A DNA stretch of 64,000 nucleotides. Origin: Halorhabdus sp. CBA1104. Lineage in GTDB: Archaea; Halobacteriota; Halobacteria; Halobacteriales; Haloarculaceae. The stretch is taken from NCBI RefSeq assembly GCF_009690625.1, contig NZ_CP033878.1, forward strand, positions 1,550,001 to 1,614,000, written 5' to 3'. The position numbers and the translations under genes are program-made. Within the stretch, counting starts at the first letter, position 1, and every line of letters starts with the position of its first letter. Under the pieces are notes generated by a model, which was not told the DNA's origin, made no database searches, and worked only from the letters and a program-made list of their open reading frames with translations. Below are positions 1 through 64,000 of the stretch, piece by piece.

Positions 1-799
1 GTAATTGCTCACACTCCTCGGGGTCGCGAAAGACCGAATCGATAAACAGGAACTCCACCTGCGCGAGGTTGTACATCGGTTCGCCCGCGAGTGTTTGCTC
101 CCAGTCGAGGACGGCCGAGATCGGCGACGTGCCGTCCGGTTCGAACAGGAGATTCCCCGGCCGAAAGTCGTCGTGGACCACGCGGGGAATGCCCTGGCGA
201 GGCACCGTCGAGAGACGCGCTCGCAGTCGCTCTCTGGCAGTGTCCTGTAAGTCCTCGAAGGTAGTGGCGGCCAGCCCATCGATGTGCCCACGCGTCAGAT
301 CGGCGAAGTACGCCCGCCAGTCACTAGAGAAGTCACGGACGGACAGCCGCCCGTCACGAAGGGCGAGGCGGCCGTACCCTTCGAAGGCGATCGTCGAGTG
401 GAGATCCCCCAGAATCCGGCCGACTGCTTCGAGAAGCTCGCTGCGCTGATCGAGCGCGAGGCCTTCGAAGCGCTCGTCGAGGTTGGTGCCATGCATCCGC
501 TCGGTCACGAAGTACGGCGGGACGTCTTGGTCCGGATCCTCCTCGAAAACGAGAATCCCCGGCAGCGGCACGTCGGTCCGCTCGGCGATGAACTCGTGTA
601 AGAACGGCTCGACGGCGAACGTAGAGCCCGTCTCCGGGGCGAACTTGACGACGACTTCGTACTCGGTGCCCTCGTACTGCAACGTCACTCGGTAGACGGC
701 CGCTCGCGTCCCGCCGGTGAGTTGCTGAGAGGAGAACGTCTCGTAATCCGGGCCGGACTCTTCGAGGACGGCCTCGATCGCACCAGCAGACCTAGACAC
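1..799 (-). CDS. APH-like phosphotransferase (kinase fold), C-terminus cut by window edge
   Basis: Reads from a GTG at 799 leftwards and runs off the window, so about 266 residues are visible and the C-terminus is missing. The translation shows the aminoglycoside phosphotransferase/choline-kinase fold: an N-terminal lobe with the VVVKFAP lysine strand, the catalytic loop HDDFRPGNLLF and the metal-binding VLDWE. Family members phosphorylate small hydroxyl substrates such as antibiotics, sugars or amino alcohols; nothing here identifies the substrate. No in-frame ATG lies just upstream, which is why GTG is chosen. It is divergent from the helicase gene at 924. Function beyond 'small-molecule kinase' is not assigned. 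Confidence 0.8.
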   Translation of the reverse strand, partial: MSRSAGAIEAVLEESGPDYETFSSQQLTGGTRAAVYRVTLQYEGTEYEVVVKFAPETGSTFAVEPFLHEFIAERTDVPLPGILVFEEDPDQDVPPYFVTERMHGTNLDERFEGLALDQRSELLEAVGRILGDLHSTIAFEGYGRLALRDGRLSVRDFSSDWRAYFADLTRGHIDGLAATTFEDLQDTARERLRARLSTVPRQGIPRVVHDDFRPGNLLFEPDGTSPISAVLDWEQTLAGEPMYNLAQVEFLFIDSVFRDPEECEQL

Positions 800-864
800 G
801 GTTGTCCGTACACTCGGCGCATCACGTAATATCCCTGTCGAAATGCATCCCTGAGGAAAGATTA

Positions 865-912
865 TTGGCATCAAGGAGAGCCAAACCCGTGGGTTCAAAT
901 CCGGCTGGGCCA
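865..912 (+). other. tRNA T-arm-like fragment next to a short hairpin
   Basis: Positions 889-905 look like a tRNA T-arm: a 5-base stem, TTCAAAT loop and 5-base return with one mismatch. Seven bases that could be an acceptor 3' strand follow (906-912). Just before it, 865-869 and 880-884 pair as TTGGC/GCCAA around a 10-base loop. No matching 5' acceptor strand, D-arm or 7-base anticodon loop was found upstream, so this is not a complete tRNA gene. It may be a remnant left by integration at a tRNA, or chance similarity in the leader of the helicase gene. Confidence 0.25.
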
Positions 913-923
913 CAGTACCGTCG

Positions 924-3350
924 ATGTCACGGTCTGGGGATTCCGGCCAGCCGGACTGGGCGCAGTACTTCGGCTTTCAGGCCCCCTACGACGATCAGGC
1001 TGCGGCAATCGAGTCGGCACTACAGGCCGGCCAGTCGCGGGGCTTTCTGGCGATGGAAGGCCCGTGCGGAACTGGCAAGACGATGGCCGCCCTGACCGCG
1101 GGGGCGACCCTGATCCGGGAGGGTGATTACGAGCGGCTGCTGGTCGTCACACCGGTTAAACAGCAGCGTCGCCAGTTCGTCGAGGATCTCCGTCGGCTGA
1201 ACGCGGGACTGGCCGACCCACTCGACGGCCTCGCACTCGTCGGCAAGCGCGACCTCTGTCCGTACGGCCGCGAGGACGTGTTCCCGCCGGACGCCAGCGT
1301 CCAAGATCGCTGTGAGGACCTGCGGGAGAACACGGCCGGGTTGGTCGAAAGCGACGGCCAAAGCGACGACAGACCAGTCGGCCAGGCAGCTGTCAGCCCT
1401 CGTCTCGACGATATCTGGTGGGATCCACAGGTTGCCAGCGATCTCACGAAAGCGGCCCGGACGGGCGGGATCGGCCAGCAGGCTGTCGCGGGCGCGCTCT
1501 CGACGGCCGGGGGGGAATCGCCGTATCGCCGGACCCAGCCGACCGCCCCCGATGAGATCGGTGGCGACGATCCGCCGCTGTACTGTCCCTTCGAGGCCGA
1601 CTGGTTCGCCCGGAACAAGGGCTCGCCGATCGGTTTCGAGGCCGGCGATGAGAACGTCCTCACGGCCGAGGAGTACCTCCCGAATGCGGTCGAGCGCGGG
1701 ACCTGTCCCCACCGGGCGATGGGTGTCCTGGTGGAAGCGGCCGACGTCGTGATCGGCAACTACAACCACCTCTTCGATCCCGGCTCACGCCCGCTGATCG
1801 AGGGGATCCTCGACGAGCGAACCTTCGTCGTCGTCGACGAAGCCCACCGCCTGGAGGGACGGGTCAGGGACTTGCTGTCGGATCGCCTCGGCCGCCAGAC
1901 CATCGTCCAGGCGCGCAACGACTGCTACCAGTTGCTCTCGCAGGCGCGACAAAGTGCCGACCACAAACGCGAAGTTCGGGCCCGGCTGGGGGATCACGAC
2001 ATCCCGTTGGCAGTGATCGATCGGGCGCGAGATTTCTTCGACGATCTGCTTGGCTGGCTGGACGACCGCATCGCCGAATTCCTCGACGCGGAAGTGGGCC
2101 GAGACTGGCGGACTGACGAGAGTGTGTTCCCGGAGGGCAACCTGGAAGTTCCGTTACGGGACCCAGAGGAACCCGAGCCCGACGAACTGACGCGGTGGGC
2201 CGAGCAGGCGGGCTACGACGGGGACTTCTGGCGACAGCTGGATACGGTCGGGCTGGCCGTCGAAGAGACCCTGGAAGCGCTCGATATCTCGCGAGCACCC
2301 GTCGTCGCCGCCGCGGGCATGATCATGCGGCGCTGGTGGGAGCGCGATCACGCCACGACCTTCCGAGAGATCGAACTCGAACACGCGGCCCAGGACGACC
2401 AGCGAATCGATGGCTGGCGTGACACCTACACCGCCGGACTGACGCTGTTTGACTGCCTGCCGGCCCAACCGCTGGCCCGGACGTTCGACGACGTGGGCGG
2501 TGGCGTCCTGATGAGTGCGACCCTGGAACCACTCGACGTGTTCACCCGCGTCGCGGGACTGGACGCCCTGGCTGACGGTGACGACGGCCGGGAAGAACAC
2601 GACGAGGGCCGCCCCGTCCTGACCCGTTCGTACGGGCTGACCTTCCCGCCCGAGAACCGCGCAAGCTGGATCGTCGACGCGACGCCCTTTACGGCGCGCA
2701 ACCGCGGCGACCCCGCGACGATGGACCCGCTTGGCGGGGAGTGGAACGCGACGCGAGACGAGTACGCCCATGTCCTCCGATCGATCGCACGCAATCCTGG
2801 CAACGTCCTGATCGCAATGCCCAACTATCGGGAAGCAACCTGGGCCGGCGCGTACCTCGATGAGGTCGTCGAAAAGGCGATTCTCGTCGATGAATCCTCG
2901 AGTGAGGAAGCGACCGAATCGCTGAAGGCTGAGTTCTTCGCCGGGGAGGGGAAAGTCTTGGTGACGAGTACGCGGGGCACGCTCACCGAAGGCGTCGACT
3001 ACGACGGGGCGAAGCTGCAGGCGGCCGCAGTCGTCGGGGTCCCGTTAGTCAACATCGGCTCACCGCGGGTCCGGGCCGTCCAGCGCGCCTATGGCGACGT
3101 TTTCGGCGACGAGCAGGCCTTCGAGTACGCGTTGACGATCCCTGCCATCAGGCGTGCCCGGCAGGCGATCGGCCGGGTGATCCGCGGGACCGACGAGGTC
3201 GGGGTGCGAGCGCTGGTCGGCGCGCGATATACGCCCGACGCACGCCACTCGGTCTATGGCTATCTGTCGCCGGCCGAACGCGAGGAATTCGTCCAGATGA
3301 GCCCGGAGTTTCTCGCCGACCAGATCGACCGGTTCTGGACCGAGCGGTGA
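924..3350 (+). CDS. XPD/Rad3-type ATP-dependent DNA helicase (DEAD_2 family)
   Basis: The 808-residue protein is a superfamily 2 helicase of the XPD/Rad3/DinG type, which unwinds DNA 5' to 3' during repair. Walker A GPCGTGKT lies at residues 46-53 and the DEAH box at 305-308 (VVVDEAHRL). Cysteines 112, 130, 221 and 261 lie between motifs I and II, where XPD helicases hold their 4Fe-4S cluster, so cluster binding is inferred. The C-terminal half keeps motif VI-like IRRARQAIGRVIRG. The ATG at 924 places the Q-motif-like segment FGFQAPYDDQ near residue 16, as expected. It stands alone between the divergent kinase gene and the HalOD1 gene. Confidence 0.9.
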   Translation: MSRSGDSGQPDWAQYFGFQAPYDDQAAAIESALQAGQSRGFLAMEGPCGTGKTMAALTAGATLIREGDYERLLVVTPVKQQRRQFVEDLRRLNAGLADPLDGLALVGKRDLCPYGREDVFPPDASVQDRCEDLRENTAGLVESDGQSDDRPVGQAAVSPRLDDIWWDPQVASDLTKAARTGGIGQQAVAGALSTAGGESPYRRTQPTAPDEIGGDDPPLYCPFEADWFARNKGSPIGFEAGDENVLTAEEYLPNAVERGTCPHRAMGVLVEAADVVIGNYNHLFDPGSRPLIEGILDERTFVVVDEAHRLEGRVRDLLSDRLGRQTIVQARNDCYQLLSQARQSADHKREVRARLGDHDIPLAVIDRARDFFDDLLGWLDDRIAEFLDAEVGRDWRTDESVFPEGNLEVPLRDPEEPEPDELTRWAEQAGYDGDFWRQLDTVGLAVEETLEALDISRAPVVAAAGMIMRRWWERDHATTFREIELEHAAQDDQRIDGWRDTYTAGLTLFDCLPAQPLARTFDDVGGGVLMSATLEPLDVFTRVAGLDALADGDDGREEHDEGRPVLTRSYGLTFPPENRASWIVDATPFTARNRGDPATMDPLGGEWNATRDEYAHVLRSIARNPGNVLIAMPNYREATWAGAYLDEVVEKAILVDESSSEEATESLKAEFFAGEGKVLVTSTRGTLTEGVDYDGAKLQAAAVVGVPLVNIGSPRVRAVQRAYGDVFGDEQAFEYALTIPAIRRARQAIGRVIRGTDEVGVRALVGARYTPDARHSVYGYLSPAEREEFVQMSPEFLADQIDRFWTER

Positions 3351-3506
3351 CTCGTCGGTCAGCGGAAACTGTCCCAACGGGTTCGCCAAGCGACCCCCCA
3401 TCGCAGACGCCCAAGCACGTAGACTGGTTTCGTGACCTCCAGCAGTGTCGCCACGCAGGCGGCACGCGAAGCCACACAGAGGACCGCTGGGTTGATATGG
3501 CGGGTA

Positions 3507-3833
3507 TTAGCCGACTGCGTCGTGGTCACGATCAGCAGGACTGACTGCCAGTCGCCCATCGCTGTGAACTGAAACGACACACTCCGAAACCAGGAACTTG
3601 ACAACACCCGTCGAAGGCGTTGATGGGTCGTCGTCTTCGCCGAACAACTGACTGAGTGCCACCGCGTGTGCCCGGTCGTATCGAGAGGCGACTGCCGAAC
3701 GGGCATCGCCGGTGACGGCCGAAACGGCGTCGGTGACGGCCTCGTAGAGGGGTGTCTCAGCCCCCCAGCGAGTGAGGTAGCGACCGTGCCACGGTGCGGT
3801 TGATTCGTCAGTGGGTCGGGATTGGTCGGTCAT
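3507..3833 (-). CDS. HalOD1 output-domain protein
   Basis: This 108-residue protein resembles the HalOD1 domain, a small haloarchaeal output domain found alone or fused to response regulators. The recognisable core is the C-terminal strand pattern FLVSECVVSVHSDGRLAV, preceded by the helix YEAVTDAVSAV. The ATG at 3833 is preferred over one 36 bases upstream because homologues usually have a short disordered N-terminus of this length. No transmembrane segment is present. The 156 bases between this gene and the helicase hold nothing recognisable. Role is inferred to be signalling or regulation only. Confidence 0.7.
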   Translation of the reverse strand: MTDQSRPTDESTAPWHGRYLTRWGAETPLYEAVTDAVSAVTGDARSAVASRYDRAHAVALSQLFGEDDDPSTPSTGVVKFLVSECVVSVHSDGRLAVSPADRDHDAVG

Positions 3834-4040
3834 AGTGTACTTTGGCGTTTGGTTTACGCCGCAGCACATACTGAACGTTCGGTAAGTATCAATCTTTCCC
3901 CTCCGGACCCTGCCTGCAAGCGCTCTCTCAGTTACGAACCAGTAACGACTGAACGTAGGTTTAGGCCCCTCTTTCGGTCGATTCTAGCTAGAGAGGAGTG
4001 ACGTCGCCTCTGGCCGTGTTCGTTGGAATCTGGACGAAGG

Positions 4041-4064
4041 GTTTAACACCTAACGATCGATTAG
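4041..4064 (+). promoter_or_regulatory. Promoter with palindrome for the membrane protein/TetR operon
   Basis: A TATA-like GTTTAACA (4041-4048) lies about 28 bases before the ATG at 4073, which fits a leaderless transcript. Directly after it, 4050-4064 reads CTAACGATCGATTAG, with arms CTAA/TTAG and a central CGATCG palindrome. A repressor bound here would block transcription initiation. The TetR-family gene is the second gene of this operon, so autoregulation is the simplest inference. Confidence 0.45.
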
Positions 4065-4072
4065 TCAGTACC

Positions 4073-4528
4073 ATGGCACGAGAATCGCTCCGAAACAATC
4101 CAGTACTCGCTGCGTTGTTGGGAACAGTGATGGCCGGACTCGGCCACATCTATCTCCGACGGTGGTTGAGAGCACTTGGATGGCTGGGGGTGACGGTCGC
4201 TACGTCCACTCTGGCCGTCCCTGACTCTGCGGTGTCGACGATTCGTTCGGGCACACTCCCCGATCCCATCGCCATTCTGCCAATCGTCTTGATCAGTGCC
4301 GCTAGCGTCTTCGACGCGTATCTCATCGCGAAGATGAGAAGACAGACCGAGAGTGCCGACACAGACGGTTCTGTTGGGCCAGCGAAGGCGGATGCATCGC
4401 CGGCCTGTCCTACCTGTGGCAAGCCGGTCGACCCCGATCTCGAATTCTGTCACTGGTGTACGACCGAATTCGACGTCGAGGACGTCACCGAACGAACGCA
4501 ACTCGACGAAAACTACTCGAACGATTGA
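4073..4528 (+). CDS. Zinc-ribbon membrane protein
   Basis: The 151-residue protein has an N-terminal hydrophobic region with about two to three membrane segments (roughly residues 12-45 and 65-85). A charged linker and a C-terminal zinc ribbon follow: CPTCGKPV and then CHWCTTEF, two CxxC pairs 14 residues apart. Haloarchaea have many small membrane proteins with such ribbons and no known function. The start at 4073 is set by the TATA box about 28 bases upstream and by N-terminal length. Its stop codon shares one base with the start of the TetR gene (TGATG), so the two are probably co-transcribed and translationally coupled. Confidence 0.75.
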   Translation: MARESLRNNPVLAALLGTVMAGLGHIYLRRWLRALGWLGVTVATSTLAVPDSAVSTIRSGTLPDPIAILPIVLISAASVFDAYLIAKMRRQTESADTDGSVGPAKADASPACPTCGKPVDPDLEFCHWCTTEFDVEDVTERTQLDENYSND

Positions 4529-5133
4529 TGGCACCCGAGCAACCCGGCACACACTGGAGTTCCGCCGAAGAGGAGATCATGGAAGCGACGTATCGAGCGC
4601 TGGGTGAACACGGCTACGCCGAGCTGTCGATCTCTCGGATCGCCGCGGAACTCGACAAATCGAAGGCTGCGCTGTACTATCACTACGACACGAAAGACGA
4701 CCTTCTGGTCGCGTTCCTCCAGTTCGCTATCGATAGATTCGAAACGACAATCGAAACCGAAACGGGTGATGCACCGGCAGAAGATCTCGAACACATCATC
4801 GAGAAGCTCCTCCCACTGCAACTCGACGAGGAGCGACAGCAACTTCAAACAGTGCTGACCGGACTCCGGTCACAGGCCGTGACAAACGAGGAGTTCCGCG
4901 AGCAATTCACGCAAATCGATGAGCGACTAGCGACGACCATTCGAGAGATCGTCGAGAGTGGCATCGAGGATGGGACGTTCTGTGACGTGGACTCGTCGCG
5001 GGTCGCAGAGCATATATTAGCGACCATAAACGGTGCAAAGTACGGTCGTGCGACGACAGACCGCCGCGGTGCCACGGCAGCGGCACGCGTCTCGCTGGCC
5101 TCGTACATCGATACCGAACTGAGACGACACTGA
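4528..5133 (+). CDS. TetR/AcrR-family transcriptional regulator
   Basis: The 201-residue protein has the TetR N-terminal helix-turn-helix: ALGEHGYAELSISRIAAEL followed by the recognition helix with KSKAALYYHYDTKDDLL, about residues 22-60. The remainder is a helical ligand-binding and dimerisation domain; its ligand is unknown. The ATG at 4528 overlaps the stop of the preceding membrane-protein gene. TetR proteins usually repress their own operon, and a palindrome at 4050-4064 in the operon promoter is a candidate site. A likely role is controlling the co-transcribed membrane protein in response to an unknown small molecule. Confidence 0.88.
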   Translation: MAPEQPGTHWSSAEEEIMEATYRALGEHGYAELSISRIAAELDKSKAALYYHYDTKDDLLVAFLQFAIDRFETTIETETGDAPAEDLEHIIEKLLPLQLDEERQQLQTVLTGLRSQAVTNEEFREQFTQIDERLATTIREIVESGIEDGTFCDVDSSRVAEHILATINGAKYGRATTDRRGATAAARVSLASYIDTELRRH

Positions 5134-5238
5134 TGCGGACTGGGATGTCACCGTATCGGAGACTGAGATCGCTGCCAGCGCGTGGTGGCTGTGAGGAAAG
5201 CAGCATCCGGTAGTGTGGTTGAAAATCGAGCCACTGAG

Positions 5239-5259
5239 CTTATTACACACGTATGTGTA
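5239..5259 (+). promoter_or_regulatory. Kinase promoter with TACACA-CGTA-TGTGTA palindrome
   Basis: A TATA-like CTTATTA ends at 5245, about 25 to 30 bases before the ATG at 5270. A 16-base inverted repeat with six-base arms (5244-5259, TACACA/TGTGTA around CGTA) covers the expected start site. This position suits a repressor or autoregulator. No regulator can be named. Confidence 0.4.
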
Positions 5260-5269
5260 CTTATACCAC

Positions 5270-8200
5270 ATGACTGAACCGGCGGATATCCAAGTCCTCC
5301 ACGTCGATGACGAACCGGATTTCGTGGAGTTAGCAGCGGAGATGCTCGAACGTGAGGACGACCGGTTCTCCGTCGAGACCGCCACGAGCGCCGATGAAGG
5401 ATTGGATCGACTTGCTGGGAACGACTTTGACTGTATCGTGAGTGACTTTCAGATGCCCGATCAGAACGGCATCGAGTTCCTCAAATCGGTTCGTGGGGAG
5501 GATGCTGACCTCCCATTCATCTTGTACACGGGGAGAGGAAACGAAGAAGTCGCCAGCGACGCTCTCTCTGCCGGCGCGACCGACTACCTGCAAAAAGGGA
5601 GTGGAACCGACCAGTACGAACTCCTGGCAAATCGCATTCAGAACGCGGTCGAAAAGTCTCGTTCACAACGGCGAGCTGCGGAACTCGAACGGGTCCGGAC
5701 GCTCGTCGCAGACGTCAATCAAGCACTGGTGCGGGCGAACTCGCGGTCCGAGATCGAAACCCGCATCTGCGAGATTATCAGTCAGTCCGATCCGTATCTG
5801 TTCGCCTGGATCGGCGAGGTAGACAGAGAGAGCGATCGCATCGAACCACGCGCATGGGCCGGCGTCGAGGATGGATATCTGAAAGATATCACGGTCACCG
5901 CAGACGAGACGGCGACGGGTCGCGGTCCTGGCGGTACGGCGATTCGGGAGCGACGTGTCGCTGCGTTTCAAAATATCCACGAAGACCCCGACTTCGAGCC
6001 GTGGCGCCAAGACGCAATCGAGCGTGGGTATCAGTCGGCCGCCGGTGCCCCGATTGAACACGAAGATTCGCTGTACGGCGTGCTGTTAGTGTACTCAGAT
6101 CGTGTCGACGCCTTCGACGCGGATGAACGCGCGTTGCTCGCAGAACTCGGCAGCGATATCGGGCACGCAATCCATGCAATGGCAGTCAAAGATGGCTTGC
6201 AGACGGCCCGGCAACGAGCCGAGCGGTACTTCGAGACGGCCGGAAATATCATGGTCGTCCTGAACACAGACATGACCGTCGATCATATCAACGAGCGAGG
6301 GTGCGATCTCCTTGGCTACGAGCGTTCGGAACTCGTCGGTTCGGACTGGATGGATCTGCTCGTGCCCGAGCAGATCGAAGGCGAACTCGATGAGCTATTT
6401 TCTGCGTTCTGGAGCGAGGACGGGAACCCCGTCCAGAAGAACGTGAATGCCATCGTGACAAAGAGCGGCGAACAGGTCGTCGTCGAGTGGCACAACACCG
6501 TAATACAGGACGAGCAAGGAGACGTGACTGGCGTTCTCTCCTCCGGGATCGACATCACCGAGCGAACACAGAAAGAACAGGAAATTCAAGCCCTCAAAGA
6601 ACGGTTCGACCTGGCTGTCGAAGCGGCCGAGATCGGCATCTGGGACTGGGACATGCAGACCGATACGGTACAGTTCAACGACCAGTGGGCGAGGATATTC
6701 GGGCACTCGCCAGCGGATATCGAGCCCCATTTCGACGCCTGGGAGGAGCGCATCCATCCCGACGATCTGTCGGCAGTCCAGGCAAAAATCCAGACACACA
6801 TCTCCGGCGAGACGGCGTATTTCGACGACGAAAACCGGATGCGCACTGCCGACGGCTCCTGGATGTGGGTGCGTGGCGTCGGGAGGGTCGTCGATCGGGA
6901 CGAACAGGGAAGTCCGGTCCGTGCGGCCGGGATTCATCAGGACATCGACGAGCGCAAGCAACGCGAGCGAGCCCTCGAAGTGAGTGAACGCCGGTATCGA
7001 TCCTTGTTCGAGTCGAATCCAGCGGTCGTCTGGGTCGAGGATTTCTCGGCAGTGAGAGAGCATATCGAGACACTCCGAACCGACGTCGACGACGTGCAGG
7101 CGTATCTCGAAGCGAACCCACAAGAGGCCCAGACGGTCCTCGAACAGGTCGAGATTCTGGACGTCTCCGAGCAGGCTCTGGACCGCTACGGTGCGCCGTC
7201 GAAAGAGGCCCTGTTGGCAAACGTGGATGACCTCTTCACCCCGGAAGCATACGAGGCGAACGCCGAACTCTGGCGTCGGCTCGCGGACGGCGAGACTCAC
7301 TTCAGGATCCAGACCGTCGCCGAGACGTTCGACGGCGACCATCTCGACGAGATCCTCGACATTCGGGTCCCGGACGCACACACCGACGATTACTCCCGGG
7401 TGTACCTGACGGCCATCGACGTCACGGACCGCGAACGATACAAGCGGAAGCTCGCGGCCGTACACGACATCGCGACGTCCCTCCAGGCGGGGACGTCGGC
7501 GGAGTCCGTCTACGAACGGACGATCGAGGCCAGCCGGGAAATTCTCGAGTTCGATCTCAGCGTGATCGACATCGCGGCGGACGGCGTTCTCCGGACCGTC
7601 GCTCTCTCGGCGGACACTCCAGAGCGCGCGACGGCTGAAATGTCGATCGAGAAGGGACTCGCCGGGAAGAGCTATCGGACGGGTGAGTCGCTGTTGATCG
7701 ACGATATCCAGGCCCACCCGGAGGCCGAACCCCAGGGGCCGTTCCGGTCGGGGATCAGTGTCCCGATCGGTGACCACGGCGTGTTCCAGGCCGTCGCCGA
7801 GCAGCCGGGTGCGTTCGACGAATCCGACCTCGAACTGGCGGAACTTCTCGTGAGTCACGCCGAGAGTGCCCTCGATCGCCTCGAACACGAACAGCAACTC
7901 GAACGCCACAACGAACGGTTAGATCAGTTCGCCAGTGTCGTCAGCCACGACCTGCGCAACCCACTACAAGTCGCGCAGGGGCGGTTGGACCTGGCCCGAG
8001 AAGAGTGTGACAGCACTCATCTTGACGCCGTAGCCCAAGCACACGAACGGGTAGAAACACTCATCGATAACCTTCTGACGCTCGCCCAGACGGACTCTCA
8101 GATCAATGCGCCCACAGCTGTCACGCTCGCTGATGTACTCGACAGCAGTTGGCAAGCCGTCGAGGCGACAGAGGCGACCCTCACCAGCGAGATAGACAAG

Positions 8201-8527
8201 ACGATCCAGGCCGACCCGAACCGACTGCAACAATTGCTAGAGAACCTGTTCCGCAATGCGGTCGAACACGGAGACGAAGACGTGACTATCAGGATCGGCC
8301 CACTGCCCGAGGGGTTTTACGTCGAGGACGACGGCCCTGGTATCCCCGAAGGCGAACGTGAAGATATCTGGGAGGATGGCTACTCAGGGACCGAAGAAGG
8401 GACCGGGTTCGGGTTGGCTATCGTCGAGCAGATCGTGGAAGGCCACGGGTGGAACATCCGTCTCACCGACGGCTCGGATGGTGGAGCACGGTTCGAAATC
8501 ACTGGCGTCGAATCCGCTACTGAATGA
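5270..8527 (+). CDS. Hybrid sensor histidine kinase: receiver, GAF, PAS repeats, GAF, kinase
   Basis: A 1085-residue soluble signalling protein. It begins with a receiver domain (HVDDEPDF, phospho-acceptor Asp59 in CIVSDFQMPD, later YTGRG and a lysine in YLQKG). It continues with a GAF domain, three PAS/PAC-like units (for example IMVVLNTDMTVDHINERG and the PAC ending VLSSGIDITER), and a second GAF. It ends with a kinase core: H-box VVSHDLRNP with His near 893, N-box ENLFRNAVEHGDE, G1 VEDDGPGIP and G2 GTGFGLAIVEQ. No membrane segment is seen, so it senses a cytoplasmic signal. The start at 5270 begins the receiver at residue 6 and fits the TATA spacing. No cognate regulator gene lies beside it. 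Confidence 0.9.
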   Translation: MTEPADIQVLHVDDEPDFVELAAEMLEREDDRFSVETATSADEGLDRLAGNDFDCIVSDFQMPDQNGIEFLKSVRGEDADLPFILYTGRGNEEVASDALSAGATDYLQKGSGTDQYELLANRIQNAVEKSRSQRRAAELERVRTLVADVNQALVRANSRSEIETRICEIISQSDPYLFAWIGEVDRESDRIEPRAWAGVEDGYLKDITVTADETATGRGPGGTAIRERRVAAFQNIHEDPDFEPWRQDAIERGYQSAAGAPIEHEDSLYGVLLVYSDRVDAFDADERALLAELGSDIGHAIHAMAVKDGLQTARQRAERYFETAGNIMVVLNTDMTVDHINERGCDLLGYERSELVGSDWMDLLVPEQIEGELDELFSAFWSEDGNPVQKNVNAIVTKSGEQVVVEWHNTVIQDEQGDVTGVLSSGIDITERTQKEQEIQALKERFDLAVEAAEIGIWDWDMQTDTVQFNDQWARIFGHSPADIEPHFDAWEERIHPDDLSAVQAKIQTHISGETAYFDDENRMRTADGSWMWVRGVGRVVDRDEQGSPVRAAGIHQDIDERKQRERALEVSERRYRSLFESNPAVVWVEDFSAVREHIETLRTDVDDVQAYLEANPQEAQTVLEQVEILDVSEQALDRYGAPSKEALLANVDDLFTPEAYEANAELWRRLADGETHFRIQTVAETFDGDHLDEILDIRVPDAHTDDYSRVYLTAIDVTDRERYKRKLAAVHDIATSLQAGTSAESVYERTIEASREILEFDLSVIDIAADGVLRTVALSADTPERATAEMSIEKGLAGKSYRTGESLLIDDIQAHPEAEPQGPFRSGISVPIGDHGVFQAVAEQPGAFDESDLELAELLVSHAESALDRLEHEQQLERHNERLDQFASVVSHDLRNPLQVAQGRLDLAREECDSTHLDAVAQAHERVETLIDNLLTLAQTDSQINAPTAVTLADVLDSSWQAVEATEATLTSEIDKTIQADPNRLQQLLENLFRNAVEHGDEDVTIRIGPLPEGFYVEDDGPGIPEGEREDIWEDGYSGTEEGTGFGLAIVEQIVEGHGWNIRLTDGSDGGARFEITGVESATE

Positions 8528-8787
8528 ACGCCGCTGTCTCTACAGTACCACCCACCCATCGCGTTCTCGCTATCGATTACCCCACGTGCACCGAGCAAAT
8601 CGCCGTCGGAATCGAATCGAGGTTCTCACGGATTTGGGCGTGATCGAGCCCCCACTAGCCGAGTCGGTACTCGAATCCGGGCGTCGAAAGCACCTCGGAG
8701 AACGCCCAAGACCCGGACCGATCGCTGAGGGGATCGCGCGCGTGCAACGACCGAGAAGTTCTCAAGGCCAGGCGGAAAACACCGCAC

Positions 8788-9822
8788 ATGAACGATATCG
8801 ACGTCGAAGCCGTCGAAGAAATCGACGAATCTGTCGTGCCAAGCGGGATCGAAGGGCCAGAATACGTCCTCTATGGCGGGAAAGGTGGCGTCGGCAAGAC
8901 GACGATGGCGGCGGCGACCGCCCTCGCCAGCGCCCGTGACGATACCGCGACGCTGGTCATCTCGACCGATCCCGCCCACTCGTTGTCAGACACCCTGGAG
9001 ACAGACATCCCCGCCGAGCCCGGACGGATCCGTGAGGACATCCCACTCTATGCGGCCGAGATCGATCCCGAGGCCGCGCTGGGCGACGATCCGCTCGGAA
9101 TCCAGGACGGAATGGGTGGGCTCGACAAACTGCTGGGCGAAGACGTTACCGATCCGTTCACGAACGCCATGCCCGGGACCGACGAGGCGGCGGCGATTCG
9201 GCTCTTGATCCGCTATCTCGACGACGAGCGCTTCGATCGGGTCGTAGTCGACACCGCGCCGACCGGTCACACACTCCGTTTGCTCGAACTCCCGGAAGTC
9301 ATGGATTCGATGGTCGGGAAGTTCCTCTCCTTTCGGGAGCGCCTGAGCGGGATGATGGGATCCATCACCGGGATGTTCGGCGATGCCGACGAACAAGACA
9401 TCGAGGAGGGCTTAGACGACCTGCGCGTGCTTCGAGAGCGCATCGAGCGTCTCCGTTCGATCCTCCAGGACCCCACGAAGACGGACTTCCGGGTCGTCAT
9501 GGTCCCTGAAGAGTTGAGCGTCATGGAGTCCGAACGATTGCTCGATCGCCTCGCCGCTTTCGACATTCCAGTCGAGACTGTCGTCGTCAATCGCGTGATG
9601 GAAGACCTGGCTGACGTGGCAGACGTCGACGCCGACTGGTACGTCTCGCCGAACCTCGAAACGTGTGAGTTCTGCCAGCGCCGCTGGAACGTCCAACAAG
9701 AGGCGCTCGAACGGTCACAGGACGTCTTCCGGGGTCACGACGTGCGTCGGGTACCGCTGTTTGCCGACGAAGTTCGGGGCGAGCAGTTGCTCCGGGTCGT
9801 CGCCGCGTGTCTGGAAGAGTGA
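8788..9822 (+). CDS. ArsA/Get3-family ATPase
   Basis: The 344-residue protein has the deviant P-loop GGKGGVGKTT (30-39, with signature Lys32 and Lys37), switch I STDPAHSLSD (59-68) and the ArsA signature DTAPTGHTLRLL (155-166). It is a single-domain form, like archaeal Get3 rather than the duplicated bacterial ArsA. Family members use ATP to deliver tail-anchored proteins or to drive arsenite export. A late CxxC pair (Cys293, Cys296) resembles the Get3 zinc site that joins a dimer. There is no ars efflux gene nearby, so a Get3-like targeting role is more likely, but this is inference. The 260 bases before it contain no recognisable gene. Confidence 0.88.
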   Translation: MNDIDVEAVEEIDESVVPSGIEGPEYVLYGGKGGVGKTTMAAATALASARDDTATLVISTDPAHSLSDTLETDIPAEPGRIREDIPLYAAEIDPEAALGDDPLGIQDGMGGLDKLLGEDVTDPFTNAMPGTDEAAAIRLLIRYLDDERFDRVVVDTAPTGHTLRLLELPEVMDSMVGKFLSFRERLSGMMGSITGMFGDADEQDIEEGLDDLRVLRERIERLRSILQDPTKTDFRVVMVPEELSVMESERLLDRLAAFDIPVETVVVNRVMEDLADVADVDADWYVSPNLETCEFCQRRWNVQQEALERSQDVFRGHDVRRVPLFADEVRGEQLLRVVAACLEE

Positions 9823-9844
9823 AAGCGATCGGTGCGTGACGATA

Positions 9845-11164
9845 CTACTCGTTGATCACGAACACGCGCAAGTCATTGACGTTGGTTCCCGTCGGCCCGG
9901 TTTCGATCACCGCGTCGCTCGCTTCGAGAGGCCTCAACGCATCGTTTTCGACCAGTGCCGCCCGGCCACGCTGGGGGTTTTCGAGCGTCTGCCCGTCGAC
10001 GATCGCCCCCGCGATATCGGTCCCGCCGTCCTCGCCGTCGGTGTCGACGCTGGCACAGACGACCCGCTCCGGTCGCTCGATGGCCACCCGGAGCGCGAAC
10101 TCCAGGTTCGGTCCGCCATCGCCGTTGCCCGTGACCGAAACTGTCGTCTCGCCCCCCGAAAGGAGGACGGCGGGCGGTTCGACCGGTGTGCCGGTCGCCG
10201 CCGACTCCGCTGCGATCGCCAGTTGTGACAGGGCGGCCTCGGTCGCCTCGCCCCGGACCCGGGAGGAAACGACCAGGGGCTCGTAGCCGGCCTCGCGGGC
10301 GGCATCGCGGGCCGCTTCCAGCGCGGTCCAGGCATCGGCGAGGACGTGATTGTCGACGTGAGCCAGTGCCGCGGACTCGGCCGGCGTCTCCGCACGCTCA
10401 CCGGCGGCACCAGCTTCGAGATGTGCACGGACCGGCGCGGGCACGCCCACGTCGTAGCGGTCCAAGATATCGAGGGCGTCCGCGTAGGTCGTCTCGTCGA
10501 CGGCGGTCGGTCCGCTGGCGATCACGCCGGGATCGTCACCGACGACATCTGAAAAGAGGAGTCCGACCACTGTCGCTGGCGCGGCCACCCTGGCCAGGCC
10601 GCCACCCTTGATCGCCGAGCAGTGCTTGCGGACAGCGTTGATCTCACGAATCGAGGCCCCGCTCTCGACCAACTGCTCGGTCGCATCCTGCAGATCCACG
10701 AGCGTAATATCGCCAGCCGGCAACGCCAACAGCGCGCTGCCACCACCCGTGATCGGGGCCAGAACCAGCGTCCCCTCGCCCAATCCCTTCGCCCGTTGGA
10801 AGACGCGTCGAGCGCCTTCCAGGCTGGCTTCGTCCGGGATGGGATGGCTGCCGGCTGCCGTCTCGACGGTCTCCGTCGCGACTGGGGTCGTCGAGACAAC
10901 AAGCCCCCGGTCGAGGTACCCCTCAAGTGTTCGTTCGAGTTCGCGTGCGACCATATCGGCTGCTTTGCCACCGCCGAGGACGACCACCGAGTCGTAGGCC
11001 TCGAGGTCGTACTCGCTGTCGGCGACAGTGAGAATGTCGTCCTCGACGATGAGTGACTCTCGCAAGACGTGCTGGGGCGTCGCCGCCTCGATCCCCGCCT
11101 CGATGGAAGCGAGTGCAACCTCGTGGGCCGGCGTCTTCGCCAGCCGATCGCGATCGGCGATCAT
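9845..11164 (-). CDS. Glycerate kinase, MOFRL type (glycerate 2-kinase)
   Basis: The 439-residue protein matches the MOFRL/GckA glycerate kinase family, which phosphorylates D-glycerate to 2-phosphoglycerate. Visible hallmarks are VVVLGGGKAADMV near residue 60, the ITGGGSALLALP loop, INAVRKHCSAIKGGGLA, LLFSDVVGDDPGVIASGPT, LLSGGETTV and the C-terminal TDGEDGGTDIAGAIVD and TGTNVNDL. The ATG at 11164 overlaps the stop of the upstream SDR gene in an ATGA junction, which supports this start and co-translation. It is the last gene of a minus-strand run. It probably feeds glycerate or sugar-acid intermediates into lower glycolysis. Confidence 0.9.
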   Translation of the reverse strand: MIADRDRLAKTPAHEVALASIEAGIEAATPQHVLRESLIVEDDILTVADSEYDLEAYDSVVVLGGGKAADMVARELERTLEGYLDRGLVVSTTPVATETVETAAGSHPIPDEASLEGARRVFQRAKGLGEGTLVLAPITGGGSALLALPAGDITLVDLQDATEQLVESGASIREINAVRKHCSAIKGGGLARVAAPATVVGLLFSDVVGDDPGVIASGPTAVDETTYADALDILDRYDVGVPAPVRAHLEAGAAGERAETPAESAALAHVDNHVLADAWTALEAARDAAREAGYEPLVVSSRVRGEATEAALSQLAIAAESAATGTPVEPPAVLLSGGETTVSVTGNGDGGPNLEFALRVAIERPERVVCASVDTDGEDGGTDIAGAIVDGQTLENPQRGRAALVENDALRPLEASDAVIETGPTGTNVNDLRVFVINE

Positions 11165-11997
11165 CGCCCGAGGCTCGTCGCCTTCCGTACCAGGCGGAAG
11201 GCAGCGTCTCGCCACCGGTCGGGGAGATATCGCAACGCCAGGATCAGCTTCGCGCCGCGCCCGATCGCGTAGCGTGGGTCCGGATCAGTCATCGCCGCGG
11301 CGTCGAAGATGGCAGTCGCGACGTCTTCCGGAGGGATTCCGAACAGGCCGTCGTACTCGATGGCTCGGCGATCGTCCTGGCCCTCGTAGACCGCCTCGTA
11401 GGCGCCGGATTCTTCGAGTCGCTCGCGGGTGGCGTCTGCCGTGTCGGCAAAGTCCGTCTCGACGACACCCGGCTCGACCAGCACGACGTCGATTCCGTGT
11501 GGGTCGACCTCGGCACGGAGGGCGTCGCTCATCGCTTCGAGAGCGAACTTCGAGGCCGAGTAGACGCCCATCCCGGGCGTGGTGATCCGACCGTACAGAC
11601 TCGAGACGTTGATGATCGTCCCCGCCTCTCGGTCGCGCATGTGGGGCAACACTGCCCGCGTCAAGCGGTGTGGACCGTAGACGTTCACGTCGAACTGATC
11701 GTGGAAGCCGTCGGTCGGCACGTCCTCGACGGGGCCAAACTGGCCGTACCCGGCGTTGTTGACCAGACAGTCGATCCGGCCCTGTTCGTCGACGATCCGA
11801 TCGACGACGCGCTCGACCGCGCGCGCGTTCGTCACGTCCAGATTTGCCGTCTCCGCGCCGGCCTCGGCGAGGTCGGCGAGGTCGTCAGTGTCCCGGGCAG
11901 TCGCATAGACCGTCCAGTCTTCTTCGAGGAACCGTTCGGCGCTGGCCCGGCCGATGCCCGAGGAACAGCCCGTGATGAGTGCGATACGGTCGTCCAT
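11161..11997 (-). CDS. Short-chain dehydrogenase/reductase (SDR family)
   Basis: A 278-residue classical SDR. The NAD(P) loop TGCSSGIGRAS starts at residue 8, VNNAGYG follows, and the catalytic YSASK motif with an upstream Ser (INVSSLYG) is present. Substrate cannot be deduced from sequence alone. The ATG at 11997 puts the cofactor loop at the normal distance from the N-terminus; longer upstream starts would add a tail without similarity. It overlaps the glycerate kinase gene by four bases, so it may act on a hydroxy-acid or related metabolite in the same pathway, though this is inference. Confidence 0.88.
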   Translation of the reverse strand: MDDRIALITGCSSGIGRASAERFLEEDWTVYATARDTDDLADLAEAGAETANLDVTNARAVERVVDRIVDEQGRIDCLVNNAGYGQFGPVEDVPTDGFHDQFDVNVYGPHRLTRAVLPHMRDREAGTIINVSSLYGRITTPGMGVYSASKFALEAMSDALRAEVDPHGIDVVLVEPGVVETDFADTADATRERLEESGAYEAVYEGQDDRRAIEYDGLFGIPPEDVATAIFDAAAMTDPDPRYAIGRGAKLILALRYLPDRWRDAAFRLVRKATSLGR

Positions 11998-12049
11998 ACC
12001 GTCGCCTCGGGTGCCCGCAAGTAAGCCCTGGCGGTCGATTGCCGAATCG

Positions 12050-12856
12050 CTACCCATCGAGGCACTCACGTTTGTGCCGGTCGGCCGCCCGGTCGGCGAG
12101 TCGTGTCGGCTCCGGGAGTTTGTACCCGCCAGCACACTGGGTCACGAGGTCAGCAGCCGTCGCCGCGCACACGCGATGGCCGGGACTGACGGACAGCGGA
12201 TTGATCGACGTCGACCCGGACTCGTACTGACGGGTCTGGACGGCGTGGCCGATGACCGTCCCTGACTCGGCGGTCACGTCCGCGTCGGCCGCGATCGGAA
12301 CGCGCTCGCCCGCCGGCATGCGGTCGGGGATCGACTCGACCGGCGTCCCACAGAGCAGGTTCTTCGCGACACCGATCGCCGGGACGTCGACGGTCACACC
12401 GACGTGGGTCGCCAGCCCCGCCTCCCGGAAGTGAATGCGACCGCTCCCGTCGACGACCAGAAGATCGGGTTCGACAGTGAGATTCGAGAGCGCGGCCAGA
12501 ATGGCTCCGCCCTCGCGGAAACTCAGAAGGCCAGGAATGTACGGGATTTCGGTGTCGACGACTGCGTGCGTCCGGTCGACGATTGCCCCGTCCTGCAGGG
12601 CGACGACGGCACTCAGGGCGCGGTCGCCGTCGTCGAGAAACGCCTGATCGACGCCGGCGACGATCGGACCGTCGTCCGTGAGTCGCTGCTGGGTGTCGTC
12701 GAGCAGTTCGACGGGCGAATCGACGGCGACCGCCGCCGGATCGAAGTCGAAATCATCGTCGAAAACTGCGGCGTCGGCGATGTCACGCTGAAGGGCTTTC
12801 ATCGCCTCGTGAGACAGCGACGGATCGGGGACGAACTCGGGGCGAACGGACTCCAT
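12050..12856 (-). CDS. nfi: Endonuclease V (deoxyinosine-specific)
   Basis: The 268-residue protein carries the endonuclease V core: VAGVDQAF with the first catalytic Asp, the PYIPGLLSFREGG wedge/YIPG motif, DLLVVDGSGRIHFREAGLA with the second catalytic Asp, IGVAKNLL and SPGHRV. The enzyme nicks DNA at the second bond 3' of deoxyinosine to start repair of deaminated adenine. An N-terminal extension of about 60 residues precedes the core; extensions of this type occur in haloarchaeal members. The ATG at 12856 is chosen over the GTG directly before it. It lies three bases after the rhomboid stop and is probably co-transcribed with it. Confidence 0.92.
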   Translation of the reverse strand: MESVRPEFVPDPSLSHEAMKALQRDIADAAVFDDDFDFDPAAVAVDSPVELLDDTQQRLTDDGPIVAGVDQAFLDDGDRALSAVVALQDGAIVDRTHAVVDTEIPYIPGLLSFREGGAILAALSNLTVEPDLLVVDGSGRIHFREAGLATHVGVTVDVPAIGVAKNLLCGTPVESIPDRMPAGERVPIAADADVTAESGTVIGHAVQTRQYESGSTSINPLSVSPGHRVCAATAADLVTQCAGGYKLPEPTRLADRAADRHKRECLDG

Positions 12857-12859
12857 CAC

Positions 12860-13831
12860 TCAGAACGGGCCGCGACGGCGACCGGGACCGCCAGGGCCGC
12901 CGGGACCGCCCGGGCCACCGCCGAACTGCAACTGGTTGGGGACTCGGATCTGGCTCTGGACGCGTCGGCCATAGATAAGTCCAATTGCCAGTCCGACCAG
13001 GTGGGCCACGTTGGCGACGCCTTGTCCGCCCGTGCCGAAGATACCGAGGACGTTGATCGCGACCAGGCCGATCGTCAACATCCAGATCGGGATCGGGAAG
13101 ATGAAGTACAAGTACACGCGCAGGTCAGGGTTCAACACCGTCAGCACGCCCATGATCGCCAGGGCGGCACCCGACGCGCCGAGGACGGGTGCCAGATTCC
13201 CCTGTATCGACATGATCGCGATCTGGCCGAGACCGGCCAGGACACCACTTCCCAAAAATAGCAGTGTGAAGTCTCTGGAGCCGATGTACTGCTCGACCAG
13301 ACGGCCGAAAAAGAAGATCACGATCCCGTTGACGACGATGTGGCTGACCCCACCGTGGGCGAAGATCGACGTGAACCACGTCCAGACGTACTCGGGATTG
13401 CCAGGCTGGAGGGTAAAGATCGTGTGATAGAGGTCCCAGGCCTCCGGTGTGGTCGTGATTATTCCCCCTGGAACCTGTTTGAATTCGACGAAGAACGCCT
13501 TGAACAGCTCCTGGGCAAAGAACGTTACTGCCATCAGGATCAGGAACACGTAGGTCATGTTCCCACGGAAGTATCCGAGGACACCACCTGGTCCAGTGTC
13601 GGGCTTCAAGCGGTCCAACGTACTCCTCGACGAACTGGTAGTGGACCCGCTGCCAGTCGTCACACTCTCGTCGAACCCGCTATCGAAGACACCTTCTGGG
13701 TCACCCCAATCCTCTAGGCCCGGACAGTCGTGATTCTCGGGCAGGCGATGTTCGGCGCAGAAAGTCCCACCGCAGTGTTTGCAGTGATACGGCATGTTCG
13801 TCTGTGTGCTACAGACGTCACAGGTCGTCAT
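12860..13831 (-). CDS. Rhomboid-family intramembrane serine protease with N-terminal AN1-type zinc finger
   Basis: The 323-residue protein begins with a cysteine/histidine finger (CDVC, CKHCGGTFCAEHR, HDC; residues 4-37) like the AN1 zinc finger, then a Ser/Thr linker. The six- to seven-segment rhomboid domain follows. Catalytic Ser lies in LGASGA and the partner His in VAHLVGLAIG; the HGGVSHIVVNG loop matches the HxxxN region. Rhomboids cleave substrates inside the membrane. The finger faces the cytoplasm if topology is standard. A Gly/Pro-rich tail ends the protein. It heads a minus-strand run with endonuclease V, SDR and glycerate kinase. Confidence 0.92.
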   Translation of the reverse strand: MTTCDVCSTQTNMPYHCKHCGGTFCAEHRLPENHDCPGLEDWGDPEGVFDSGFDESVTTGSGSTTSSSRSTLDRLKPDTGPGGVLGYFRGNMTYVFLILMAVTFFAQELFKAFFVEFKQVPGGIITTTPEAWDLYHTIFTLQPGNPEYVWTWFTSIFAHGGVSHIVVNGIVIFFFGRLVEQYIGSRDFTLLFLGSGVLAGLGQIAIMSIQGNLAPVLGASGAALAIMGVLTVLNPDLRVYLYFIFPIPIWMLTIGLVAINVLGIFGTGGQGVANVAHLVGLAIGLIYGRRVQSQIRVPNQLQFGGGPGGPGGPGGPGRRRGPF

Positions 13832-13963
13832 TGCTGGTGCGTAACGGACCCTCGGGCAAAGAGATTGTGCTTGCCGCGACCAACTCGGGCAAGCTAGACG
13901 GCCGTCCCAGATGATCTCGTCCCGACGGAGAGGTTTTTGTCACTTGCACTCGGAGACGTCCCT

Positions 13964-14416
13964 GTGCACGACTACGAGCGCAAGCAACTCCTCGAACGGA
14001 TCGAGCGCGAGGGGGCCACGGTCGGGACCGAGATTCCCGAGACCATCGAGATCGACGGGGAGCCCCTCAGCCTGCACGCGTTCGTCTTCGAGACGCGACA
14101 GCGCGACTCCATCCCGCCGGCCCACCGCGAGCGTGTCGAGGACGTCAAGACGACGCTCAGACGCGAACGAGGAGCCCGCAAGGAACGCCTCGAATCTGCG
14201 GATCTATCCCGGGAGACCGGCGAGGGACTCGCCGAATCGATCGTCGGCATCGACCGGGCGCTGAACGCCCTGAACGATCTCGGCTCTGCCGATCTCGAAC
14301 AGGAACGGGCGGCCGCCGAAACGGCCGACCAGAAGCGTTGGGTGCGATTCCTCAAGCAGGCACTCGGCCAAGACGACACCGACGATCGACGGGCACAGGG
14401 TGGTGTCGAGCCATGA
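13964..14416 (+). CDS. DUF5788-like haloarchaeal protein
   Basis: The 150-residue acidic, mostly helical protein contains YERKQLLERIEREG near its start and a long charged coiled segment (about residues 55-100). It resembles the uncharacterised haloarchaeal DUF5788 family, always soluble and without known motifs. GTG at 13964 is preferred because homologues begin close to the YERKQLL segment; a TTG at 13937 would add nine residues. Its stop overlaps the polX start (ATGA), so it is almost certainly co-translated with DNA polymerase X. A link to DNA repair is inferred from that coupling only. Confidence 0.65.
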   Translation: MHDYERKQLLERIEREGATVGTEIPETIEIDGEPLSLHAFVFETRQRDSIPPAHRERVEDVKTTLRRERGARKERLESADLSRETGEGLAESIVGIDRALNALNDLGSADLEQERAAAETADQKRWVRFLKQALGQDDTDDRRAQGGVEP

Positions 14417-16149
14417 GTGCCAACGCAGCGATCGCCGACCGCCTCGAAGAGTTCGCCGACCGCCTCGAGGCCAAAGACGTTGCGTACAAACCCCGGGCCT
14501 ACCGTCGGGCCGCCGAAAACATCGCTGCCTACCCGGGCGACGTCGCGACGCTCGCCGAAGACGGGACGGACGCCGTCAAAGAAGTCGAGGGCGTCGGCGA
14601 TGCGATCGCCGCCAAGGTCGTCGAGTACGTCGAGACTGGGACCATCGAGGAACTCGAAGACCTTCGCAAGGAGTTGCCCGTCGATATGGACGCCCTGACG
14701 AGCGTCGAGGGAGTCGGTCCGAAGACGGTCGGGACCCTCTACGAGGCGGTGGGCATCGAGACGCTCGACGATCTCGAAGCAGCAGCCGAGGCCGGCGACA
14801 TCCAGGCAGTATCGGGATTCGGCGCGAAAACTGAACAGAACATCCACGACGGGATCGACTTCGCCCGCCAGGCCCACGAACGCCAGTTGCTCGGTGAGGC
14901 CCGGCCACAGGGCGAAGCCGTCAAAGAGTATCTGGAAACTGTCGATGCCGTCCAAGCGTGTGAACTCGCCGGATCACTGCGGCGCTGGAAAGCCACGATC
15001 GGCGACGTCGACGTGCTCGTCGGCAGCGACGACGCCGAAACGGTCCTCGAGGCCTTCACCGACTGGGACGGGGCCGACAGGACGATCGAAGCCGGCTCCC
15101 AGAAGGCAAGTCTCCGGGCCGGCGGCGTCCGGATCGACCTCCGGGTCGTCGCGCCCCCCGAATTCGGCGCTGCCCTGCAGTACTTCACCGGGAGCAAAGA
15201 TCACAACGTCGCGGTCCGCAACCGGGCCATCGAACGCGATCTGAAGGTAAACGAGTACGGCGTCTTCGACGTCGCCGACGTCGAGGACGACGACCAGCGG
15301 GCGGGCAACCGGATCGCCGGCGAGACCGAACAGGCGATGTACGAGGCCCTCGATCTACCTTGGATTCCGCCGGAACTCCGGGCGAACCGCGGAGAGGTCG
15401 AAGCGGCAGCCCAAGACGCGCTTCCGAACCTCGTCGAGACTGAGGCCGTCCGTGGCGACTTCCACGTCCACACGAACTGGTCGGACGGCAACAATTCGAT
15501 CGAGGAGATGGTCGAGGCGGCCGCCAAGCGTGGCGACGAGTACGTCGCCATCACCGATCACGCGACCGGGCCGGGGATGGTCGGCGGCGTCGGCGTCGCG
15601 GACGAGCAACTCCGCGAGCAACGCACCGAGATACGGGCGATCGACGACGACCGCGCGGACATCACGGTCTTTGCCGGCGTCGAGGCGAACATCGACACCG
15701 ACGGGACCGTTTCGGTCGCCGACGAGTTGCTCGCCGACTTGGATCTCGTGGTCGCCTCACCCCACGCTGGGCTGGACGGTGACGGGACCGAACAGTTGAT
15801 CGCCGCTGCCAAGCACCCACACGTCGATATCATCGGCCATCCCACCGGCCGCTATCTCAACCGCCGGCCGGGACTGGATGTAGACGTCGAGCGACTCGCA
15901 AGTGTCGCCGCCGCCCACGATACAGCCCTGGAGGTCAACGCCAACCCCCAGCGGCTCGATCTGGGCGGGAACGCCGTCAAACAGGCCGTAGAAGCTGGGG
16001 CGACCATCGCCGTCAACACCGACGCCCACCGGCCCGCAAACGACGAGTACGTGCGATTTGGCATCCACACGGCACGGCGTGGCTGGGCCGAGGCGGAAGA
16101 CGTACTCAACACCTGGCCAATCGAAGACATCCGGCCGTTTCTGTCCTGA
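14413..16149 (+). CDS. polX: DNA polymerase X with C-terminal PHP domain
   Basis: A 578-residue family X polymerase used in gap-filling repair. Helix-hairpin-helix repeats lie at about 55-72 and 95-110. The nucleotidyltransferase motif GSLRRWKATIGDVDVLV places Gly187-Ser188 and metal-binding Asp198/Asp200; Asp242 in RIDLRVV is the third carboxylate. The PHP domain starts near 349 with HVHTNWSDG (His351, His353), ITDHATG, GVEANI, SPHAG and NTDAHRP, the metal-binding set of a phosphoesterase/exonuclease. The ATG at 14413 overlaps the previous stop. Domain order and length match archaeal and bacterial PolX. Confidence 0.95.
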   Translation: MSANAAIADRLEEFADRLEAKDVAYKPRAYRRAAENIAAYPGDVATLAEDGTDAVKEVEGVGDAIAAKVVEYVETGTIEELEDLRKELPVDMDALTSVEGVGPKTVGTLYEAVGIETLDDLEAAAEAGDIQAVSGFGAKTEQNIHDGIDFARQAHERQLLGEARPQGEAVKEYLETVDAVQACELAGSLRRWKATIGDVDVLVGSDDAETVLEAFTDWDGADRTIEAGSQKASLRAGGVRIDLRVVAPPEFGAALQYFTGSKDHNVAVRNRAIERDLKVNEYGVFDVADVEDDDQRAGNRIAGETEQAMYEALDLPWIPPELRANRGEVEAAAQDALPNLVETEAVRGDFHVHTNWSDGNNSIEEMVEAAAKRGDEYVAITDHATGPGMVGGVGVADEQLREQRTEIRAIDDDRADITVFAGVEANIDTDGTVSVADELLADLDLVVASPHAGLDGDGTEQLIAAAKHPHVDIIGHPTGRYLNRRPGLDVDVERLASVAAAHDTALEVNANPQRLDLGGNAVKQAVEAGATIAVNTDAHRPANDEYVRFGIHTARRGWAEAEDVLNTWPIEDIRPFLS

Positions 16150-16564
16150 ACGGAGGGGCGCCGACGGTTGAGAAGGGAGACAGTAGCCGAAACCTACCAT
16201 TTTACCATTCATATAATATTTCGTATCTATTTCGAACGGCCGAGATCGATGACTCCTCGGACTGGCAACGATCGAAACACACCGATATCGTAGGATACCG
16301 CCAGAGAGTGCTAATTTCGGCGACTTGCAGCTATCTGTCGTCCCGGAGACGAGTGATCGGGGGCTTCGATCACCTCTCGATCAGGGACCGCTCTGTATAG
16401 ACGGATCCGCCAGTCAAAAAGGCGCTCGAAACGCATATCTATACCAACGTTGGACGGCTGACTGCTGAGTCGCTACACAGTCGGGTGACCGAGCAAAACA
16501 GTCAAAAATTACACCGTACTCTATTTATACCATATTGACTATCTTTTGTCTATGTCGATGCCAG
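16150..16564. other. Non-coding gap with an orphan TATA-like element
   Basis: No convincing coding sequence is visible in 415 bases between convergent genes. Two AT-rich patches occur. One follows polX at about 16200-16230 (a likely transcription end). The other, CTATTTATACC at 16521-16531, would be a good archaeal TATA box on either strand. No annotated gene starts at the right distance on either strand, so it may serve a small RNA or antisense transcript, or be fortuitous. Confidence 0.4.
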
Positions 16565-16987
16565 TCACCACTCGGCATCGAGTTTGTCGACGACGTACTC
16601 CCGGACGAGATCGGCTCCCCGGTAGAACGACAGCCAGATCGCACCGGCAAAGACGAAACCTGCAACGAGCGTATCCAGTACCGTCGTGAGCAGGCCCTGC
16701 CAGCCCACGATCAGAGAGAGAGTGGCGTCGAGGACAACCGTCCCGAAAAACAGCGGGGCGAAGTAGACGACGATGCGAACGAGGGGCTGTTCGCGCGCCC
16801 ACTGGTCCCAGTTTTCAACGACGAGGACGTAGAGGACGGCCGAGGAAAAGACGAGCCACAAGCCCGTGATCACCATGCCCTGGCGGGCAGTCTGAACGGT
16901 GATCAGGGATCCGGCGGTAAAGGCCGTGAGAATGCCCAAGCTGATCGCCCAAATCACTGCTTTCCCTCGACTGAAAGCTTCGCTCAT
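16565..16987 (-). CDS. Four-helix membrane protein of unknown function
   Basis: The 140-residue protein has four hydrophobic segments at roughly residues 10-30, 38-56, 70-92 and 98-120, with a short charged C-terminus. I do not recognise a family. It lies 124 bases downstream of the sugar permease gene on the same strand. A run of A residues at 17059-17063 (T on the coding strand), typical of archaeal termination, separates them, so it is probably not part of the transporter operon. Confidence 0.7.
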   Translation of the reverse strand: MSEAFSRGKAVIWAISLGILTAFTAGSLITVQTARQGMVITGLWLVFSSAVLYVLVVENWDQWAREQPLVRIVVYFAPLFFGTVVLDATLSLIVGWQGLLTTVLDTLVAGFVFAGAIWLSFYRGADLVREYVVDKLDAEW

Positions 16988-17111
16988 CGGTCGATCGTTG
17001 GATCAGCTACCTCAAAACGTTGCCGCTCGTCAGCCCCGAGTCTGTGGCTGTCGGGGTGAAAAATAGAAGACGCGTGGTGGACAACCGGACCGCGGAGTTC
17101 GCCGGGAGACC

Positions 17112-18029
17112 TTACGTCGCGATCCCTTCGGCGAACTGTTCGGCGAACAGCACGTAGATGACGATCGTCGGCAGCGCCGCGAGGAACGCTGCAGCCATCC
17201 GGAGCGGGAAGTTGACCCCGCTCAGGTCAGCACCGATCCCCGAGAGGATGAGCGTGATCGTCGCCGCCTGGTCCGAAGAGCTCCCGATCAGCGTCAGCGA
17301 GAACAGGAACTCGTTCCAGATCTGGGTGAACTGGTAGATCAACACGACGCCGATCATCGGTTTCGACAGCGGCAGGACGATGCGCGTGTAGATCTTCGTG
17401 ATGCTCGCACCGTCGACTTTCGCGGCCTCGACCAGTTCCGTCGAGATCGTCTTGTAGTACGACCGGAACAGGAGGAAACAGATCGGAATCCCGTAGGCGA
17501 CGTGGGTAATCGTCAGCTCTGCCAGCGTCCCCCAACGTTCGTTCGCCGGGATAATCGTGATTCCTTCGATGATCAGACCCTCCGAGAGCGGGAAGATGTT
17601 GACCCAGAAGTCGCTCAGCGGGACCAAGATCGCCTGGTAGGGCAGGAAGATGCCGAAGACGAACAGCAACACGACCGGCATCTGGCGACGCCAGTCGACC
17701 AGGGTGAGCCCGTAGGCAGCCGTACTCCCGAGAATCACGTCGAGTATCGTCGAGGGAATCGCCATCGCGAAGCTGTTGACGAACCCGCGAGCTAACTGAT
17801 CGAACGCCTGGCCCCAGCTTTCGAGCGTGAAGTTACCGGGGGTTGGTGGAAGGAACGGCGTCGTCGCGGCTCCGCTCGCTTTCAGTGACGTGACCAGTCC
17901 CGTATAGATCGGCGACAGGAAAAACGCCACGAAGGCGATGATCACGAAGTACAGCCCGAGCCGGCGGTAACTGATCTCCGGCAGGAGGCGTGCGACACCG
18001 TCGCGTTTCGAGGTGGTTGATTGACTCAT
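17112..18029 (-). CDS. Sugar ABC transporter permease, MalG/TsgC type
   Basis: This 305-residue inner-membrane protein has six predicted membrane helices. The EAA loop EAAKVDGASITKIYTRIVLP contacts the ATPase. It belongs to the CUT1 carbohydrate importer permeases. The ATG at 18029 starts one base beyond the stop of the partner permease, so they are translationally linked; a longer reading would enter that gene. It is the last gene of the importer set (ATPase, binding lipoprotein, two permeases). Substrate is inferred to be a sugar or oligosaccharide. Confidence 0.92.
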   Translation of the reverse strand: MSQSTTSKRDGVARLLPEISYRRLGLYFVIIAFVAFFLSPIYTGLVTSLKASGAATTPFLPPTPGNFTLESWGQAFDQLARGFVNSFAMAIPSTILDVILGSTAAYGLTLVDWRRQMPVVLLFVFGIFLPYQAILVPLSDFWVNIFPLSEGLIIEGITIIPANERWGTLAELTITHVAYGIPICFLLFRSYYKTISTELVEAAKVDGASITKIYTRIVLPLSKPMIGVVLIYQFTQIWNEFLFSLTLIGSSSDQAATITLILSGIGADLSGVNFPLRMAAAFLAALPTIVIYVLFAEQFAEGIAT

Positions 18030-18030
18030 T

Positions 18031-18996
18031 TTAGAGCGCCCTCGCTTTGTACTGGTAGTAGAGGTACGGCGCGACCACGAGCAGTCCCATCGCCAGCAGG
18101 ATGGTCGCGATCGCGGCGGCATACGCCCAGTGCTGGAGGTTGAACGCCTCGCGCACCATCAGCGTCGCGAGCACGTCAGTCCCTTTGGGGGGTCGGTACG
18201 TCCCGAACATCGCATAGAGGAACGTGAAGATCTTCAGCGCGAAGATCATCAGCACGACAGCTGCACTCACCGAGGCCGACTTCAACTGCGGGATGATGAC
18301 CCGCCAGTAGGTCTTGATGATGCTCGCGCCGTCGACCTTCGCGGCCTCGAACTGGTCGTTGGGAATCGACTGCAAGCCGGCCAGGAACACGACCATACAG
18401 TAGCCGCTGAACTGCCATATTAACGCGAAGATGACAGCTCCCAGCACCAACTGTGGATCCCCGATCCAGTTGTACGGTCCGAGGCCGAACAACCCGATGA
18501 AGGTGTTGACGAGTCCGTTTTCGAAGTTGTACATCCACAGCCAGAACTGGGCCGTCACGACAAAGGAAAGGGCCATCGGCAACAGGTAGATCGTCTGGAT
18601 CGCGCCCTTCTGGCGGATGTCTCGATCGAGGAGAATCGCCAGGAACAGGCCCAGGATGAGCGAGATGCTCGTGAACGCGACCAGCAGGACGAACGTGTTC
18701 CTGCCGGTCGAGAACACGGCCGGATCCGCCAACGCCTGGGCGTACATCTCAAAGTCCAGTTGGCTGTAGTCCGGCGGTTGGAGGAACCCCTCGTAATCCG
18801 TCAACGAGATCAAGAAGTTCCAGATGATCCCGCCGTAGACAGCCAGCCCCATCAGCAGTAATGGGATCAGCCAGAACGGCGAGGATCGAACGAAGTCACT
18901 CTTCCAGAACCGCCGTAAGCGTTCGCGCCTATCGGTCTCAGTAGCGTGGCCACCGCTAGCACCGGGTCCAGCTACCGTGTCTTGTGAACCTGCCAT
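18031..18996 (-). CDS. Sugar ABC transporter permease, MalF/TsgB type
   Basis: A 321-residue permease with about six helices after a hydrophilic N-terminus of about 40 residues. Its EAA loop reads FEAAKVDGASIIKTYWRVIIP. With the adjacent MalG-type permease it forms the heterodimeric channel of a CUT1 importer. The start follows the binding-protein stop by 30 bases. The order binding protein, MalF-type, MalG-type is typical of haloarchaeal glucose-type (tsg) transporters. Confidence 0.92.
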   Translation of the reverse strand: MAGSQDTVAGPGASGGHATETDRRERLRRFWKSDFVRSSPFWLIPLLLMGLAVYGGIIWNFLISLTDYEGFLQPPDYSQLDFEMYAQALADPAVFSTGRNTFVLLVAFTSISLILGLFLAILLDRDIRQKGAIQTIYLLPMALSFVVTAQFWLWMYNFENGLVNTFIGLFGLGPYNWIGDPQLVLGAVIFALIWQFSGYCMVVFLAGLQSIPNDQFEAAKVDGASIIKTYWRVIIPQLKSASVSAAVVLMIFALKIFTFLYAMFGTYRPPKGTDVLATLMVREAFNLQHWAYAAAIATILLAMGLLVVAPYLYYQYKARAL

Positions 18997-19026
18997 GATT
19001 GAAACGATGAGGTGAAGATTTGGGCG

Positions 19027-20376
19027 TTACTGTGAGACAACGTCGGTAAGGCCCGACACTGTCTGGTCGACGTTGTACGGCCCCATGAAGTTACTTCCAA
19101 TCACGTCCTTTGCCTCACTCAGCTGCTCTGGCGAGACGGCCAGGCCGTGTGCGATCGTGGGCGGGAACTTCTCTTTGTTCGCCAGGTGGTCGGCGTTCAT
19201 CTCGAGGAACGGCGTCAGCCGACTCGAATCGATATCGGTCCGGAGCGGGATCGCACCCTTGCGGTTCCCGAACTCGACCTGGGCGTCTTTCGTCCCCAGG
19301 AACTTCGCCCACATCTTCTGCTTGACCGGCGTGTTGGTGTCACGGGCGAAGGTGAACGCGTCGATGTGGAGCATGTACATGTCGCTCGTGCCCGGATACG
19401 CGATCCAGTCCCAGTCTTCCTGGTAGGAGACGCCACTGTCCTCGGCACGGTACATGCCGTACGCCCAGTTCCCCTGCTGGATGCAACCGGCGTTGCCATC
19501 CATCATCTGCTGGTTGCCCTCGGTGAAGGCGATCGTCGCAGCGTCACTGTTGATATGGTTTTCCAGCATCTCCTTGGTGACTTCGAGAGCGTTCCGGAGG
19601 TGGTCCTCGTCGACGTCCCCCTCGATGTAGTTCATGTAGGCGTCGTAGCCGCCATCCATGCCAAGGAAGTTCTGGAAGACCAGCTGGAGGGTCGTCCACG
19701 CACCCGACATGGCGTGAGCCATCGGGTCGGCGTCGGTTTCTTGACCGATCGTTTCGAACGCGTCGAGGAGATCGTTCGGATTGTCGATCGCACTCGGATC
19801 GACACCGGCATCATCGAAGACGTGCACGTTGTAGAACAGATTGTTCATCCGGTGAGAGACCAGCGGCATCGACCGGTACTCGCCGTTGAGCTGGGACTCC
19901 GTTGCCGCCCTGGAGTTCATCGTCTCCGTGTAGTTGTTCTCCTCCCAGACGTCGGTGATGTTTGCCAGCAACCCACCGTACTGGGTGATGTTCTGGCCGG
20001 GCCAGGCCTGCCAGGCTGCCGGCGGGTCCCGGTTGGCGAGCCGTCGCGCGACCACAGAGTCGAGGTTGACGTTCCCCGTCCCGCCGATCGGCCGGAAGTT
20101 GGTCGCCAGATCCGGGTACTCCTCTTTGAACATCGAGGTCAACTTCTCGACGGCCGCCGCACCGTCCCCGCCGGTCCAGGCGTGGAGGACTTCGAGCTCG
20201 GTATCGTTGGGTGTCGGCTCACTGCTCTCGGTCGTCGTATCTGTGTCCGCGGGGGCCTCGGTCGTCGTATCGCCACCGCCACAACCGGCCAACCCAGCCA
20301 TGGCAAGCCCTGCTGACGCTCCGAGAACACTCCGACGGGAAACGGTGTCGCCACCGGTACTGGTATCTTCTGTCAT
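19027..20376 (-). CDS. Tat-exported sugar-binding lipoprotein of the ABC importer
   Basis: The 449-residue extracellular solute-binding protein (family 1) starts with a twin-arginine signal, SRRSVLGASAGLAMAGLAGC. It combines the RR motif with a lipobox ending at Cys32, so it is probably exported folded and lipid-anchored. An acidic Thr-rich linker precedes the binding domain (LEVLHAWTGGDGAAAV). Conserved features such as EGNQQMMDGNAGCIQQGNW fit sugar-binding proteins. It lies 118 bases after the ATPase gene and has its own TATA region and a palindrome at 20395-20409, so binding protein and permeases can be transcribed separately from the ATPase. Confidence 0.93.
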   Translation of the reverse strand: MTEDTSTGGDTVSRRSVLGASAGLAMAGLAGCGGGDTTTEAPADTDTTTESSEPTPNDTELEVLHAWTGGDGAAAVEKLTSMFKEEYPDLATNFRPIGGTGNVNLDSVVARRLANRDPPAAWQAWPGQNITQYGGLLANITDVWEENNYTETMNSRAATESQLNGEYRSMPLVSHRMNNLFYNVHVFDDAGVDPSAIDNPNDLLDAFETIGQETDADPMAHAMSGAWTTLQLVFQNFLGMDGGYDAYMNYIEGDVDEDHLRNALEVTKEMLENHINSDAATIAFTEGNQQMMDGNAGCIQQGNWAYGMYRAEDSGVSYQEDWDWIAYPGTSDMYMLHIDAFTFARDTNTPVKQKMWAKFLGTKDAQVEFGNRKGAIPLRTDIDSSRLTPFLEMNADHLANKEKFPPTIAHGLAVSPEQLSEAKDVIGSNFMGPYNVDQTVSGLTDVVSQ

Positions 20377-20394
20377 ACATTTCTGTGTTCAACG

Positions 20395-20409
20395 TACTCC
20401 TATTTAGTA
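20395..20409 (-). promoter_or_regulatory. TACT-N7-AGTA palindrome over the core promoter of the sugar-binding protein
   Basis: On the coding strand this reads TACT-AAATAGG-AGTA, at 19 to 33 bases before the ATG at 20376. It therefore covers the TATA-like ACTAAATAG. It closely resembles the TACT-N7/8-GAGTA motif published for the haloarchaeal sugar regulator TrmB. A TrmB-type repressor binding here would block transcription; this is inference from motif and position. Confidence 0.5.
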
Positions 20410-20494
20410 ATTGTGGTAGAATTTTTATGTTGAATAGCGAGCCCTGAGACTCACAGACGGCAAAACAAACGACCAACTGCTCGCCGCGACCGAT

Positions 20495-21655
20495 TCAAGC
20501 CGGTTTTGCGCCTTTGAGTGGCCGGTCACCTTCGATCTCCCCGAGACTCCGATTGTGCAACGATTCGCCCGTTTCGGCATCGAAGAGGTGGATCGCACTC
20601 TCGGGCAGCCCGATCCCGATCGATTCGAGTTCGTCGACGTTTCGCATCCCGCTGATCGTCGACGTCAGCGCGGATTCAGTCCGGTCCTGACTCTCGAAAG
20701 CGAGGTGGACCGTGTTCTCGTCGCCCATCGGTTCGACGACGTCGACGGTAGCCGGGAACTCGTGTCTCCGTTCCGCTGCATCGAGAATCTCGACGTCCTC
20801 GGGCCGAATGCCAAAGACGAGCTCGTCGTGACCCTCGATGTTTGCCAGTACGTCGTCGCTGAGCGGGTACTCGAAGTACTCGCCGACGAGACGCCCATCT
20901 TCGAGCGTGACCTCGAGGAAGTTCATCGACGGATCGCCAATGAAGCCGGCGACGAACTGGTTGTTGGGCCGGTGATAGCACTCCAGTGGCGTCCCGACCT
21001 GCTGGAGTTCACCGTCGTTGAGGACGGCGATTCGATCGGACATCGTCATCGCCTCCGTCTGGTCGTGAGTGACGTAGATGGTCGTCGTATCGAGATCCTC
21101 CTGGAGGTGTTGGAGTTCCGTCCGCATCTCCGAGCGGAGTTTCGCGTCCAGATTCGCCAGCGGTTCGTCCAGCAGGAACGCCTCCGGTTCGCGGACGATC
21201 GCTCGGCCAAGCGCGACCCGCTGCTGTTGGCCCCCCGAAAGTTCACCGGGTTTCCGGTCGAGCAGCGCGTCGATCCCCAGCATCTCGGCGGCGTCCTCGA
21301 CTCGTGTACGGATCTCATCTTTCGAGAGGTCAGTGGCTTCCTCGAGCCCGAAGGACATGTTCCCGCGGACCGTCATGTGGGGGTAGAGAGCGTACGACTG
21401 GAAGACCATCGCCACGTCACGTTCCTGGGGCGAGAGGTTCGTAATCGGCTTATCGTCTAGACTGATCGTGCCCTCGGTGGGCATTTCGAGCCCGGCGACC
21501 ATCCGAAGGGTCGTCGACTTACCACACCCTGACGGACCGACCAAAACGAGGAACTCACCGTCCTGAATGTTGAGATCGAGATCGTCAACCGCGATAATCT
21601 CGCCGCTCTGATCCTGGAATTTTTTGGTCACTCCGTCGAGTATTACGTTCGCCAT
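20495..21655 (-). CDS. Sugar ABC transporter ATP-binding protein (MalK/UgpC type)
   Basis: A 386-residue ATPase that powers the importer. Walker A GPSGCGKST is at 40-48, the Q-loop in VFQSYALYPHM, the signature LSGGQ at 139-143, Walker B FLLDEPLANLD near 160-170, and the H-loop in THDQTEAM. The C-terminal third (after about residue 240) is a MalK-like regulatory OB-fold domain with FGIRPEDVEI. It is transcribed ahead of the binding-protein gene. Its promoter is a strong TATA element at 21676-21690. Confidence 0.95.
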   Translation of the reverse strand: MANVILDGVTKKFQDQSGEIIAVDDLDLNIQDGEFLVLVGPSGCGKSTTLRMVAGLEMPTEGTISLDDKPITNLSPQERDVAMVFQSYALYPHMTVRGNMSFGLEEATDLSKDEIRTRVEDAAEMLGIDALLDRKPGELSGGQQQRVALGRAIVREPEAFLLDEPLANLDAKLRSEMRTELQHLQEDLDTTTIYVTHDQTEAMTMSDRIAVLNDGELQQVGTPLECYHRPNNQFVAGFIGDPSMNFLEVTLEDGRLVGEYFEYPLSDDVLANIEGHDELVFGIRPEDVEILDAAERRHEFPATVDVVEPMGDENTVHLAFESQDRTESALTSTISGMRNVDELESIGIGLPESAIHLFDAETGESLHNRSLGEIEGDRPLKGAKPA

Positions 21656-21675
21656 GTTCGATTGTGCGGTATTCT

Positions 21676-21690
21676 GGTATAAATAATTTA
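21676..21690 (-). promoter_or_regulatory. TATA element of the ABC ATPase gene
   Basis: The coding strand reads TAAATTATTTATACC, about 22 to 35 bases before the ATG at 21655. This is the right distance for a leaderless transcript. The flanking GTCTAAC 7-mer (21695-21701) recurs inside the TTGTTAGACAA repeat at 23723-23733, upstream of the receptor-like gene. Confidence 0.5.
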
Positions 21691-21765
21691 TTGTGTCTAA
21701 CGATCACGATCGCAGACGGAGCCGAAACCCCGACACGAGGAGGGAGTCGTCCGGGGCCAACCCAC

Positions 21766-23640
21766 TCAGTCCGCCGAGAGGTCGCCGACGTAGAGGTCGC
21801 CCTCGCTGTCGGTGTCGAACTCTTCGAGGGCGTCGTGGAGCGGGCGCGCGTATTGGGTGAGGTCTTGGGCACGTTCGGACACCGCAGTGAGTTCCGAGGC
21901 TTGTTCTTCGGCCGCACCGGCGACGATGCCCGATTCCGCGAGCGTCTCCTCACTCAGGGTCGCGACCTCACCGACCCGGGCGGCGATCTCGTTGAGACGA
22001 TCGACCTGTTCGTCCACGTCTTGGTCAGTTTCCTCGGCAGCAAGCTGCTCGAAGCTGTCGGCCAGGTCGTCGATCTCCGCTGAGACGTCCTGAAGGCGCT
22101 CTTTTTGATCGTCGGCATCGTCGGCGATCCGCTGGACAGAATCGGCAACGTGACCGCTCGCGACGCGAACGCTGTCGGAACTGGCCTGGAGGACCTCGCC
22201 GGTCTCCTCGACCCGGACGGCGAACTGTTTCAGTTCCTCGGTGGTCCGCTCTAGTTCCGCGACCATCTCGTTGAACGACGTCGCGATCTGATCCATCGCT
22301 TCGTTCTCCCCATCCGGGTCGAGACGTTGGGTCAGATCCCCGTCTGCACACTGTCGCATCGTGTCTGAGTATTCCTCAGCCTTCTGCTGGAGGTACTCGT
22401 TCATCCGCATCGCCTCTGCTCGGGAGACTTCGGCCTCTTTGCGAGCCCGTTCGGCCTCCGTTATCTGCTGGTTGAGCGACGAGCGCATGTTCTCGAACCC
22501 GTCGTACAGTTCACCGATAGCGTCGATCCGGGACGTCCCCGCTGTCGCTTCGAGATCGCCATCGCGAAGCTTGCCTGCCCAGTGGCGTAAGCGATTGAGG
22601 TCACGTGTCGTGTTGTACCCGATCGCGGCCCCCAAGACACCGACGAGGATGACGCCGCCGAGGGTAGCAAGCCGCCCCCATCGCGAGATGGCCCAGACGA
22701 ACCCGTAGACGCTCGACCGGGGTTCGTGGACGAGGACAGTCCAGTTCAGCGGGACGTTCGTGACACTGATCGGAGCATATCCCACAGTGTATTGTTCGTC
22801 GATAACAGCCGTTTTGGCCGCCATATCGGGGATCACACCAGCCGGCCGATCGGTGCCACGCAACGTCGCTGCGAGCGTGACCGGGTGCAGTGCCCGCTGG
22901 TCGCCGTACTGGCCGAGGACCTCCGCGCTCTCGCCAGCCACCTGTACGATACCGTCGTCGTTGACGACCTGCGTGAAACGATCGTCACTGGTCGTGTCGA
23001 TCGACGACGCCAGGTCAGCGACGGAGTACTCCATGACGAGGTACCGATCTGGATGGTCAGCGGCTGGGCTGACGAACGCGACGACAGGCGTCTCGCCAAC
23101 CCGATGGACGTCAGTGACGTGGACGTCCATCACGTCCAGCGAATCGAAGGGGGTAGACTGAATCCACGCGCGGGTCGTCTCTGAGAGATTCATCTCGAAA
23201 GAGATCTGCGGGCTGGCGACGACCCGGGGAGCATGCTCGGAATAATTCAGCAGATAGATGCCGTGAACGCCGTAGACGTTCCCGGCTGTCGTTGCCAGTT
23301 CCTGTTGGATATCGAATCGAGACCCCGGGTCTGTTCGACTCAACGCGGTGTCTTTCGATGCGAGTTTCACCGAGATAGAGTTGCGCTCGACCCACGTTTC
23401 GATCGCGTTTGCCTGTTGAGACGCCAGATTCTGGTACTCCTCTTTGACGTTCTGTTCGACCTGCTCGGCGACGGCCCCGGTTGCCGTCGCTCCGATAACG
23501 CCGATCGCCAGGCCCATGACCACCAAGATGAGTGCGAACTTGAGCGTGAAGCGCCGGCGGATGAAATTCGGCACGACTCGACTGAATACGGACCCCCCAT
23601 CGGACCCAGCCGTCGAATCGACCTCCCGATCATCTGTCAT
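21766..23640 (-). CDS. Chemoreceptor-like membrane protein lacking the CheA/CheW-binding tip
   Basis: The 624-residue protein has a membrane helix at about 32-52, a periplasmic-side Cache-like sensor region of about 270 residues, a second helix near 325-350 (GGVILVGVLGAAIGY), and two HAMP-like units (DGDLEATAG, DGDLTQRLD). A short coiled coil then ends the protein. In transducers the coil folds back at a highly conserved tip such as [14 protein letters not shown]. Here the helix turns at EETDQDVDEQVDRL and that tip is absent, although flanking heptads such as GAAEEQASELTAVSERAQDL remain. It should therefore be unable to recruit CheA/CheW. It lies 110 bases upstream of the sugar importer on the same strand. 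Confidence 0.85.
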   Translation of the reverse strand: MTDDREVDSTAGSDGGSVFSRVVPNFIRRRFTLKFALILVVMGLAIGVIGATATGAVAEQVEQNVKEEYQNLASQQANAIETWVERNSISVKLASKDTALSRTDPGSRFDIQQELATTAGNVYGVHGIYLLNYSEHAPRVVASPQISFEMNLSETTRAWIQSTPFDSLDVMDVHVTDVHRVGETPVVAFVSPAADHPDRYLVMEYSVADLASSIDTTSDDRFTQVVNDDGIVQVAGESAEVLGQYGDQRALHPVTLAATLRGTDRPAGVIPDMAAKTAVIDEQYTVGYAPISVTNVPLNWTVLVHEPRSSVYGFVWAISRWGRLATLGGVILVGVLGAAIGYNTTRDLNRLRHWAGKLRDGDLEATAGTSRIDAIGELYDGFENMRSSLNQQITEAERARKEAEVSRAEAMRMNEYLQQKAEEYSDTMRQCADGDLTQRLDPDGENEAMDQIATSFNEMVAELERTTEELKQFAVRVEETGEVLQASSDSVRVASGHVADSVQRIADDADDQKERLQDVSAEIDDLADSFEQLAAEETDQDVDEQVDRLNEIAARVGEVATLSEETLAESGIVAGAAEEQASELTAVSERAQDLTQYARPLHDALEEFDTDSEGDLYVGDLSAD

Positions 23641-24289
23641 CGTTTATCCTCGTGATTGTACCCATGTGGTATGGCCCCGTATATGTTTCTCAAAGCAGTT
23701 TTGCACAGTCCCGGGACCCATATTGTTAGACAAAAATCATAATGGTCGTTCAAACGTTTGCGATGGGCGAACAGTAAGAGCCCACTAGAATCGGACGAGA
23801 CGGATGAATCCAAACACACAGACCGCCTACCCCGAACTCGCTCGCCACCCGTCGGAATACCGAGCTGAAGGGGTGCAAATCGTTCATTGTTTGCAAACGC
23901 TAATGATTGCGATGCAGTAGGGGAGTCCGTGGCACAGCCGATCGGAGTGGGCCTCACCACCAGCGCCAAGACGTACTCTGCAGACCGGTCAGAGATGTCG
24001 CCCATCGGGCGAGGTACGCACTGGAGTACCCATCGCGTCGACGACGGTCGGCACGAAGACTGGGCCAGACGTCCAAAGCGAGCTGGTCCGAATTCGTTTC
24101 CACATCGTGAACGAACGAGGAGTATCCGAAGACGACGAACCGTCATACGGAGCGTATCGTTTCCAGTCAGTGAACGGGTCGGGTCGAGCGACCAACGTAA
24201 CAAGCGTACGTTTGTAATACCAAATTCCCGACACACGAATCAGGGGCTCTCAGGCTGGGGAAGTCGTCGAGAATCCGGTCCGTAGTGGG
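23641..24289. other. Non-coding or decayed region between the receptor and SMC-like genes
   Basis: About 650 bases without a supported gene. Long open frames on both strands have compositions unlike haloarchaeal proteins (rich in Arg, Ser and Cys, poor in Asp/Glu). The left part holds the promoter of the receptor gene (GTATATGTT near 23680) and an exact inverted repeat TTGT-TAG-ACAA at 23723-23733. The right part could be a heavily eroded gene, but no family is recognisable. Confidence 0.4.
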
Positions 24290-26221
24290 CTACTGGAGGG
24301 CCTCCGCCGGGATCCGGTCGTGACGGTCGGCCACCGCCTGGGCATCCTCGGGAAGCAAGGCGACGAGCAAGACATCGACGTACTCCGAGAAATGATCGAC
24401 GAGTTTCGACGTTCGCTCGGCGTCGATCGCTTCCAAGGAGTCGAGAAGGATGAACGGGACGTCCTCGTAGACTTCGTGGGTGAGATACCCAGCGAGGGCG
24501 AAGACGAGCCCGATCAGTTCGCGCTCGCTTTCGCTCAGATTGTCGATCGTCTCCTCGTACCCAACGCCGTCGGCCGACTCCCGAATAACGTGTAGGTTGA
24601 AACTGCTATCGGCAGCTGGGCTAGCCTGGGACGAGCGCTTCTCGATCCAGACACGAGTAATGTTATCGTACCCCAGGACGTCGAGTAGCTCGTCCATGTG
24701 CTGGTTGAACGTCTCGACGGCCCGCTGTTCGAGGCGATCGATACGGGCACGCTGCTCGGCGATCTGGTCGCGCAACTCCGACCGTTGTTCGTTCAGATCT
24801 GCCACAGCCGGTAACGCCTGGATCGACTCGATGTCGTCGGTAACGTCTTCGAGTTGCTGATTGAGTTGGCCCCGTTCGTACTGTAAGTCGCTGAGCCGTT
24901 CGTACATCTCCAGTAGATCGTCGTCCCGGAGTTGCTGTGTGTCTGCAACTTCGCGTTCGAGATCTGCGATGGTGTCGGCGAGTTCCGACTGTCGCGATTC
25001 GAGTGTGGACCGACGCTCACGCCGCTGGTTGAGTCGCTTGCGCAGCGACGAGCGCTCACGTTCGATCCGGTCTTGTTCGTCGAGCGTCGTTTCGATCGTC
25101 TCCCGTTCGTCTTCGAGCGTCTCGACGCGTGACGTCACGTCTGTCCGCTCGGCGCGCTTTTGTTCGATGACCGCTCGAAGCGAATCGAGCCGAACATCGA
25201 CGTCGTTGCGAGTGACAGGACTCCCACACGTCCAACAGACCAAATCACGTTCGTCGTCCGGTGCCAGTTCGCTGGTCGGATCACTGTCGGTGGGTTCGAT
25301 GCCAGGCAGTTCCAGTGACCCGTCGAGTAGGTCCTGGTTGAATTCGACGATCGTAAACAGTGCGTTGATCGTCTCTTCGAGCTGTCGACGCCGTTCACGC
25401 GCGACGGCGAGATCCTCTTTGACCTGCTCGAGATCCTCGTCAGTGTACTCGACGCCCTCGTCTGTGCCGGTGAGTTCCGCCAGTTCCCCTTCCAGTGACT
25501 CGATCTCGGCTTCGACGACCTCGATCTCGTTTTCGACGCGGTTGTGCTCTTGTCGGGCCTCGTCGAGTTCTTCGACGAGTGAATCGGCCTCGGCCGCCGT
25601 TTCGTGATCGGCCTCGTAGGCGTCGATCTCCGTCCGAAGCGTGGCGATCTCGTCGTCGATCGACTCGACGTCCGCCTGGAGGGATTGTCGCCGATCCTCC
25701 AGGGCCGGCAGTTCGTCTTTCCGCTCACCGACCCGATCGATCCGGTCGTCGAGTTGCCGTTTTTCCCGCTGTAAGGACTCGATGCGGCGTTCGATCTCGT
25801 CCGTGTCGATCGGACGCATGATGATCTCGCGGAGGTCCCCACCCCGTTCGACTGCTCGTCGCGCCGGATTGTTTTCGAGCAACGTGACGAACGTCTCGAC
25901 CAGTGAACCGTCGGCAACGTACGGCTCCCCGTCTACGTGGACGTCTTCACCGTCTCGCCGGAAGGTCCGCTCGTACCGTTGGTCACCGATCTGAAGGGCC
26001 ACCGACCCAGTGTCGGCATCTGTCTTGATCGAGCCAGCCGTCCCGCCAAGAGCACTGTCGACCGCCGAAAGGAACGACGTCCGGTTGGTCGCATTGCGAC
26101 CGCGAAGAACAGTCACGCCGGGATCGATCGTCACGTCTGTCTGCTCGATCCCACCGACGTTCTCGACGGAGACAGTGATAGCATCGGCCGCCATATCCGT
26201 ATCGGTAGCTGAGTGGACCAT
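24290..26221 (-). CDS. Archaea-specific SMC-related protein (Sph3/RdfA-neighbour type)
   Basis: A 643-residue SMC/Rad50-like protein. An N-terminal ATPase half (VENVGGIEQ, P-loop region LRGRNATNRTSFL at 39-51) is followed by about 180 residues of coiled coil. A central hook with LVCWTCGSP (CxxC) follows, then a return coil, the signature NLSESERELIGLVFA and Walker B FILLDSLEAID. The P-loop is unusual: the invariant Lys is Arg. The start at 26221 has a TTTATA box 24 bases upstream; a TTG 141 bases further up would lack this and add an unrelated tail. It is divergent from rdfA, the arrangement reported for the cell-shape genes sph3 and rdfA of Haloferax. Confidence 0.85.
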   Translation of the reverse strand: MVHSATDTDMAADAITVSVENVGGIEQTDVTIDPGVTVLRGRNATNRTSFLSAVDSALGGTAGSIKTDADTGSVALQIGDQRYERTFRRDGEDVHVDGEPYVADGSLVETFVTLLENNPARRAVERGGDLREIIMRPIDTDEIERRIESLQREKRQLDDRIDRVGERKDELPALEDRRQSLQADVESIDDEIATLRTEIDAYEADHETAAEADSLVEELDEARQEHNRVENEIEVVEAEIESLEGELAELTGTDEGVEYTDEDLEQVKEDLAVARERRRQLEETINALFTIVEFNQDLLDGSLELPGIEPTDSDPTSELAPDDERDLVCWTCGSPVTRNDVDVRLDSLRAVIEQKRAERTDVTSRVETLEDERETIETTLDEQDRIERERSSLRKRLNQRRERRSTLESRQSELADTIADLEREVADTQQLRDDDLLEMYERLSDLQYERGQLNQQLEDVTDDIESIQALPAVADLNEQRSELRDQIAEQRARIDRLEQRAVETFNQHMDELLDVLGYDNITRVWIEKRSSQASPAADSSFNLHVIRESADGVGYEETIDNLSESERELIGLVFALAGYLTHEVYEDVPFILLDSLEAIDAERTSKLVDHFSEYVDVLLVALLPEDAQAVADRHDRIPAEALQ

Positions 26222-26398
26222 TGATCGGAAAGTTAGGAGACGTCCTATAAATTCCCATCGGTAGTGTGGGTAGATTCCACAGGCGACACTGGTCAGTGAT
26301 TGACGTCGATCGACCGTAGGCTCCGATAGTATCATGTCCGCGGACCCGGTACGTACGGCCAATGTATGTGCTCTCGCTGACCGCTGAGGTGACTATCG

Positions 26399-27028
26399 AT
26401 GGCTGAGTCTCCGTGCTCGTGTAAGGTCGGTCGCGTCGCCGAACGCTACGATCTCTCGGATCTGGATACCGACCTACAGAGTCGCCACGACGCAGGAACG
26501 AGTTTGCGTGCCTTAGCGACAGTCCTCAACAAGCGAATCCTCCGGACGGCACTCGAGCGGGCTGGCGGGGACACGTCGACGCTCGTCTCCAGCGACCGCG
26601 GTGTCGATGCGCTGTTTGACGTCCTCGATGGCAGCACGGAAGCGACGGACACAGAACGCGTCAGGGTCAAGACGAGACTGGAACAGGCCGGCGTCGACGT
26701 CGAAGCAGTCACCGACGACTGGGTATCCCACGCGACGATCAAGAGCCACCTCAACGAGTGTCTGTCCGTCGATACGAGCCGGGAGACGTCGATCACTGAA
26801 TCGGACGCCATCGATACGATCGAGTGGACCAGAACACGCTCGGAGAACGTGATTGCAGAGACAATTGAGCGACTCCAGAACGCGGGACTGATCGCGGTTG
26901 GCGAGCCGACAACGAGCGTTAGGGCGCGGATTACCTGCGAAGACTGTGGTCGCTCCTACGCCGTTCGGGACCTACTAGACGCTGGAGGCTGTGCCTGTAG
27001 GGACGACGAATCACGTCCCCGAGAGTGA
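26399..27028 (+). CDS. rdfA: RdfA-family rod-determining factor
   Basis: This 209-residue protein matches the haloarchaeal RdfA family. It begins with a cysteine pair (CSCKVGRVAERYDL), has a central winged-helix-like helical region and ends with a zinc ribbon CEDCGRSYAVRDLLDAGGC. In Haloferax volcanii RdfA is needed for rod-shaped cells. It is probably a DNA-binding regulator, given the HTH-like body and ribbon, which is inference. Divergent from the SMC-like gene with 177 bases between the start codons, so both could share regulation. Confidence 0.82.
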   Translation: MAESPCSCKVGRVAERYDLSDLDTDLQSRHDAGTSLRALATVLNKRILRTALERAGGDTSTLVSSDRGVDALFDVLDGSTEATDTERVRVKTRLEQAGVDVEAVTDDWVSHATIKSHLNECLSVDTSRETSITESDAIDTIEWTRTRSENVIAETIERLQNAGLIAVGEPTTSVRARITCEDCGRSYAVRDLLDAGGCACRDDESRPRE

Positions 27029-27084
27029 GTTGATCGTTCACTTCGGGCGAACAGCATATGTACCCGTGAGCCGTTGGGCAACGC

Positions 27085-27837
27085 ATGACACGAGCGGACG
27101 ACACAGGCGTCAAAACTGCCCGGACGAGTTTCGCGATCGTCGAGGCGATCGCCGAACTCGATGGCGCTGGAATCAGTGAACTGGCACGGCACCTCGATCG
27201 CTCGAAAGGCGGCATTCACAAGCACGTCCACACCCTCGCCGATCTCGGCTATCTGGTCGAGGACGACGGCACGTATCGGCTCGGTCTCGGCTTCTGGACG
27301 CTCGGGACCGACGTCCGGGATCGACTGATGCCGGAACAGGTTCGCTCGATCATCGACGACCTCGCAGCCTCGATCGGGCACGTCGTCACGCTCGTGATCT
27401 ACGAGAGCGGCACTGCAGCAGTCGTCTATTCGAAGGCCCCCGCCACGGCCTCAGTACAGCCTTTTGGGGACGGTGACTCGCTCCCGTTGCACGCGACTGC
27501 CGGCGGGAAGGCGATTCTCGCGTACTTACCCGACTCGGAGTGTGACTCGGTACTTGAAGGCGATCTGGAAGCCTACACCGAGGCGACGCTGACCGATCCC
27601 CAAGCCCTCCGTGCAGCGCTTGGGGACGTGCGCCAGCAGCGACTCGCCCGTGACGATGGCGAATACGATCCGGCCGTCGAGTGTGTCGCGGCACCGATCG
27701 TCGACTCCGGGGGCTATCCCCGAGGGTCGGTCGTCGTCACGAGTGGCACCGAAGAACTCCTCGGCGGGACTCTCGAAGCGGACGCGAGCCTCATCGTCAG
27801 CGCCTCGAAGTCGCTCGAAAACACCATGACCGACTGA
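27085..27837 (+). CDS. IclR-family transcriptional regulator
   Basis: A 250-residue regulator with an N-terminal winged helix (ISELARHLDRSKGGIHKHVHTL, residues 31-53, then the wing DDGTYRLGLGFWTLG). It ends with an IclR effector domain (LPLHATAGGKAILAYLP, and AAPIVDSGGYPRGSVVVT). IclR proteins of haloarchaea mostly control sugar or sugar-acid catabolic genes. Its 3' side now faces decayed sequence with a 22-bp palindrome, then the galactose genes, so its original target gene may have been lost. No membrane or zinc features. Confidence 0.92.
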   Translation: MTRADDTGVKTARTSFAIVEAIAELDGAGISELARHLDRSKGGIHKHVHTLADLGYLVEDDGTYRLGLGFWTLGTDVRDRLMPEQVRSIIDDLAASIGHVVTLVIYESGTAAVVYSKAPATASVQPFGDGDSLPLHATAGGKAILAYLPDSECDSVLEGDLEAYTEATLTDPQALRAALGDVRQQRLARDDGEYDPAVECVAAPIVDSGGYPRGSVVVTSGTEELLGGTLEADASLIVSASKSLENTMTD

Positions 27838-27889
27838 GTGCCGACACACTCGACCGGCCTGGATGCACACCACAGCGAGCAGCCACTGA

Positions 27890-28014
27890 TCGCTGGCAGT
27901 GATCCGTCTGACCAAGGGCGGACACGACATCGACGCGCTGCTCGGCGAACTCACGTGGAGGTGGCGGCACTGATCGAGCAATCCGACCGCGGAGACGAAG
28001 ACGCGAAAGGGTGA
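27890..28014 (+). pseudogene. Frameshifted C-terminal remnant of an unidentified gene
   Basis: From 27890 one frame reads VIRLTKGGHDIDALLGELT and then hits a stop after a change of frame. The next frame continues EVAALIEQSDRGDEDAKG to a TGA at 28012-28014. Joined by a -1 shift near 27956, this gives a typical acidic haloarchaeal C-terminus. No start or catalytic region remains, so the family cannot be named. It sits directly after the IclR gene and may be its former target. Confidence 0.45.
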
Positions 28015-28133
28015 GACGAGTTCCAGGGACGGGATTTCGACCCCCCGAAATCAGTGGGTCGGTGGTCTTGGCAGACGGCTCGATCGAAGCGGTGATCGGT
28101 CACAACCGGCGCTGGTGACGTGCCACGAGATGT

Positions 28134-28155
28134 TTTACATCCATATGGACGTAAA
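28134..28155. promoter_or_regulatory. 22-bp near-perfect palindrome, candidate operator
   Basis: TTTAC-A-TCCATATGGA-C-GTAAA is symmetrical over 22 bases apart from one pair. It lies 297 bases after the IclR stop and about 35 bases before an AT-rich, TATA-like GCATATGCATTTTT at about 28184-28197. Symmetry and length suit a dimeric helix-turn-helix regulator such as IclR. The gene it once served appears to be decayed. Confidence 0.5.
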
Positions 28156-28208
28156 TAGTTGAATCAGCCCCGGCGATCGCGCCAGGCTGCATATGCATTT
28201 TTGGCCCA

Positions 28209-28430
28209 GTGAGATCAGACGAGATAGATCGGTTCCACAAAGCATACGTCAGGGGCGTAGACGACACCGAGTCGATGGGTGGGCTGTTCGCCGCGAACCA
28301 CTGTTTGCAGTCAGCAAACGAAAAGAGAAAGACGAAGACGAGAGCCCTCTGTCCCTGGATATCCGTTCGAGGTCAGCGAACGGCTGGCGGATGATCCGAC
28401 GAGGACCGAAACGAGAGACAATCTATCTGG
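28209..28430 (+). pseudogene. Possible decayed ORF downstream of the palindrome
   Basis: From a GTG at 28209 the first frame gives protein-like sequence with RSDEIDRFHKAYVRGVDD and GGLFAANHC and soon becomes Lys/Arg-rich. A second frame resumes plausible haloarchaeal sequence from about 28340, with YPFEVSERLADDP. This suggests a gene start followed by a frameshift and loss of the rest. I do not recognise the family, and the two frames could also be chance. Confidence 0.25.
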
Positions 28431-28470
28431 ACGAATGTGGGGCGATATCGACAGACAGGTGCTCGCTCGA

Positions 28471-29442
28471 TCAGTTCACGTCCCGGAGTTCAGCCGCGGC
28501 TTCCTCGGCGAGTTTGTTGTTGATGTACGCCCCACCACCGCGTTCGCTGCCGGCGGGATACTTGAGCTTGTGTTCAGTGCGGTAGGGTGGGTAAAACTCC
28601 ATGTGGAAGTGGGCGTACGCCGCGCCTTCGCCGGTCGTCGGCTGCTGGTGGGTCGCCATGATGTAGGGCATCTCGAAGCCGAACAGCGCGTCGTAGCTGA
28701 CCTGCAGTTCTTTCAGCACGGCCCCGAGGTCCCGTTCGTGCTGATCTGTGAAGTCAGCCATCGACGGGACGTGCTCGTTGGCGTAGACGTGGACTTCGTA
28801 GGTCCAGCGGGCGTGAAACGGCACGACAGCGGTAAAGGAGTCGTTCTGAGCGACGATGCGTCGCCCGTCCTCGCGTTCGGAGGCGATGACGTCACAGAAC
28901 AGACACCGGCCGGTCTCGTCGTGATGGTCGGCCGAGTTGTCCAGTTCCCGACGGACTTTCGGCGGGACGAACGGGTAGGCGTAGATCTGGCCGTGTGGAT
29001 GATGGAGCGTCACGCCGACTTCCTCGCCCTTGTTCTCGAAGATGTAGACGTACTCGTGGTCCTCGACAGCCCCGAGAGTCTCGTAGCGATCACGCCAGAG
29101 CTGGACCAGATTGACGAACCGCTCGGTGGGTTCGGTGGACAGCTGGCCGTCGTGCTCGGCGGTAAACAGGACGACCTCACACTGGCCGTTTGCGGGCTCG
29201 ACCGGCGCGAGATCGGTCCCCTCGACGGCGGGCTCGGGCGGGTCGGGCTGGAGGGACGGGAAGCCATTTTCGACGACAGCCATGTCGTACTCGGGCTCGG
29301 GGATGGCCGTCGGATACGCGGCGTCCTCGGCGGTCGGACAGAACGGACAGTAATTTTCCGGCGGTTTGAACGTCCGTTCCTGACGGTGAGTTGCAGTGAT
29401 GACCCACTCCTGTAAGGTCGGATCCCAACGGCGTTCGGTCAC
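28471..29442 (-). CDS. galT: Galactose-1-phosphate uridylyltransferase
   Basis: A 323-residue GalT, exchanging UDP between UDP-glucose and galactose 1-phosphate in the Leloir pathway. It shows the zinc-type CPFC pair at 32-35, the catalytic HHPHGQIYAYPFVPP with nucleophile in His148-Pro-His150, a second CLFC motif, and the C-terminal HFHMEFYPP. The GTG at 29442 is chosen because a GGAGG ribosome-binding sequence lies about 12 bases upstream and homologues begin near this point. It follows a 40-residue ORF by one base, implying translational coupling. With galE and galK nearby, the Leloir set is complete. Confidence 0.92.
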   Translation of the reverse strand: MTERRWDPTLQEWVITATHRQERTFKPPENYCPFCPTAEDAAYPTAIPEPEYDMAVVENGFPSLQPDPPEPAVEGTDLAPVEPANGQCEVVLFTAEHDGQLSTEPTERFVNLVQLWRDRYETLGAVEDHEYVYIFENKGEEVGVTLHHPHGQIYAYPFVPPKVRRELDNSADHHDETGRCLFCDVIASEREDGRRIVAQNDSFTAVVPFHARWTYEVHVYANEHVPSMADFTDQHERDLGAVLKELQVSYDALFGFEMPYIMATHQQPTTGEGAAYAHFHMEFYPPYRTEHKLKYPAGSERGGGAYINNKLAEEAAAELRDVN

Positions 29443-29443
29443 G

Positions 29444-29566
29444 TCAATCGTCCTCCTCGGATTCGGTCCCGGCCGTGGCCGACTCTGACCGAGTGGTGCC
29501 CTCGTCGTCGAACTCGTAGAACACGACGTACCGGTCGTTGTGGTTCGTGGTCTTGTGACTGTCCAT
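29444..29566 (-). CDS. 40-residue acidic small protein preceding galT
   Basis: The ATG at 29566 opens a 40-residue frame with a short ordered-looking start (NDRYVVFYEFDDEG) and a Ser/Thr/Glu/Asp tail. Its stop is one base before the galT GTG, and the galT ribosome-binding site lies inside its last codons. A TATA-like CTATTATG lies about 35 to 42 bases upstream. It may be a translated leader that couples galT translation, or a small protein with its own role. I know no family for it. Confidence 0.55.
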   Translation of the reverse strand: MDSHKTTNHNDRYVVFYEFDDEGTTRSESATAGTESEEDD

Positions 29567-29759
29567 TGGAATACGACTCCAATCTCTGTGTGAACCATCA
29601 TAATAGTACCGGACTGTTCGACGAAGACCACCACCGGTCCTGCCACCAGACCGGCGATGCGGTCGGTGCCTCGGCAGCCAACGCAAGTCGATGGGCTAGA
29701 TCACGACACTGGCAGACCGCACCGGAACTGTTTTGAGAGCTACCGTGTCATTGTCTGCT

Positions 29760-30707
29760 ATGGAATTGACCGATAAGCGGATCCTCGTCACTGGTGGTGC
29801 CGGGCTCATCGGGTCGGCGCTGGCCAGGCGACTCGTCACGGACAACGACGTCGTCGTCGTCGACGACCTCTCGAACGGGATCGAAGCATCAGTCCCGGAT
29901 GACGCAACGTTCATCGAGGGCGATCTCACCAATGAAGGGGTCGTCGCCAAAGCGATCGACGAACAGACAGACATCGTCTTCCACCTCGCGGCCGATAAAT
30001 ACGTCAACGCCGCGCAACCGCGCGAACAGTTCGAGACGAACGGCGAAATGACCTACAACCTGCTCGAACGCATGGCGGCAGTCGGTGTCGAGCATATTGC
30101 CTTTACCTCCTCGTCGACGGTCTACGGGGAAGCCCCCCGCCCGACCCCAGAGGATTACGCCCCACTCGAACCCATCAGTGAGTACGGCGCGGCGAAGTTG
30201 TCCGAAGAATCACTGCTGTCGGTGTACGCCCACAGCCACGACTTCACGGTCTGGAACTTCCGGTTTGCCAACATCGTCGGCCCACGATACGGCGCTGGCG
30301 TCGTCCCCGATTTCATCTACAAGCTCTCGGAGGACCCCGAGACGCTCACGATCCGGGGCAACGGCCGCCAAGAGAAGTCTTACATGACCCTCACAGAGTG
30401 CATCGACGCGATGTGCTACGTCGTCGAACACGCCGATCAGCCGGTCAACACCTACAACCTGGGCACGCGGACGACCACGTCGGTCAACCGCATCGCGGAC
30501 ATCGTGGCCGACGAGATGGGCGTCGACCCCGACTACGAGTACACCGGCGGCGACCGCGGCTGGGATGGCGACGTTCCGAAGATGCGCCTCTCGATCGAGA
30601 AACTCGCCGCACTCGGCTGGGAACCCTCGACTGCCAGCGATCAAGCCATCCGAAACGGCGTCCAAGAGATCCTCGACGGGGCCGAGAACGAGCCGCATTT
30701 GAGTTGA
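29760..30707 (+). CDS. galE: UDP-glucose 4-epimerase-like NAD-dependent epimerase
   Basis: A 315-residue extended SDR. The NAD loop TGGAGLIGS is at 11-19, the catalytic Ser in TSSSTVYGE (about 119) with Tyr142 and Lys146 in YGAAK, and the GNGRQEKSY substrate segment typical of GalE-like enzymes. It interconverts UDP-galactose and UDP-glucose or related sugars. Position between galT and galK argues for GalE, although nucleotide-sugar epimerases cannot be separated fully by motif. The ATG at 29760 gives the correct spacing to the NAD loop. Divergent from the galT operon and convergent with galK. Confidence 0.85.
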   Translation: MELTDKRILVTGGAGLIGSALARRLVTDNDVVVVDDLSNGIEASVPDDATFIEGDLTNEGVVAKAIDEQTDIVFHLAADKYVNAAQPREQFETNGEMTYNLLERMAAVGVEHIAFTSSSTVYGEAPRPTPEDYAPLEPISEYGAAKLSEESLLSVYAHSHDFTVWNFRFANIVGPRYGAGVVPDFIYKLSEDPETLTIRGNGRQEKSYMTLTECIDAMCYVVEHADQPVNTYNLGTRTTTSVNRIADIVADEMGVDPDYEYTGGDRGWDGDVPKMRLSIEKLAALGWEPSTASDQAIRNGVQEILDGAENEPHLS

Positions 30708-30755
30708 ACGGCGTCGATCCCACCGCTGGTCTCGACGACCCACGGCGTCTCTCCC

Positions 30756-31838
30756 CTACTCGACCTGCTCGAGTTGGACACCGGCCGAGGGCGTGACGAG
30801 ATAGGTCGCCGGATCGAGGTCGGGAAACTGATCACGATAGGCGGCCGCCAAGGAGTCTGCGAACGCGTCCGCTTGCTCGTCGTCGACGAGCGCGATGGCC
30901 GCCCCGCCCCAACCGGCACCAGTCAGCCGCGCGCCGTAAGCCCCTTCCTCGAGGGCCTGTTCGACGACGTAATCGAGTTCCGCACAGCTGGCTTCGTAGT
31001 GCTCGGCGATATCGCGATGAGCGTCGACCAGTAGCTCGCCGAACTGTTCGAGATCGCCGTCTGACAGTGCCGCCTTGGCCTGTGTGACACGGTTGTTCTC
31101 CCGGACGACAAAGCCCAGACGGTCGCGTTCCAGGGCCGACAGTTCGTCGAGGTCGTCCTCGCTGACGGCCTTCGAGGACTCGACACCCAGCTTCGCCAGT
31201 GCGCGCTCGACGGTTTCGCGACGCTGATTGTACGCCGAGTCGACCAACTCCCGGGAGACACCGGTATGGAAGACGACGACTCGGATCCCCTCCGGCATAG
31301 GCACTGGCTCGTATTCGAGGGTCTCGGTGTCGATCATGAGGGCGTGATCGTCCTGGCCCAGCGCCACAGCGAACTGATCCATGATGCCACACGACATGCC
31401 GACGTGCTCGTTTTCGACACGCTGGCTCAGCACCGCCATCCGCTCCCGAGAGAGACCAAGGTCGTAGGCCTCGTTCAGAAAACCCATGACTGCCAGTTCG
31501 AGACTCGCAGAAGAACTCAATCCCGAGCCAAGCGGCAACGTGGCGCTGAGTTCGCCGGTGAACCCACCCGGTTCGTAGCCCTCCGCCTGGAGAATCGCAT
31601 AGCAGCCTTTGACGTAATCGATCCAGTCGTCTTCGAGTTCGAGAGCATCTGTCTCGAACGTGTATGTCGTTTCGACGGCATCAGAAGCGACCTCGACTGC
31701 CGAACTCGGTGTCGCTTCGAGCTGTGTATGTAAGTCTGTCGCGAACGGCATCACGTAGCCGCCCGTGTAATCGGTATGCTCGCCGATCAAATTCACTCGT
31801 CCGGGTGACCGAACCCGGTAGGTTGGCTCGCTAGTCAT
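30756..31838 (-). CDS. galK: Galactokinase (GHMP kinase family)
   Basis: The 360-residue protein has the galactokinase signature PGRVNLIGEHTDYTGGYVMP (12-31), the ATP-binding GHMP loop LPLGSGLSSSASLELAVMG, and the C-terminal motif ARLTGAGWGGAAIALV. It phosphorylates galactose at C1, feeding galT. The ATG at 31838 sets the signature at the usual distance from the N-terminus; longer readings add a hydrophobic tail unlike the family. About 500 bases upstream are free of genes, so regulation from a separate promoter is likely. Confidence 0.93.
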   Translation of the reverse strand: MTSEPTYRVRSPGRVNLIGEHTDYTGGYVMPFATDLHTQLEATPSSAVEVASDAVETTYTFETDALELEDDWIDYVKGCYAILQAEGYEPGGFTGELSATLPLGSGLSSSASLELAVMGFLNEAYDLGLSRERMAVLSQRVENEHVGMSCGIMDQFAVALGQDDHALMIDTETLEYEPVPMPEGIRVVVFHTGVSRELVDSAYNQRRETVERALAKLGVESSKAVSEDDLDELSALERDRLGFVVRENNRVTQAKAALSDGDLEQFGELLVDAHRDIAEHYEASCAELDYVVEQALEEGAYGARLTGAGWGGAAIALVDDEQADAFADSLAAAYRDQFPDLDPATYLVTPSAGVQLEQVE

Positions 31839-32337
31839 GACGCTATCACTCTCGGAGATTCGGGCCAGTTGCAAAAGCCTGGCGGCGTCGTGGAGTGGGA
31901 CCACGGACCAGGAAAACAGCCACTCGCTGCGATAGAAACATAAAGAAAGAATAATACCTGTAAATAGTATGATTACGACAGTAACTCCAACACTATACAC
32001 GCGCTTGCTTGCATACAGCGCACTCACAACGCGCGAAACAGTACGAAATAGACAGCACTAACGTAGAACACAAATTACCCAAGATACGCAGATCTGAAAT
32101 CAAAAGTGGGAGAGATTTTTGTACTTTGGGTCTTGCGAGACGTTATGTCCGCAGAGATGGTTGATTTCTTTGTACTTTTCGAATACGACGATATCACATA
32201 AATATTCGTATATTTCTAAATATTCGTAGGATTTTATACTATACAGACTCGCTCGTCCGTCGTGCTTCCACCCCAGTCCGTCCGGGGCCAGCGGCCGTGC
32301 GTAGGCTTTTGGTCGAAACGGACTGACGGATACCCAG
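31839..32337. other. AT-rich intergenic region between galK and Mut7-C genes
   Basis: About 500 bases with no supported gene, clearly AT-richer than its surroundings from 31940 to 32240. It must hold the divergent promoters of galK and of the Mut7-C gene. TATA-like sequences include ATTTTATACTATA at about 32231-32244 on the plus strand. Two exact copies of AAATATTCGTA lie at 32200-32210 and 32218-32228. AT content and repeats suggest regulatory DNA or possibly acquired sequence. Confidence 0.55.
32200..32228. repeat. Two direct repeats of AAATATTCGTA with 18-bp period
   Basis: Exact 11-base copies start at 32200 and 32218, separated by TATTTCT. A related inverted element CGAATACG occurs at about 32180. 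An 18-base period is close to two helical turns, so proteins bound to both copies would sit on roughly the same DNA face. They lie just upstream of the likely TATA box of the Mut7-C gene. Confidence 0.5.
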
Positions 32338-32790
32338 ATGCCCTCGCATAAGCTCCTGCTGGATGCGATGCTCGGCAAGCTCGGGACGTACTTGCGGATG
32401 TGTGGGTACGACGCGGCGTACGCGCTGGACCGTGGCATAGAGGCCGACGAGCGGCTCCGCAAGATCGCCCGCGAGGAGGATCGTCTCCTCCTCACACGCG
32501 ACCGTGCCCTGGCCGCAAAGACCGAGCGGAGTCACCTCCTGGAATCGCGAGAGGTTACGGCCCAGCTCCGAGAGCTCGACGAGGCCGGATTCGATCTGAC
32601 CCTCGCCGAATCGCCCACCCACTGCGGGCGCTGTAACGGCCCGCTTGTGGCACTCGACTCTGACACAGAGACACCGGCAGACGTCCCGGACCCGGCGATA
32701 GAAGGCGTCTGGCAGTGTAGATCCTGTGGCCAGCAGTTCTGGAAAGGCAGTCACTGGGACGACGTGGCAGCGACCCTGCGGGAGCTGTAG
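32338..32790 (+). CDS. Mut7-C RNase-domain protein with zinc ribbon
   Basis: A 150-residue protein of the Mut7-C family, predicted PIN-like RNases. The N-terminal core LLLDAMLGKLGTYLRMCGYDA carries the first acidic residue, and LLLTRDRAL the second. The C-terminal CGRC and CRSCGQQFWKGSHW pairs form a zinc ribbon. Substrate RNA is unknown. It starts at the ATG at 32338 and is followed 53 bases later by the DUF5797 gene. Confidence 0.85.
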   Translation: MPSHKLLLDAMLGKLGTYLRMCGYDAAYALDRGIEADERLRKIAREEDRLLLTRDRALAAKTERSHLLESREVTAQLRELDEAGFDLTLAESPTHCGRCNGPLVALDSDTETPADVPDPAIEGVWQCRSCGQQFWKGSHWDDVAATLREL

Positions 32791-32843
32791 CGCGCCCAGA
32801 CAAATGCGGAAGGCAGTAATAGCGCCTGCCCGAATCCTCGCCG

Positions 32844-33335
32844 ATGACCCTCTCCGAGGACGCTATCCAGCGGCTGGCCGACGTTGTGGCCCTCCAGCCG
32901 ACGAAAAATGCCGAACTACAGGATCGGTGGGATCTCGACAGCGGCAGCGAAGTCCACCGCGTGCTCGAAGACGAACTCGGTGACTACTACTACCGCGACG
33001 AGGATAGTCTCATCTGTGCGACGCCGGAGGCAGCCGATCTCGTCGCCGAAGAAGGATTGATCGAAGGCGGGAACGACGACCAGGTGCTGCACGTCCCCGA
33101 ACTGCAAGCCGCGATCGTCGACGTCATTGCCGGCCCCGACGAGGACACCCAAAGTGTCGTCAGCGTCCTCCAATCCCTCCGGGCAGCCGGTCGCGATCCA
33201 GCAGTCGAGGACGTCCGGAAGGCTCTCCGGAATCTAACGGACAAAGGGATCCTCGAGCGCGTGCGCACCACGGTTCCGACGTTCCGACTCGCCGTCGAAC
33301 GGGACGAACTCGTGGTCGACGTTCTCGAAGCGTAA
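32844..33335 (+). CDS. DUF5797-family haloarchaeal protein
   Basis: The 163-residue acidic protein matches the conserved haloarchaeal DUF5797 family: it starts with an ADVVALQPTKNAELQDRW segment and later has YYRDEDSLICATPEA. Its helix-rich N-terminus and the C-terminal VRKALRNLTDKGILERV segment resemble winged-helix folds, suggesting a DNA-binding role, but none is shown. It is transcribed after the Mut7-C gene and converges on the DUF5787 gene, whose stop lies three bases away. Confidence 0.75.
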   Translation: MTLSEDAIQRLADVVALQPTKNAELQDRWDLDSGSEVHRVLEDELGDYYYRDEDSLICATPEAADLVAEEGLIEGGNDDQVLHVPELQAAIVDVIAGPDEDTQSVVSVLQSLRAAGRDPAVEDVRKALRNLTDKGILERVRTTVPTFRLAVERDELVVDVLEA

Positions 33336-33337
33336 CG

Positions 33338-34384
33338 TTACTCCAGCCCGGGCCGGTGTCGACGGCGGCGACGGTCGAGCACCCGTTGGATCGCCGTCCC
33401 GGGACCGCCCGAAAGCGGCCAGTCTGCCGTGCGCCAAGCAGGCGGTTCCGGTTCGAACGCCGAGCAGGCACCGCGACACTCCGCGCTGGTCTGGGGGCGC
33501 TCTTTTGCCTGACAGACTGGGATCGGACCGGACTGGATCCAGTCGAGATCGAAGTACCGACAGTCCGGGCGCATCGTCTCGACGTAAGCCCGCCACCCGC
33601 GCTCGTAGGCCCGCTCGGCAATCTCGACGCGCTTTTGACCGTTCCAGTCCGGGTCGACGTACTCGAAGCGAGCGGCCGAGGCGTCCCGCTCGCCACCATC
33701 TGGTCGGTCGAGAATGCGCGTTCCCGGGCTCTGGGGGTCCAGCGAACGGGGGTGCCAGGCGACATCGGCATCACCAGCCACTGGATCGACAACCAAAACT
33801 CCGGCCTCGACCGGGAAATCTTCGAGGAGTGCTGGCTCGACTCGTTGGCCAGTCGCCGCTGTCCCGACCCACACTTCGTCGGCCAGCCCCATAGCCACGT
33901 CTCGCTGGAGTTGCGGAGCGAGATCGCGGGCCGCGCTGGCGTCCAGATCCGGTTTGTTCTCGATAGCGACGATGCGATCGACCCAATCCGGGTAGACCGC
34001 CTGGCGACGGATCTCGATGCGCCCCTCGCGCTTTCGTGTGTCCAGAATGTCGCGGTCGGCTGCCCGGTGGATCGCCTCCCGGACGTACCGCCAGGGATAG
34101 CCTGGGTCCGGGAGTGCCTCGCGGTAATACGTCCACTCGGCAGGGGCGTGTGGAACGACGTCAAGCAAATCCGAATCGAGGGCACGCTCGCCAAAGTGGG
34201 CGCGCTGGCGGAGGCCGTCCGGGTCGCACTCGATCACGATCGTGTCCCAGCGACGGCGCTTCGTGCCGAGTTGGCGGGCGACGAGTATCGGTCGCTTTCG
34301 GTCGGCCTCGGGCGGCCAGGCACGCTCGGCCCACTGACAGACCCGGAGTTCGAAGTCGAACTCAGCCCCGTAGCCCAGAGTCAC
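33338..34384 (-). CDS. DUF5787 protein with PD-(D/E)XK nuclease-like motif and cysteine cluster
   Basis: A 348-residue protein of the uncharacterised haloarchaeal DUF5787 family (LVARQLGTKRRRWDTIVIE; WTYYREALPDPGYPWRYVRE). Two features stand out. Residues 132-144 read PDWVDRIVAIENK, fitting PD-x8-E-x-K of PD-(D/E)XK nucleases, and a glutamine-rich helix LAPQLQRDVA follows as in RecB-like members. Four cysteines near the C-terminus (275, 291, 303, 307) could bind a metal or Fe-S cluster, as in Cas4/AddB nucleases. Nuclease activity is inference. The start is a GTG. It lies 65 bases from the Nudix gene on the same strand. Confidence 0.75.
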   Translation of the reverse strand: MTLGYGAEFDFELRVCQWAERAWPPEADRKRPILVARQLGTKRRRWDTIVIECDPDGLRQRAHFGERALDSDLLDVVPHAPAEWTYYREALPDPGYPWRYVREAIHRAADRDILDTRKREGRIEIRRQAVYPDWVDRIVAIENKPDLDASAARDLAPQLQRDVAMGLADEVWVGTAATGQRVEPALLEDFPVEAGVLVVDPVAGDADVAWHPRSLDPQSPGTRILDRPDGGERDASAARFEYVDPDWNGQKRVEIAERAYERGWRAYVETMRPDCRYFDLDWIQSGPIPVCQAKERPQTSAECRGACSAFEPEPPAWRTADWPLSGGPGTAIQRVLDRRRRRHRPGLE

Positions 34385-34449
34385 GCTCGAAGAGACGACA
34401 CTCGGTCTGGAAGGCGTTTCGATCCGCTACCTCCCGGCAGCCGATCGGC

Positions 34450-34872
34450 TCAGAACCCTTTCTCGTCCAGAAAGTCGTGTGCCACCTCGAAGATTTCCCG
34501 CGGTCCATCCTGGGTGATGGTGTTTTTGGCCTGTTCGTAATCACGCCACTGGTGGTCGTGATGCTCGGTCGATAGCTCTGCACTTGCTTCGAACGATTGG
34601 GCGACGAACAGGTGGACGGTTTTGTGGATCGTCTCACCGTTCGCCTCGAAGACGTAGTCGTAGTCTTTACGGAAGCCGTCGATGAGCCGGAAATCTTCGA
34701 TTCCGGCTTCCTCTTTCACTTCGCGGATGGCCGTCTGCTGGAGTTCCTCCTCGCCCTCGACGCCCCCTTTGGGGAACTCCCAGTCCCCCGGTCGGCTCTT
34801 GAGCAGCAGGTACTCACGCTGGCCACGCGTATCGCGAAAGAGGATGGCTCCCGCGCTCGTGGCCTCGATCAT
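34450..34872 (-). CDS. Nudix hydrolase, diadenosine tetraphosphatase-like
   Basis: The 140-residue protein has the Nudix box GGVEGEEELQQTAIREVKEE, whose REVKEE glutamates bind magnesium. The N-terminus SAGAILFRDTRGQREYLLL and the tail WRDYEQAKNTI are typical of bis(5'-nucleosyl)-tetraphosphatases, which clear Ap4A and related dinucleotides. Exact substrate is uncertain because Nudix specificity is hard to read. The ATG at 34872 has a TATA-like AATTATCG next to it; the transcript may be leaderless. Confidence 0.88.
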   Translation of the reverse strand: MIEATSAGAILFRDTRGQREYLLLKSRPGDWEFPKGGVEGEEELQQTAIREVKEEAGIEDFRLIDGFRKDYDYVFEANGETIHKTVHLFVAQSFEASAELSTEHHDHQWRDYEQAKNTITQDGPREIFEVAHDFLDEKGF

Positions 34873-35037
34873 TATCGAACGATAATTCAGCGGACCTTAA
34901 GAGGATATCGGAGCGCGGAACGGTCTGCCGTCGAATCGACGATCGCGTCCGATCGGGGATACAGCGTCGGGCTGGGCTCGGCAGGCGAACGACGAAAGCG
35001 TGGCTTTTTGAGTCTCGGCCGTCGATCCAGTGACGCT

Positions 35038-35364
35038 ATGCCGTTCGTGACGAAGCTGACGGTCGAAAGCGGGGATCGGCACGTCCTCGAGGACGTGGTG
35101 ACCGAAATCAAGGAGACGGCCGCCCGCAAGGGTGTCGAGCTGAAGGGGCCACACCCACAATCCCCCGAGGATATTTCGGTGCCACAGTCAAAACGCCTCA
35201 GCGCGGAGGGCGAGCGCTTCGATCCCTGGCGACACACCGTCTTTACCCGGACGATCGAGATTGTCGGCTACGAAACGTTCGCTCGGGACGTCTCCGGGTG
35301 GGAGTTTCCCGATCGCGTCCACGTCGAGGCCAGCATCGAGCAACGCCGTGGCACCGGTCGGTGA
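35038..35364 (+). CDS. uS10-like (uS10/mL48 family) protein
   Basis: A 108-residue protein related to ribosomal protein S10: KLTVESGDRHVLEDVVTEIK, then KGVELKGPHPQSPEDISVPQ and HTVFTRTIEIVGYET match the S10 strand-loop layout. The main archaeal rps10 normally sits beside EF-1alpha; this copy stands alone, so it is probably the extra haloarchaeal S10 paralogue. Whether it enters ribosomes is unknown. The ATG at 35038 is the first in the conserved frame. Confidence 0.8.
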   Translation: MPFVTKLTVESGDRHVLEDVVTEIKETAARKGVELKGPHPQSPEDISVPQSKRLSAEGERFDPWRHTVFTRTIEIVGYETFARDVSGWEFPDRVHVEASIEQRRGTGR

Positions 35365-35422
35365 GGGGCCGCCAGATGGGTGAACCGCGGGGTGTTTAGG
35401 GACCCTACTCGTTTCCGTAGCT

Positions 35423-36700
35423 ATGACTGACACCAGCGAACACCTCCGTGCGCTCCGTCGAGACCTGCATCGCCACCCCGAGCCGGCCTGGCGAGAATGT
35501 TACACGACCGCGCGTCTCTGTGAAGAGATCGAACGTATCGGCGTCGATGAGCTCTTTGTCGGCCCCCAAGCACTCGACGTCGATGCTCGTACCGGCGTGC
35601 CCGAAGCCGACGAACTGGCACGGTGGCGCGAGCGTGCACGCGAGGCCGGCGCCGACGACGCGACACTCCAGAAGTGCCAAGGCGGAACGACCGGCGCAAT
35701 CGCCGTCCTCGAACGCGGGGCGGGGCCGACAGTCGCCCTCCGGGTCGATATCGACGCCCTCCCCCGGACTGAATCGACCGACCCGGGCCACCATCCCGTC
35801 GAGGCTGGTTTCCGACCGGACCACGACGACGCGATGCACGCCTGTGGCCACGATGCCCACGCAACGATCGGTGTCGGCGTCCTCGAAGCGATCGCCGACA
35901 GCGACTTCGAGGGAACGCTGAAAGTGATTTTCCAGCCCGCCGAAGAAGTCATCGGCGGTGGGCGTGCAGTTGCCCAGAGCGGTCATCTAGACGACGTTGA
36001 CTACCTCCTTGCCATCCACATCGGCCTGGGGCACCCGACGGGCGAGATCGTCGCCGGTGTCGAGGGGATCCTCGCCGTCGCAAACTTCGACGCCACATTC
36101 ACGGGCGAACCAGCCCACGCCGGCGGCCACCCAGACCGGGGTCGGAACGCGGTACAAGCGATGGCCACCGCCGTCCAGAACCTCTATGCGATCCCACGAC
36201 ACGGCGATAGCGCGACGCGAGTCAATGCCGGCGACGTCGGCGGGGGATCGGCCTCGAACGTCATCCCCGAGAACGCCTACATCCGTGGCGAAGTCCGCGG
36301 TGAGACGACCGACGGGAAAGCCTACATGCGTGAACACGCGGCGGACGTTCTCGAATCGGCCGCGGCGATGCACGACTGTGACGTGGACCTCGAATGGACT
36401 GGCGACGCACCGAGTGCCGACCCTGACGCGGCGATCCGCGACCTCGTGTTTGGGGCCGCCGGCGAGGTGCCGGGAGTCGAACACAGGCTTCAATCCGACG
36501 ATCTCGGTGGGAGCGAGGACGCGACTTACCTCATGCGACGCGTCCAAGACCAGGGTGGGAAAGCGACGTTCGTCGGGATCGGGACCGACCACCCCAGCGG
36601 GCATCACACGGCGACGTTCGACATCGACGAGGCGTCGATCGGCATCGGTATCGACGTCCTGGGGCAGGCGATCGAGCAGATCGCCGAGCAGCGACCGTAA
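35423..36700 (+). CDS. M20-family amidohydrolase (AbgA/AbgB-like)
   Basis: The 425-residue metallopeptidase-fold protein has HACGHDAH at 139-146 and QPAEE at 171-175, the dimetal site of M20 enzymes, plus HIGLGHPTGE and the dimerisation-domain motif ANFDATFTGEPAHAGGHP. A DLHRHPEPAWRE start is typical of the aminoacylase/AbgA branch. It probably removes an acyl or aromatic amide group; p-aminobenzoyl-glutamate is one known substrate of relatives. Monocistronic by spacing. Confidence 0.88.
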   Translation: MTDTSEHLRALRRDLHRHPEPAWRECYTTARLCEEIERIGVDELFVGPQALDVDARTGVPEADELARWRERAREAGADDATLQKCQGGTTGAIAVLERGAGPTVALRVDIDALPRTESTDPGHHPVEAGFRPDHDDAMHACGHDAHATIGVGVLEAIADSDFEGTLKVIFQPAEEVIGGGRAVAQSGHLDDVDYLLAIHIGLGHPTGEIVAGVEGILAVANFDATFTGEPAHAGGHPDRGRNAVQAMATAVQNLYAIPRHGDSATRVNAGDVGGGSASNVIPENAYIRGEVRGETTDGKAYMREHAADVLESAAAMHDCDVDLEWTGDAPSADPDAAIRDLVFGAAGEVPGVEHRLQSDDLGGSEDATYLMRRVQDQGGKATFVGIGTDHPSGHHTATFDIDEASIGIGIDVLGQAIEQIAEQRP

Positions 36701-36844
36701 GACGGATCCCAAGGGTCCTCTTCGGTCCCTGGCCCTCGCTTGGAGTCAGTCTACGTACTGGAGACGACAGGATGCTCGACTGGCACGTCGGTGCAGGTAT
36801 CGTGAGAAAAGTCCGTTGCGTCGCCGGCTGCAAGGGTCCGGCGC

Positions 36845-38209
36845 TCAGTACTTCGGATCCGCGCCTGTCGTCGCGTACACCCGGTCGAGAATAGCGTCGC
36901 GCTGCTCTGTCCACGCAGCGAACGCGTCGGGCGAGTCCGGATACGTTTCGTAGTGGTCGAGCAGGTCGTCGGCGTGTGCTTTCGTTCGATAGAGGTCGAT
37001 GATCGTGCCCCAGTGACCGAAGCTCTTCAGGGCCGTCTTGAGCTTGAGCGACAGTGTGAGATCCGCAGAGCCGGAGTACAGGGCCTCGGAGAGCGCACTG
37101 ACCGGGAGCCCGGCAAGCATGCCCGTGAGATCGTCGATGTCGTAGGCGGTCGTGAAGATGTTGTAGACGTCCAGAGCAGCGTACCGTGCCCCGAAGTGAT
37201 CCATCACGCGCTCGTTGTACTCCCACAGCGCAGCTTCGCTGACGTCGCCGTCCGCGATCGCCTCGACGGCCTGTTCGGCGGCGTATTGGCCAGCGTAGGC
37301 AGCACCCGCGATACCCCCGCCAGTGGTGGGGTTGACGTGGCCAGCGGCGTCGCCCACGGCCATGAAGCCGGGCGCGACCGCCGAGTCGTAGGGCCGGCGA
37401 GTCGGGAGTGCCGCCCCGAGTTTGTCCTCGACGGTTGCGCCCTCGAATTCCTCGCGTTCCTGAAGGTCGCGTTTGAGCGCGTCGACGAGTTCCATGGGGT
37501 CCTCGTTCATCTGAAAGCCCAGGCCGGCGTTGATCTCGGTTTCGGTCCGCGGGAAATACCAGACGTAGCCGGCCGAGCGCTCGGTCGGCTTGAACACCAG
37601 CGCATCGTCCCACTCGACTGGCTCCTCGACCTCGACGATCTCACGGTAAGCTGAGCAAAACTGCGAATACGTGACGTTCGTATCGAAGGTCCCATCGTCC
37701 AGATCGGCCTCGTCCTGGAGAGTCGACAGCGCCCCGGCGGCGTCGATGACGACGTCGGCCTCGTAAGTCTTCGCGTCGCCGTCCTGGACGGCCTCCAGCC
37801 CCTCGACGGCTCCGTTCTGGAGGACATCCGTGACGACGGTATCGAAGTGGATGTCTACGCCTGCATCCTGGGCGCCATCGATGAGTCTGCGCCCGTACTC
37901 AAAGCGGTCGATGACGGCGAGGTCACCCGGAATCGGAATTTCGAGAACCGTGTCTTCGTCGGGGATCTCGAAGCGACCGTGATCGATGTCAGTGTTCGTA
38001 AACGCCGGTTCGATCTGTTCGCGCGGAATCGCCTCGGGGAACTGACTCGCGCCCTTCAGGGCGTCGCCACAGGCGATGTGCCCCGCTTCGTCTTCGGGCT
38101 TGCGTTCGAGTATCGCCACATCTAGTCCCGCGTTGGCGACCGTCGCCGCGGCATAACAGCCGGCCGTCCCGGCCCCAGCGACGACGACGTCGTACTCGGT
38201 AGTGGTCAT
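36845..38209 (-). CDS. Geranylgeranyl reductase-family flavoprotein
   Basis: A 454-residue FAD enzyme of the archaeal geranylgeranyl reductase family, which saturates isoprenoid chains of membrane lipids or quinones. The dinucleotide motif VVAGAGTAGCYAA is at the N-terminus, HIACGDALKG follows near 44, and the second FAD motif VGDAAGHVNPTTGGGIAGA lies near 290. Length and pattern fit digeranylgeranylglycerophospholipid reductase relatives, but several paralogues exist in haloarchaea. Divergent from the ferredoxin gene (118 bases apart); reduced ferredoxin is a known donor for such reductases, so pairing is plausible. Confidence 0.85.
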   Translation of the reverse strand: MTTTEYDVVVAGAGTAGCYAAATVANAGLDVAILERKPEDEAGHIACGDALKGASQFPEAIPREQIEPAFTNTDIDHGRFEIPDEDTVLEIPIPGDLAVIDRFEYGRRLIDGAQDAGVDIHFDTVVTDVLQNGAVEGLEAVQDGDAKTYEADVVIDAAGALSTLQDEADLDDGTFDTNVTYSQFCSAYREIVEVEEPVEWDDALVFKPTERSAGYVWYFPRTETEINAGLGFQMNEDPMELVDALKRDLQEREEFEGATVEDKLGAALPTRRPYDSAVAPGFMAVGDAAGHVNPTTGGGIAGAAYAGQYAAEQAVEAIADGDVSEAALWEYNERVMDHFGARYAALDVYNIFTTAYDIDDLTGMLAGLPVSALSEALYSGSADLTLSLKLKTALKSFGHWGTIIDLYRTKAHADDLLDHYETYPDSPDAFAAWTEQRDAILDRVYATTGADPKY

Positions 38210-38327
38210 GCCCCTCGCTCAGCACCGAGCGGGGTTAATTCTTTGCGCTTGCCCGCCGGTTGTGTCCGCTCGAACAGGTCACAACAGTGAATAAAGAGTT
38301 TTGTCGAGGTCATCCCAACGAGTGGGC

Positions 38328-38666
38328 ATGACAGAGTATACCGTCGAATTCGTGGGGACGGGCGAGACTATTCAGGTTGCAGACACGGACACGATCTTGA
38401 GCCAGTGTCTCGAAGACGGCATCGCCCAGGAGTATTCGTGCCGGGTCGGGATGTGTCTTGCCTGTACCGCCGAGATCGTCGAAGGCGAAGTCACCCAGCC
38501 GGCGGCACGCGGTCTGACCGAGGAAGAAAAAGAATCCTACGCGTTGACCTGCATGGCGCGGCCGGAGTCGGATCTGAAACTCGACCGCGGGAAGTATCCG
38601 CCGAGTATCGAGGCCAAGGCGGCGGCCGCGAGTGATCCGGGCCAAGACGCAGCGGCCGACGATTGA
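38328..38666 (+). CDS. 2Fe-2S ferredoxin, plant type
   Basis: A 112-residue electron carrier with a beta-grasp fold. The cluster ligands are in YSCRVGMCLACTAEI (CxxxxCxxC) and the fourth in LTCMARP about 30 residues later. It lacks the N-terminal extension of the main haloarchaeal ferredoxin. The ATG at 38328 gives the usual short strand before the loop. An Ala/Asp-rich tail ends the protein. It lies divergent from the geranylgeranyl reductase and convergent with a flavoprotein. Confidence 0.93.
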   Translation: MTEYTVEFVGTGETIQVADTDTILSQCLEDGIAQEYSCRVGMCLACTAEIVEGEVTQPAARGLTEEEKESYALTCMARPESDLKLDRGKYPPSIEAKAAAASDPGQDAAADD

Positions 38667-38691
38667 GAGGGCCTCGACCCACTGCGAGAGA

Positions 38692-40089
38692 TCAGTCTAG
38701 TTTTGCGGCCGTGTCGCGAACGAGTCCGTCGATGAGTTCGGGCGTCGTCGGATGGTAAGCCCGATCGGGAATGTCCCTGACGTCTAGATCCATCTCGACG
38801 GCCAGTTGCATCGTCTTTGCCATCACGTCTGCGTGGTAGTGCAGGCCCTGATAGCCCAGGACGGTGCCGTCCGTGCCGACCACGAGGCGGGCGAGGCCGT
38901 CGGCGACGTTCTTGGTCTTGAACACACCGTCGCTGGATGCATCCCGGGTGGCAGTAACGTAGTCCAGACCGGCGGCTTGGGCCGACTCGACTGAGTGTCC
39001 GACCCGGGCAAACGGCAACACTCCAAGTCCCGAGAAGATAACGTGGTGGTGGACGTTCTCGTAGGCCGAAAGGGCCTCGCCTGCACGGTGTCGCCGGATA
39101 TTCTCGGCCGCCGTGAAGCCTTCTTCTTTGGCGACGTGCAGGATCGGCTCGCGGCCGTTGACATCTCCGACGACGAAGACGCGATCGTCACCGGCGGCCT
39201 GCATCGTGTCCCGGACCCAGCCGTCGTCGGGTTCGAGTGCGGTGTGCTCGATGCCGAGACGCTCGATGGCCGGCTCCCGGCCGGTGAAGGCGTACAGATC
39301 GTCCGCCTCGATCGTTCGGGTCTCGCCGTCGGTGGCGACCTCCATGCGAACCCCGTCTGTGGTCGATTCGACCGCGGTGGCATCAGCGTCGACGAGTACG
39401 TCGACGTCGAAGTGCTCGCGATAGTAGGCAAGCAGTTCCGCACCGAAGGGCTCGTCCGCCTCACGGAGGACGTCGGGGAGCGCTTCGACGACGGTGAGAT
39501 CCATATCGGCAGCCTCAGTTAGGTACGGAATGAGTTCCAGACCGATGTAACCCAGCCCGAGAGCGATCCCCGAATCGGGGAACTCGGTGCTGTCGAGGAC
39601 GTCCGCACTCGTCTTGACGGGCACGTCTTCGATACCCGGGATCGGCGGAATTGCCACGTTCGAGCCAGTGGCGATCACGACGTAATCCGGTTCGAGTCGT
39701 CGGCCGTCGACCTCGAGAACGCGATCGTCGACGAAGTGGGCGGTGTCCCGAATGAACTCGACGTTGTCGCGCTCGGCCAGTGTAGCGATACTCTCCCGGC
39801 GGTGCTGTGACCAACTCGACGTGTGCTCGTTTTTCCGCTCGACGACAGCCTCCAGGTCGACGTCGGGGGCGTCCCCGACGAGTCGGGGGTCGTGTTGTGC
39901 ACTGAAGCGGTGTTCAGCCGCCGAAAGGACCTCTTTTGAGGGCATACAGCCGCGCAGAATGCAAAGCCCGCCACCTGGGTCGCCGTCGTCGATCAACGTC
40001 AGTTCGACGTCGGGCTCTGCAGCCAACTCATCGGCCACAGCCGAGCCAGCGCTGCCGTAGGCGCCGACAACGGCCACGTGTGTGGTCAT
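38692..40089 (-). CDS. Pyridine nucleotide-disulfide oxidoreductase (dihydrolipoyl dehydrogenase-like)
   Basis: The 465-residue flavoprotein has an FAD loop VVGAYGSAGSAVADEL, a redox disulfide CILRGC followed by MPSK (spacing as in GGTCLNVGCIPSK), a second nucleotide-binding region GLGYIGLEL, VFVVGDVNG, and a C-terminal YHPTTPELI that carries the His-Pro-Thr and Glu of the active site. It is therefore probably a disulfide reductase like Lpd or mercuric reductase. The first loop is GAYGSAG, not the usual GGGxxG. No lipoyl-enzyme genes are adjacent, so the substrate is open. The ATG at 40089 places the FAD loop at residue 5. Confidence 0.85.
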   Translation of the reverse strand: MTTHVAVVGAYGSAGSAVADELAAEPDVELTLIDDGDPGGGLCILRGCMPSKEVLSAAEHRFSAQHDPRLVGDAPDVDLEAVVERKNEHTSSWSQHRRESIATLAERDNVEFIRDTAHFVDDRVLEVDGRRLEPDYVVIATGSNVAIPPIPGIEDVPVKTSADVLDSTEFPDSGIALGLGYIGLELIPYLTEAADMDLTVVEALPDVLREADEPFGAELLAYYREHFDVDVLVDADATAVESTTDGVRMEVATDGETRTIEADDLYAFTGREPAIERLGIEHTALEPDDGWVRDTMQAAGDDRVFVVGDVNGREPILHVAKEEGFTAAENIRRHRAGEALSAYENVHHHVIFSGLGVLPFARVGHSVESAQAAGLDYVTATRDASSDGVFKTKNVADGLARLVVGTDGTVLGYQGLHYHADVMAKTMQLAVEMDLDVRDIPDRAYHPTTPELIDGLVRDTAAKLD

Positions 40090-40302
40090 ACACGAACACA
40101 GGCTGGCGCGAAGAAAAACCGTTTGGACCGTGGGGGTGAGCCACACTCCTCGGGCGGACGAGCGTCGGCCGATGGGGGCAATACAGATTGCCGTCGACAG
40201 TGACCGAAAGGGCAGGCCATATATGCCCTGGGTCCGTACACATGGGTGATCACTGGTGTCACTCGTTCGGCCCGCGAGATGGCCCCGTCACCGCCCACAA
40301 CT

Positions 40303-40884
40303 ATGACGAGCCGCGTATACCGACTCCATTCGACACTCGAACTGCCACTTGAAGACGTCTACGACCACTTCGAGGACCCGGATTTACCGGCCGAAATCGA
40401 AGACGTAGACATCACCCGACGAAACAACACACTCATCCTGAGTGCTGTCGCCACCGACGGCGAAATCAGCAAGTACACCCCGACCGCTCAGTTGAAAGCG
40501 AGTGTGACCGAAAATCGCGTCTACGAAGAGGAGCCCGAGCCACCCCACGGCGGGAGTGGAGGTGGCCAGTGGGGCGCGCTCACCGAAGAGGAAGAAGAAG
40601 AGATCGAGTCGGAACTCGTCGAGTACGCCTGCTTCAAGGGCGATCGGGAGACCGTTCTCCAGAACACGAGCGTCCAGTTCCCGATGTTCAAGGTCCTCTG
40701 TGACATCGCCGAAATCGCGGAGAAAGGGACCTTGACCGCGATCATCGCGATCGACGACACCTTAGAAGCCGTCCAGATCGTCGACGGCGAACGCCGCCCG
40801 GCCTCGATCGGCGTCACCGAAGACCCAGCCGACGACCAGGGCGAAGACGGCGTCGACTGGCGGGACAACGACTTTATCGCCTGA
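40303..40884 (+). CDS. DUF7110-like haloarchaeal protein
   Basis: A 193-residue acidic protein starting MTSRVYRLHSTLELPLEDVY, with a central Gly/Glu stretch (PPHGGSGGGQWGALTEEEEE) and a C-terminal part with FKVLCDIAEIAEKGTLTAI. It resembles a conserved but uncharacterised haloarchaeal family (DUF7110 by memory; not certain). No catalytic pattern or membrane segment. It precedes the PAPS reductase-family gene by 63 bases, which has its own TATA box. Confidence 0.6.
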   Translation: MTSRVYRLHSTLELPLEDVYDHFEDPDLPAEIEDVDITRRNNTLILSAVATDGEISKYTPTAQLKASVTENRVYEEEPEPPHGGSGGGQWGALTEEEEEEIESELVEYACFKGDRETVLQNTSVQFPMFKVLCDIAEIAEKGTLTAIIAIDDTLEAVQIVDGERRPASIGVTEDPADDQGEDGVDWRDNDFIA

Positions 40885-40947
40885 GAAGCGCTTCCGCAGC
40901 GGCCTTCGAAAGACTCAACTGCCGGCTAATTATATCTAATTACACTC

Positions 40948-41925
40948 ATGGCGAGCGAAGCCGACTTCCCCGCGTACCTCGACGTCGAGTACGACGATGG
41001 CGACGGCGAGGAGCCTGGCGATTATCCAAGCATCGAGCACAAAATCGAGAAGGCAATCGAGGTCACGAAGACCGGCCTCGAACAGTACGACAATCCGGTC
41101 GTGATGTGGACCGGCGGCAAAGACTCGACGCTGACGCTTTACTTCGTCAAGGAGGTCGCCGACCGCTTCGATCTGGAAGTCCCCCCGGTCGTCTTTATCG
41201 ACCACTACCAGCACTTCGACGAGCTCATCGAGTTCGTCAACCACTGGGCTGACGAGTGGGATCTCGAAGTCATCTGGGCTCGAAACACCGACGTCGGCGA
41301 GTACGTCGACGAAAACGGGCTCGAACCCGGCGACGACATCCCCGTCGACGCCCTCAGCGAGCACAACCAGCACCACATCCGGAACATCCTCGAATACGAG
41401 GACGAGACGTTCCCGTTCCTGCTCGACACCTACGTCGGCAACCACCTGCTGAAGACGGTTGCGCTCAACGATGCCATCGATGAACACGACGTCGACGGCA
41501 TCCTCAGCGGCGTCCGCTGGGACGAACAAGAGGCCCGCGCCGACGAGACCTTCTTCAGCCCACGCCACGATCCCGACATCTACCCACCCCACGACCGTAT
41601 CCAGCCGATCCTCCAGTTCGCCGAACCGGACGTCTGGGAGGCGTTCTGGCACTTTGCGGTCCCGGACACAGTCGAGGAGTACCCCGACGACGGCTACGTC
41701 CCGCAGGGCCAGGACGACCTGCCCGACGGTGTACAGAAAGAGGACGTCCCGGTCAGTCCGAAGTACTTCGCCGGCTTCCGCTCGCTGGGGAGTCAGGTCA
41801 GTACTGACAAGTCCGCCGAGGAACCCGCGTGGCTCCAAGACATGGCCAACACGACCGAGCGTGCCGGCCGCGCCCAGGACAAAGAAGACCTGATGGAACG
41901 GCTGCGCGATCTGGGCTACATGTAA
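40948..41925 (+). CDS. Phosphoadenosine phosphosulfate reductase-family (PP-loop) protein
   Basis: The 325-residue protein has the PP-loop WTGGKDSTLTLY (Gly-Gly-Lys-Asp-Ser at 56-60), then VVFIDHYQHF, DGILSGVRWDEQEARA and a PHDRIQPILQF segment. These place it in the CysH/CysD adenine-nucleotide hydrolase superfamily, which handles PAPS, APS or ATP plus sulfate. The C-terminal CxxC of many CysH enzymes is not seen, so it may be a CysD-like or unrelated adenylating member. A TATA element TAATTATATC lies about 25 bases before the ATG. Confidence 0.82.
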   Translation: MASEADFPAYLDVEYDDGDGEEPGDYPSIEHKIEKAIEVTKTGLEQYDNPVVMWTGGKDSTLTLYFVKEVADRFDLEVPPVVFIDHYQHFDELIEFVNHWADEWDLEVIWARNTDVGEYVDENGLEPGDDIPVDALSEHNQHHIRNILEYEDETFPFLLDTYVGNHLLKTVALNDAIDEHDVDGILSGVRWDEQEARADETFFSPRHDPDIYPPHDRIQPILQFAEPDVWEAFWHFAVPDTVEEYPDDGYVPQGQDDLPDGVQKEDVPVSPKYFAGFRSLGSQVSTDKSAEEPAWLQDMANTTERAGRAQDKEDLMERLRDLGYM

Positions 41926-41945
41926 GGCCACCGGTTTAGATCGTC

Positions 41946-41971
41946 GGGTTGCTGGCTTTCGAGCCCAACCC
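41946..41971 (+). terminator. Stable UUCG-capped hairpin after the PP-loop gene
   Basis: The RNA would fold as GGGUUG - bulged CU - GGCU - UUCG loop - AGCC - CAACCC, ten paired bases with an exceptionally stable tetraloop, 20 bases after the stop codon. A C-rich tail follows rather than a T-tract, so it may protect or process the transcript end rather than act as a classical terminator. Confidence 0.5.
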
Positions 41972-42107
41972 CCCTCGCAGAAATCTGGATCGACAACACC
42001 CGGACGCGCCGTGTCCGGCAAAGCGCGCTCACGCAGGGCCGACTGACAGCGTGAGCAGTGACGGTCTGACGACCACACACTTTTCGTGTCGCCCCTGACC
42101 GTCCAGA

Positions 42108-42538
42108 ATGGGACCGCTCGTCAACGGCGACGACAGTGAGTGGCCTGAAGCCGAGCGTGGCGAGACTCAAATCAGCGCACGTAACTCGGGGAGGTCGCTG
42201 GGGGCGAGCGCCTCGGCTGTAGTCTCTACGAGTTGCCCACCGAGAAACGCATCTGGCCGTATCACTACCACACTGGCAACGAAGAGGCGATCTGTGTCCT
42301 CGACGGCCAGGACACCCTCCGGCTCGATGGCACCCGCTACGACATCGAGGCCGGCGATTACGTCGCGCTGCCGTGGGGTGAAGCGAGTGCCCACCAGATG
42401 ATCAACGACAGCGAGAGTTCCCTGGGATAGCTCGTCGTCTCGGCGACAGCCGACCCGGACGTGATGGGCCATCCGGACGTCGAGAAGGGTGGTGCCACCG
42501 TCGATGGCCCGCCTAGGGCGATCCCGGAACCCGGATGA
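42108..42538 (+). pseudogene. Disrupted cupin-domain protein gene
   Basis: The frame from 42108 gives the N-terminus of a known haloarchaeal cupin (MGPLVNGDDSEWPEAERGET). A -1 frameshift near 42200 moves it to the frame ERLGCSLYELPTEKRIWPYH, and the cupin core HYHTGNEEAICVLDGQDTLR and ALPWGEASAHQ follows. An in-frame TAG at 42428-42430 falls where relatives have Tyr before LVVSA. The frame then runs to a TGA at 42536. About four residues near the frameshift also seem deleted. Two independent lesions mark a dead gene unless they are sequencing errors. Confidence 0.75.
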
Positions 42539-42663
42539 TCAGCGAGTTCTTCGACCGCGAACGCGGTCGGGCTCTGAAACGAGGAGGAAGGCGACGAGAC
42601 GGCACGAACAGTCGCGTTACTTCCGGCTGGCGTCCCGAATCGGCACCCACCACACCGGATCGA

Positions 42664-43530
42664 CTATCGGGATTCGACGAGGGCCGTCTCGGTGACGGCA
42701 CCCGATTCGTCGACCGTCACGTCGAGACGGTCGGTGCCTTGCTCGATGTGAACGGATACCCGGAGCGGTTCGGTCGCGTCGATCGAAACGCTGTCGTCGC
42801 CCACGCAAAACGGGAGCGTCCAGAACGGTACCTGGTCGATATCGACCCCGTGATCGGCCAGGAACGCAACGACAGCCGGATCGGCAAGCAACCGCAGGCC
42901 AACGGGCGTCCCGATGTCGACGCCACAATGCTGGCAGACGCTGATCGTCGCGACGTCGAGATACCAGTCGGGATCGGGCGTGACATGGGTCTCCATGCGA
43001 CCACTGCAATGGGGGCAGACCCCGGCGGAAGCCAATGTGAAATCCCGCCAGAGCTGTCGTGAATACGCCAGAAACAACCCTTCTGGATCGCGAGATGCCC
43101 GTCCGCGCGGCGGAAAGTATCCGTAGTGAACGACGACCGAACACGCGGGGCAACTGATCTCGATGTGGCCGTCTTCGTAGGTCGCCCGAAGCGACGCGCC
43201 ACAGTCCGGGCACGGCGTCTCAAGGTCACGTTCGATCGGAGACGGTGGTTCGCCAAAGCGCTCGTCAAAGAGGATATCTATCGCGCGCCCACCGGCTGGC
43301 CGCAGGCGATACTCCTCGTCGTCCTTCCGGACGAATCGGCCCAGCAGTTGCGTGAGGTGATAGTTGAATCGACCGCTGTCCTCGAAGTCGGCTGCCGACT
43401 GCAGTCGAGCAAAGGAGAGTGGCTGCTCGTTCCACAGCGCGAGTAAGATAGCGATGCGGTTCTCGTCGGCAAGCGTGCCAAAGGCGTCGGCGGCCCGATC
43501 GACAGTCATTGAGACCGCGTCCTCGACCAT
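42664..43530 (-). CDS. ArsR-like HTH protein with zinc-binding ribbons
   Basis: A 288-residue protein with an N-terminal winged helix (FGTLADENRIAILLALWNEQ, then FNYHLTQLLGRFV), like ArsR-type regulators found in haloarchaea. Two cysteine-ribbon units follow: CPDCGASL...CPAC and CPHCSGRM...CQHC. The C-terminus is a small beta domain. The regulator is divergent from the GH13 gene 229 bases away and may control it; ligand is unknown. ATG at 43530 is preferred; an ATG at 43509 is also possible. Upstream readings are arginine- and proline-rich and unlikely. Confidence 0.8.
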   Translation of the reverse strand: MVEDAVSMTVDRAADAFGTLADENRIAILLALWNEQPLSFARLQSAADFEDSGRFNYHLTQLLGRFVRKDDEEYRLRPAGGRAIDILFDERFGEPPSPIERDLETPCPDCGASLRATYEDGHIEISCPACSVVVHYGYFPPRGRASRDPEGLFLAYSRQLWRDFTLASAGVCPHCSGRMETHVTPDPDWYLDVATISVCQHCGVDIGTPVGLRLLADPAVVAFLADHGVDIDQVPFWTLPFCVGDDSVSIDATEPLRVSVHIEQGTDRLDVTVDESGAVTETALVESR

Positions 43531-43711
43531 GCCCGAGGTAGCAGCCGAAGCTCCCTGAATGTACCTTCCCGATCCCACACAGAAAGAATCTTCACAACGA
43601 CTGCACACAGCCCGCTCTCGTGAGAACTGTGTGGGCCATCTGGCTCGGGTACTGGGCCGAGTGATCGGTGAACGGGGCGGCTCACGGAAAGCGGTCAACC
43701 ACCGGACAGAA

Positions 43712-43734
43712 ACATAATTCAGAATATGTTTATT
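43712..43734 (+). promoter_or_regulatory. Promoter of the GH13 gene with imperfect inverted repeat
   Basis: ACAT-A-ATTC-A-GAAT-ATGT (43712-43729) is symmetrical apart from one extra A. It ends inside TGTTTATTG, the likely TATA box 26 to 33 bases before the ATG at 43760. A regulator bound here could act on TBP binding. The divergent zinc-ribbon HTH protein is a candidate. Confidence 0.4.
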
Positions 43735-43759
43735 GGCATCCAGCGGTGACAGCAGAGAC

Positions 43760-45835
43760 ATGCACCATCCAGGCCCACCGCGGTTCACGACCGTCGGCGA
43801 CGCTGTCGAACTGGCCCCACGAGACCCGGATCCGAACGAGTCCTACGAGTGGACTCTCCTCGACGCACCGGCCGAGAGTGACACAACCGTCGGCGACGGA
43901 GCAGTCGAGTACCTGCGACCCGACGTGCCGGGCGTCTATCGCGTCGAACTCGCGGCACCCGATGGCACACACCAGCTGACAGTCCGGACGTTCCCGGACG
44001 AACGAGAGCCCGCCCGCTTCGAGATCCCGGTCGAGGACTTCGAGACACCTGCTGAGGAAATCGATCGGGTCGGCGTCATCGGCCTGTTCAACGACCACCT
44101 TTGGGGACGCGACGAGGCGGTCCGTGAGGGGGATCGCTACGTCTTCGAGGCGCAACTCGAGCCGGGAGTCCACAACAGTACGTTCATCGTCAACGACGGC
44201 GAGGAACACCACCACCGGGAATTCACCGTCGAAGGACCGGGACGGCCGCGGATCTCGCTCGATGCCGTCCGGGACGGCGACGTATTCCGTATCGAGGCCA
44301 ATGCTCGCCCACCGGCAGACAGTTCGACCGAGGCGTCGGCCCTCGATGTCGTGTTCTGCCTCGACGACCGCGCGGACCTCGAAGAGAGTGTCCTCGAGGT
44401 CGACGGGCAGACAGCCAAGCTCCCGGCGAGTGCGATCGACGAGCCGGTCGGCGTCCACGCCGTGGCACTCGATCAGCGCCACAGCGTCAGAGACACGGTA
44501 GTCGTCGGTGACGGCGGAGACACCATCGCTCACCCCAACGAGCCACCCGCCTGGGTCGAGACAGCGACGATCTACGAGATCTACGTCCGGGCGTTCGCTG
44601 GAGAACGCGTCCAGACGACGTTTTCGGCCCTCGAACGGCGACTCCCGTACATCGAATCACTCGGTGTGGATACCGTCTGGCTCACGCCGATCCTGGCCTC
44701 GCCAACCGAACACGGCTATCACATCACGGACTTCTTCGAAGTGGCAACGGACCTTGGCACCCGCGAGGAGTTCGAGTCGTTCGTGGCCGCCTGCCACGAG
44801 CGAGATATCAAGGTCGTGTTCGACCTCGTGATCAATCACGCTGACCACGAACATCCGGCGTTCGCACAGAGTGCAGCGGGTGTCCCCGAGTTCCGTGACT
44901 GGTTCGTCTGGAACGATCGAGCCGAGCCGGACGCCGACCGCTCGCGTGGGCCAGGCCCGGATGACATGCGCGCCCAACGGTATTTCAATTGGAGCAACAT
45001 CCCGAACTTCAACTACGGCGAACCGGCGGTCCGATCGTTCCTGCTCGACGTCGTCGAGGAGTGGGCACCGCTTGTCGACGGGTTCCGCTGTGACGTCGCC
45101 TGGGGCGTCCCACACGGCTTTTGGAAAGAAGTCCGCGAGCGCGTCCACGAGATCGACCCGGAATTCCTCTTACTGGACGAGACGGTCCCAGTCCACGACC
45201 CGGACTATCACGACCTGGAGTTCGACCTCCACTACGGAACGGAAGTCTACAGTGCCCTCCGGCAGATCGGGAGCGGCGACGCGCCAGCGGGGGCACTCCT
45301 CGATGCCGTCGCTGACGCCGAACGCGCCGGGTTCCCCGACCAGGCCCTTCAGATGCGATACGTCGAGAATCACGACGAGGAGCGCTATCTCGCCGAATAC
45401 GGCCGGGACAGCCTGCGCGGGGCCGTCGCCGCGACGTTCACCATGCCGGGCGTCCCGATGATCTACGCCGGACAGGAACGGGGCATGACCGACTCCCGGG
45501 GGCCGATCGAGTGGCAGTCCGGCGACACCGGGCTGACGAACGTCCACCGTCGACTCAGCAAGACTCGCTCGGAAACCCCGGCGCTGGAATCGGGGACCCT
45601 CGAACGAATCGAGTACCACACCGACACGGAGCAGGCGGTCGCGTTCGGACGCGCGACCGACGACCAGCGCGTGTTCGTCGCACTCCACTTTGGCCCAGGG
45701 ACGGCGACAGTGAGACTCCCCGAAGGGATTGGCTCGACGGAACTGGTCACCGGAGCGCCAATCGAAGCGACCCCGAGAGACGACGGCGTGGCCGTTTCCG
45801 TCGCAGACGTCCTCGTCGTCGAGGCCACGGACTGA
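43760..45835 (+). CDS. GH13 alpha-amylase-family glycoside hydrolase (cytoplasmic)
   Basis: A 691-residue enzyme. Two N-terminal beta-sandwich-like regions (to about residue 255) precede the TIM barrel that begins WVETATIYEIYVRAF. GH13 conserved regions: DLVINH (355-360), GFRCDVAW with nucleophile Asp445, LLLDETVP with acid Glu474, and VENHDE with Asp539. A small C-terminal beta domain ends it. No signal peptide or Tat motif is present, so it acts inside the cell on maltodextrin-type glucans, likely after sugar import. Layout resembles maltogenic amylase/neopullulanase-type enzymes. Confidence 0.9.
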   Translation: MHHPGPPRFTTVGDAVELAPRDPDPNESYEWTLLDAPAESDTTVGDGAVEYLRPDVPGVYRVELAAPDGTHQLTVRTFPDEREPARFEIPVEDFETPAEEIDRVGVIGLFNDHLWGRDEAVREGDRYVFEAQLEPGVHNSTFIVNDGEEHHHREFTVEGPGRPRISLDAVRDGDVFRIEANARPPADSSTEASALDVVFCLDDRADLEESVLEVDGQTAKLPASAIDEPVGVHAVALDQRHSVRDTVVVGDGGDTIAHPNEPPAWVETATIYEIYVRAFAGERVQTTFSALERRLPYIESLGVDTVWLTPILASPTEHGYHITDFFEVATDLGTREEFESFVAACHERDIKVVFDLVINHADHEHPAFAQSAAGVPEFRDWFVWNDRAEPDADRSRGPGPDDMRAQRYFNWSNIPNFNYGEPAVRSFLLDVVEEWAPLVDGFRCDVAWGVPHGFWKEVRERVHEIDPEFLLLDETVPVHDPDYHDLEFDLHYGTEVYSALRQIGSGDAPAGALLDAVADAERAGFPDQALQMRYVENHDEERYLAEYGRDSLRGAVAATFTMPGVPMIYAGQERGMTDSRGPIEWQSGDTGLTNVHRRLSKTRSETPALESGTLERIEYHTDTEQAVAFGRATDDQRVFVALHFGPGTATVRLPEGIGSTELVTGAPIEATPRDDGVAVSVADVLVVEATD

Positions 45836-46069
45836 GCACTCGCGAGCACCCGCCATCGGCGGTCCCAGGAGGAACCGCTCGCAAGGAGAATGCGCGCCAC
45901 GATCGGTCGTCTTCGGGTGAGATGGCGTTCGCTGTGCACAACGCTGTACGGAACCGATCACGTGACTGAACGAACGTAGCTGTCCGTTGCAGTCTCGACT
46001 CTCTATACCGCGGCCTGCTCGCCGTTGGGCGCTGACGTGGCGTCGACACGACGAGCAGGAAAGAACGTC

Positions 46070-46507
46070 TTATCGCTCTTCGGAGTCGAGCACCCGAATC
46101 TGATCTCCGCGGACGGTCACGGGAATCGGAACCGTCGCTTCGTAGAGTTCGACAGTCACCTGGTCTTTGCCTTCGTCGATTCGCTGGACTTGGGCCTTCT
46201 CGCCTTTGAACGGGCCGGCGACGAGTTCGACGATGTCGCTTTCGGCGATCCCTTCGACGTCCGGCTTCGGCGAGAGGAAGTGTTCGACCTCCGCGATGGA
46301 GGACTCGCCCTGCACGACGCCGTTGGCGTGGGGGATCTCGTCGAGGATGCGTTCGAACACCGAGGCGTCCTCGGCCTCGACCATGACGTAGGAAGTCAGC
46401 GAGTCCGGAGCGAGGGCTGCGTGGACCGCCTCTTCCTCGCGGTTGATGATCATGTCTGCGACGGTGCGTTCCTGGCTGGCGGTGGTCTTGACGGCGTAAA
46501 TCCCCAT
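46070..46507 (-). CDS. spt5: Transcription elongation factor Spt5 (NusG)
   Basis: The 145-residue protein has the NusG N-terminal domain (MGIYAVKTTASQERTVADMI, later SYVMVEAEDAS) and a KOW domain (VELVAGPFKGEKAQVQRID). It clamps RNA polymerase for processive transcription. Its ATG overlaps the secE stop in an ATGA junction, the conserved archaeal secE-spt5 pair. Confidence 0.95.
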   Translation of the reverse strand: MGIYAVKTTASQERTVADMIINREEEAVHAALAPDSLTSYVMVEAEDASVFERILDEIPHANGVVQGESSIAEVEHFLSPKPDVEGIAESDIVELVAGPFKGEKAQVQRIDEGKDQVTVELYEATVPIPVTVRGDQIRVLDSEER

Positions 46508-46680
46508 CAGACACCACCCGGGAGTAACATCATGGCAACGAAGATGACGAATCCGAGCAGCCCGACCAGCAGGATGCCCGCGCCAGCGATCTTCGCGACC
46601 TGGCTAAACTCCTGCCAGGAGGGGGTACTCGCGAGCTTGAGCACCCGCACGTATGAGGTGAGATCGTACGGTACGTCCAT
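46507..46680 (-). CDS. secE: Protein translocase subunit SecE
   Basis: A 57-residue single-span membrane protein: an amphipathic helix with SYVRVLKLASTPSWQEF, the typical archaeal SecE signature, then a hydrophobic helix AGAGILLVGLLGFVIFVAMM. It stabilises SecY in the translocon. The ATG at 46680 has a TATA box 29 to 34 bases upstream. The stop overlaps the spt5 start. Confidence 0.93.
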   Translation of the reverse strand: MDVPYDLTSYVRVLKLASTPSWQEFSQVAKIAGAGILLVGLLGFVIFVAMMLLPGGV

Positions 46681-46702
46681 AGCAGGTGCTATCCACTGAT
46701 GG

Positions 46703-46715
46703 CTTTTCTATATTG
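46703..46715 (-). promoter_or_regulatory. TATA element of the secE-spt5 operon
   Basis: The coding strand reads CAATATAGAAAAG, with AATATA 29 to 34 bases before the secE ATG, consistent with a leaderless transcript. It shows that secE-spt5 has its own promoter although the transducer gene ends only 183 bases upstream. Confidence 0.55.
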
Positions 46716-46863
46716 TGGTGCGCGACGAAGAGTCAGCAGCAAGCTGACTGAAAGAGTACCACTCGCATGGAACGAGACACGCCCAGAAGAACACGGAGCG
46801 AGGCAGCAATTGGGCCGACGCACCGAAAAGCGACCGCGTGTATCGAGATGACTCCGAGCGATA

Positions 46864-49251
46864 CTAGCGGTGGGTGTCGTCCGTCTCGCCGGTTTCGAAC
46901 TGGTCGATAAGGTCCCTGAGATCGGCCGCTTGGCCGGAGAGGGTCTCGATGCGCTCCGAGACTTCCGTGATGGAGGCAGTCTGCTCTTGTGAGGCCCCGG
47001 CGACGTTCTCGGCTTCGGCGGCCGTCTCCTCGCTGATCGACCCGACTTCGTCGGCCATCGCGACCACTTCTTCGGTCGAAGCCGCCTGTTCGTCGGTCGC
47101 ATCGCTGATCGCTTGGATACCGTCGTTTGCTTGTTCGATCTGGCGGACGATATCGGTCAGCGTCTCCGCGGCGTTGTCGACTGTCGCTTTCCCTGTCTGG
47201 ACGCTCTCGTCCATCTCCCGGATGTCTGCCACCGTATCGGTTGTCCGAGACTGGACGGTATCGATCAGTGACTCGATGTCGTCGGTGGCTTCTTGGGTCT
47301 CTTCGGCGAGTGTCTTGATCTCGTTGGCCACAACCTCGAAGCCTTGGCCCGCATCACCGGCGCGATTGGCCTCGATCGCGGCGTTCAACGCGAGCATATT
47401 CGTCTGGTCGGCGATATCGTCGATCAGCGTCGTGACTTCGCCGATCCGGTCCATCTCCGCCGCCAGCGCCTCGACTTGCTCGATGGCCTCGGCGGATTTC
47501 CGTTCGATCGTCTCGATTTCCGCGGCTGCCTGCTGGGCGGACGTGCGGCCGGACTCACCAGCCTCGACGGCCCCCTTCGACTTGGCGGCCACTTCGTCCG
47601 TCGAGGAAGTAATCTCCTCGACCGTCGCCGAGAGATCGGTCATCTCCTGTGAGACTTGTTGGATGTTCTCGTTTTGTCGGTCGGCCCCTTCGGCGATCTG
47701 CTGGACCGATTGACTCACCTGTTCGCTGGCGGATTTGATCTCCCGGGCGCTCGCAGAGATCGTGTCCGTCGAGGAGTCGACAGTGCCGGCGAACGCTTCG
47801 ATACGATCGATCGTCGTTTCCAGCTCGGCGATCATGTCGTTGAAGTTCTCGGCGATCTCGACCATCGCCTCGTACTCGCTGTCGGTCTCCATCCGCTGGG
47901 TGAGATCGCCCGCGGCTGCCCGGTTCATCACAGCACTGAACTGCGACGCCTTCGCTTCGAGCGCCGAAGCCATCGACTCGGCGTCGTCTCGGGCCTGCTC
48001 GACGTCAGTGATCAGCGCCTGGATGTCCGTCCCCATCTCTTCGAGGGCCGCTCCGAACTCACCGGGAACGTCCTCTTCGAGGACCGGATCGTCGAACCGC
48101 TTGTCTGCAAGCGCATCAGCCTGCTCGGCAGCCGTTCCCAGGTACGCCTGCATCGACGCGAACGAATCGTACAGCTGGCCCATCTCGTCGACGCGTGTCG
48201 TCTCCGGAAGCGTACTGTCGATCTTGCCGTTTGCGATGTCACCGGCCGTTTGGGCGACGGTCGCAAGCGACTGTGCAGTCCCGCGACCGATCGTCACCCC
48301 GACGAGGAGCAACGCGCCGACAGCCAACGCGACGAGTAACGCGATGTTCTGGGAGACGGCCGACTGCAGTGCGAACGCACGCTCAGCGGGGACGTGATAG
48401 AGGAGAGCCCAGTCGGTCCCGGTGATCGGCGTGTATGCCATGACGTACGTGCCTTCGTCCATCCCCGTTCCTGCGGAGACGCGTGCGTAGCCAGATGCAC
48501 CGCCCAGAGCGGCGGTAATACTCTCAGAACCAGTGTTCCCGGTCGCTTCGTACTGGTCGAGTATCGATGCCTTGCGGTTGTCGAGGAGGATCGTACGATC
48601 GGCACTGAGGACTTTCACGTCCCCGGTCGCAAACGGCGAGGTGAATTCGTGAGAGCGCGCCTCCAGAGACACTGTAAGGACGACGGATTCAGTCTCACTG
48701 ACCGGCTGGACGAACGCGATGACGTCCTGCCCATCGTGCTCGTATGGCCGGGACGTGTCTGTCGGCCCGGAGGCGACGACCGCACCACTGCTGTCGGTCC
48801 ATGCCCCCTCGACGCTGGCGAGAGACGCCCCAGTCAGGTCGTCGTCGGTACTGGCGATCACCTCGCTATCGGCAGTCGTCACGTAGTGCAACGCCTGGAT
48901 ATCGGCCGGCAATCCGATAAGCTTCCCTTCGAGCCATCGCTGGTGGGCTGACGACGACAGTGAGTCCGACTGGTCGGCAAGCGAGTCCGCGAGGAACGAC
49001 GTCGTCGACTGTTTGGTCGCGGCCCAGTCTGCGATCGAGCTGGCCTGGGAATCCGCGACGCCACGGATCTGTTCTTCGGTCTGAGCTTCGACGAGTCCGC
49101 CGGTCTGGAAGTGGATCGCCACCCCGCCGACGACGAGGACGGCGACCACACCGAGCAACAGCACACCGAACTTCGCCGCGTAGCGACGCCTGACGACACC
49201 CGGAAGCGCGCTCTCGATCGCCACCACGAATCGCTTGCGAAGGGAACTCAT
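46864..49251 (-). CDS. Methyl-accepting chemotaxis transducer (complete signalling tip)
   Basis: A 795-residue receptor. Helix one (residues 25-48, [19 protein letters not shown]) and helix two (near 300-325) flank a Cache-type sensor. HAMP units follow (DGQ-like [17 protein letters not shown]), then a long coiled coil with the invariant tip [18 protein letters not shown] and [15 protein letters not shown], which recruits CheA/CheW. Glutamine/glutamate-rich flanks are methylation regions. Its ATG overlaps the stop of the binding-protein gene by four bases. This pair matches the BasB-BasT arrangement of Halobacterium, where a lipoprotein presents the ligand to the transducer. Confidence 0.94.
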
Positions 49252-50483
49252 TGGTTACCTCCCGACCGGAAGAACTGGGATTGAAGCAGTTCCAAAGACT
49301 CGACCGTCCCGTCGGTAACGCGCTGAATCAGGTACGAACTCAACGGCTCCAGATTCGCCGTCAGGTCGACGCTACCGGACGCGCCCTGATAGTTGATCTC
49401 GCGCCCGGCATCAGTAAGCGATCTGAGGCGGTCGAAGTCGCCAACTGAGACGGTATGGCCCGTGCCACCGGAGACCGACCGGATCGTCTCGGCGATGGCC
49501 GGGCCGCTGGCGTCGTCGGCTTTCTCGGCGGCCCCAGCCATCAAGAACAACGCGTCGTAGGCGTTTGCGGCGTAAGATGCGAGCTCGTCGACGTCTGAAA
49601 GTCGCCGAACCAGATCGAAGTACCCGTCTGTCCGGTTCGAGGAAAGCGACGCGCTGTAGAAGCCATCGTAGGAGGCAGGTATGTCACTGCCGAACATGCC
49701 GGCCGAGAACACCCAGGGAACGTCGTAGTCAGTTTGGGCGTAGGCGTCGAGAATGCCACGCTCCTGTCCGGAGACACTGGTGAAGGCAACGGCGTCGGGG
49801 TCGTTTTCGAACACAGCCTCGATCGTGTCGCTGAACGAGTCTGCTCCCGGATCGTAGCGCACGTCCGCGACGATCGACGCATCGATCGCGTCTTGCAAGG
49901 ACCCAGCGAGTCCCGAACCGAACGAATTGTCGATACTGAGCAAGGCGACCGAGCTCGCATCGATGTACAGCGGGCTGTCGACGACCTTCGCCATCACGGC
50001 AGCCTGCGTACCGTCGTTTGGCACAGTGCGGCCGAAGTACTTTCGCCCGTCAGCCTGACCGGCAGTCGACAGTTGTGGGGCGGTACTCGCGTAGCTGACC
50101 AGCATGACGTCGTCTCTGGCTGCTTTGGGCGCCAGTGCGATCGAGACGTCACTGACGAGCCCGCCGACGATACCGACGACCCCTCGATCCAGCAGTGACT
50201 GGTACTGGTCGGTCGCAACATCGACGTCGGCTTCCGTATCGAGGACAGTCAACGCGACTTCGTTGCCGTTGATGCCGCCGGCGTCGTTGATATCCTGGGC
50301 CGCCCGTTCGACCGTCCGCTTTGCATCGCTACCCAGCGCCTCGAGAGTGCCACTGAGCGGCGCTAGCGCACCGAACTCGACTGTGCCTCCCGATCCAGAC
50401 GGGAGGCCCAGGCACCCACCGGTGGCCGCGAGCGCACCCAGGCCGGATAGTCGTCCGAGGTAGCCTCGTCTAGTCGTTCCCAT
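49248..50483 (-). CDS. Tat lipoprotein, branched-chain amino acid-type binding protein
   Basis: A 411-residue Leu/Ile/Val-binding family protein (periplasmic-binding fold type 1). Signal: [20 protein letters not shown] then GC lipobox, with an RR twin-arginine pair. The binding core shows [19 protein letters not shown] and [13 protein letters not shown]. No permease or ATPase genes are near, so it probably does not feed an importer but presents ligand to the adjacent transducer. Branched-chain amino acid is the family's commonest ligand; other small acids or amides are possible. The ATG at 50483 is chosen by the signal peptide and the TATA element at 50505-50514. Confidence 0.9.
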
Positions 50484-50504
50484 ACCGAGAGGACAGGAGT
50501 TTTT

Positions 50505-50541
50505 CAGTAAATACCCTTTGTCGCAAATATCACAAGTGATA
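50505..50541 (-). promoter_or_regulatory. Promoter of the binding protein-transducer operon with TATCAC-AA-GTGATA palindrome
   Basis: The coding strand has GTATTTACTG (50505-50514), 22 to 31 bases before the ATG at 50483. Upstream of it, a perfect 14-base inverted repeat lies at 50528-50541. Being upstream of TATA, it suits an activator site. Confidence 0.45.
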
Positions 50542-50641
50542 ACATTCCACACACCCACATGACAGGACAGCCAGCGAAAGCGAAGTGACGAGCCAAATCG
50601 AACTCACAACCGAATCGGGGCCGCCGTCTTCCCCGAGAAAG

Positions 50642-51802
50642 TTACTCCACGTAATCGATGTCGTCGCCCATCCGCTGGGCAGCCTTCTCGCGTTCGGCCT
50701 CGCTTTTGCCGTAAATCTGTGGACTCTCGACGCCCGTGACGACGATCATGGTCTCCATCTCGCCCTCGTAGTCGTGGTTGACGGAGGCACCCCAGATGAT
50801 CCGCGCGTCGGGGTCGATCCGATCGTAGATCTCCTCGACGACGCCCTCTGCCTCTTCGATCGACATATCTGGCCCACCGACGACGTTGACCAGCGCGGAG
50901 TTGGCGCCGTCGAACTCGACGTCGAGCAGCGGCGAACGCAAGGCAGAACGGATCGAGTCTTGGGCCTTGTTGTCGCCGTCGGACTCCCCGAGGCCGATCA
51001 TCGCGACGCCACCGTTCTCCATGATCGTGCGAACGTCGGCGAAGTCGACGTTGACCAGCCCGGGCTTGGTGATCAGTTCCGTCATGCCCTTCACCGAGCG
51101 CATCAGCACGCGGTCACAGATCTTGAACGCGTCCTGTAGGGGCATCGAGGGGGCGTAATCGAGCAGCCGATCGTTGGGCACGACGATGACCGTATCCGAG
51201 ACCGAGCGCAACCGTTCCAGGCCGGCGTCGGCGTTGGCCCGCCGTCGCTCGCCTTCGGCGGTGAAAGGAATCGTGACGATCGAGATGGTGAGTGCGCCGG
51301 CCTCCTGGGCGGCCTGAGCGATGACGGGCGCTGCGCCCGTGCCGGTCCCGCCGCCCAGCCCGGCCGTGACGAACACCATGTCCGAGCCGTCGATCGACTG
51401 CTGGATGTCCTCCATGTTCTCCTGGGCGGCCTCTTCGCCGATCTTGGGGACCGAGCCCGCACCGCGGCCACCGGTACGCTTCTTGCCGATGAGGATCTTC
51501 GTGTCGGCCTTGACCTCGTCGGCCAGATGCTGGGCGTCGGTGTTGGCCGCGACGAGTTTCGCGCCATGGATGCCTTCTTCCATCATCCGCGTGACCGTGT
51601 TGCCGCCGGCACCGCCGGCGCCGACGACGGTGATCTTGGTTTCGAGATCTTCGACGACATCGGCCAGTTCCTCGTCGGTCATCTGTCCCGACGTGGAGAC
51701 GTCTTCCGTCGTGGTCTCGCTTGTTCCGGGCGGGTCGTCTGCGGGGGGCTCCTCGCGGTCCTCCTCGGCGTCTTCCATAGCGTCGTCGATAATGGAGTCC
51801 AT
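50642..51802 (-). CDS. ftsZ1: Cell division GTPase FtsZ1
   Basis: A 386-residue tubulin-fold GTPase forming the division ring. The nucleotide-binding start [12 protein letters not shown] is at about 59-70, the tubulin signature GGGTGTG at 150-156 and the T7 catalytic loop [11 protein letters not shown] near 240. An acidic N-terminal tail of about 50 residues precedes the GTPase domain, usual for the haloarchaeal FtsZ1 group. No long C-terminal linker is seen. The ATG at 51802 is the natural start. In many haloarchaea this gene directly precedes secE-spt5; here two sensory genes lie between. Confidence 0.96.
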
Positions 51803-51936
51803 ATTTAAGTGTCCCGTAGCAGTTCAATACTAATTATCTTTCCCATCGTGTCCGACGGGCGTCAGACGCCACGCGTGCCGAATTTCACCGGTTCAGGGGA
51901 AAAAGCTAGTCGGCGTCCCCGAAGGGGGAACTCCAG

Positions 51937-52575
51937 CTATCCGAAGTTCTCGACTTTCGCTTGGCCAGCGTCACCGCCTGCGGCCTCGATAGCGTCGGTC
52001 GCGACATCCAGGAAGTCCGCGAAGCCGTAGACGAACACCTGCTCGTCGCCACCCCCGGTAATTACTTCGGCGGCGACTGTGCCCACGGCGTCGTCTTCGG
52101 ACAGAACAGAGACATCGACACCGCGATCGGCCAGAGCGGCCAATCGATCCTCGTGAATCGGTTCGTCGTCGCGATAGATCAGGGCCGCTTGCCCGCCGTC
52201 GTCGAGGGTTCGTTCGGCGATCCCGATGGCAGGCCCAACGCCGGGTCCCCCCGCGAGGAGGACGACGCGGTCCTCGCCCTCGTAGTAGGCACTCCCGAAC
52301 GGGCCGGAGAGAGCGACCTCGTCACCAGCTTCGAGTGCGGCGATGTGGGGGCCGAGCGTCCCGTCGTCGTCGATCTCGACAGTGATCTCGACGGTCTCCG
52401 TGACGGTCGGCGAGGAGATGGTGTAGAACCGTGGCTCATCGGCAACCGACGGGAGCGAGAACTTGACGAACTGACCGGGAGCCGCGTCGAAATCGGCCGG
52501 GGTCGCGACATCGATTGTGACTGCGTCGGGACCGACTGTGCGGACGGCACTGACGGTCGTCGTGGTTCGATCCAT
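51937..52575 (-). CDS. FAD-dependent ferredoxin reductase-like oxidoreductase
   Basis: The 212-residue protein has the ferredoxin-NADP reductase fold: FAD-binding RFYTISSPT (RxYS/T-type motif near residue 55), the barrel with PGQFVKFSL, and the NAD(P)-binding LLAGGPGVGPAIGIAE. It transfers electrons between NAD(P)H and an acceptor, perhaps ferredoxin. There is no fused iron-sulfur domain. It is divergent from korAB, which makes reduced ferredoxin, so a linked redox role is plausible but inferred. Confidence 0.85.
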   Translation of the reverse strand: MDRTTTTVSAVRTVGPDAVTIDVATPADFDAAPGQFVKFSLPSVADEPRFYTISSPTVTETVEITVEIDDDGTLGPHIAALEAGDEVALSGPFGSAYYEGEDRVVLLAGGPGVGPAIGIAERTLDDGGQAALIYRDDEPIHEDRLAALADRGVDVSVLSEDDAVGTVAAEVITGGGDEQVFVYGFADFLDVATDAIEAAGGDAGQAKVENFG

Positions 52576-52699
52576 GCGCGGGGGTACGGGTGGAGCCACC
52601 AATGCCATTTGGGGTAGCGGCACCCGAGAGCGGCAAAACGCCCCGCACACTGCAGGTTGCAGAAGGCTTTTTCTCGGTGGCGGGATAGGTCAAACCTAC

Positions 52700-54472
52700 A
52701 TGGAAAACGATCTCAATTGGGCCATCGGCGGGGAAGCCGGCGACGGGATCGACTCGACGGGCAAGATTTTCGCTCGGGCACTCTCCCGTGCGGGCCGGCA
52801 CGTCTTCACCTCCAAGGACTTCGCCTCGCGCATCCGTGGAGGATATACGGCCTACAAGGTCCGAACAGGGGTCGAACGGGTCGAGAGTGTCGTCGATCGA
52901 CTCGACATCCTGATCGCACTGACCGAGCGGACCATCGAGGAGAACCTCGACGAGCTCCGGGCGGGAAGTGTCGTCATCTACGACGGCGAGCAGACGACGA
53001 TGGCCGACGTCGAGGTCCCCACGGAGATGATCGGACTGGAGGTCCCCCTGACGGCTCTGGCCGAGGAGGCAGGCGGGGCGATCATGCGCAACGTCGTCGC
53101 GCTTGGGGCCGCCTGCGAGGTCGCTGGGTTCCCCGTCGAGTACCTCGATGAGGCTCTGGTCAAGCGCTTCGGCGAGAAGGGTGAAGCCATCGTCGCCAAC
53201 AACCGGGAAGCCGCGCGCCTGGGTCAAGAGTACGTCCGCGAGGAAACCGACTGCCCAAACCAGTTCAGCCTCGAAACGACCGACGAAGACTACGTCCTGC
53301 TCAACGGCGACGAGGCGATCGGTATGGCCGCTATCGCCGCCGGCTGTCGCTTCTATGCGGGCTATCCGATCACGCCCGCGACGGACATCATGGAGTACCT
53401 GACCGGCCGGATCGAAGCCTTCGGCGGCGCAGTCGTCCAGGCCGAAGACGAACTCTCGGCGATCAACATGGCCCTCGGTGCAGCCAGGGCTGGCGCACGA
53501 GCGATGACTGGCACCTCGGGGCCGGGGATCGACCTGATGAGCGAGACCTTCGGCCTCGTGGCCACCAGCGAGACGCCCCTCGTGATCGCCAACGTCATGC
53601 GCTCGGGTCCCTCAACGGGGATGCCGACGAAGCAAGAACAGGGTGACCTCAATGCGATGCTGTACGGTGGCCACGGCGAGATTCCACGCTTCGTCCTCGC
53701 GCCGACGACGATCGGCGAGTGTTTCGATAAGACAGTCGAGGCGTTCAACCTCGCCGAGAAGTACCAGCTCCCGGTGTATCTCACGGCAGACCTCTCGATG
53801 GCAGTCACCGAACAGACCTACCGACCCGAGCGCTTCGACATGGAGAGCGTCGAGATCGACCGCGGCAAGGTCGTCGATCCCGAGGAAGTCGAGGAGTGGC
53901 TCGACGAGAAAGGACGCTTCCGCGCTCACGCCGCGACCGAGGACGGGATCAGCCCGCGAGCCCTCCCCGGGACGCCCGAGGCGGCACACATGACAACCGG
54001 GCTCGAACACGACGAACTCGGCCGCCGGACCGAGGAAGAGGACGTTCGCGTCGAACAGGTCCAGAAACGCCAGCGGAAGGTCGATACCGCCCGCGAACGC
54101 GAGGACTTCGACTACCGGGAGTTCGGCGATCCCGACGCCGACACGCTGGTGCTCTCATGGGGATCGAACGAGGGCGCGATGCGCGAGGCCCTCGAAATGC
54201 TCGACGACAGGGGGATCGACGTCCGGTTCCTCTCGGTGCCGTACATCTACCCGCGGCCCGATCTGACCGAGGCAGTCGAATCCGCCGAGACCATCATCGT
54301 CGTTGAGTGTAACGCGACCGGCCAATTCGCGGACTTGATCGAGCACGATACGCTATCGCGAGTCGAACGGGTCACGAAGTACACCGGCGTCCGGTTCATG
54401 GCCGACGAACTCGCCGACGAGATCGAAGCGGCGATCGACAACGAGGCTCCACCACAGGAGGTCCGACGATGA
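52700..54472 (+). CDS. korA: 2-oxoacid:ferredoxin oxidoreductase alpha subunit (gamma-alpha fusion)
   Basis: A 590-residue subunit combining the gamma domain (NWAIGGEAGDGIDSTGKIFA at residues 5-24) with the alpha domain (YAGYPITPATDIMEYL, EDELSAINMALGAARAGARA, TGTSGPGIDLM). It oxidises 2-oxoacids such as 2-oxoglutarate to acyl-CoA with reduction of ferredoxin. Size fits haloarchaeal KorA rather than the pyruvate enzyme PorA, a judgement by length. The ATG at 52700 is followed directly by the gamma motif. The last codons contain a GGAGG site for korB. Confidence 0.92.
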   Translation: MENDLNWAIGGEAGDGIDSTGKIFARALSRAGRHVFTSKDFASRIRGGYTAYKVRTGVERVESVVDRLDILIALTERTIEENLDELRAGSVVIYDGEQTTMADVEVPTEMIGLEVPLTALAEEAGGAIMRNVVALGAACEVAGFPVEYLDEALVKRFGEKGEAIVANNREAARLGQEYVREETDCPNQFSLETTDEDYVLLNGDEAIGMAAIAAGCRFYAGYPITPATDIMEYLTGRIEAFGGAVVQAEDELSAINMALGAARAGARAMTGTSGPGIDLMSETFGLVATSETPLVIANVMRSGPSTGMPTKQEQGDLNAMLYGGHGEIPRFVLAPTTIGECFDKTVEAFNLAEKYQLPVYLTADLSMAVTEQTYRPERFDMESVEIDRGKVVDPEEVEEWLDEKGRFRAHAATEDGISPRALPGTPEAAHMTTGLEHDELGRRTEEEDVRVEQVQKRQRKVDTAREREDFDYREFGDPDADTLVLSWGSNEGAMREALEMLDDRGIDVRFLSVPYIYPRPDLTEAVESAETIIVVECNATGQFADLIEHDTLSRVERVTKYTGVRFMADELADEIEAAIDNEAPPQEVRR

Positions 54473-55332
54473 GTTCTGAGACACACTTCACTGACTTCAA
54501 ATCCGACGAGCAGCCCACCTGGTGTCCCGGCTGCGGTGACTTCGGGACGATGAACGGCATGATGAAAGCCCTCGCCGAGACGGGTAACGACCCCGACAAC
54601 ACCTTCGTCGTCGCCGGGATCGGCTGTTCGGGCAAGATCGGGACGTACATGCACAGCTACGCGCTCCACGGCGTCCACGGCCGCGCCCTGCCGGTCGGGA
54701 CGGGTGTGAAACTCGCCAATCCCGATCTGGAAGTGATGGTGGCCGGCGGGGACGGCGACGGCTACTCGATCGGCGTCGGCCACTTTATCCACGCCGTCCG
54801 GCGGAACATCGACATCACCTACGTCGTGATGGACAACCGCATCTACGGCCTGACGAAAGGCCAGGCCTCCCCGACCTCGCGGCAGGGCTTCGAGACCGCA
54901 ACCTCGCCGGACGGTACCGTCGAACCGCCGGTCAATCCCCTCGCCCTCGCGCTGGCCGCCGGTGGGACGTTCATTGCCCAGTCGTTCTCCTCGGATTCCC
55001 AACGGCACGCTGATCTCGTCCAGCAGGCCATCGAACACGACGGCTTTGGGTTCGTCAACGTCTTCTCGCCCTGCGTGACGTTCAACGACGTCGACACCTA
55101 CGACTACTTCCGGGACGCCATCGTCAATCTAGACGAGACGGGTCACGATCCCGGCAACTACCAGGCCGCTCGTGACAAGATCATGGATCCGGGCACCGAG
55201 CACATCGGCGTGCTCTATCAGGCCGAGGACAGCGTCCCCTTCAGTGACCGCGAAGGGATTGACTCAAACATGGCCGACATCCCCGATGGCGCGCCCGAAC
55301 GCGCCGATCGACTGGTCCGAGAGTTCTACTGA
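54469..55332 (+). CDS. korB: 2-oxoacid:ferredoxin oxidoreductase beta subunit
   Basis: The 287-residue thiamine-diphosphate subunit has WCPGCGDFGTMNGMMKAL, VAGIGCSGKIGTYMHSYALH and the TPP-binding GGDGDGYSIGVGHF to VMDNRIYGLTKGQ. It pairs with KorA; its ATG overlaps the korA stop. Cysteines in CPGC match the cluster-associated ones of the family. It ends seven bases inside the convergent membrane protein gene. Confidence 0.93.
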   Translation: MSSETHFTDFKSDEQPTWCPGCGDFGTMNGMMKALAETGNDPDNTFVVAGIGCSGKIGTYMHSYALHGVHGRALPVGTGVKLANPDLEVMVAGGDGDGYSIGVGHFIHAVRRNIDITYVVMDNRIYGLTKGQASPTSRQGFETATSPDGTVEPPVNPLALALAAGGTFIAQSFSSDSQRHADLVQQAIEHDGFGFVNVFSPCVTFNDVDTYDYFRDAIVNLDETGHDPGNYQAARDKIMDPGTEHIGVLYQAEDSVPFSDREGIDSNMADIPDGAPERADRLVREFY

Positions 55333-56654
55333 GTCGGCCCGGTGTCGGTTGTCATCGGCCGTCGGGAATGGCCGAATGCGTACGCGACTGATCCGAGCAG
55401 TGCGGTGGTGAGTGCCCAGAAAGCGAAGATCGCCGGTGCATACATATCCCCGTAACTCCCGTACGGAGCCCACCCCACGGCGACCAACAGCGGTGAGAGT
55501 AAAATCACGCCGGTGAGTAGCCACTGTTCCGACCGCTGTTCGGTGAGTGCGAGCGGGACGAACAGCGTCGCCGTGACGACCGCAACCGCACTCCCGTACC
55601 CGCTCGCAATCGGTCCGAGTTGCCCGGCGACCAGCGGGGCCGCGATCAGCGCCACCACCGCGACGGCGACCCCCGACCGGACGAGCCACCGGGTATCAAC
55701 GTCGACACCGAACCGACCCGTGAGCAAGGCATACTGGACCCCAATCAAGACAGCCGAGAGTGCGAGGATCGGAGCGAGGACGGACGCGCTCAACAGGAGC
55801 GTGAAGGTGGCCCCATCCAGTCCGAGTGCGAGCCCAGAAGCGACGCCCAGCCCGGCGATCACGCCGATGGAGGCCAAGATCCTCGTCTTCGAGGCGTCGG
55901 CCAATACAGCACGCAATCGGCCACGGAGCGCGAGACAGGCCGCGAGCAGGACCGTCGGAACGGCGACTGTTTCCGGGACAGCTGTGCCTTTCAGCTGTGC
56001 GACGTCGACGCTGACTGCGAGCTGAGCGGCGATACTGGTGAAGACACCCCTGTCCTCGGCGAACGCGAGATACCAACCCGGCGAGATGGTTCGCTCGAAA
56101 GAATCGCCGTACGTTCCATCCAACGCGATCGCTGTCTCGTTGAGTCGATGCTTCGCAGGTGCCCGGGCGAGTGTGTCTCCCACGGGACCGGTGATGACAA
56201 GCCGGTCAGCATTGACAGCGTACCAGCGACTGCCCTCACCCTGTGAGTGGAAATAATCGGCGACCAGGACGCCGCCGAGACTCCGATGTCCCATCCGCGG
56301 AACGTCGTAGGTCACGACGACAGCGTTGGCGCTCGTGTTTACCGACAGATTCCGCGGTTGGGCCTCGCCACGGTGACCGTGAAGTGCATTCTCGGCCGCC
56401 GACCACACGGCCGACCGGCTGACGTTCGCGTTCGCGCGCGGATCGAGTGTGACGGTCCAGTGTCCGTCCCCGTCCTCGTCGAGTTGGATCGTGACTGTTG
56501 AGGACTCGACGTCGCTGCCCGCGATCACGTCGTCGGTGCAGACGTCACAGAGCGGCTGGGGTGGTGGCCGTGGGGCAGCGACGAGCGTGATCGTCGCCAA
56601 CAGGACAACCAGGAGGGTACCCACAGCCACGAGCCGGCCACGACGGGGATACAT
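55326..56654 (-). CDS. Polytopic membrane protein with N-terminal exposed domain
   Basis: The 442-residue protein has one N-terminal membrane helix (about residues 8-27), a roughly 190-residue exterior domain with VTIQLDEDGDGHWTVTLDP and about eight closely packed helices from about residue 215 to the C-terminus. CDVCTDDV near residue 36 could form a disulfide or metal site. Similar architecture is found in uncharacterised haloarchaeal membrane proteins; I cannot name a function. The start at 56654 gives the hydrophobic N-terminal helix. It converges with korB, overlapping by seven bases. Confidence 0.75.
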   Translation of the reverse strand: MYPRRGRLVAVGTLLVVLLATITLVAAPRPPPQPLCDVCTDDVIAGSDVESSTVTIQLDEDGDGHWTVTLDPRANANVSRSAVWSAAENALHGHRGEAQPRNLSVNTSANAVVVTYDVPRMGHRSLGGVLVADYFHSQGEGSRWYAVNADRLVITGPVGDTLARAPAKHRLNETAIALDGTYGDSFERTISPGWYLAFAEDRGVFTSIAAQLAVSVDVAQLKGTAVPETVAVPTVLLAACLALRGRLRAVLADASKTRILASIGVIAGLGVASGLALGLDGATFTLLLSASVLAPILALSAVLIGVQYALLTGRFGVDVDTRWLVRSGVAVAVVALIAAPLVAGQLGPIASGYGSAVAVVTATLFVPLALTEQRSEQWLLTGVILLSPLLVAVGWAPYGSYGDMYAPAIFAFWALTTALLGSVAYAFGHSRRPMTTDTGPTQ

Positions 56655-56753
56655 ACGGAATAGAGGATAGCACGTTGGGAAAACCCTGCTGGTCGACTTG
56701 TTGTCTCAGCAGACACACGGCAGATTCATCAGGTCGGCCCTGAAACCGCGACT

Positions 56754-56954
56754 ATGGTCAACGATGAGGGTCGTCACCTCGTCGCCGTCCTCGTCGCGGG
56801 CGGCATCGTCCTGACGTTCGCCTACAGCCTCTTCGTCGCGGGGATGCCACTGCTCTGGCTGAATCTCGTCTCCGTCCTCCTCGTGTTCTACCTCCTCTGG
56901 CGGTTCGTCCGCGCACACGAGCGCATCGCCGACGCACTCGAACAGCGGGAATGA
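56754..56954 (+). CDS. Small two-helix membrane protein
   Basis: A 66-residue protein with hydrophobic helices at about residues 9-29 and 32-50 and a charged tail RFVRAHERIADALEQRE. Starts of this size (ATG at 56754) are common for haloarchaeal small membrane proteins of unknown function. It is convergent with fen1, 12 bases away. Confidence 0.7.
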   Translation: MVNDEGRHLVAVLVAGGIVLTFAYSLFVAGMPLLWLNLVSVLLVFYLLWRFVRAHERIADALEQRE

Positions 56955-56966
56955 CAGCGACGGCGC

Positions 56967-57947
56967 TCACGCCCAGTCGTCCAGTCCCGTCTGGACGAGC
57001 GAGGACTCGATGCGCTCGAACCCGCGTTCGACCTCGCTTGCCTCGACCTCCCACTCGTCGGTGACGAACGCCCAGGCGGCGTCGAGGTCCGGTTCGAGGT
57101 CCGTCTCGAAAGCATAGGCGTCGGTGACGGCAGGATCGAGAAAGAGGTCGCGGATCCGATCGGCGTTCTCGACGTAGACATCCTCGCTCTCGCTGACGCC
57201 CCAGAGGTCGCCGTGCTCGCGGACGGCCTCGACAGCAGTCTTGGGGCCGTACCCGTGGACGCCCTCGTTGAAGTCCGTCCCACAGAGGAGAGCAACGTCG
57301 ACCAGTTGCTCCCAAGAGAGGTCGTGTTCCTCCAAGGTGGTCTGAAAGTCCATCAGTTCGGGAGCGCCCGAACTCGTGAGTTGCCGAAGGGTCCGGGGTG
57401 CGCCAAAGAGGAGGGCGTCGTAGTCCTCGGTGCCGACGTAATCGACGTCGCCGTTGCGGGCCATGTGAGCAGCCTGTCCCTCGCCCTCCGCCGGCGCATC
57501 GACGACAGGCACGTCGAGCAACTCAAGAAGATCCCGTGTCGTCTCCAGGATGACATCGGTGAGGCGCTGGGTTCTGGACTCTAAGCGTGCGACCCTGACC
57601 GCATCACCTTCCTGGCGGGCCGCTTCGAGATCTTCTTCGTACTGTTGGCGCTGCTCGCGCCGGCGCTGTACCTCGTCGTCTTTCAGATCCGTGACGGCAC
57701 CGTCGAACACCATCACGGGCGTGACTTCGTGCTCGAAGAACTTCGGCAATCCCTGGACGACGCCGACGAGGTTGGCGACTTCTTTGCCCTCGGTCGTCGT
57801 GTACACGTCGTCGTTCGTCCACTTGACCGTCGTCGTGAGGTAGCGATACAGCCAGTTGTGGGCGTCGACGGCGACGATCGAGCCAGCCAACTCCTCGAAA
57901 GCGATCGATTCGATGGCCGCGATGTCCCGGAGATCGGCGTTTCCCAT
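56967..57947 (-). CDS. fen1: Flap endonuclease 1
   Basis: A 326-residue structure-specific nuclease that removes 5' flaps during replication and repair. Motifs: [37 protein letters not shown] with catalytic Glu residues, [14 protein letters not shown] with catalytic Asp, and [17 protein letters not shown]. The C-terminus QTGLDDWA (319-326) is a PCNA-interaction box with Trp in place of the aromatic Phe pair. The ATG at 57947 starts MGNADLRDI, as in homologues. Confidence 0.95.
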
Positions 57948-57956
57948 CGCCGCCGA

Positions 57957-58619
57957 TTAGGTACCACGCTGGTTTGAATCCCCCGTCGCTGGCTCGCCGT
58001 CCGCACCCGCGGGGGCGGGAACGATCGCTGGCGGGTCGGCCCCCTCCTGGGACTGTACGAACGCTCGCTGGCGCTCGCTCAACTCGCGGTCACGATAGAT
58101 GGTGAGTCCGTCGCGATACCGTTGGCCGTCACGATCGGCGGCTGTCGAACAGACGAGTTCGGCAAGGCCCGTTCGCTCGCCGGTAAACGCGAGACCTGCC
58201 TTGTAGAAGGCTTCGTAGGCGATCGGATTGTTGACGCCGGCACGTACTTCGTCGTAGCCGCGTTCGCTGGCACGAGCGACGACGTATCGGAGCAGCCTCG
58301 AACCGAGACCTTCGCCGCGGAGATCGTCCCGGACCGTCACGTACCGGACCCGGAGACAGTCTTCGTCGGTCCGATCGGCGTCGAACGCCACGGCGGCGAC
58401 GATCACGCCATCGTCACGAACGACGGCTTTGCCCGTACTCGAAATGACGAACTTCCCCGCGTAGGCGAACCGTTCGTGGTCGAGATCGAGTGTCACATTG
58501 GCCGGGGGCCAGGCCAGGATTTCGGAGTCCACACCGGCGTGACGAACCGGCCGGTAAAGTGGCTGTCCCCGGATCGAAACGGGAACGCCCAAGTTGTGGG
58601 CCACAGTCGCTTGGGACAT
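57957..58619 (-). CDS. GNAT-family N-acetyltransferase
   Basis: The 220-residue protein has the GNAT acetyl-CoA loop VTVRDDLRGEGLGSRLLRYV (motif A, about residues 95-115), followed by AGVNNPIAYEAFYKAGL (motif B). An upstream strand RVRYVTV is normal. Substrate is unknown; a long N-terminal part and an acidic Pro-rich tail flank the fold. The ATG at 58619 shares CATG with the start of the divergent DUF3054 gene. Confidence 0.82.
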   Translation of the reverse strand: MSQATVAHNLGVPVSIRGQPLYRPVRHAGVDSEILAWPPANVTLDLDHERFAYAGKFVISSTGKAVVRDDGVIVAAVAFDADRTDEDCLRVRYVTVRDDLRGEGLGSRLLRYVVARASERGYDEVRAGVNNPIAYEAFYKAGLAFTGERTGLAELVCSTAADRDGQRYRDGLTIYRDRELSERQRAFVQSQEGADPPAIVPAPAGADGEPATGDSNQRGT

Positions 58620-59052
58620 GGTGTCTGTCGCCGCCACACTCCGGAACCGCATCGATGTCTCCGCCGCGACAGCTATCCTCGCAGCAGGTGACCTGGTTGC
58701 GATCGCTGCGTTCGTCGTGATCGGAACAGTCGGCGCCCACCAGGGCTCGCTATCGAACGTTGCTGGCATGCTGGAAACGCTCGTCCCGTTTCTCGTCGGG
58801 TGGGTGCTGGCCGCGTTCCTGGGGAGTCTCTACACCGAAGACGCCCGGCGGTCGGTCCTCCGGGCAGTGTCCTGGACCATCCCTGCCTGGATTACGGCCG
58901 CACTTATCGCACAGGTACTCCGCTGGTCGCCGTTGACGCCGGATTCGTTCTCGGCGATTTTTCTGGCGGTCTCGATCGCAACGGGCCTGGTGCTGCTTGG
59001 ACCCTGGCGTGGGATCGTTGCCTACTGGCTCAGCGACGGAACGTGGCACTAA
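58618..59052 (+). CDS. DUF3054 membrane protein
   Basis: A 144-residue protein with four hydrophobic helices at about residues 20-38, 48-67, 80-98 and 104-125. It matches the DUF3054 family of short integral membrane proteins (IAAFVVIGTVGAHQG; PFLVGWVLAAFLGSLY; WRGIVAYWLSDGTWH). Function unknown. The ATG at 58618 overlaps the divergent GNAT start; GTG at 58621 is an alternative. Confidence 0.82.
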   Translation: MVSVAATLRNRIDVSAATAILAAGDLVAIAAFVVIGTVGAHQGSLSNVAGMLETLVPFLVGWVLAAFLGSLYTEDARRSVLRAVSWTIPAWITAALIAQVLRWSPLTPDSFSAIFLAVSIATGLVLLGPWRGIVAYWLSDGTWH

Positions 59053-59092
59053 CTCGGACGCTCGCCCGAAATTTCGAAAACGGCACTACTCG

Positions 59093-59260
59093 TCAGCGAT
59101 AGTCTTCGAGTGTGACTGCCACGGACGACTGTACCCAGGCCTTGTGATTCTCCCGGTCGTAAATGACGAACTCGTCGGAATCGAGACGGAGCGGTGCGTA
59201 GCGGTCGCCGGATTGGTGGCGCTGCATGTCGGCCGTATCGTCCGTAGGCTTTGCACTCAT
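59093..59260 (-). CDS. DUF7331-like 55-residue protein
   Basis: The ATG at 59260 opens a 55-residue frame ending at a TGA in 59093-59095. It resembles a conserved haloarchaeal short family (DUF7331 by memory) with the core DSDEFVIYDRENHKAWVQS and a C-terminal VAVTLEDYR. No membrane segment or cysteines. Function unknown. It is separated from the DUF3054 gene by 40 bases and converges on it. Confidence 0.7.
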   Translation of the reverse strand: MSAKPTDDTADMQRHQSGDRYAPLRLDSDEFVIYDRENHKAWVQSSVAVTLEDYR

Positions 59261-59526
59261 TGGTTTTCATGGTGGCGTTTAGCCACACGATGCCTCCTAA
59301 TTATGTCTGGGCACGACAGACAAATAAAGGCCACTCCCACATTATCAAGGAGTATAATTTGATCGCCGACCAAAAGAGCGTGAAAAGAAAGCAGACAAAT
59401 ACACGAGATTCATATTCGCCGGATAGAGAGATACGTTCGGCACGCTGGTAAATTCAGTACGTAATACCAAGACAGAACGGGGAAAGTAGGCGAGACGCCT
59501 AACTGTGTGCCACGCCTCGAAAGCGT

Positions 59527-60522
59527 ATGGCCGAGAGTGAAGCGCTGTTTCTCGAAAGTGAAGACGTATCGACTCTGGCGACACCGTCGGAATACATCGC
59601 GGCGGTTCGAGACGGCTACCGACAGCGCGGGGAGGGTGCGCCCGCCGAGCCACGGACGACGCTGCGGGCAGAGGACCCGCCGGGGATGCTAACTGGGTAT
59701 CTGGCAGTTCTGCCCGATTCGGGCGTGATGGGTGGGTACACCTATGCGGCGGGGTTCGGTGAGCGTGACGCCCACTTCGTGCTCCCGGTATTCGACGCCG
59801 ACTCCGGCGAACCCCTGGCTGTCTTCGACGGTGCCAGCCTGAATCCGCACAAGACAGGGGCAGTCGGAGCCGTCGGGATCGACGCCCTCGCCCGAGAGAA
59901 TGCGACCCAGGTTGGTCTGTTCGGCAGTGGATCACAGGCCAGCGACCAGTTACGGGCCGCCGCCGCAGTCCGTGATCTAGAGCAGGTACACGTCTACTCT
60001 CCGACGCCGGCCCACCGCGAGGCCTTCGCCGAGGAGATGGGCAACGAACTCGATCCAGCGGTAAGAGCCGTCACGGAACCAAAGCAGGCAGTGGTCGACG
60101 CTGACATCGTCATTACGGCAACGCAGGCGAGCGAGCCGGTCTTCGACGGCGAGTGGCTAGAGCCCGGAACCCACGTCACGGCGATGGGCCAGTACCATCC
60201 CGAGAAACGCGAAATCGACGCACACACGGTCGCCAAAGCGACGTACGTTCCGGACCTGCGTGCCCGCCTCGAACAGGACGCCGGGGCATACCTGCAAGCC
60301 AAATCCGAAGGGGCGATCGACGAAGGCCACGTCCAGGCCGAGCTGGGGGATATCGTGGCCGGGAACGCGCCGGGCCGCACCAGCGATCGAGAGATCACTG
60401 TTTTCGACAGCGGCGGGACGGCGATCGAGACAGTCGCCGCCGCCGGACTACTCTACGAACGAGCCAGAAAAGCAGGGGTCGGCGAGTCGATCTCGTTCGC
60501 GCCGGCCAGCGACGCAATGTGA
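59527..60522 (+). CDS. Ornithine cyclodeaminase/mu-crystallin family protein
   Basis: A 331-residue NAD(P)-binding protein of the OCD/mu-crystallin family. The cofactor loop is VGLFGSGSQASDQLRAAAAV, with strands for GGYTYAAGF and the metal/substrate region ASLNPHKTGAVGAV. Members include ornithine cyclodeaminase, alanine dehydrogenase-like and ketimine reductases; the precise reaction is unclear. It converges on the presenilin-type gene with no gap. Confidence 0.88.
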   Translation: MAESEALFLESEDVSTLATPSEYIAAVRDGYRQRGEGAPAEPRTTLRAEDPPGMLTGYLAVLPDSGVMGGYTYAAGFGERDAHFVLPVFDADSGEPLAVFDGASLNPHKTGAVGAVGIDALARENATQVGLFGSGSQASDQLRAAAAVRDLEQVHVYSPTPAHREAFAEEMGNELDPAVRAVTEPKQAVVDADIVITATQASEPVFDGEWLEPGTHVTAMGQYHPEKREIDAHTVAKATYVPDLRARLEQDAGAYLQAKSEGAIDEGHVQAELGDIVAGNAPGRTSDREITVFDSGGTAIETVAAAGLLYERARKAGVGESISFAPASDAM

Positions 60523-61545
60523 TCAGAGATACGGTGCGAGGCCGAGTGCCTCGAGGAGGGTAAGGCCGCTTGCGAGCGCACCGAGAAGGTATCCTCCAAT
60601 CACGCCCCCGTTCAACAGCGGCAATCCTGCGTGGGCACGGCCTTTCAGCACCATCCACAGCAGGACAGCCAGCCCGAGGAAGGTGCCGACCATCGCCGTA
60701 GCGGCCGGCAGTACGGTCGTGAATCCACCGATGCCGACCGTCGGGACCGACGCGGGCGCAAAGAAGGCCGCCGAAGCGACCAGTACCGTCGGGACTACGG
60801 CATCGCCCAGCCCGATGAACAACGCGTCGCGGTCGTCGAAAGAGGCATCCTCGGCGTCAGTGTCGCCGTCTTCACTGTTCTGCTGGGCGGTCTCGGTTTC
60901 TGCCGACTCGGTACCGTCCATCGGCCCGTCGTCATCGATGAACGAGTAGCCAAGCGTCGTCGGCGCGACCAGCACGACGGGGACGTTGAGGTCCATCACG
61001 CCCTCTGCGAGCGTCAGCATGTGCTCGGTGCCGTAGACGCTGATGGCGTCGTAGACCGCGAGCACGGTCAGCAAGACCAGCGCTGGCAAGACACCGAACG
61101 TGATGCCGAACAGACCGGCCGCGCCGGCACCCATTACCGCGCCGGCGATGTCGATAACCCACCACTCGGGATAGACGAGCAAGCCGCCGCCGATCGCGAT
61201 TGCGCCCGCCCCCGCCAGAACGTGCACGCCACCGGCCACCGGGAGTGTCACGACTGGCGGGACCAGAATGGAGAAGACGAGCCAGGAGATGTACACCCCA
61301 GTGAGGACGATCAGCCCACGAATCGCCCACTCGCCGTTGTACCGAAACGCAGCGAGCATCACGCCAGTCATGACGAGAATCGCCAGGATGTACAACAGAC
61401 TGTTCGTCGGATCCTGCGGGTCTTCGACGGGCTGGAGGCCAGCCCCTTTCAGCGGTTCGACCAGCGCCAGCGCACCGAGTTGGACAGCCAGAAAGATCCC
61501 GACGATGATAGAGACCGCCAGCCACAGCCCTGGATTCCGATCCAT
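60523..61545 (-). CDS. Presenilin/PSH-type intramembrane aspartyl protease
   Basis: A 340-residue membrane protein with about nine helices. Catalytic aspartates: AVYDAIS (Asp166, YD motif) and GLGDAVVP (Asp248, GxGD motif). GLPLLNGG near 308-314 corresponds to the PAL region but reads PLL. The loop between the two catalytic helices is long, acidic and disordered (about 205-240). Archaeal members cleave membrane proteins; substrates are unknown. The ATG at 61545 begins MDRNPGLWLAV. Confidence 0.9.
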   Translation of the reverse strand: MDRNPGLWLAVSIIVGIFLAVQLGALALVEPLKGAGLQPVEDPQDPTNSLLYILAILVMTGVMLAAFRYNGEWAIRGLIVLTGVYISWLVFSILVPPVVTLPVAGGVHVLAGAGAIAIGGGLLVYPEWWVIDIAGAVMGAGAAGLFGITFGVLPALVLLTVLAVYDAISVYGTEHMLTLAEGVMDLNVPVVLVAPTTLGYSFIDDDGPMDGTESAETETAQQNSEDGDTDAEDASFDDRDALFIGLGDAVVPTVLVASAAFFAPASVPTVGIGGFTTVLPAATAMVGTFLGLAVLLWMVLKGRAHAGLPLLNGGVIGGYLLGALASGLTLLEALGLAPYL

Positions 61546-61611
61546 GTCACGGGGAAATCGCGGGGGCGGGAAAAGCGATTCCGTTCCGACCGGCAGTTTC
61601 GCTCGCCGCTC

Positions 61612-61839
61612 TCAACGAGCGTACAGCGTCTCACCGACGAGCGTGGGCGGATGGACGCTATCGCCGATCGTGACGGCGAGATACGGCTGTTCGACGGGGC
61701 CGAAAACATCCACGACGCGGCCGACTGTCTCCAAAGACTCGTCGATGACTTCCGTGCCAATGTCGGGATATGTCTCCTCTTCACACTGCAAGACAGCCAC
61801 GCCCTGGGCCAGCCCCCGAACCTCGCCAGCCCGGCGCAT
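61612..61839 (-). CDS. gar1: H/ACA RNA-protein complex component Gar1
   Basis: A 75-residue protein with the Gar1 beta-barrel: RAGEVRGLAQGVAVLQ and IGTEVIDESLETVGRVVDVFGPVEQPYLAV. It binds Cbf5 and releases the substrate RNA during pseudouridylation. The ATG at 61839 shares its first base with the SRP19 stop (TGATG), supporting co-translation in the conserved srp19-gar1 pair. Confidence 0.9.
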   Translation of the reverse strand: MRRAGEVRGLAQGVAVLQCEEETYPDIGTEVIDESLETVGRVVDVFGPVEQPYLAVTIGDSVHPPTLVGETLYAR

Positions 61840-62117
61840 CACTCACGGATCGCGGCGACGTAGGCCGCCACGGCCCCCAGGAGGTCGCTTTTGGTCGCGT
61901 CGTCAGCATCCTTGACGAGCACTCGTCCGCGAGTCTCGTACTCTCGTGGATAGGTCTTCTCGCGTTCGATCACCGCGTCGTACCCCACCTGCTGGACTGC
62001 CTGTGCAATCTCGTCGACTGTCGGCTCTGCGACCGCCAGATCCTCGGCGACGCGCCGGCCCTCGCTGCGCGTAAGTCGCACGTCCAGGGCCGCCGGCCAG
62101 ATGACGTTCTCGACCAT
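61839..62117 (-). CDS. srp19: Signal recognition particle subunit SRP19
   Basis: A 92-residue protein typical of archaeal SRP19: [20 protein letters not shown], then a helix and YEKYPREY-like [17 protein letters not shown], which binds the tips of SRP RNA helices 6 and 8. It overlaps gar1 by one base. The ATG at 62117 gives a family-typical MVENVIWP start. Confidence 0.93.
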
Positions 62118-62149
62118 ATCGGTTGGTCGTCGGCCCAGGGGTAAACGCC

Positions 62150-63703
62150 TTACTGGTCGCGCACACCCGATCCTTCGAACTCCGGGACCAGTCCGAACGC
62201 GTCGATCGGCTCGACCAACTGAGCCGCCGCGTCGAACGGATCGGCCTCGGCAGGTGAGCGATCCGGGCGCTCGACGCCGGCGTCCGCGAAGACGGTATCG
62301 AGAAACGCCGTCCGGAGCGACCGATTCTCGAAACAGCCGTGGAGGTAGGTGCCGAGGACCCGGCCGCTCGCAGCACTCTCGGGTTCGATCGGCCGCGGAA
62401 CGTCCGCACGCACCGTCGTCTCTCCCATGTGGATCTCGTAGCCCGAAACCGACCCGCTGACTCCCGCGATCGGGTCGACACCCGTCGCCTCGTAGGTTGC
62501 GGCAGTCACGCGCTTCTCGGTCGAGAATTCGGTCTCGACGGGCAGTCGACCGAGGCCGGGAACCGTCCCCGTCGCAGTCGTGCTCTCGACGCCGACGTTG
62601 TGGAGGGCCTCGCCGAGTAGCTGGTATCCGCCACAGATGCCAACCATCGGCCCCTCGAAATCCTCGACGGCTTCTCCCAGACGGGCGTCCTGCAACGCGA
62701 GCAGGTCGTCGACGGTATTCTTTGTTCCCGGGAGGACGAGCGCGTCGGCGTCACCGATTCTGTCTCCGAGGGGCAGAAATGTGACACGGACGCCTGGCTC
62801 GCGAGCGAGCGGGGCCAGGTCGGCCACGTTCGAAAGGTGTGGTAATCGTGGGACGCCGATCGTCACCCGTCGCTCCGGTTCGAGCCCGTCACCGTCACCC
62901 CAGGTGCCGCGTTCGCCCGCCTCGGGCAGCGAGAGGCTGTCTTCCTCGGGCAACCCGGGATCGTCGTGGGGGAGGACAGCGACGACGGGCACGCCCGTCC
63001 GCTCTTCGATCGCCTCGATCCCGGAGGCGAGCAGGGAGCGATCGCCGCGGAACTTGGTGATCGCCAGGCCGGCCACGCGCTCCCGGAGATCGGCAGGGAG
63101 CAGTTCCAGCGTCCCGTAGAGGCTAGCGAAGACGCCGCCGCGTTCGATGTCGCCGACGAGCAAAATCTCGGCGTCCCCGAAGCGCGCGGTCTCGACGTTC
63201 GACAGGTCCCGATCCTGGAGGTTGATCTCGGCGATCGACCCAGCCCCTTCGGCGACGATCACGTCGTGGCGGGCAGCGAGTCGATCGTGGGCCTCGCGGG
63301 CGGCCCGGCGGGCGCGTGCCCAGTGCTCGTCGTAGTACGTCCCTGCCGAGAAGTGCCCGACTGCCTCGCCATCGATGATCAATTGGCTCTGGCCGCCCCC
63401 TCTCGGTTTGAGCAGGACGGGGTTGTGATCGGTCGTCGGCACGACGCCGGCCGCCCGCGCCTGGACGTACTGGGAGATGCCGATCTCGCCGTAGGCGTCG
63501 GGATCGCCTGCGGCTGGGTCGCTGTCACCTCTCTCCCCGATGGCGTCTGGTTTGAACCCCACGCGAGCGTTGTTGGACATGTTCTGGGCCTTGAACGGTG
63601 CGACGGAGATGCCCCGATTGGCCAGCCGTTGGCAGAGTCCGGCGACGATCGTGCTCTTGCCGACGTGACTGGCCGTCCCGGCGACGAGCAGCGTCACCGC
63701 CAT
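62150..63703 (-). CDS. cbiP: Cobyric acid synthase
   Basis: A 517-residue amidotransferase which adds four amide groups to adenosylcobyrinic diamide using glutamine and ATP. The N-terminal ATPase carries a deviant P-loop [18 protein letters not shown] (residues 7-24) and [11 protein letters not shown]. The C-terminal class I glutaminase has nucleophile Cys in [12 protein letters not shown] and the catalytic His in [10 protein letters not shown]. It lies 19 bases downstream of the adenosyltransferase gene on the same strand, matching cobalamin-pathway order. Confidence 0.94.
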
Positions 63704-63722
63704 GGCCAGCCCACCTCAGTCA

Positions 63723-64000
63723 TCAGTACTCGGTCCCCTTCCGTGCCGGCTGGCCTGCCTCCAGCGGGTGGGCCTGCTTTTCGACGTGGCTGAGGAGGTC
63801 TGCCGCTCCTTCGAGGTACGCTGGGTACTCGTGGCCACCGGTCAAGACGAGTTCGAGGTCTTCGGGCGTGTCGTCGATCAGATCGAGCACGTCGTCGGGG
63901 TCGATCAACCCCCGGTTGGCGGCGTAGAGCACTTCGTCCAAAATCAGCATGTGGACGCCAGCAGTCGGCTCGCCGTCGAGCGCGAAGGCCGTCGTCTGTG
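63723..64000 (-). CDS. cobA: Cob(I)alamin adenosyltransferase (CobA/BtuR type), N-terminus cut by window edge
   Basis: About 92 C-terminal residues are visible. HMLILDEVLYAANRGLID matches the Walker B-like DE in CobA/CobO/BtuR enzymes, and ELVLTGGHEYPAYLEGAADL follows, with the typical ending KQAHPLEAGQPARKGTEY. The P-loop half lies outside the window. The enzyme transfers adenosyl from ATP to the cobalt of corrinoids, the step before CbiP in this operon. The visible ATG at 63950 is internal, since the frame stays open beyond it. Confidence 0.88.
   Translation of the reverse strand, partial: QTTAFALDGEPTAGVHMLILDEVLYAANRGLIDPDDVLDLIDDTPEDLELVLTGGHEYPAYLEGAADLLSHVEKQAHPLEAGQPARKGTEY

Follow-up and report, generated by a model that had tools for sequence, protein, structure and literature searches.

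What does a chemoreceptor signal to once it has lost its kinase-control tip? The question is raised by a protein of 624 residues encoded in the window analysed here, a 64,000-nucleotide stretch of the Halorhabdus sp. CBA1104 chromosome (contig NZ_CP033878.1, positions 1,550,001 to 1,614,000). The tip is a near-universal part of chemoreceptors; this protein lacks it, and its gene lies beside a sugar importer. The parts of the protein, and the full-length transducer used for comparison, are as follows.

21766..23640, minus strand: tipless chemoreceptor-like protein (open reading frame of 624 aa, with dCache sensor, two HAMP units, short hairpin and tail)
22687..23484, minus strand: dCache-type extracellular sensor, residues 53-318 (by alignment to 5t65)
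21769..22473, minus strand: output module, residues about 390-624, comprising linker, HAMP2, short hairpin and C-terminal tail (a clade in the tree, bounded by the G221 break point, and standing alone in L127-L129)
22249..22365, minus strand: second HAMP, residues 426-464 (best stretch for Pfam PF00672)
21820..22218, minus strand: short coiled-coil hairpin, residues about 475-607 (by alignment with tip-bearing transducers and low-confidence AlphaFold2 models)
46864..49251, minus strand: tip-bearing transducer used for comparison (Pfam MCPsignal, 1.1e-38)

The initial annotation described an intact sensor followed by two HAMP units, and both are borne out. In a structure model, residues 53-318 take the double Cache fold, matching many dCache domains at Z 16-17; the best solved match is 5t65, the ligand-binding domain of PctA (Z 17.1, 224 residues aligned, rmsd 3.3). 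Two Pfam HAMP stretches lie between membrane and coil, as in MCPs. Both arm bases of the hairpin that follows align with tip-bearing MCPs. A weak AlphaFold2 model of the whole protein (pLDDT 58) has two long helices, 442-536 and 542-607, with a short turn between them at 537-541, and a separate low-confidence model of residues 320-624 (pLDDT 54) repeats this layout; the turn is the predicted site where the tip would stand. A PDB sequence search at E 0.001 returned sensory rhodopsin II transducer chains and one rhodopsin-chemotaxis protein chain.

The tip itself is missing. A Pfam scan of the window protein finds no MCPsignal domain, a search of the whole genome with MCPsignal gives no match at gene 21766-23640, and in the hairpin every Pfam and NCBIfam model stays below its cut-off; MCPsignal still weakly touches 8 of 30 short hairpins from the family (best 6.3e-5). 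Because a text pattern overlooked two tip-bearing proteins (in L004 and L121), we adopted for tip detection a tip-region HMM built in this analysis, which gave at most 5.9 bits to 72 tipless ORFs and at least 93 bits to 29 tip-bearing ORFs (near-duplicates included in both sets). The far end of the coil is retained, EVATLSEE...AAEEQ...FD of the window protein aligning with EVGSISEE...QEQ...FE of the transducer. Anchor spacing measures the gap: DLSATV539 to EVGSISEE735 is 196 residues in the full transducer, DLADSF525 to EVATLSEE558 only 33 in the window protein, so that 163 hairpin residues are missing. Given the predicted turn, the arms would have lost about 78 residues (11 heptads) and about 85 residues (12 heptads), and the proposed symmetrical deletion of heptads is therefore roughly right. 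Truncation or frameshift was considered and is ruled out by the surviving C-terminal arm and by the position of the genome's MCPsignal matches, all of which sit elsewhere.

Nor is the short hairpin a product of chance, since its profile matches 69 genomes. This profile, A1, was made from the C-terminal 155 residues of 30 copies. In a sample of 116 genomes of the family its listed matches fell either at 163 bits and above or at 76 bits and below. Over 146 genomes of the family at E 1e-30 it found at least 69 carriers in 10 of 22 genera, the lowest scoring 140 bits, and in a sample of 293 genomes of the order at E 1e-25 it found at least 39 genomes, all from the window's family among the matches listed. 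These genome counts are lower bounds, with the best 33, 26 and 13 candidates scored per genome in the 116-genome, 146-genome and order samples, respectively, as are those of our other genome searches, where the best 4 or 22 were scored. From the names of relatives we infer that the sampled genome family is Haloarculaceae; those with copies include Halorhabdus salina (91%), Halapricum hydrolyticum and Halosimplex species. The window's own genome holds a second tipless copy (G000:C1:419754-421541), 45% identical to the window protein. In all we examined 85 copies, counting identical proteins once: that of the window and 84 unique ones in fetched loci, 82 of them with over 1.5 kb on both sides. 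Fourteen hairpin positions, AAEEQ included, are invariant in 30 diverse copies. The family carries no name in the libraries searched, and we did not find it described in the literature searched, a coverage outside which most subscription journals fall.

The output module and the sensor have different histories. In a tree of the sensor and HAMP region (89 rows, 66 tipless and 23 tip-bearing), tiplessness takes six changes, five of them forced by supported branches, and a single clade of tipless rows is rejected (AU p 7e-54). When the tree is built from the linker, HAMP2 and hairpin base, a branch with SH-aLRT 99 separates these 66 tipless rows from the rest. Each tree was made by a quick method and comes with long-branch warnings; neither includes two shorter MCPs (in L053 and L097) or the duplicates L002 and L084, and L085, which repeats the L075 gene, was retained. 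Because the module is one clade and the sensors are not, the same output module has passed from one sensor to another. A tandem pair in G221 (L125:33-4334) marks the break point. Here about 175 bp separate a tipless gene from the tip-bearing receptor that comes next; in 40-column windows the two are 31% identical over the first 40 residues and 61-85% from about residue 40 to 386, dropping to 21-38% from the HAMP1-HAMP2 linker onward. The two have nearly the same sensor but differ in output, the first being tipless and the second bearing a normal tip. Elsewhere, in L054 and L056 (G075 and G119), two tipless receptors stand in tandem, followed by what we take to be a glycerol-kinase-like gene.

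The module also occurs without a sensor. In G360, G363 and G364 (L127-L129) it stands alone as a protein of 272-311 aa with no TM segment, adjoining and downstream of an H-NOX gene (identified by Pfam in two cases and by similarity in the third), and no other H-NOX match turned up in the loci numbered L040 and above. In G363 the two genes share 8 bp, if an in-frame ATG is the start, and in G364 about 250 bp lie between them; a cupredoxin-like gene comes next in all three loci. In two of these three proteins the EEQ patch is changed and the tail is gone, so neither feature is essential everywhere. H-NOX signalling pairs in bacteria differ from this arrangement, in which the output beside H-NOX is a tipless module.

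We therefore propose, tentatively and at a little short of an even chance, that the family represents a new signal-output module of Haloarculaceae: the base of a chemoreceptor without its kinase-control tip, self-standing, shuffled among dCache-type sensors and H-NOX, and signalling to an undiscovered partner. By analogy with known HAMP and chemoreceptor families, the protein would act as a dimer. The dCache domain would change state, either on its own or with a neighbouring binding lipoprotein as intermediary, and TM2, HAMP1 and HAMP2 would relay the change to a short four-helix bundle formed by the dimer. This bundle, together with its tail (the AAEEQ patch, RYA.PL and then usually EHEF[VY]F), would engage or let go of a cytoplasmic partner whose gene lies elsewhere. 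The module would thus serve as an interchangeable output piece on different dCache-type sensors, or, in its sensorless form, set beside H-NOX. Our preferred reading, a sensor with a chemoreceptor-derived, CheA-independent output module whose partner is encoded elsewhere, has about an even chance. Independence from CheA, the existence and identity of the partner, and the ligand are what we infer here.

The main rival keeps the family within chemotaxis. Tipless proteins might pair or cluster with full-length transducers through the membrane-proximal coil, or compete for adaptation enzymes, and so tune CheA without touching it. We hold this to be possible though rather unlikely. Its strongest point is co-occurrence: MCPsignal proteins are present in 67 of 69 carriers against 39 of 77 non-carriers, and CheA, in the 116-genome sample, in 50 of 53 carriers against 26 of 63 non-carriers, counts that ignore shared ancestry. 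The module is thus almost never found without chemotaxis, which speaks against a CheA-independent reading. The retained coil, moreover, aligns with the base of full-length transducers, and the G221 tandem places a tipless and a tip-bearing receptor with nearly the same sensor side by side. That the module forms a clade of its own argues the other way, as do the soluble H-NOX-linked copies, which have no membrane anchor to share.

The C-terminal tail bears on this rival too. The coil ends in F.T....HEF[VY][FY] in the 27 non-importer copies compared, with EHQF, ERKF and EREF as variants in further copies. An F-x-F within the last 22 residues is found in 14 of 18 fetched tip-bearing transducers of other families (L107-L124) and in none of five of this family. 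The resemblance of the former to the tipless EF[VY]F is as a chemotaxis modulator would have it, and a shared docking role for the two kinds of tail is a speculation we offer as such. The CheR pentapeptide of bacteria is reported to be absent from Halobacteriales in the available part of one study (PMC7390727). The EEQ patch, which would be the candidate for a methylation site used by CheR/CheB, is invariant in 30 copies, and is kept in G335, a genome without a CheR match.

G335 is the exception that weighs most against the chemotactic rival. In this draft genome (89% complete, 60 contigs) we found no match for CheA, CheW, CheR or MCPsignal, where six genus-mates carry at least 7-16 MCPsignal matches each. 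Its tipless gene is intact, EEQ patch and tail included, and adjoins what we presume to be kdgK-, pyruvate kinase- and glucokinase-like genes, as in its relatives. Comparison with the G103 copy gives 86% identity and pN/pS 0.13 for the module, and 49% and 0.59 for the sensor; against the G191 copy pN/pS is 0.26 for the module and 0.76 for the sensor. A constrained copy in such a genome favours a function without CheA, although a single draft genome makes a slender case and chemotaxis may have been lost only recently. We considered G321 as a second chemotaxis-free carrier and rejected it: CheR is present, an MCPsignal match lies below threshold, and the lack of a proper match is explained by the incompleteness of its 380-contig assembly. 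A third carrier without CheA, G327 (71% complete), has CheW and MCPsignal. The suggestion in the initial annotation that the window protein is non-chemotactic thus gains indirect support from the absent tip and from G335, and has against it the MCPsignal chemoreceptors of 67 of the 69 carriers.

The initial annotation also suggested that the protein could talk to the adjacent transporter or another partner. In the version considered here, it would be a dedicated regulator of the sugar importer and contact its ATPase or binding protein. The genes concerned are as follows.

20495..21655, minus strand: CUT1 ABC importer ATPase of the UgpC/MalK type (NCBIfam UgpC, 439.8 bits against a cut-off of 432; 110 bp from the sensor gene; synteny)
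19027..20376, minus strand: substrate-binding lipoprotein (Pfam SBP_bac_1; synteny)
18031..18996, minus strand: CUT1 permease 1 (BPD_transp_1)
17112..18122, minus strand: CUT1 permease 2 (BPD_transp_1)
16565..16987, minus strand: 140-aa protein ending the operon (same place in 9 of 10 operons; no NCBIfam match)
27085..27837, plus strand: IclR-type regulator (Pfam)

With a MalK/UgpC-type ATPase bearing OB/TOBE, an SBP_bac_1 protein and two BPD_transp_1 permeases, this is a CUT1 importer. The called start of permease 2 is probably too early, since its relatives have 305-311 aa. A large ORF with an AAA_23/SMC-like ATPase match lies beside the operon at 24290-26362, and occurs also in L046, L047 and L096 of the Halorhabdus group.

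We find dedicated regulation of the importer improbable. The order tipless gene, ATPase, binding protein, permease, permease is conserved, being found at 10 of the 85 copies, in ten genomes of four genera (G000, G195, G268 and G323; G259, G274 and G109; G191 and G283; G338), and so is not peculiar to this genome. The IclR regulator, about 3.4 kb away in the window, is divergent from the sensor gene and directly adjoins it in five of the ten operons. Moreover, the seven closest orthologs of the binding protein (72-100%, the window's own included) all lie within such operons, and a further copy, in L093, lies upstream of, and in the same orientation as, a different CUT1-like set, with intervening genes (it is excluded from the counts). 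However, 75 of the 85 copies lie outside the operon, and homologs of the binding protein at about 45-51% occur also in genomes without a tipless gene, for example G299.

Binding proteins as such discriminate little. Another 18 copies are immediately beside a binding lipoprotein, 10 of the Peripla_BP_6 type and 8 of a larger SBP_bac_1 type (six assigned by Pfam, the rest by similarity). An enrichment of such neighbours at tipless genes is nevertheless unsupported, at 28 of 85 copies against 5 of 21 tip-bearing receptors of at least 600 aa; the control used the same reference proteins and its matches are weak (28.7-63.1 bits), so that other kinds of binding protein were possibly missed on both sides. 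Since ordinary transducers too adjoin binding proteins, in these five of 21 cases, the arrangement looks like a general habit of haloarchaeal receptors and tells against a dedicated importer regulator. No recurring partner gene was found among the selected neighbours of the copies that we scanned. These neighbours also include a KDPG aldolase, an amino-acid kinase with ACT domains and an ammonium transporter-PII fusion (Pfam).

Within the window's subgroup, a link to the importer may still hold. Among nine importer-linked copies compared the tail has decayed: REFFYP remains in L099, the tail is gone from L051 and the window's clade has D/E-LY. The median ratio of module distance to sensor distance is 0.65 in importer-linked copies (31 pairs) against 0.40 in other copies (105 pairs), a descriptive figure as pairs share branches. 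An eroded tail and a module evolving faster relative to its sensor are what a change of partner would leave, and by the same signs the window protein is derived within the family, its module being less subject to extra constraint. That extra constraint is small in the importer-linked group, given pN/pS of 0.41 for the module and 0.55 for the sensor between the window's copy and that of G191. The importer-linked form is one derived branch of the larger tipless family; here the gene heads a CUT1 operon, the tail has diverged, and the importer, or something connected with it, may be the partner. The proposed conversation with the transporter accordingly fails as a property of the family and may survive in this branch. 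Galactose or a galactoside is a reasonable guess for what is imported, because galT and galK (NCBIfam), a gene that we take to be galE-like, and the IclR regulator are nearby; the sensed signal need not be a sugar.

That the copies are merely decaying chemoreceptors without function is scarcely credible: the part thought essential has gone, but open frames and conservation across genera, pN/pS of 0.12-0.13 in both module and sensor between the window and G195 copies, and the tight conservation of the hairpin in 30 copies place them under constraint and contradict this reading.

How does the proposed output module compare with known systems? The haloarchaeal transducers (Htr; 44H-type MCPs) share with it the dCache-type sensor, the TM helices, the HAMP pair and the membrane-proximal coil; the tipless family differs in having no tip, about 163 fewer hairpin residues and an output region that forms a separate clade. 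BasT/BasB and CosT/CosB of Halobacterium salinarum likewise pair a receptor with a substrate-binding protein, as do the 18 of 85 tipless copies adjacent to one and the 10 more in the CUT1 operon, but BasT and CosT bear a normal tip and are transducers of the chemotaxis system. The 44H class is reported to be the dominant one among archaeal MCPs (PMC9680633); the binding proteins BasB and CosB are reported to co-purify with Htrs, 6 of 18 of which interact with both CheA and CheW1 (PMC3579733).

Surveys of chemoreceptors should take note that censuses based on MCPsignal would miss tipless proteins. If our proposal of a self-standing output module is true, the base of the coil can serve as an output in its own right, since a large family drops the tip yet keeps its sensor and membrane-proximal relay under selection and distributes the shortened output over several sensors. 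In nature's own experiment, the family would then show what HAMP and the proximal bundle can signal to without CheA, and would offer a route to the partner.

Follow-up and report, generated by a model that had tools for sequence, protein, structure and literature searches.

DUF5787, a predicted PD-(D/E)XK nuclease family that occurs as two paralogues in haloarchaea

The gene and its family

The window analysed here, a stretch of 64,000 nucleotides from Halorhabdus sp. CBA1104, contains a gene whose product is known only as a domain of unknown function, DUF5787, and the question raised by the locus is what this protein does, in particular whether it is a nuclease and on which nucleic acid it would act. 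Our best explanation, to which we give a probability of roughly 0.6, is that DUF5787 constitutes a haloarchaea-specific family of metal-dependent PD-(D/E)XK nucleases acting on DNA in replication or repair. New here are a corrected active site, a winged-helix insert, a near-universal state of two paralogues (A, the window gene, and B) and a PIP-box tail on paralogue B, and it is these four features taken together that point to DNA replication or repair. The reading frame of the first-pass annotation is confirmed, and the residue numbers given there for P132, D133, E142, K144, C275, C291, C303 and C307 are correct for paralogue A. The genes of the locus are:

33338..34384, minus strand: DUF5787 paralogue A, the window gene, 348 aa with a GTG start; predicted PD-(D/E)XK nuclease
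34450..34872, minus strand: NUDIX hydrolase gene, 65 bases upstream of the DUF5787 gene and on the same strand; kept in 50 of 64 loci
32844..33335, plus strand: DUF5797 gene, convergent with the DUF5787 gene in 56 of 64 related loci; its product may be a winged-helix protein

The protein of paralogue A belongs to the Pfam family DUF5787 (PF19100) with an E-value of 5e-119 and a score of 397 bits (Pfam cut-off 25), and is 86% identical to the H. salina protein. No other Pfam family matches it up to an E-value of 10, searches of NCBIfam, PHROGs and PADLOC gave nothing besides DUF5787, and sequence searches of the PDB gave chance matches only, none of them relevant. No paper found in our literature search names DUF5787, and like the first-pass annotation we infer an undescribed archaeal nuclease.

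Several minor features surround the gene. DUF5797 is another uncharacterised family, with weak matches of a winged-helix-like kind, and some loci have a membrane-protein gene between the NUDIX and DUF5787 genes. galT-like, galE-like and galK-like genes are found together nearby, at 28471-32027 in the window. An antisense open frame of 394 aa (33356-34540, plus strand) overlaps nearly the whole DUF5787 gene and has a codon-position G+C like that of the DUF5787 gene, but is without support as a gene.

Predicted fold and active site

The AlphaFold model of paralogue A, built from 65 sequences, has a mean pLDDT of 85.7 and a pTM of 0.85, with the core elements mostly at pLDDT 85-98. The predicted order is helix 8-22, strands 33-41 and 44-53, a winged-helix domain, strand 135-143, helix 149-165 and strand 170-176, i.e. 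the alphaA-beta-beta-beta-alphaB-beta topology of the PD-(D/E)XK core. The first-pass annotation had named this fold and suggested a structure prediction as one way to check it; the predicted core, the fold matches and the invariant E, D, E-x-K and Q residues described below all support the assignment. With VIA, the best core match is PDB 3dnx (SPO1766), with a Z-score of 11.7 over 144 of 146 residues, which we take to be a member of the MmcB-like family (PF06319), followed by the type IIS endonuclease PaqCI (Z 10.1), XisH (9.1 and 8.7) and AF2093 (8.0), and at a lower level by Card1 (7.2), BsaWI (7.1) and SfsA (6.9). The top matches in BFVD are phage MmcB-family nucleases, and Foldseek gave no match in the PDB below an E-value of 0.039, which is not significant; the structural case is therefore made from the VIA Z-scores, the topology and the conservation of the motifs.

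With the MmcB-like proteins DUF5787 has in common the order of the Asp strand, the E-x-K strand and then an 'IP..aG' strand. Caulobacter MmcB, a PD-(D/E)XK endonuclease under SOS control, gives protection against mitomycin C (PMC9578287). In the MmcB sequences examined, however, a short hairpin connects the Asp strand to the E-x-K strand and the winged-helix insert is absent, as is the C-terminal four-cysteine module of DUF5787. Membership by profile was tried with hhalign against 6 and then 86 MmcB-like sequences, with the winged-helix insert kept or removed, and was rejected, the comparison with 86 sequences giving a P of about 0.04-0.06 and a probability of about 1%, which is not significant. 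Since neither this profile nor Foldseek gave a significant match, the claim is restricted to a shared fold and active-site order, and does not extend to membership of MmcB. XisH (2okf, 2inb) and PaqCI (8em1) likewise share the PD-(D/E)XK core (VIA, Z 8.7-10.1), but their aligned identity is 7-12% and their accessory parts are different.

The positions that bear on the active site, and the insert between them, are:

34349..34351, minus strand: Glu12 on alphaA, invariant; probably the first of the acidic active-site residues
34244..34246, minus strand: Asp47, in strand 44-53; from conservation and model topology the probable catalytic residue, corresponding to the 'D' of PD-(D/E)XK
33998..34186, minus strand: winged-helix insert, residues about 67-129, from the AlphaFold model and VIA matches
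33986..33988, minus strand: Asp133, variable, at the beginning of the strand that carries E142
33953..33961, minus strand: Glu142-Asn143-Lys144, the invariant E-x-K motif
33911..33913, minus strand: Gln158 on alphaB, invariant

Conservation was followed in 111 sequences of the window type (paralogue A) and 38 sequences of paralogue B from 38 loci, about 149 in total; the set includes near-copies, and a subset thinned to less than 85% identity gives the same picture. E142, K144 and Q158 occur without exception in both sets (111/111 and 38/38), as the first-pass annotation had expected for Glu142 and Lys144, and D47 is present in 110 of the A sequences, with a gap in the remaining one, and in 38/38 of paralogue B. 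The complete set of residues invariant in both paralogues, which are otherwise only about 34-40% identical, comprises E8, E12, C16, E20, R37, Q38, D47 (with the one gap), E142, N143, K144, Q158, D162 and D169 together with the four C-terminal cysteines, and E8, E12, C16 and E20 occupy one face of the first helix, alphaA. In the model D47 is in the second core strand, E142 ends the third, K144 comes just after it and Q158 is on the second core helix, and these placements are what the PD-(D/E)XK fold requires. DUF5787 thus carries the signature of the superfamily, with D47 as the conserved acidic residue of the second strand and E142 and K144 as the E-x-K of the third.

A different active site had been proposed earlier, with the motif PD-x8-E-x-K followed by a Gln-containing helix and with Asp133 as the catalytic and invariant aspartate. 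The E-x-K part of this motif stands, and so does the helix, as the invariant Q158 is on helix 149-165, but the Asp part has to be given up. Position 133 is occupied by 88 D, 16 E, 3 A, 2 N and 1 G among the 111 sequences of paralogue A, and by 29 D, 8 E and 1 A among the 38 of paralogue B. In the model D133 is located just before strand 135-143, nine residues upstream of E142 in the same extended run, and from this extended geometry it should not be able to share a metal site with E142. D133 was rejected as the catalytic Asp for both reasons, being variable and at the wrong position on the strand, one whole strand away from the active site, and the catalytic Asp is likely to be D47 instead. 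In a site of this kind the metal ion would be bound by Glu12 (or Glu8), Asp47 and Glu142, with Lys144 activating the water and Gln158 helping to place the substrate.

These residues could also have been kept for folding or for binding of a metal in a protein that has the PD-(D/E)XK fold but is no nuclease, for instance a DNA-binding structural factor at the clamp. Some PD-(D/E)XK domains have lost activity, and that of DUF5787 is a predicted one in a family mentioned nowhere in the literature that was found. Inactive copies, however, usually lose such residues, while E12, D47, E142, K144 and Q158 are invariant in both paralogues in about 149 sequences, as catalysis predicts, and other positions of DUF5787 drift; a protein of this kind is therefore considered unlikely.

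The insert between the second and third core strands, i.e. between the strands of Asp47 and Glu142, has the form of a winged-helix domain. In this region the model contains helices 55-64, 71-79 and 98-110 and strands 114-119 and 122-127, and residues about 67-129 match Zur, MarR, BlaI, the Z-alpha domain of ADAR and others with Z-scores of about 7-8 over about 60 residues (VIA). Located between the catalytic strands, the winged helix would grip double-stranded DNA beside the cut.

The cysteines and the comparison with Cas4 and AddB

34337..34339, minus strand: Cys16 on alphaA, a fifth invariant Cys (111/111 in paralogue A and 38/38 in paralogue B)
33464..33562, minus strand: the cluster C275, C291, C303 and C307 (C-x15-C-x11-C-x3-C), conserved; predicted metal or Fe-S site

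The conservation that had been expected of the four C-terminal cysteines is found in both paralogues, with C275 and C307 present in 111/111 and C291 and C303 in 110/111 sequences of paralogue A (one gap), and all four in 38/38 of paralogue B. In the AlphaFold model they flank a predicted hairpin, residues 278-291; the C-terminal domain modelled alone was poor (pLDDT 68, pTM 0.49). The protein of paralogue A has just 6 cysteines in 348 residues, and since four are invariant in proteins otherwise nearly free of Cys, the four are most naturally read as a site that would hold a structural metal or an Fe-S cluster.

The cysteines had earlier been compared to the ligands of Cas4 and AddB, and this comparison is not supported. 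In these enzymes one ligand is N-terminal and three are C-terminal (PMC3466216), whereas DUF5787 has four C-terminal cysteines with another spacing and in addition C16, and this fifth invariant Cys makes the pattern another than that of Cas4 and AddB. Membership of Cas4/AddB was therefore rejected. What DUF5787 has in common with Cas4, AddB and DUF3799 is a PD-(D/E)XK core with Cys at both ends of the domain, and a four-Cys metal or Fe-S site is possible, but there is no detectable sequence similarity to Cas4/AddB in Pfam. A nuclease of the RecB/Cas4/AddB type, with an Fe-S 'staple' and D133 as the catalytic residue, would account for the invariant cysteines that bracket the nuclease domain, with C16 on one side and four at the C-terminus on the other, and for E-x-K and Q in RecB-like order. 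The variation of D133 and the different Cys pattern nevertheless make it highly improbable, the least probable of the alternatives, and the leading structural matches are MmcB-like and of the XisH type, not Cas4; the structures of Cas4 and AddB are not among the VIA matches, an absence that proves and excludes nothing.

Two paralogues and the C-terminal tail of paralogue B

DUF5787 (PF19100) is present in 242 of 243 near-complete haloarchaeal genomes, with at least two matches in 241 of them, and Haloferax volcanii, taken as a control, carries it. In the rest of the phylum about 310 genomes gave no match apart from a weak one (E 2.9e-4, in genome G228), which was judged spurious because it covers only 71 positions and no plausible DUF5787 reading frame is present there. 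In a tree of 75 sequences the paralogues A and B form two clades with full support (100/100), indicating one old duplication after which both copies have been kept together in nearly every haloarchaeon. Paralogue B of the Halorhabdus genome (G000:C1 531846-532835; L111 1387-2379, minus strand) has all the active-site and Cys positions of paralogue A.

Nine genomes from three families of the order, among them families f38 and f41, have no match to paralogue B, and genome G134 (98% complete) has no match to the DUF5787 profile either. The lineages without paralogue B perhaps branched early and never had it.

The distribution bears on the idea that DUF5787 is a defence nuclease, restriction-like or abortive. 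Many combinations of a winged helix with PD-(D/E)XK are defence nucleases, the restriction enzymes PaqCI and BsaWI and also Card1 are among the fold matches, and paralogue B has a weak PADLOC match (PDLC02989 'cll', E 2.5e-4) over residues 132-194, the segment with E-x-K. Defence genes are usually patchy, however, whereas DUF5787 is an old pair in essentially every haloarchaeon with a clean two-clade tree and syntenic neighbours; a search for viral copies found none, and neither PADLOC nor PHROGs gave a match to paralogue A. A role in defence is thus very unlikely.

The C-terminal ends of the paralogues are different. Paralogue B of the Halorhabdus genome ends with RRQAGLDRYE, and in 20/20 genomes its C-terminus is Q[ASTV]GLD[RKQ][FYW] plus 0 to 2 residues. 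Paralogue A has no C-terminal PIP box; its tail is ..LDRRRRRHRPGLE, with the family consensus RRRRxRPG. When the tails of 3083 open reading frames of at least 150 aa were surveyed in 101 pieces of haloarchaeal DNA, the pattern Q.GL.[RKDE][FYW] was found within the last 14 residues in 19 of them, namely 18 copies of paralogue B and the FEN1/XPG-family nuclease of the window (56967-57947, minus strand), which has the tail VQTGLDDWA. The RNase HII of this genome ends with DDQAALDDF and NreA with LQAQLSDF, and the tail of paralogue B fits the QxxLxx[FYW] form of these clamp clients of the same organisms. The Haloferax PIP box has been described as QxxLxxFx (PMC7776575), and FEN1, RNase HII and NreA are established clients of PCNA (PMC7776575, PMC4929162). 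With a tail of the form common to these three clients, paralogue B very probably binds the sliding clamp (PCNA), which would deliver it to DNA, while paralogue A, lacking a PIP box, might work alone or as the partner of B. The tail of RNase HII (L273 1392-2196, minus strand; G000) is a doubled one, with the PIP-box-like sequences ADQAALDDF...DDQAALDDF.

The closest functional analogue of paralogue B is NucS/EndoMS, an archaeal PD-(D/E)XK nuclease of the RecB family that has a C-terminal PIP box and binds PCNA (PMC4929162). NucS has an N-terminal domain that binds single-stranded DNA, and DUF5787 has the winged-helix insert and the four cysteines; neither paralogue gives a match to Pfam NucS_C (PF01939), and NucS is a separate gene in the Halorhabdus genome. 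Among the clients of PCNA, a review treats NucS, NreA/NreB and TIP as non-core (PMC4929162).

The PIP box of paralogue B also makes DNA the likelier substrate, and the earlier wording 'DNA or RNA' can be narrowed to that extent. A PD-(D/E)XK nuclease acting on RNA, for example in the processing of rRNA or tRNA, would fit with the near-universal presence and vertical inheritance in haloarchaea and with some of the neighbours, since paralogue B adjoins a divergent group of translation and transcription genes, for eIF2-gamma, a PIN-domain protein, RpoE' and Spt4, in 17 of 20 genomes (names from inspection of the sequences), and a gene with a Mut7-C RNase domain is found near paralogue A. Neither neighbourhood indicates a function, or points to repair. 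The PIP tail, on the other hand, has the form found in the DNA enzymes FEN1, RNase HII and NreA, the top fold matches are to enzymes that act on DNA or to proteins of DNA repair, and the winged-helix insert suits duplex DNA, so that there is only a small chance of an RNA substrate, about as small as that of a protein with no nuclease activity.

For a nuclease that acts on DNA, the analysis shows the family, its conservation, the paralogy, a predicted fold and a PIP-like tail of the form found in FEN1, RNase HII and NreA, and we infer catalysis, the DNA substrate, the type of metal, the binding to the clamp and the pairing of A with B, the ground for the last being that the two occur together in practically every genome. 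Paralogues A and B might be two subunits, or partners with a division of labour, of an undescribed genome-maintenance nuclease of haloarchaea with a winged-helix insert and a Cys-bound metal or Fe-S centre, and PCNA, binding the tail of B, would bring it to sites of replication or repair; this more specific proposal is tentative, and we put it below even odds. If it is true, the DUF5787 pair would be a core factor of genome maintenance that its label as a 'domain of unknown function' has kept from notice. For archaeal DNA repair Haloferax volcanii is a main genetic model, and as it carries DUF5787 and knockouts are possible, the idea is directly testable.

In four genomes (G260, G196, G265 and G438) the match to paralogue B falls into two parts at about residue 190-196 with no intervening stop codon, which would fit a variable insert behind the core.
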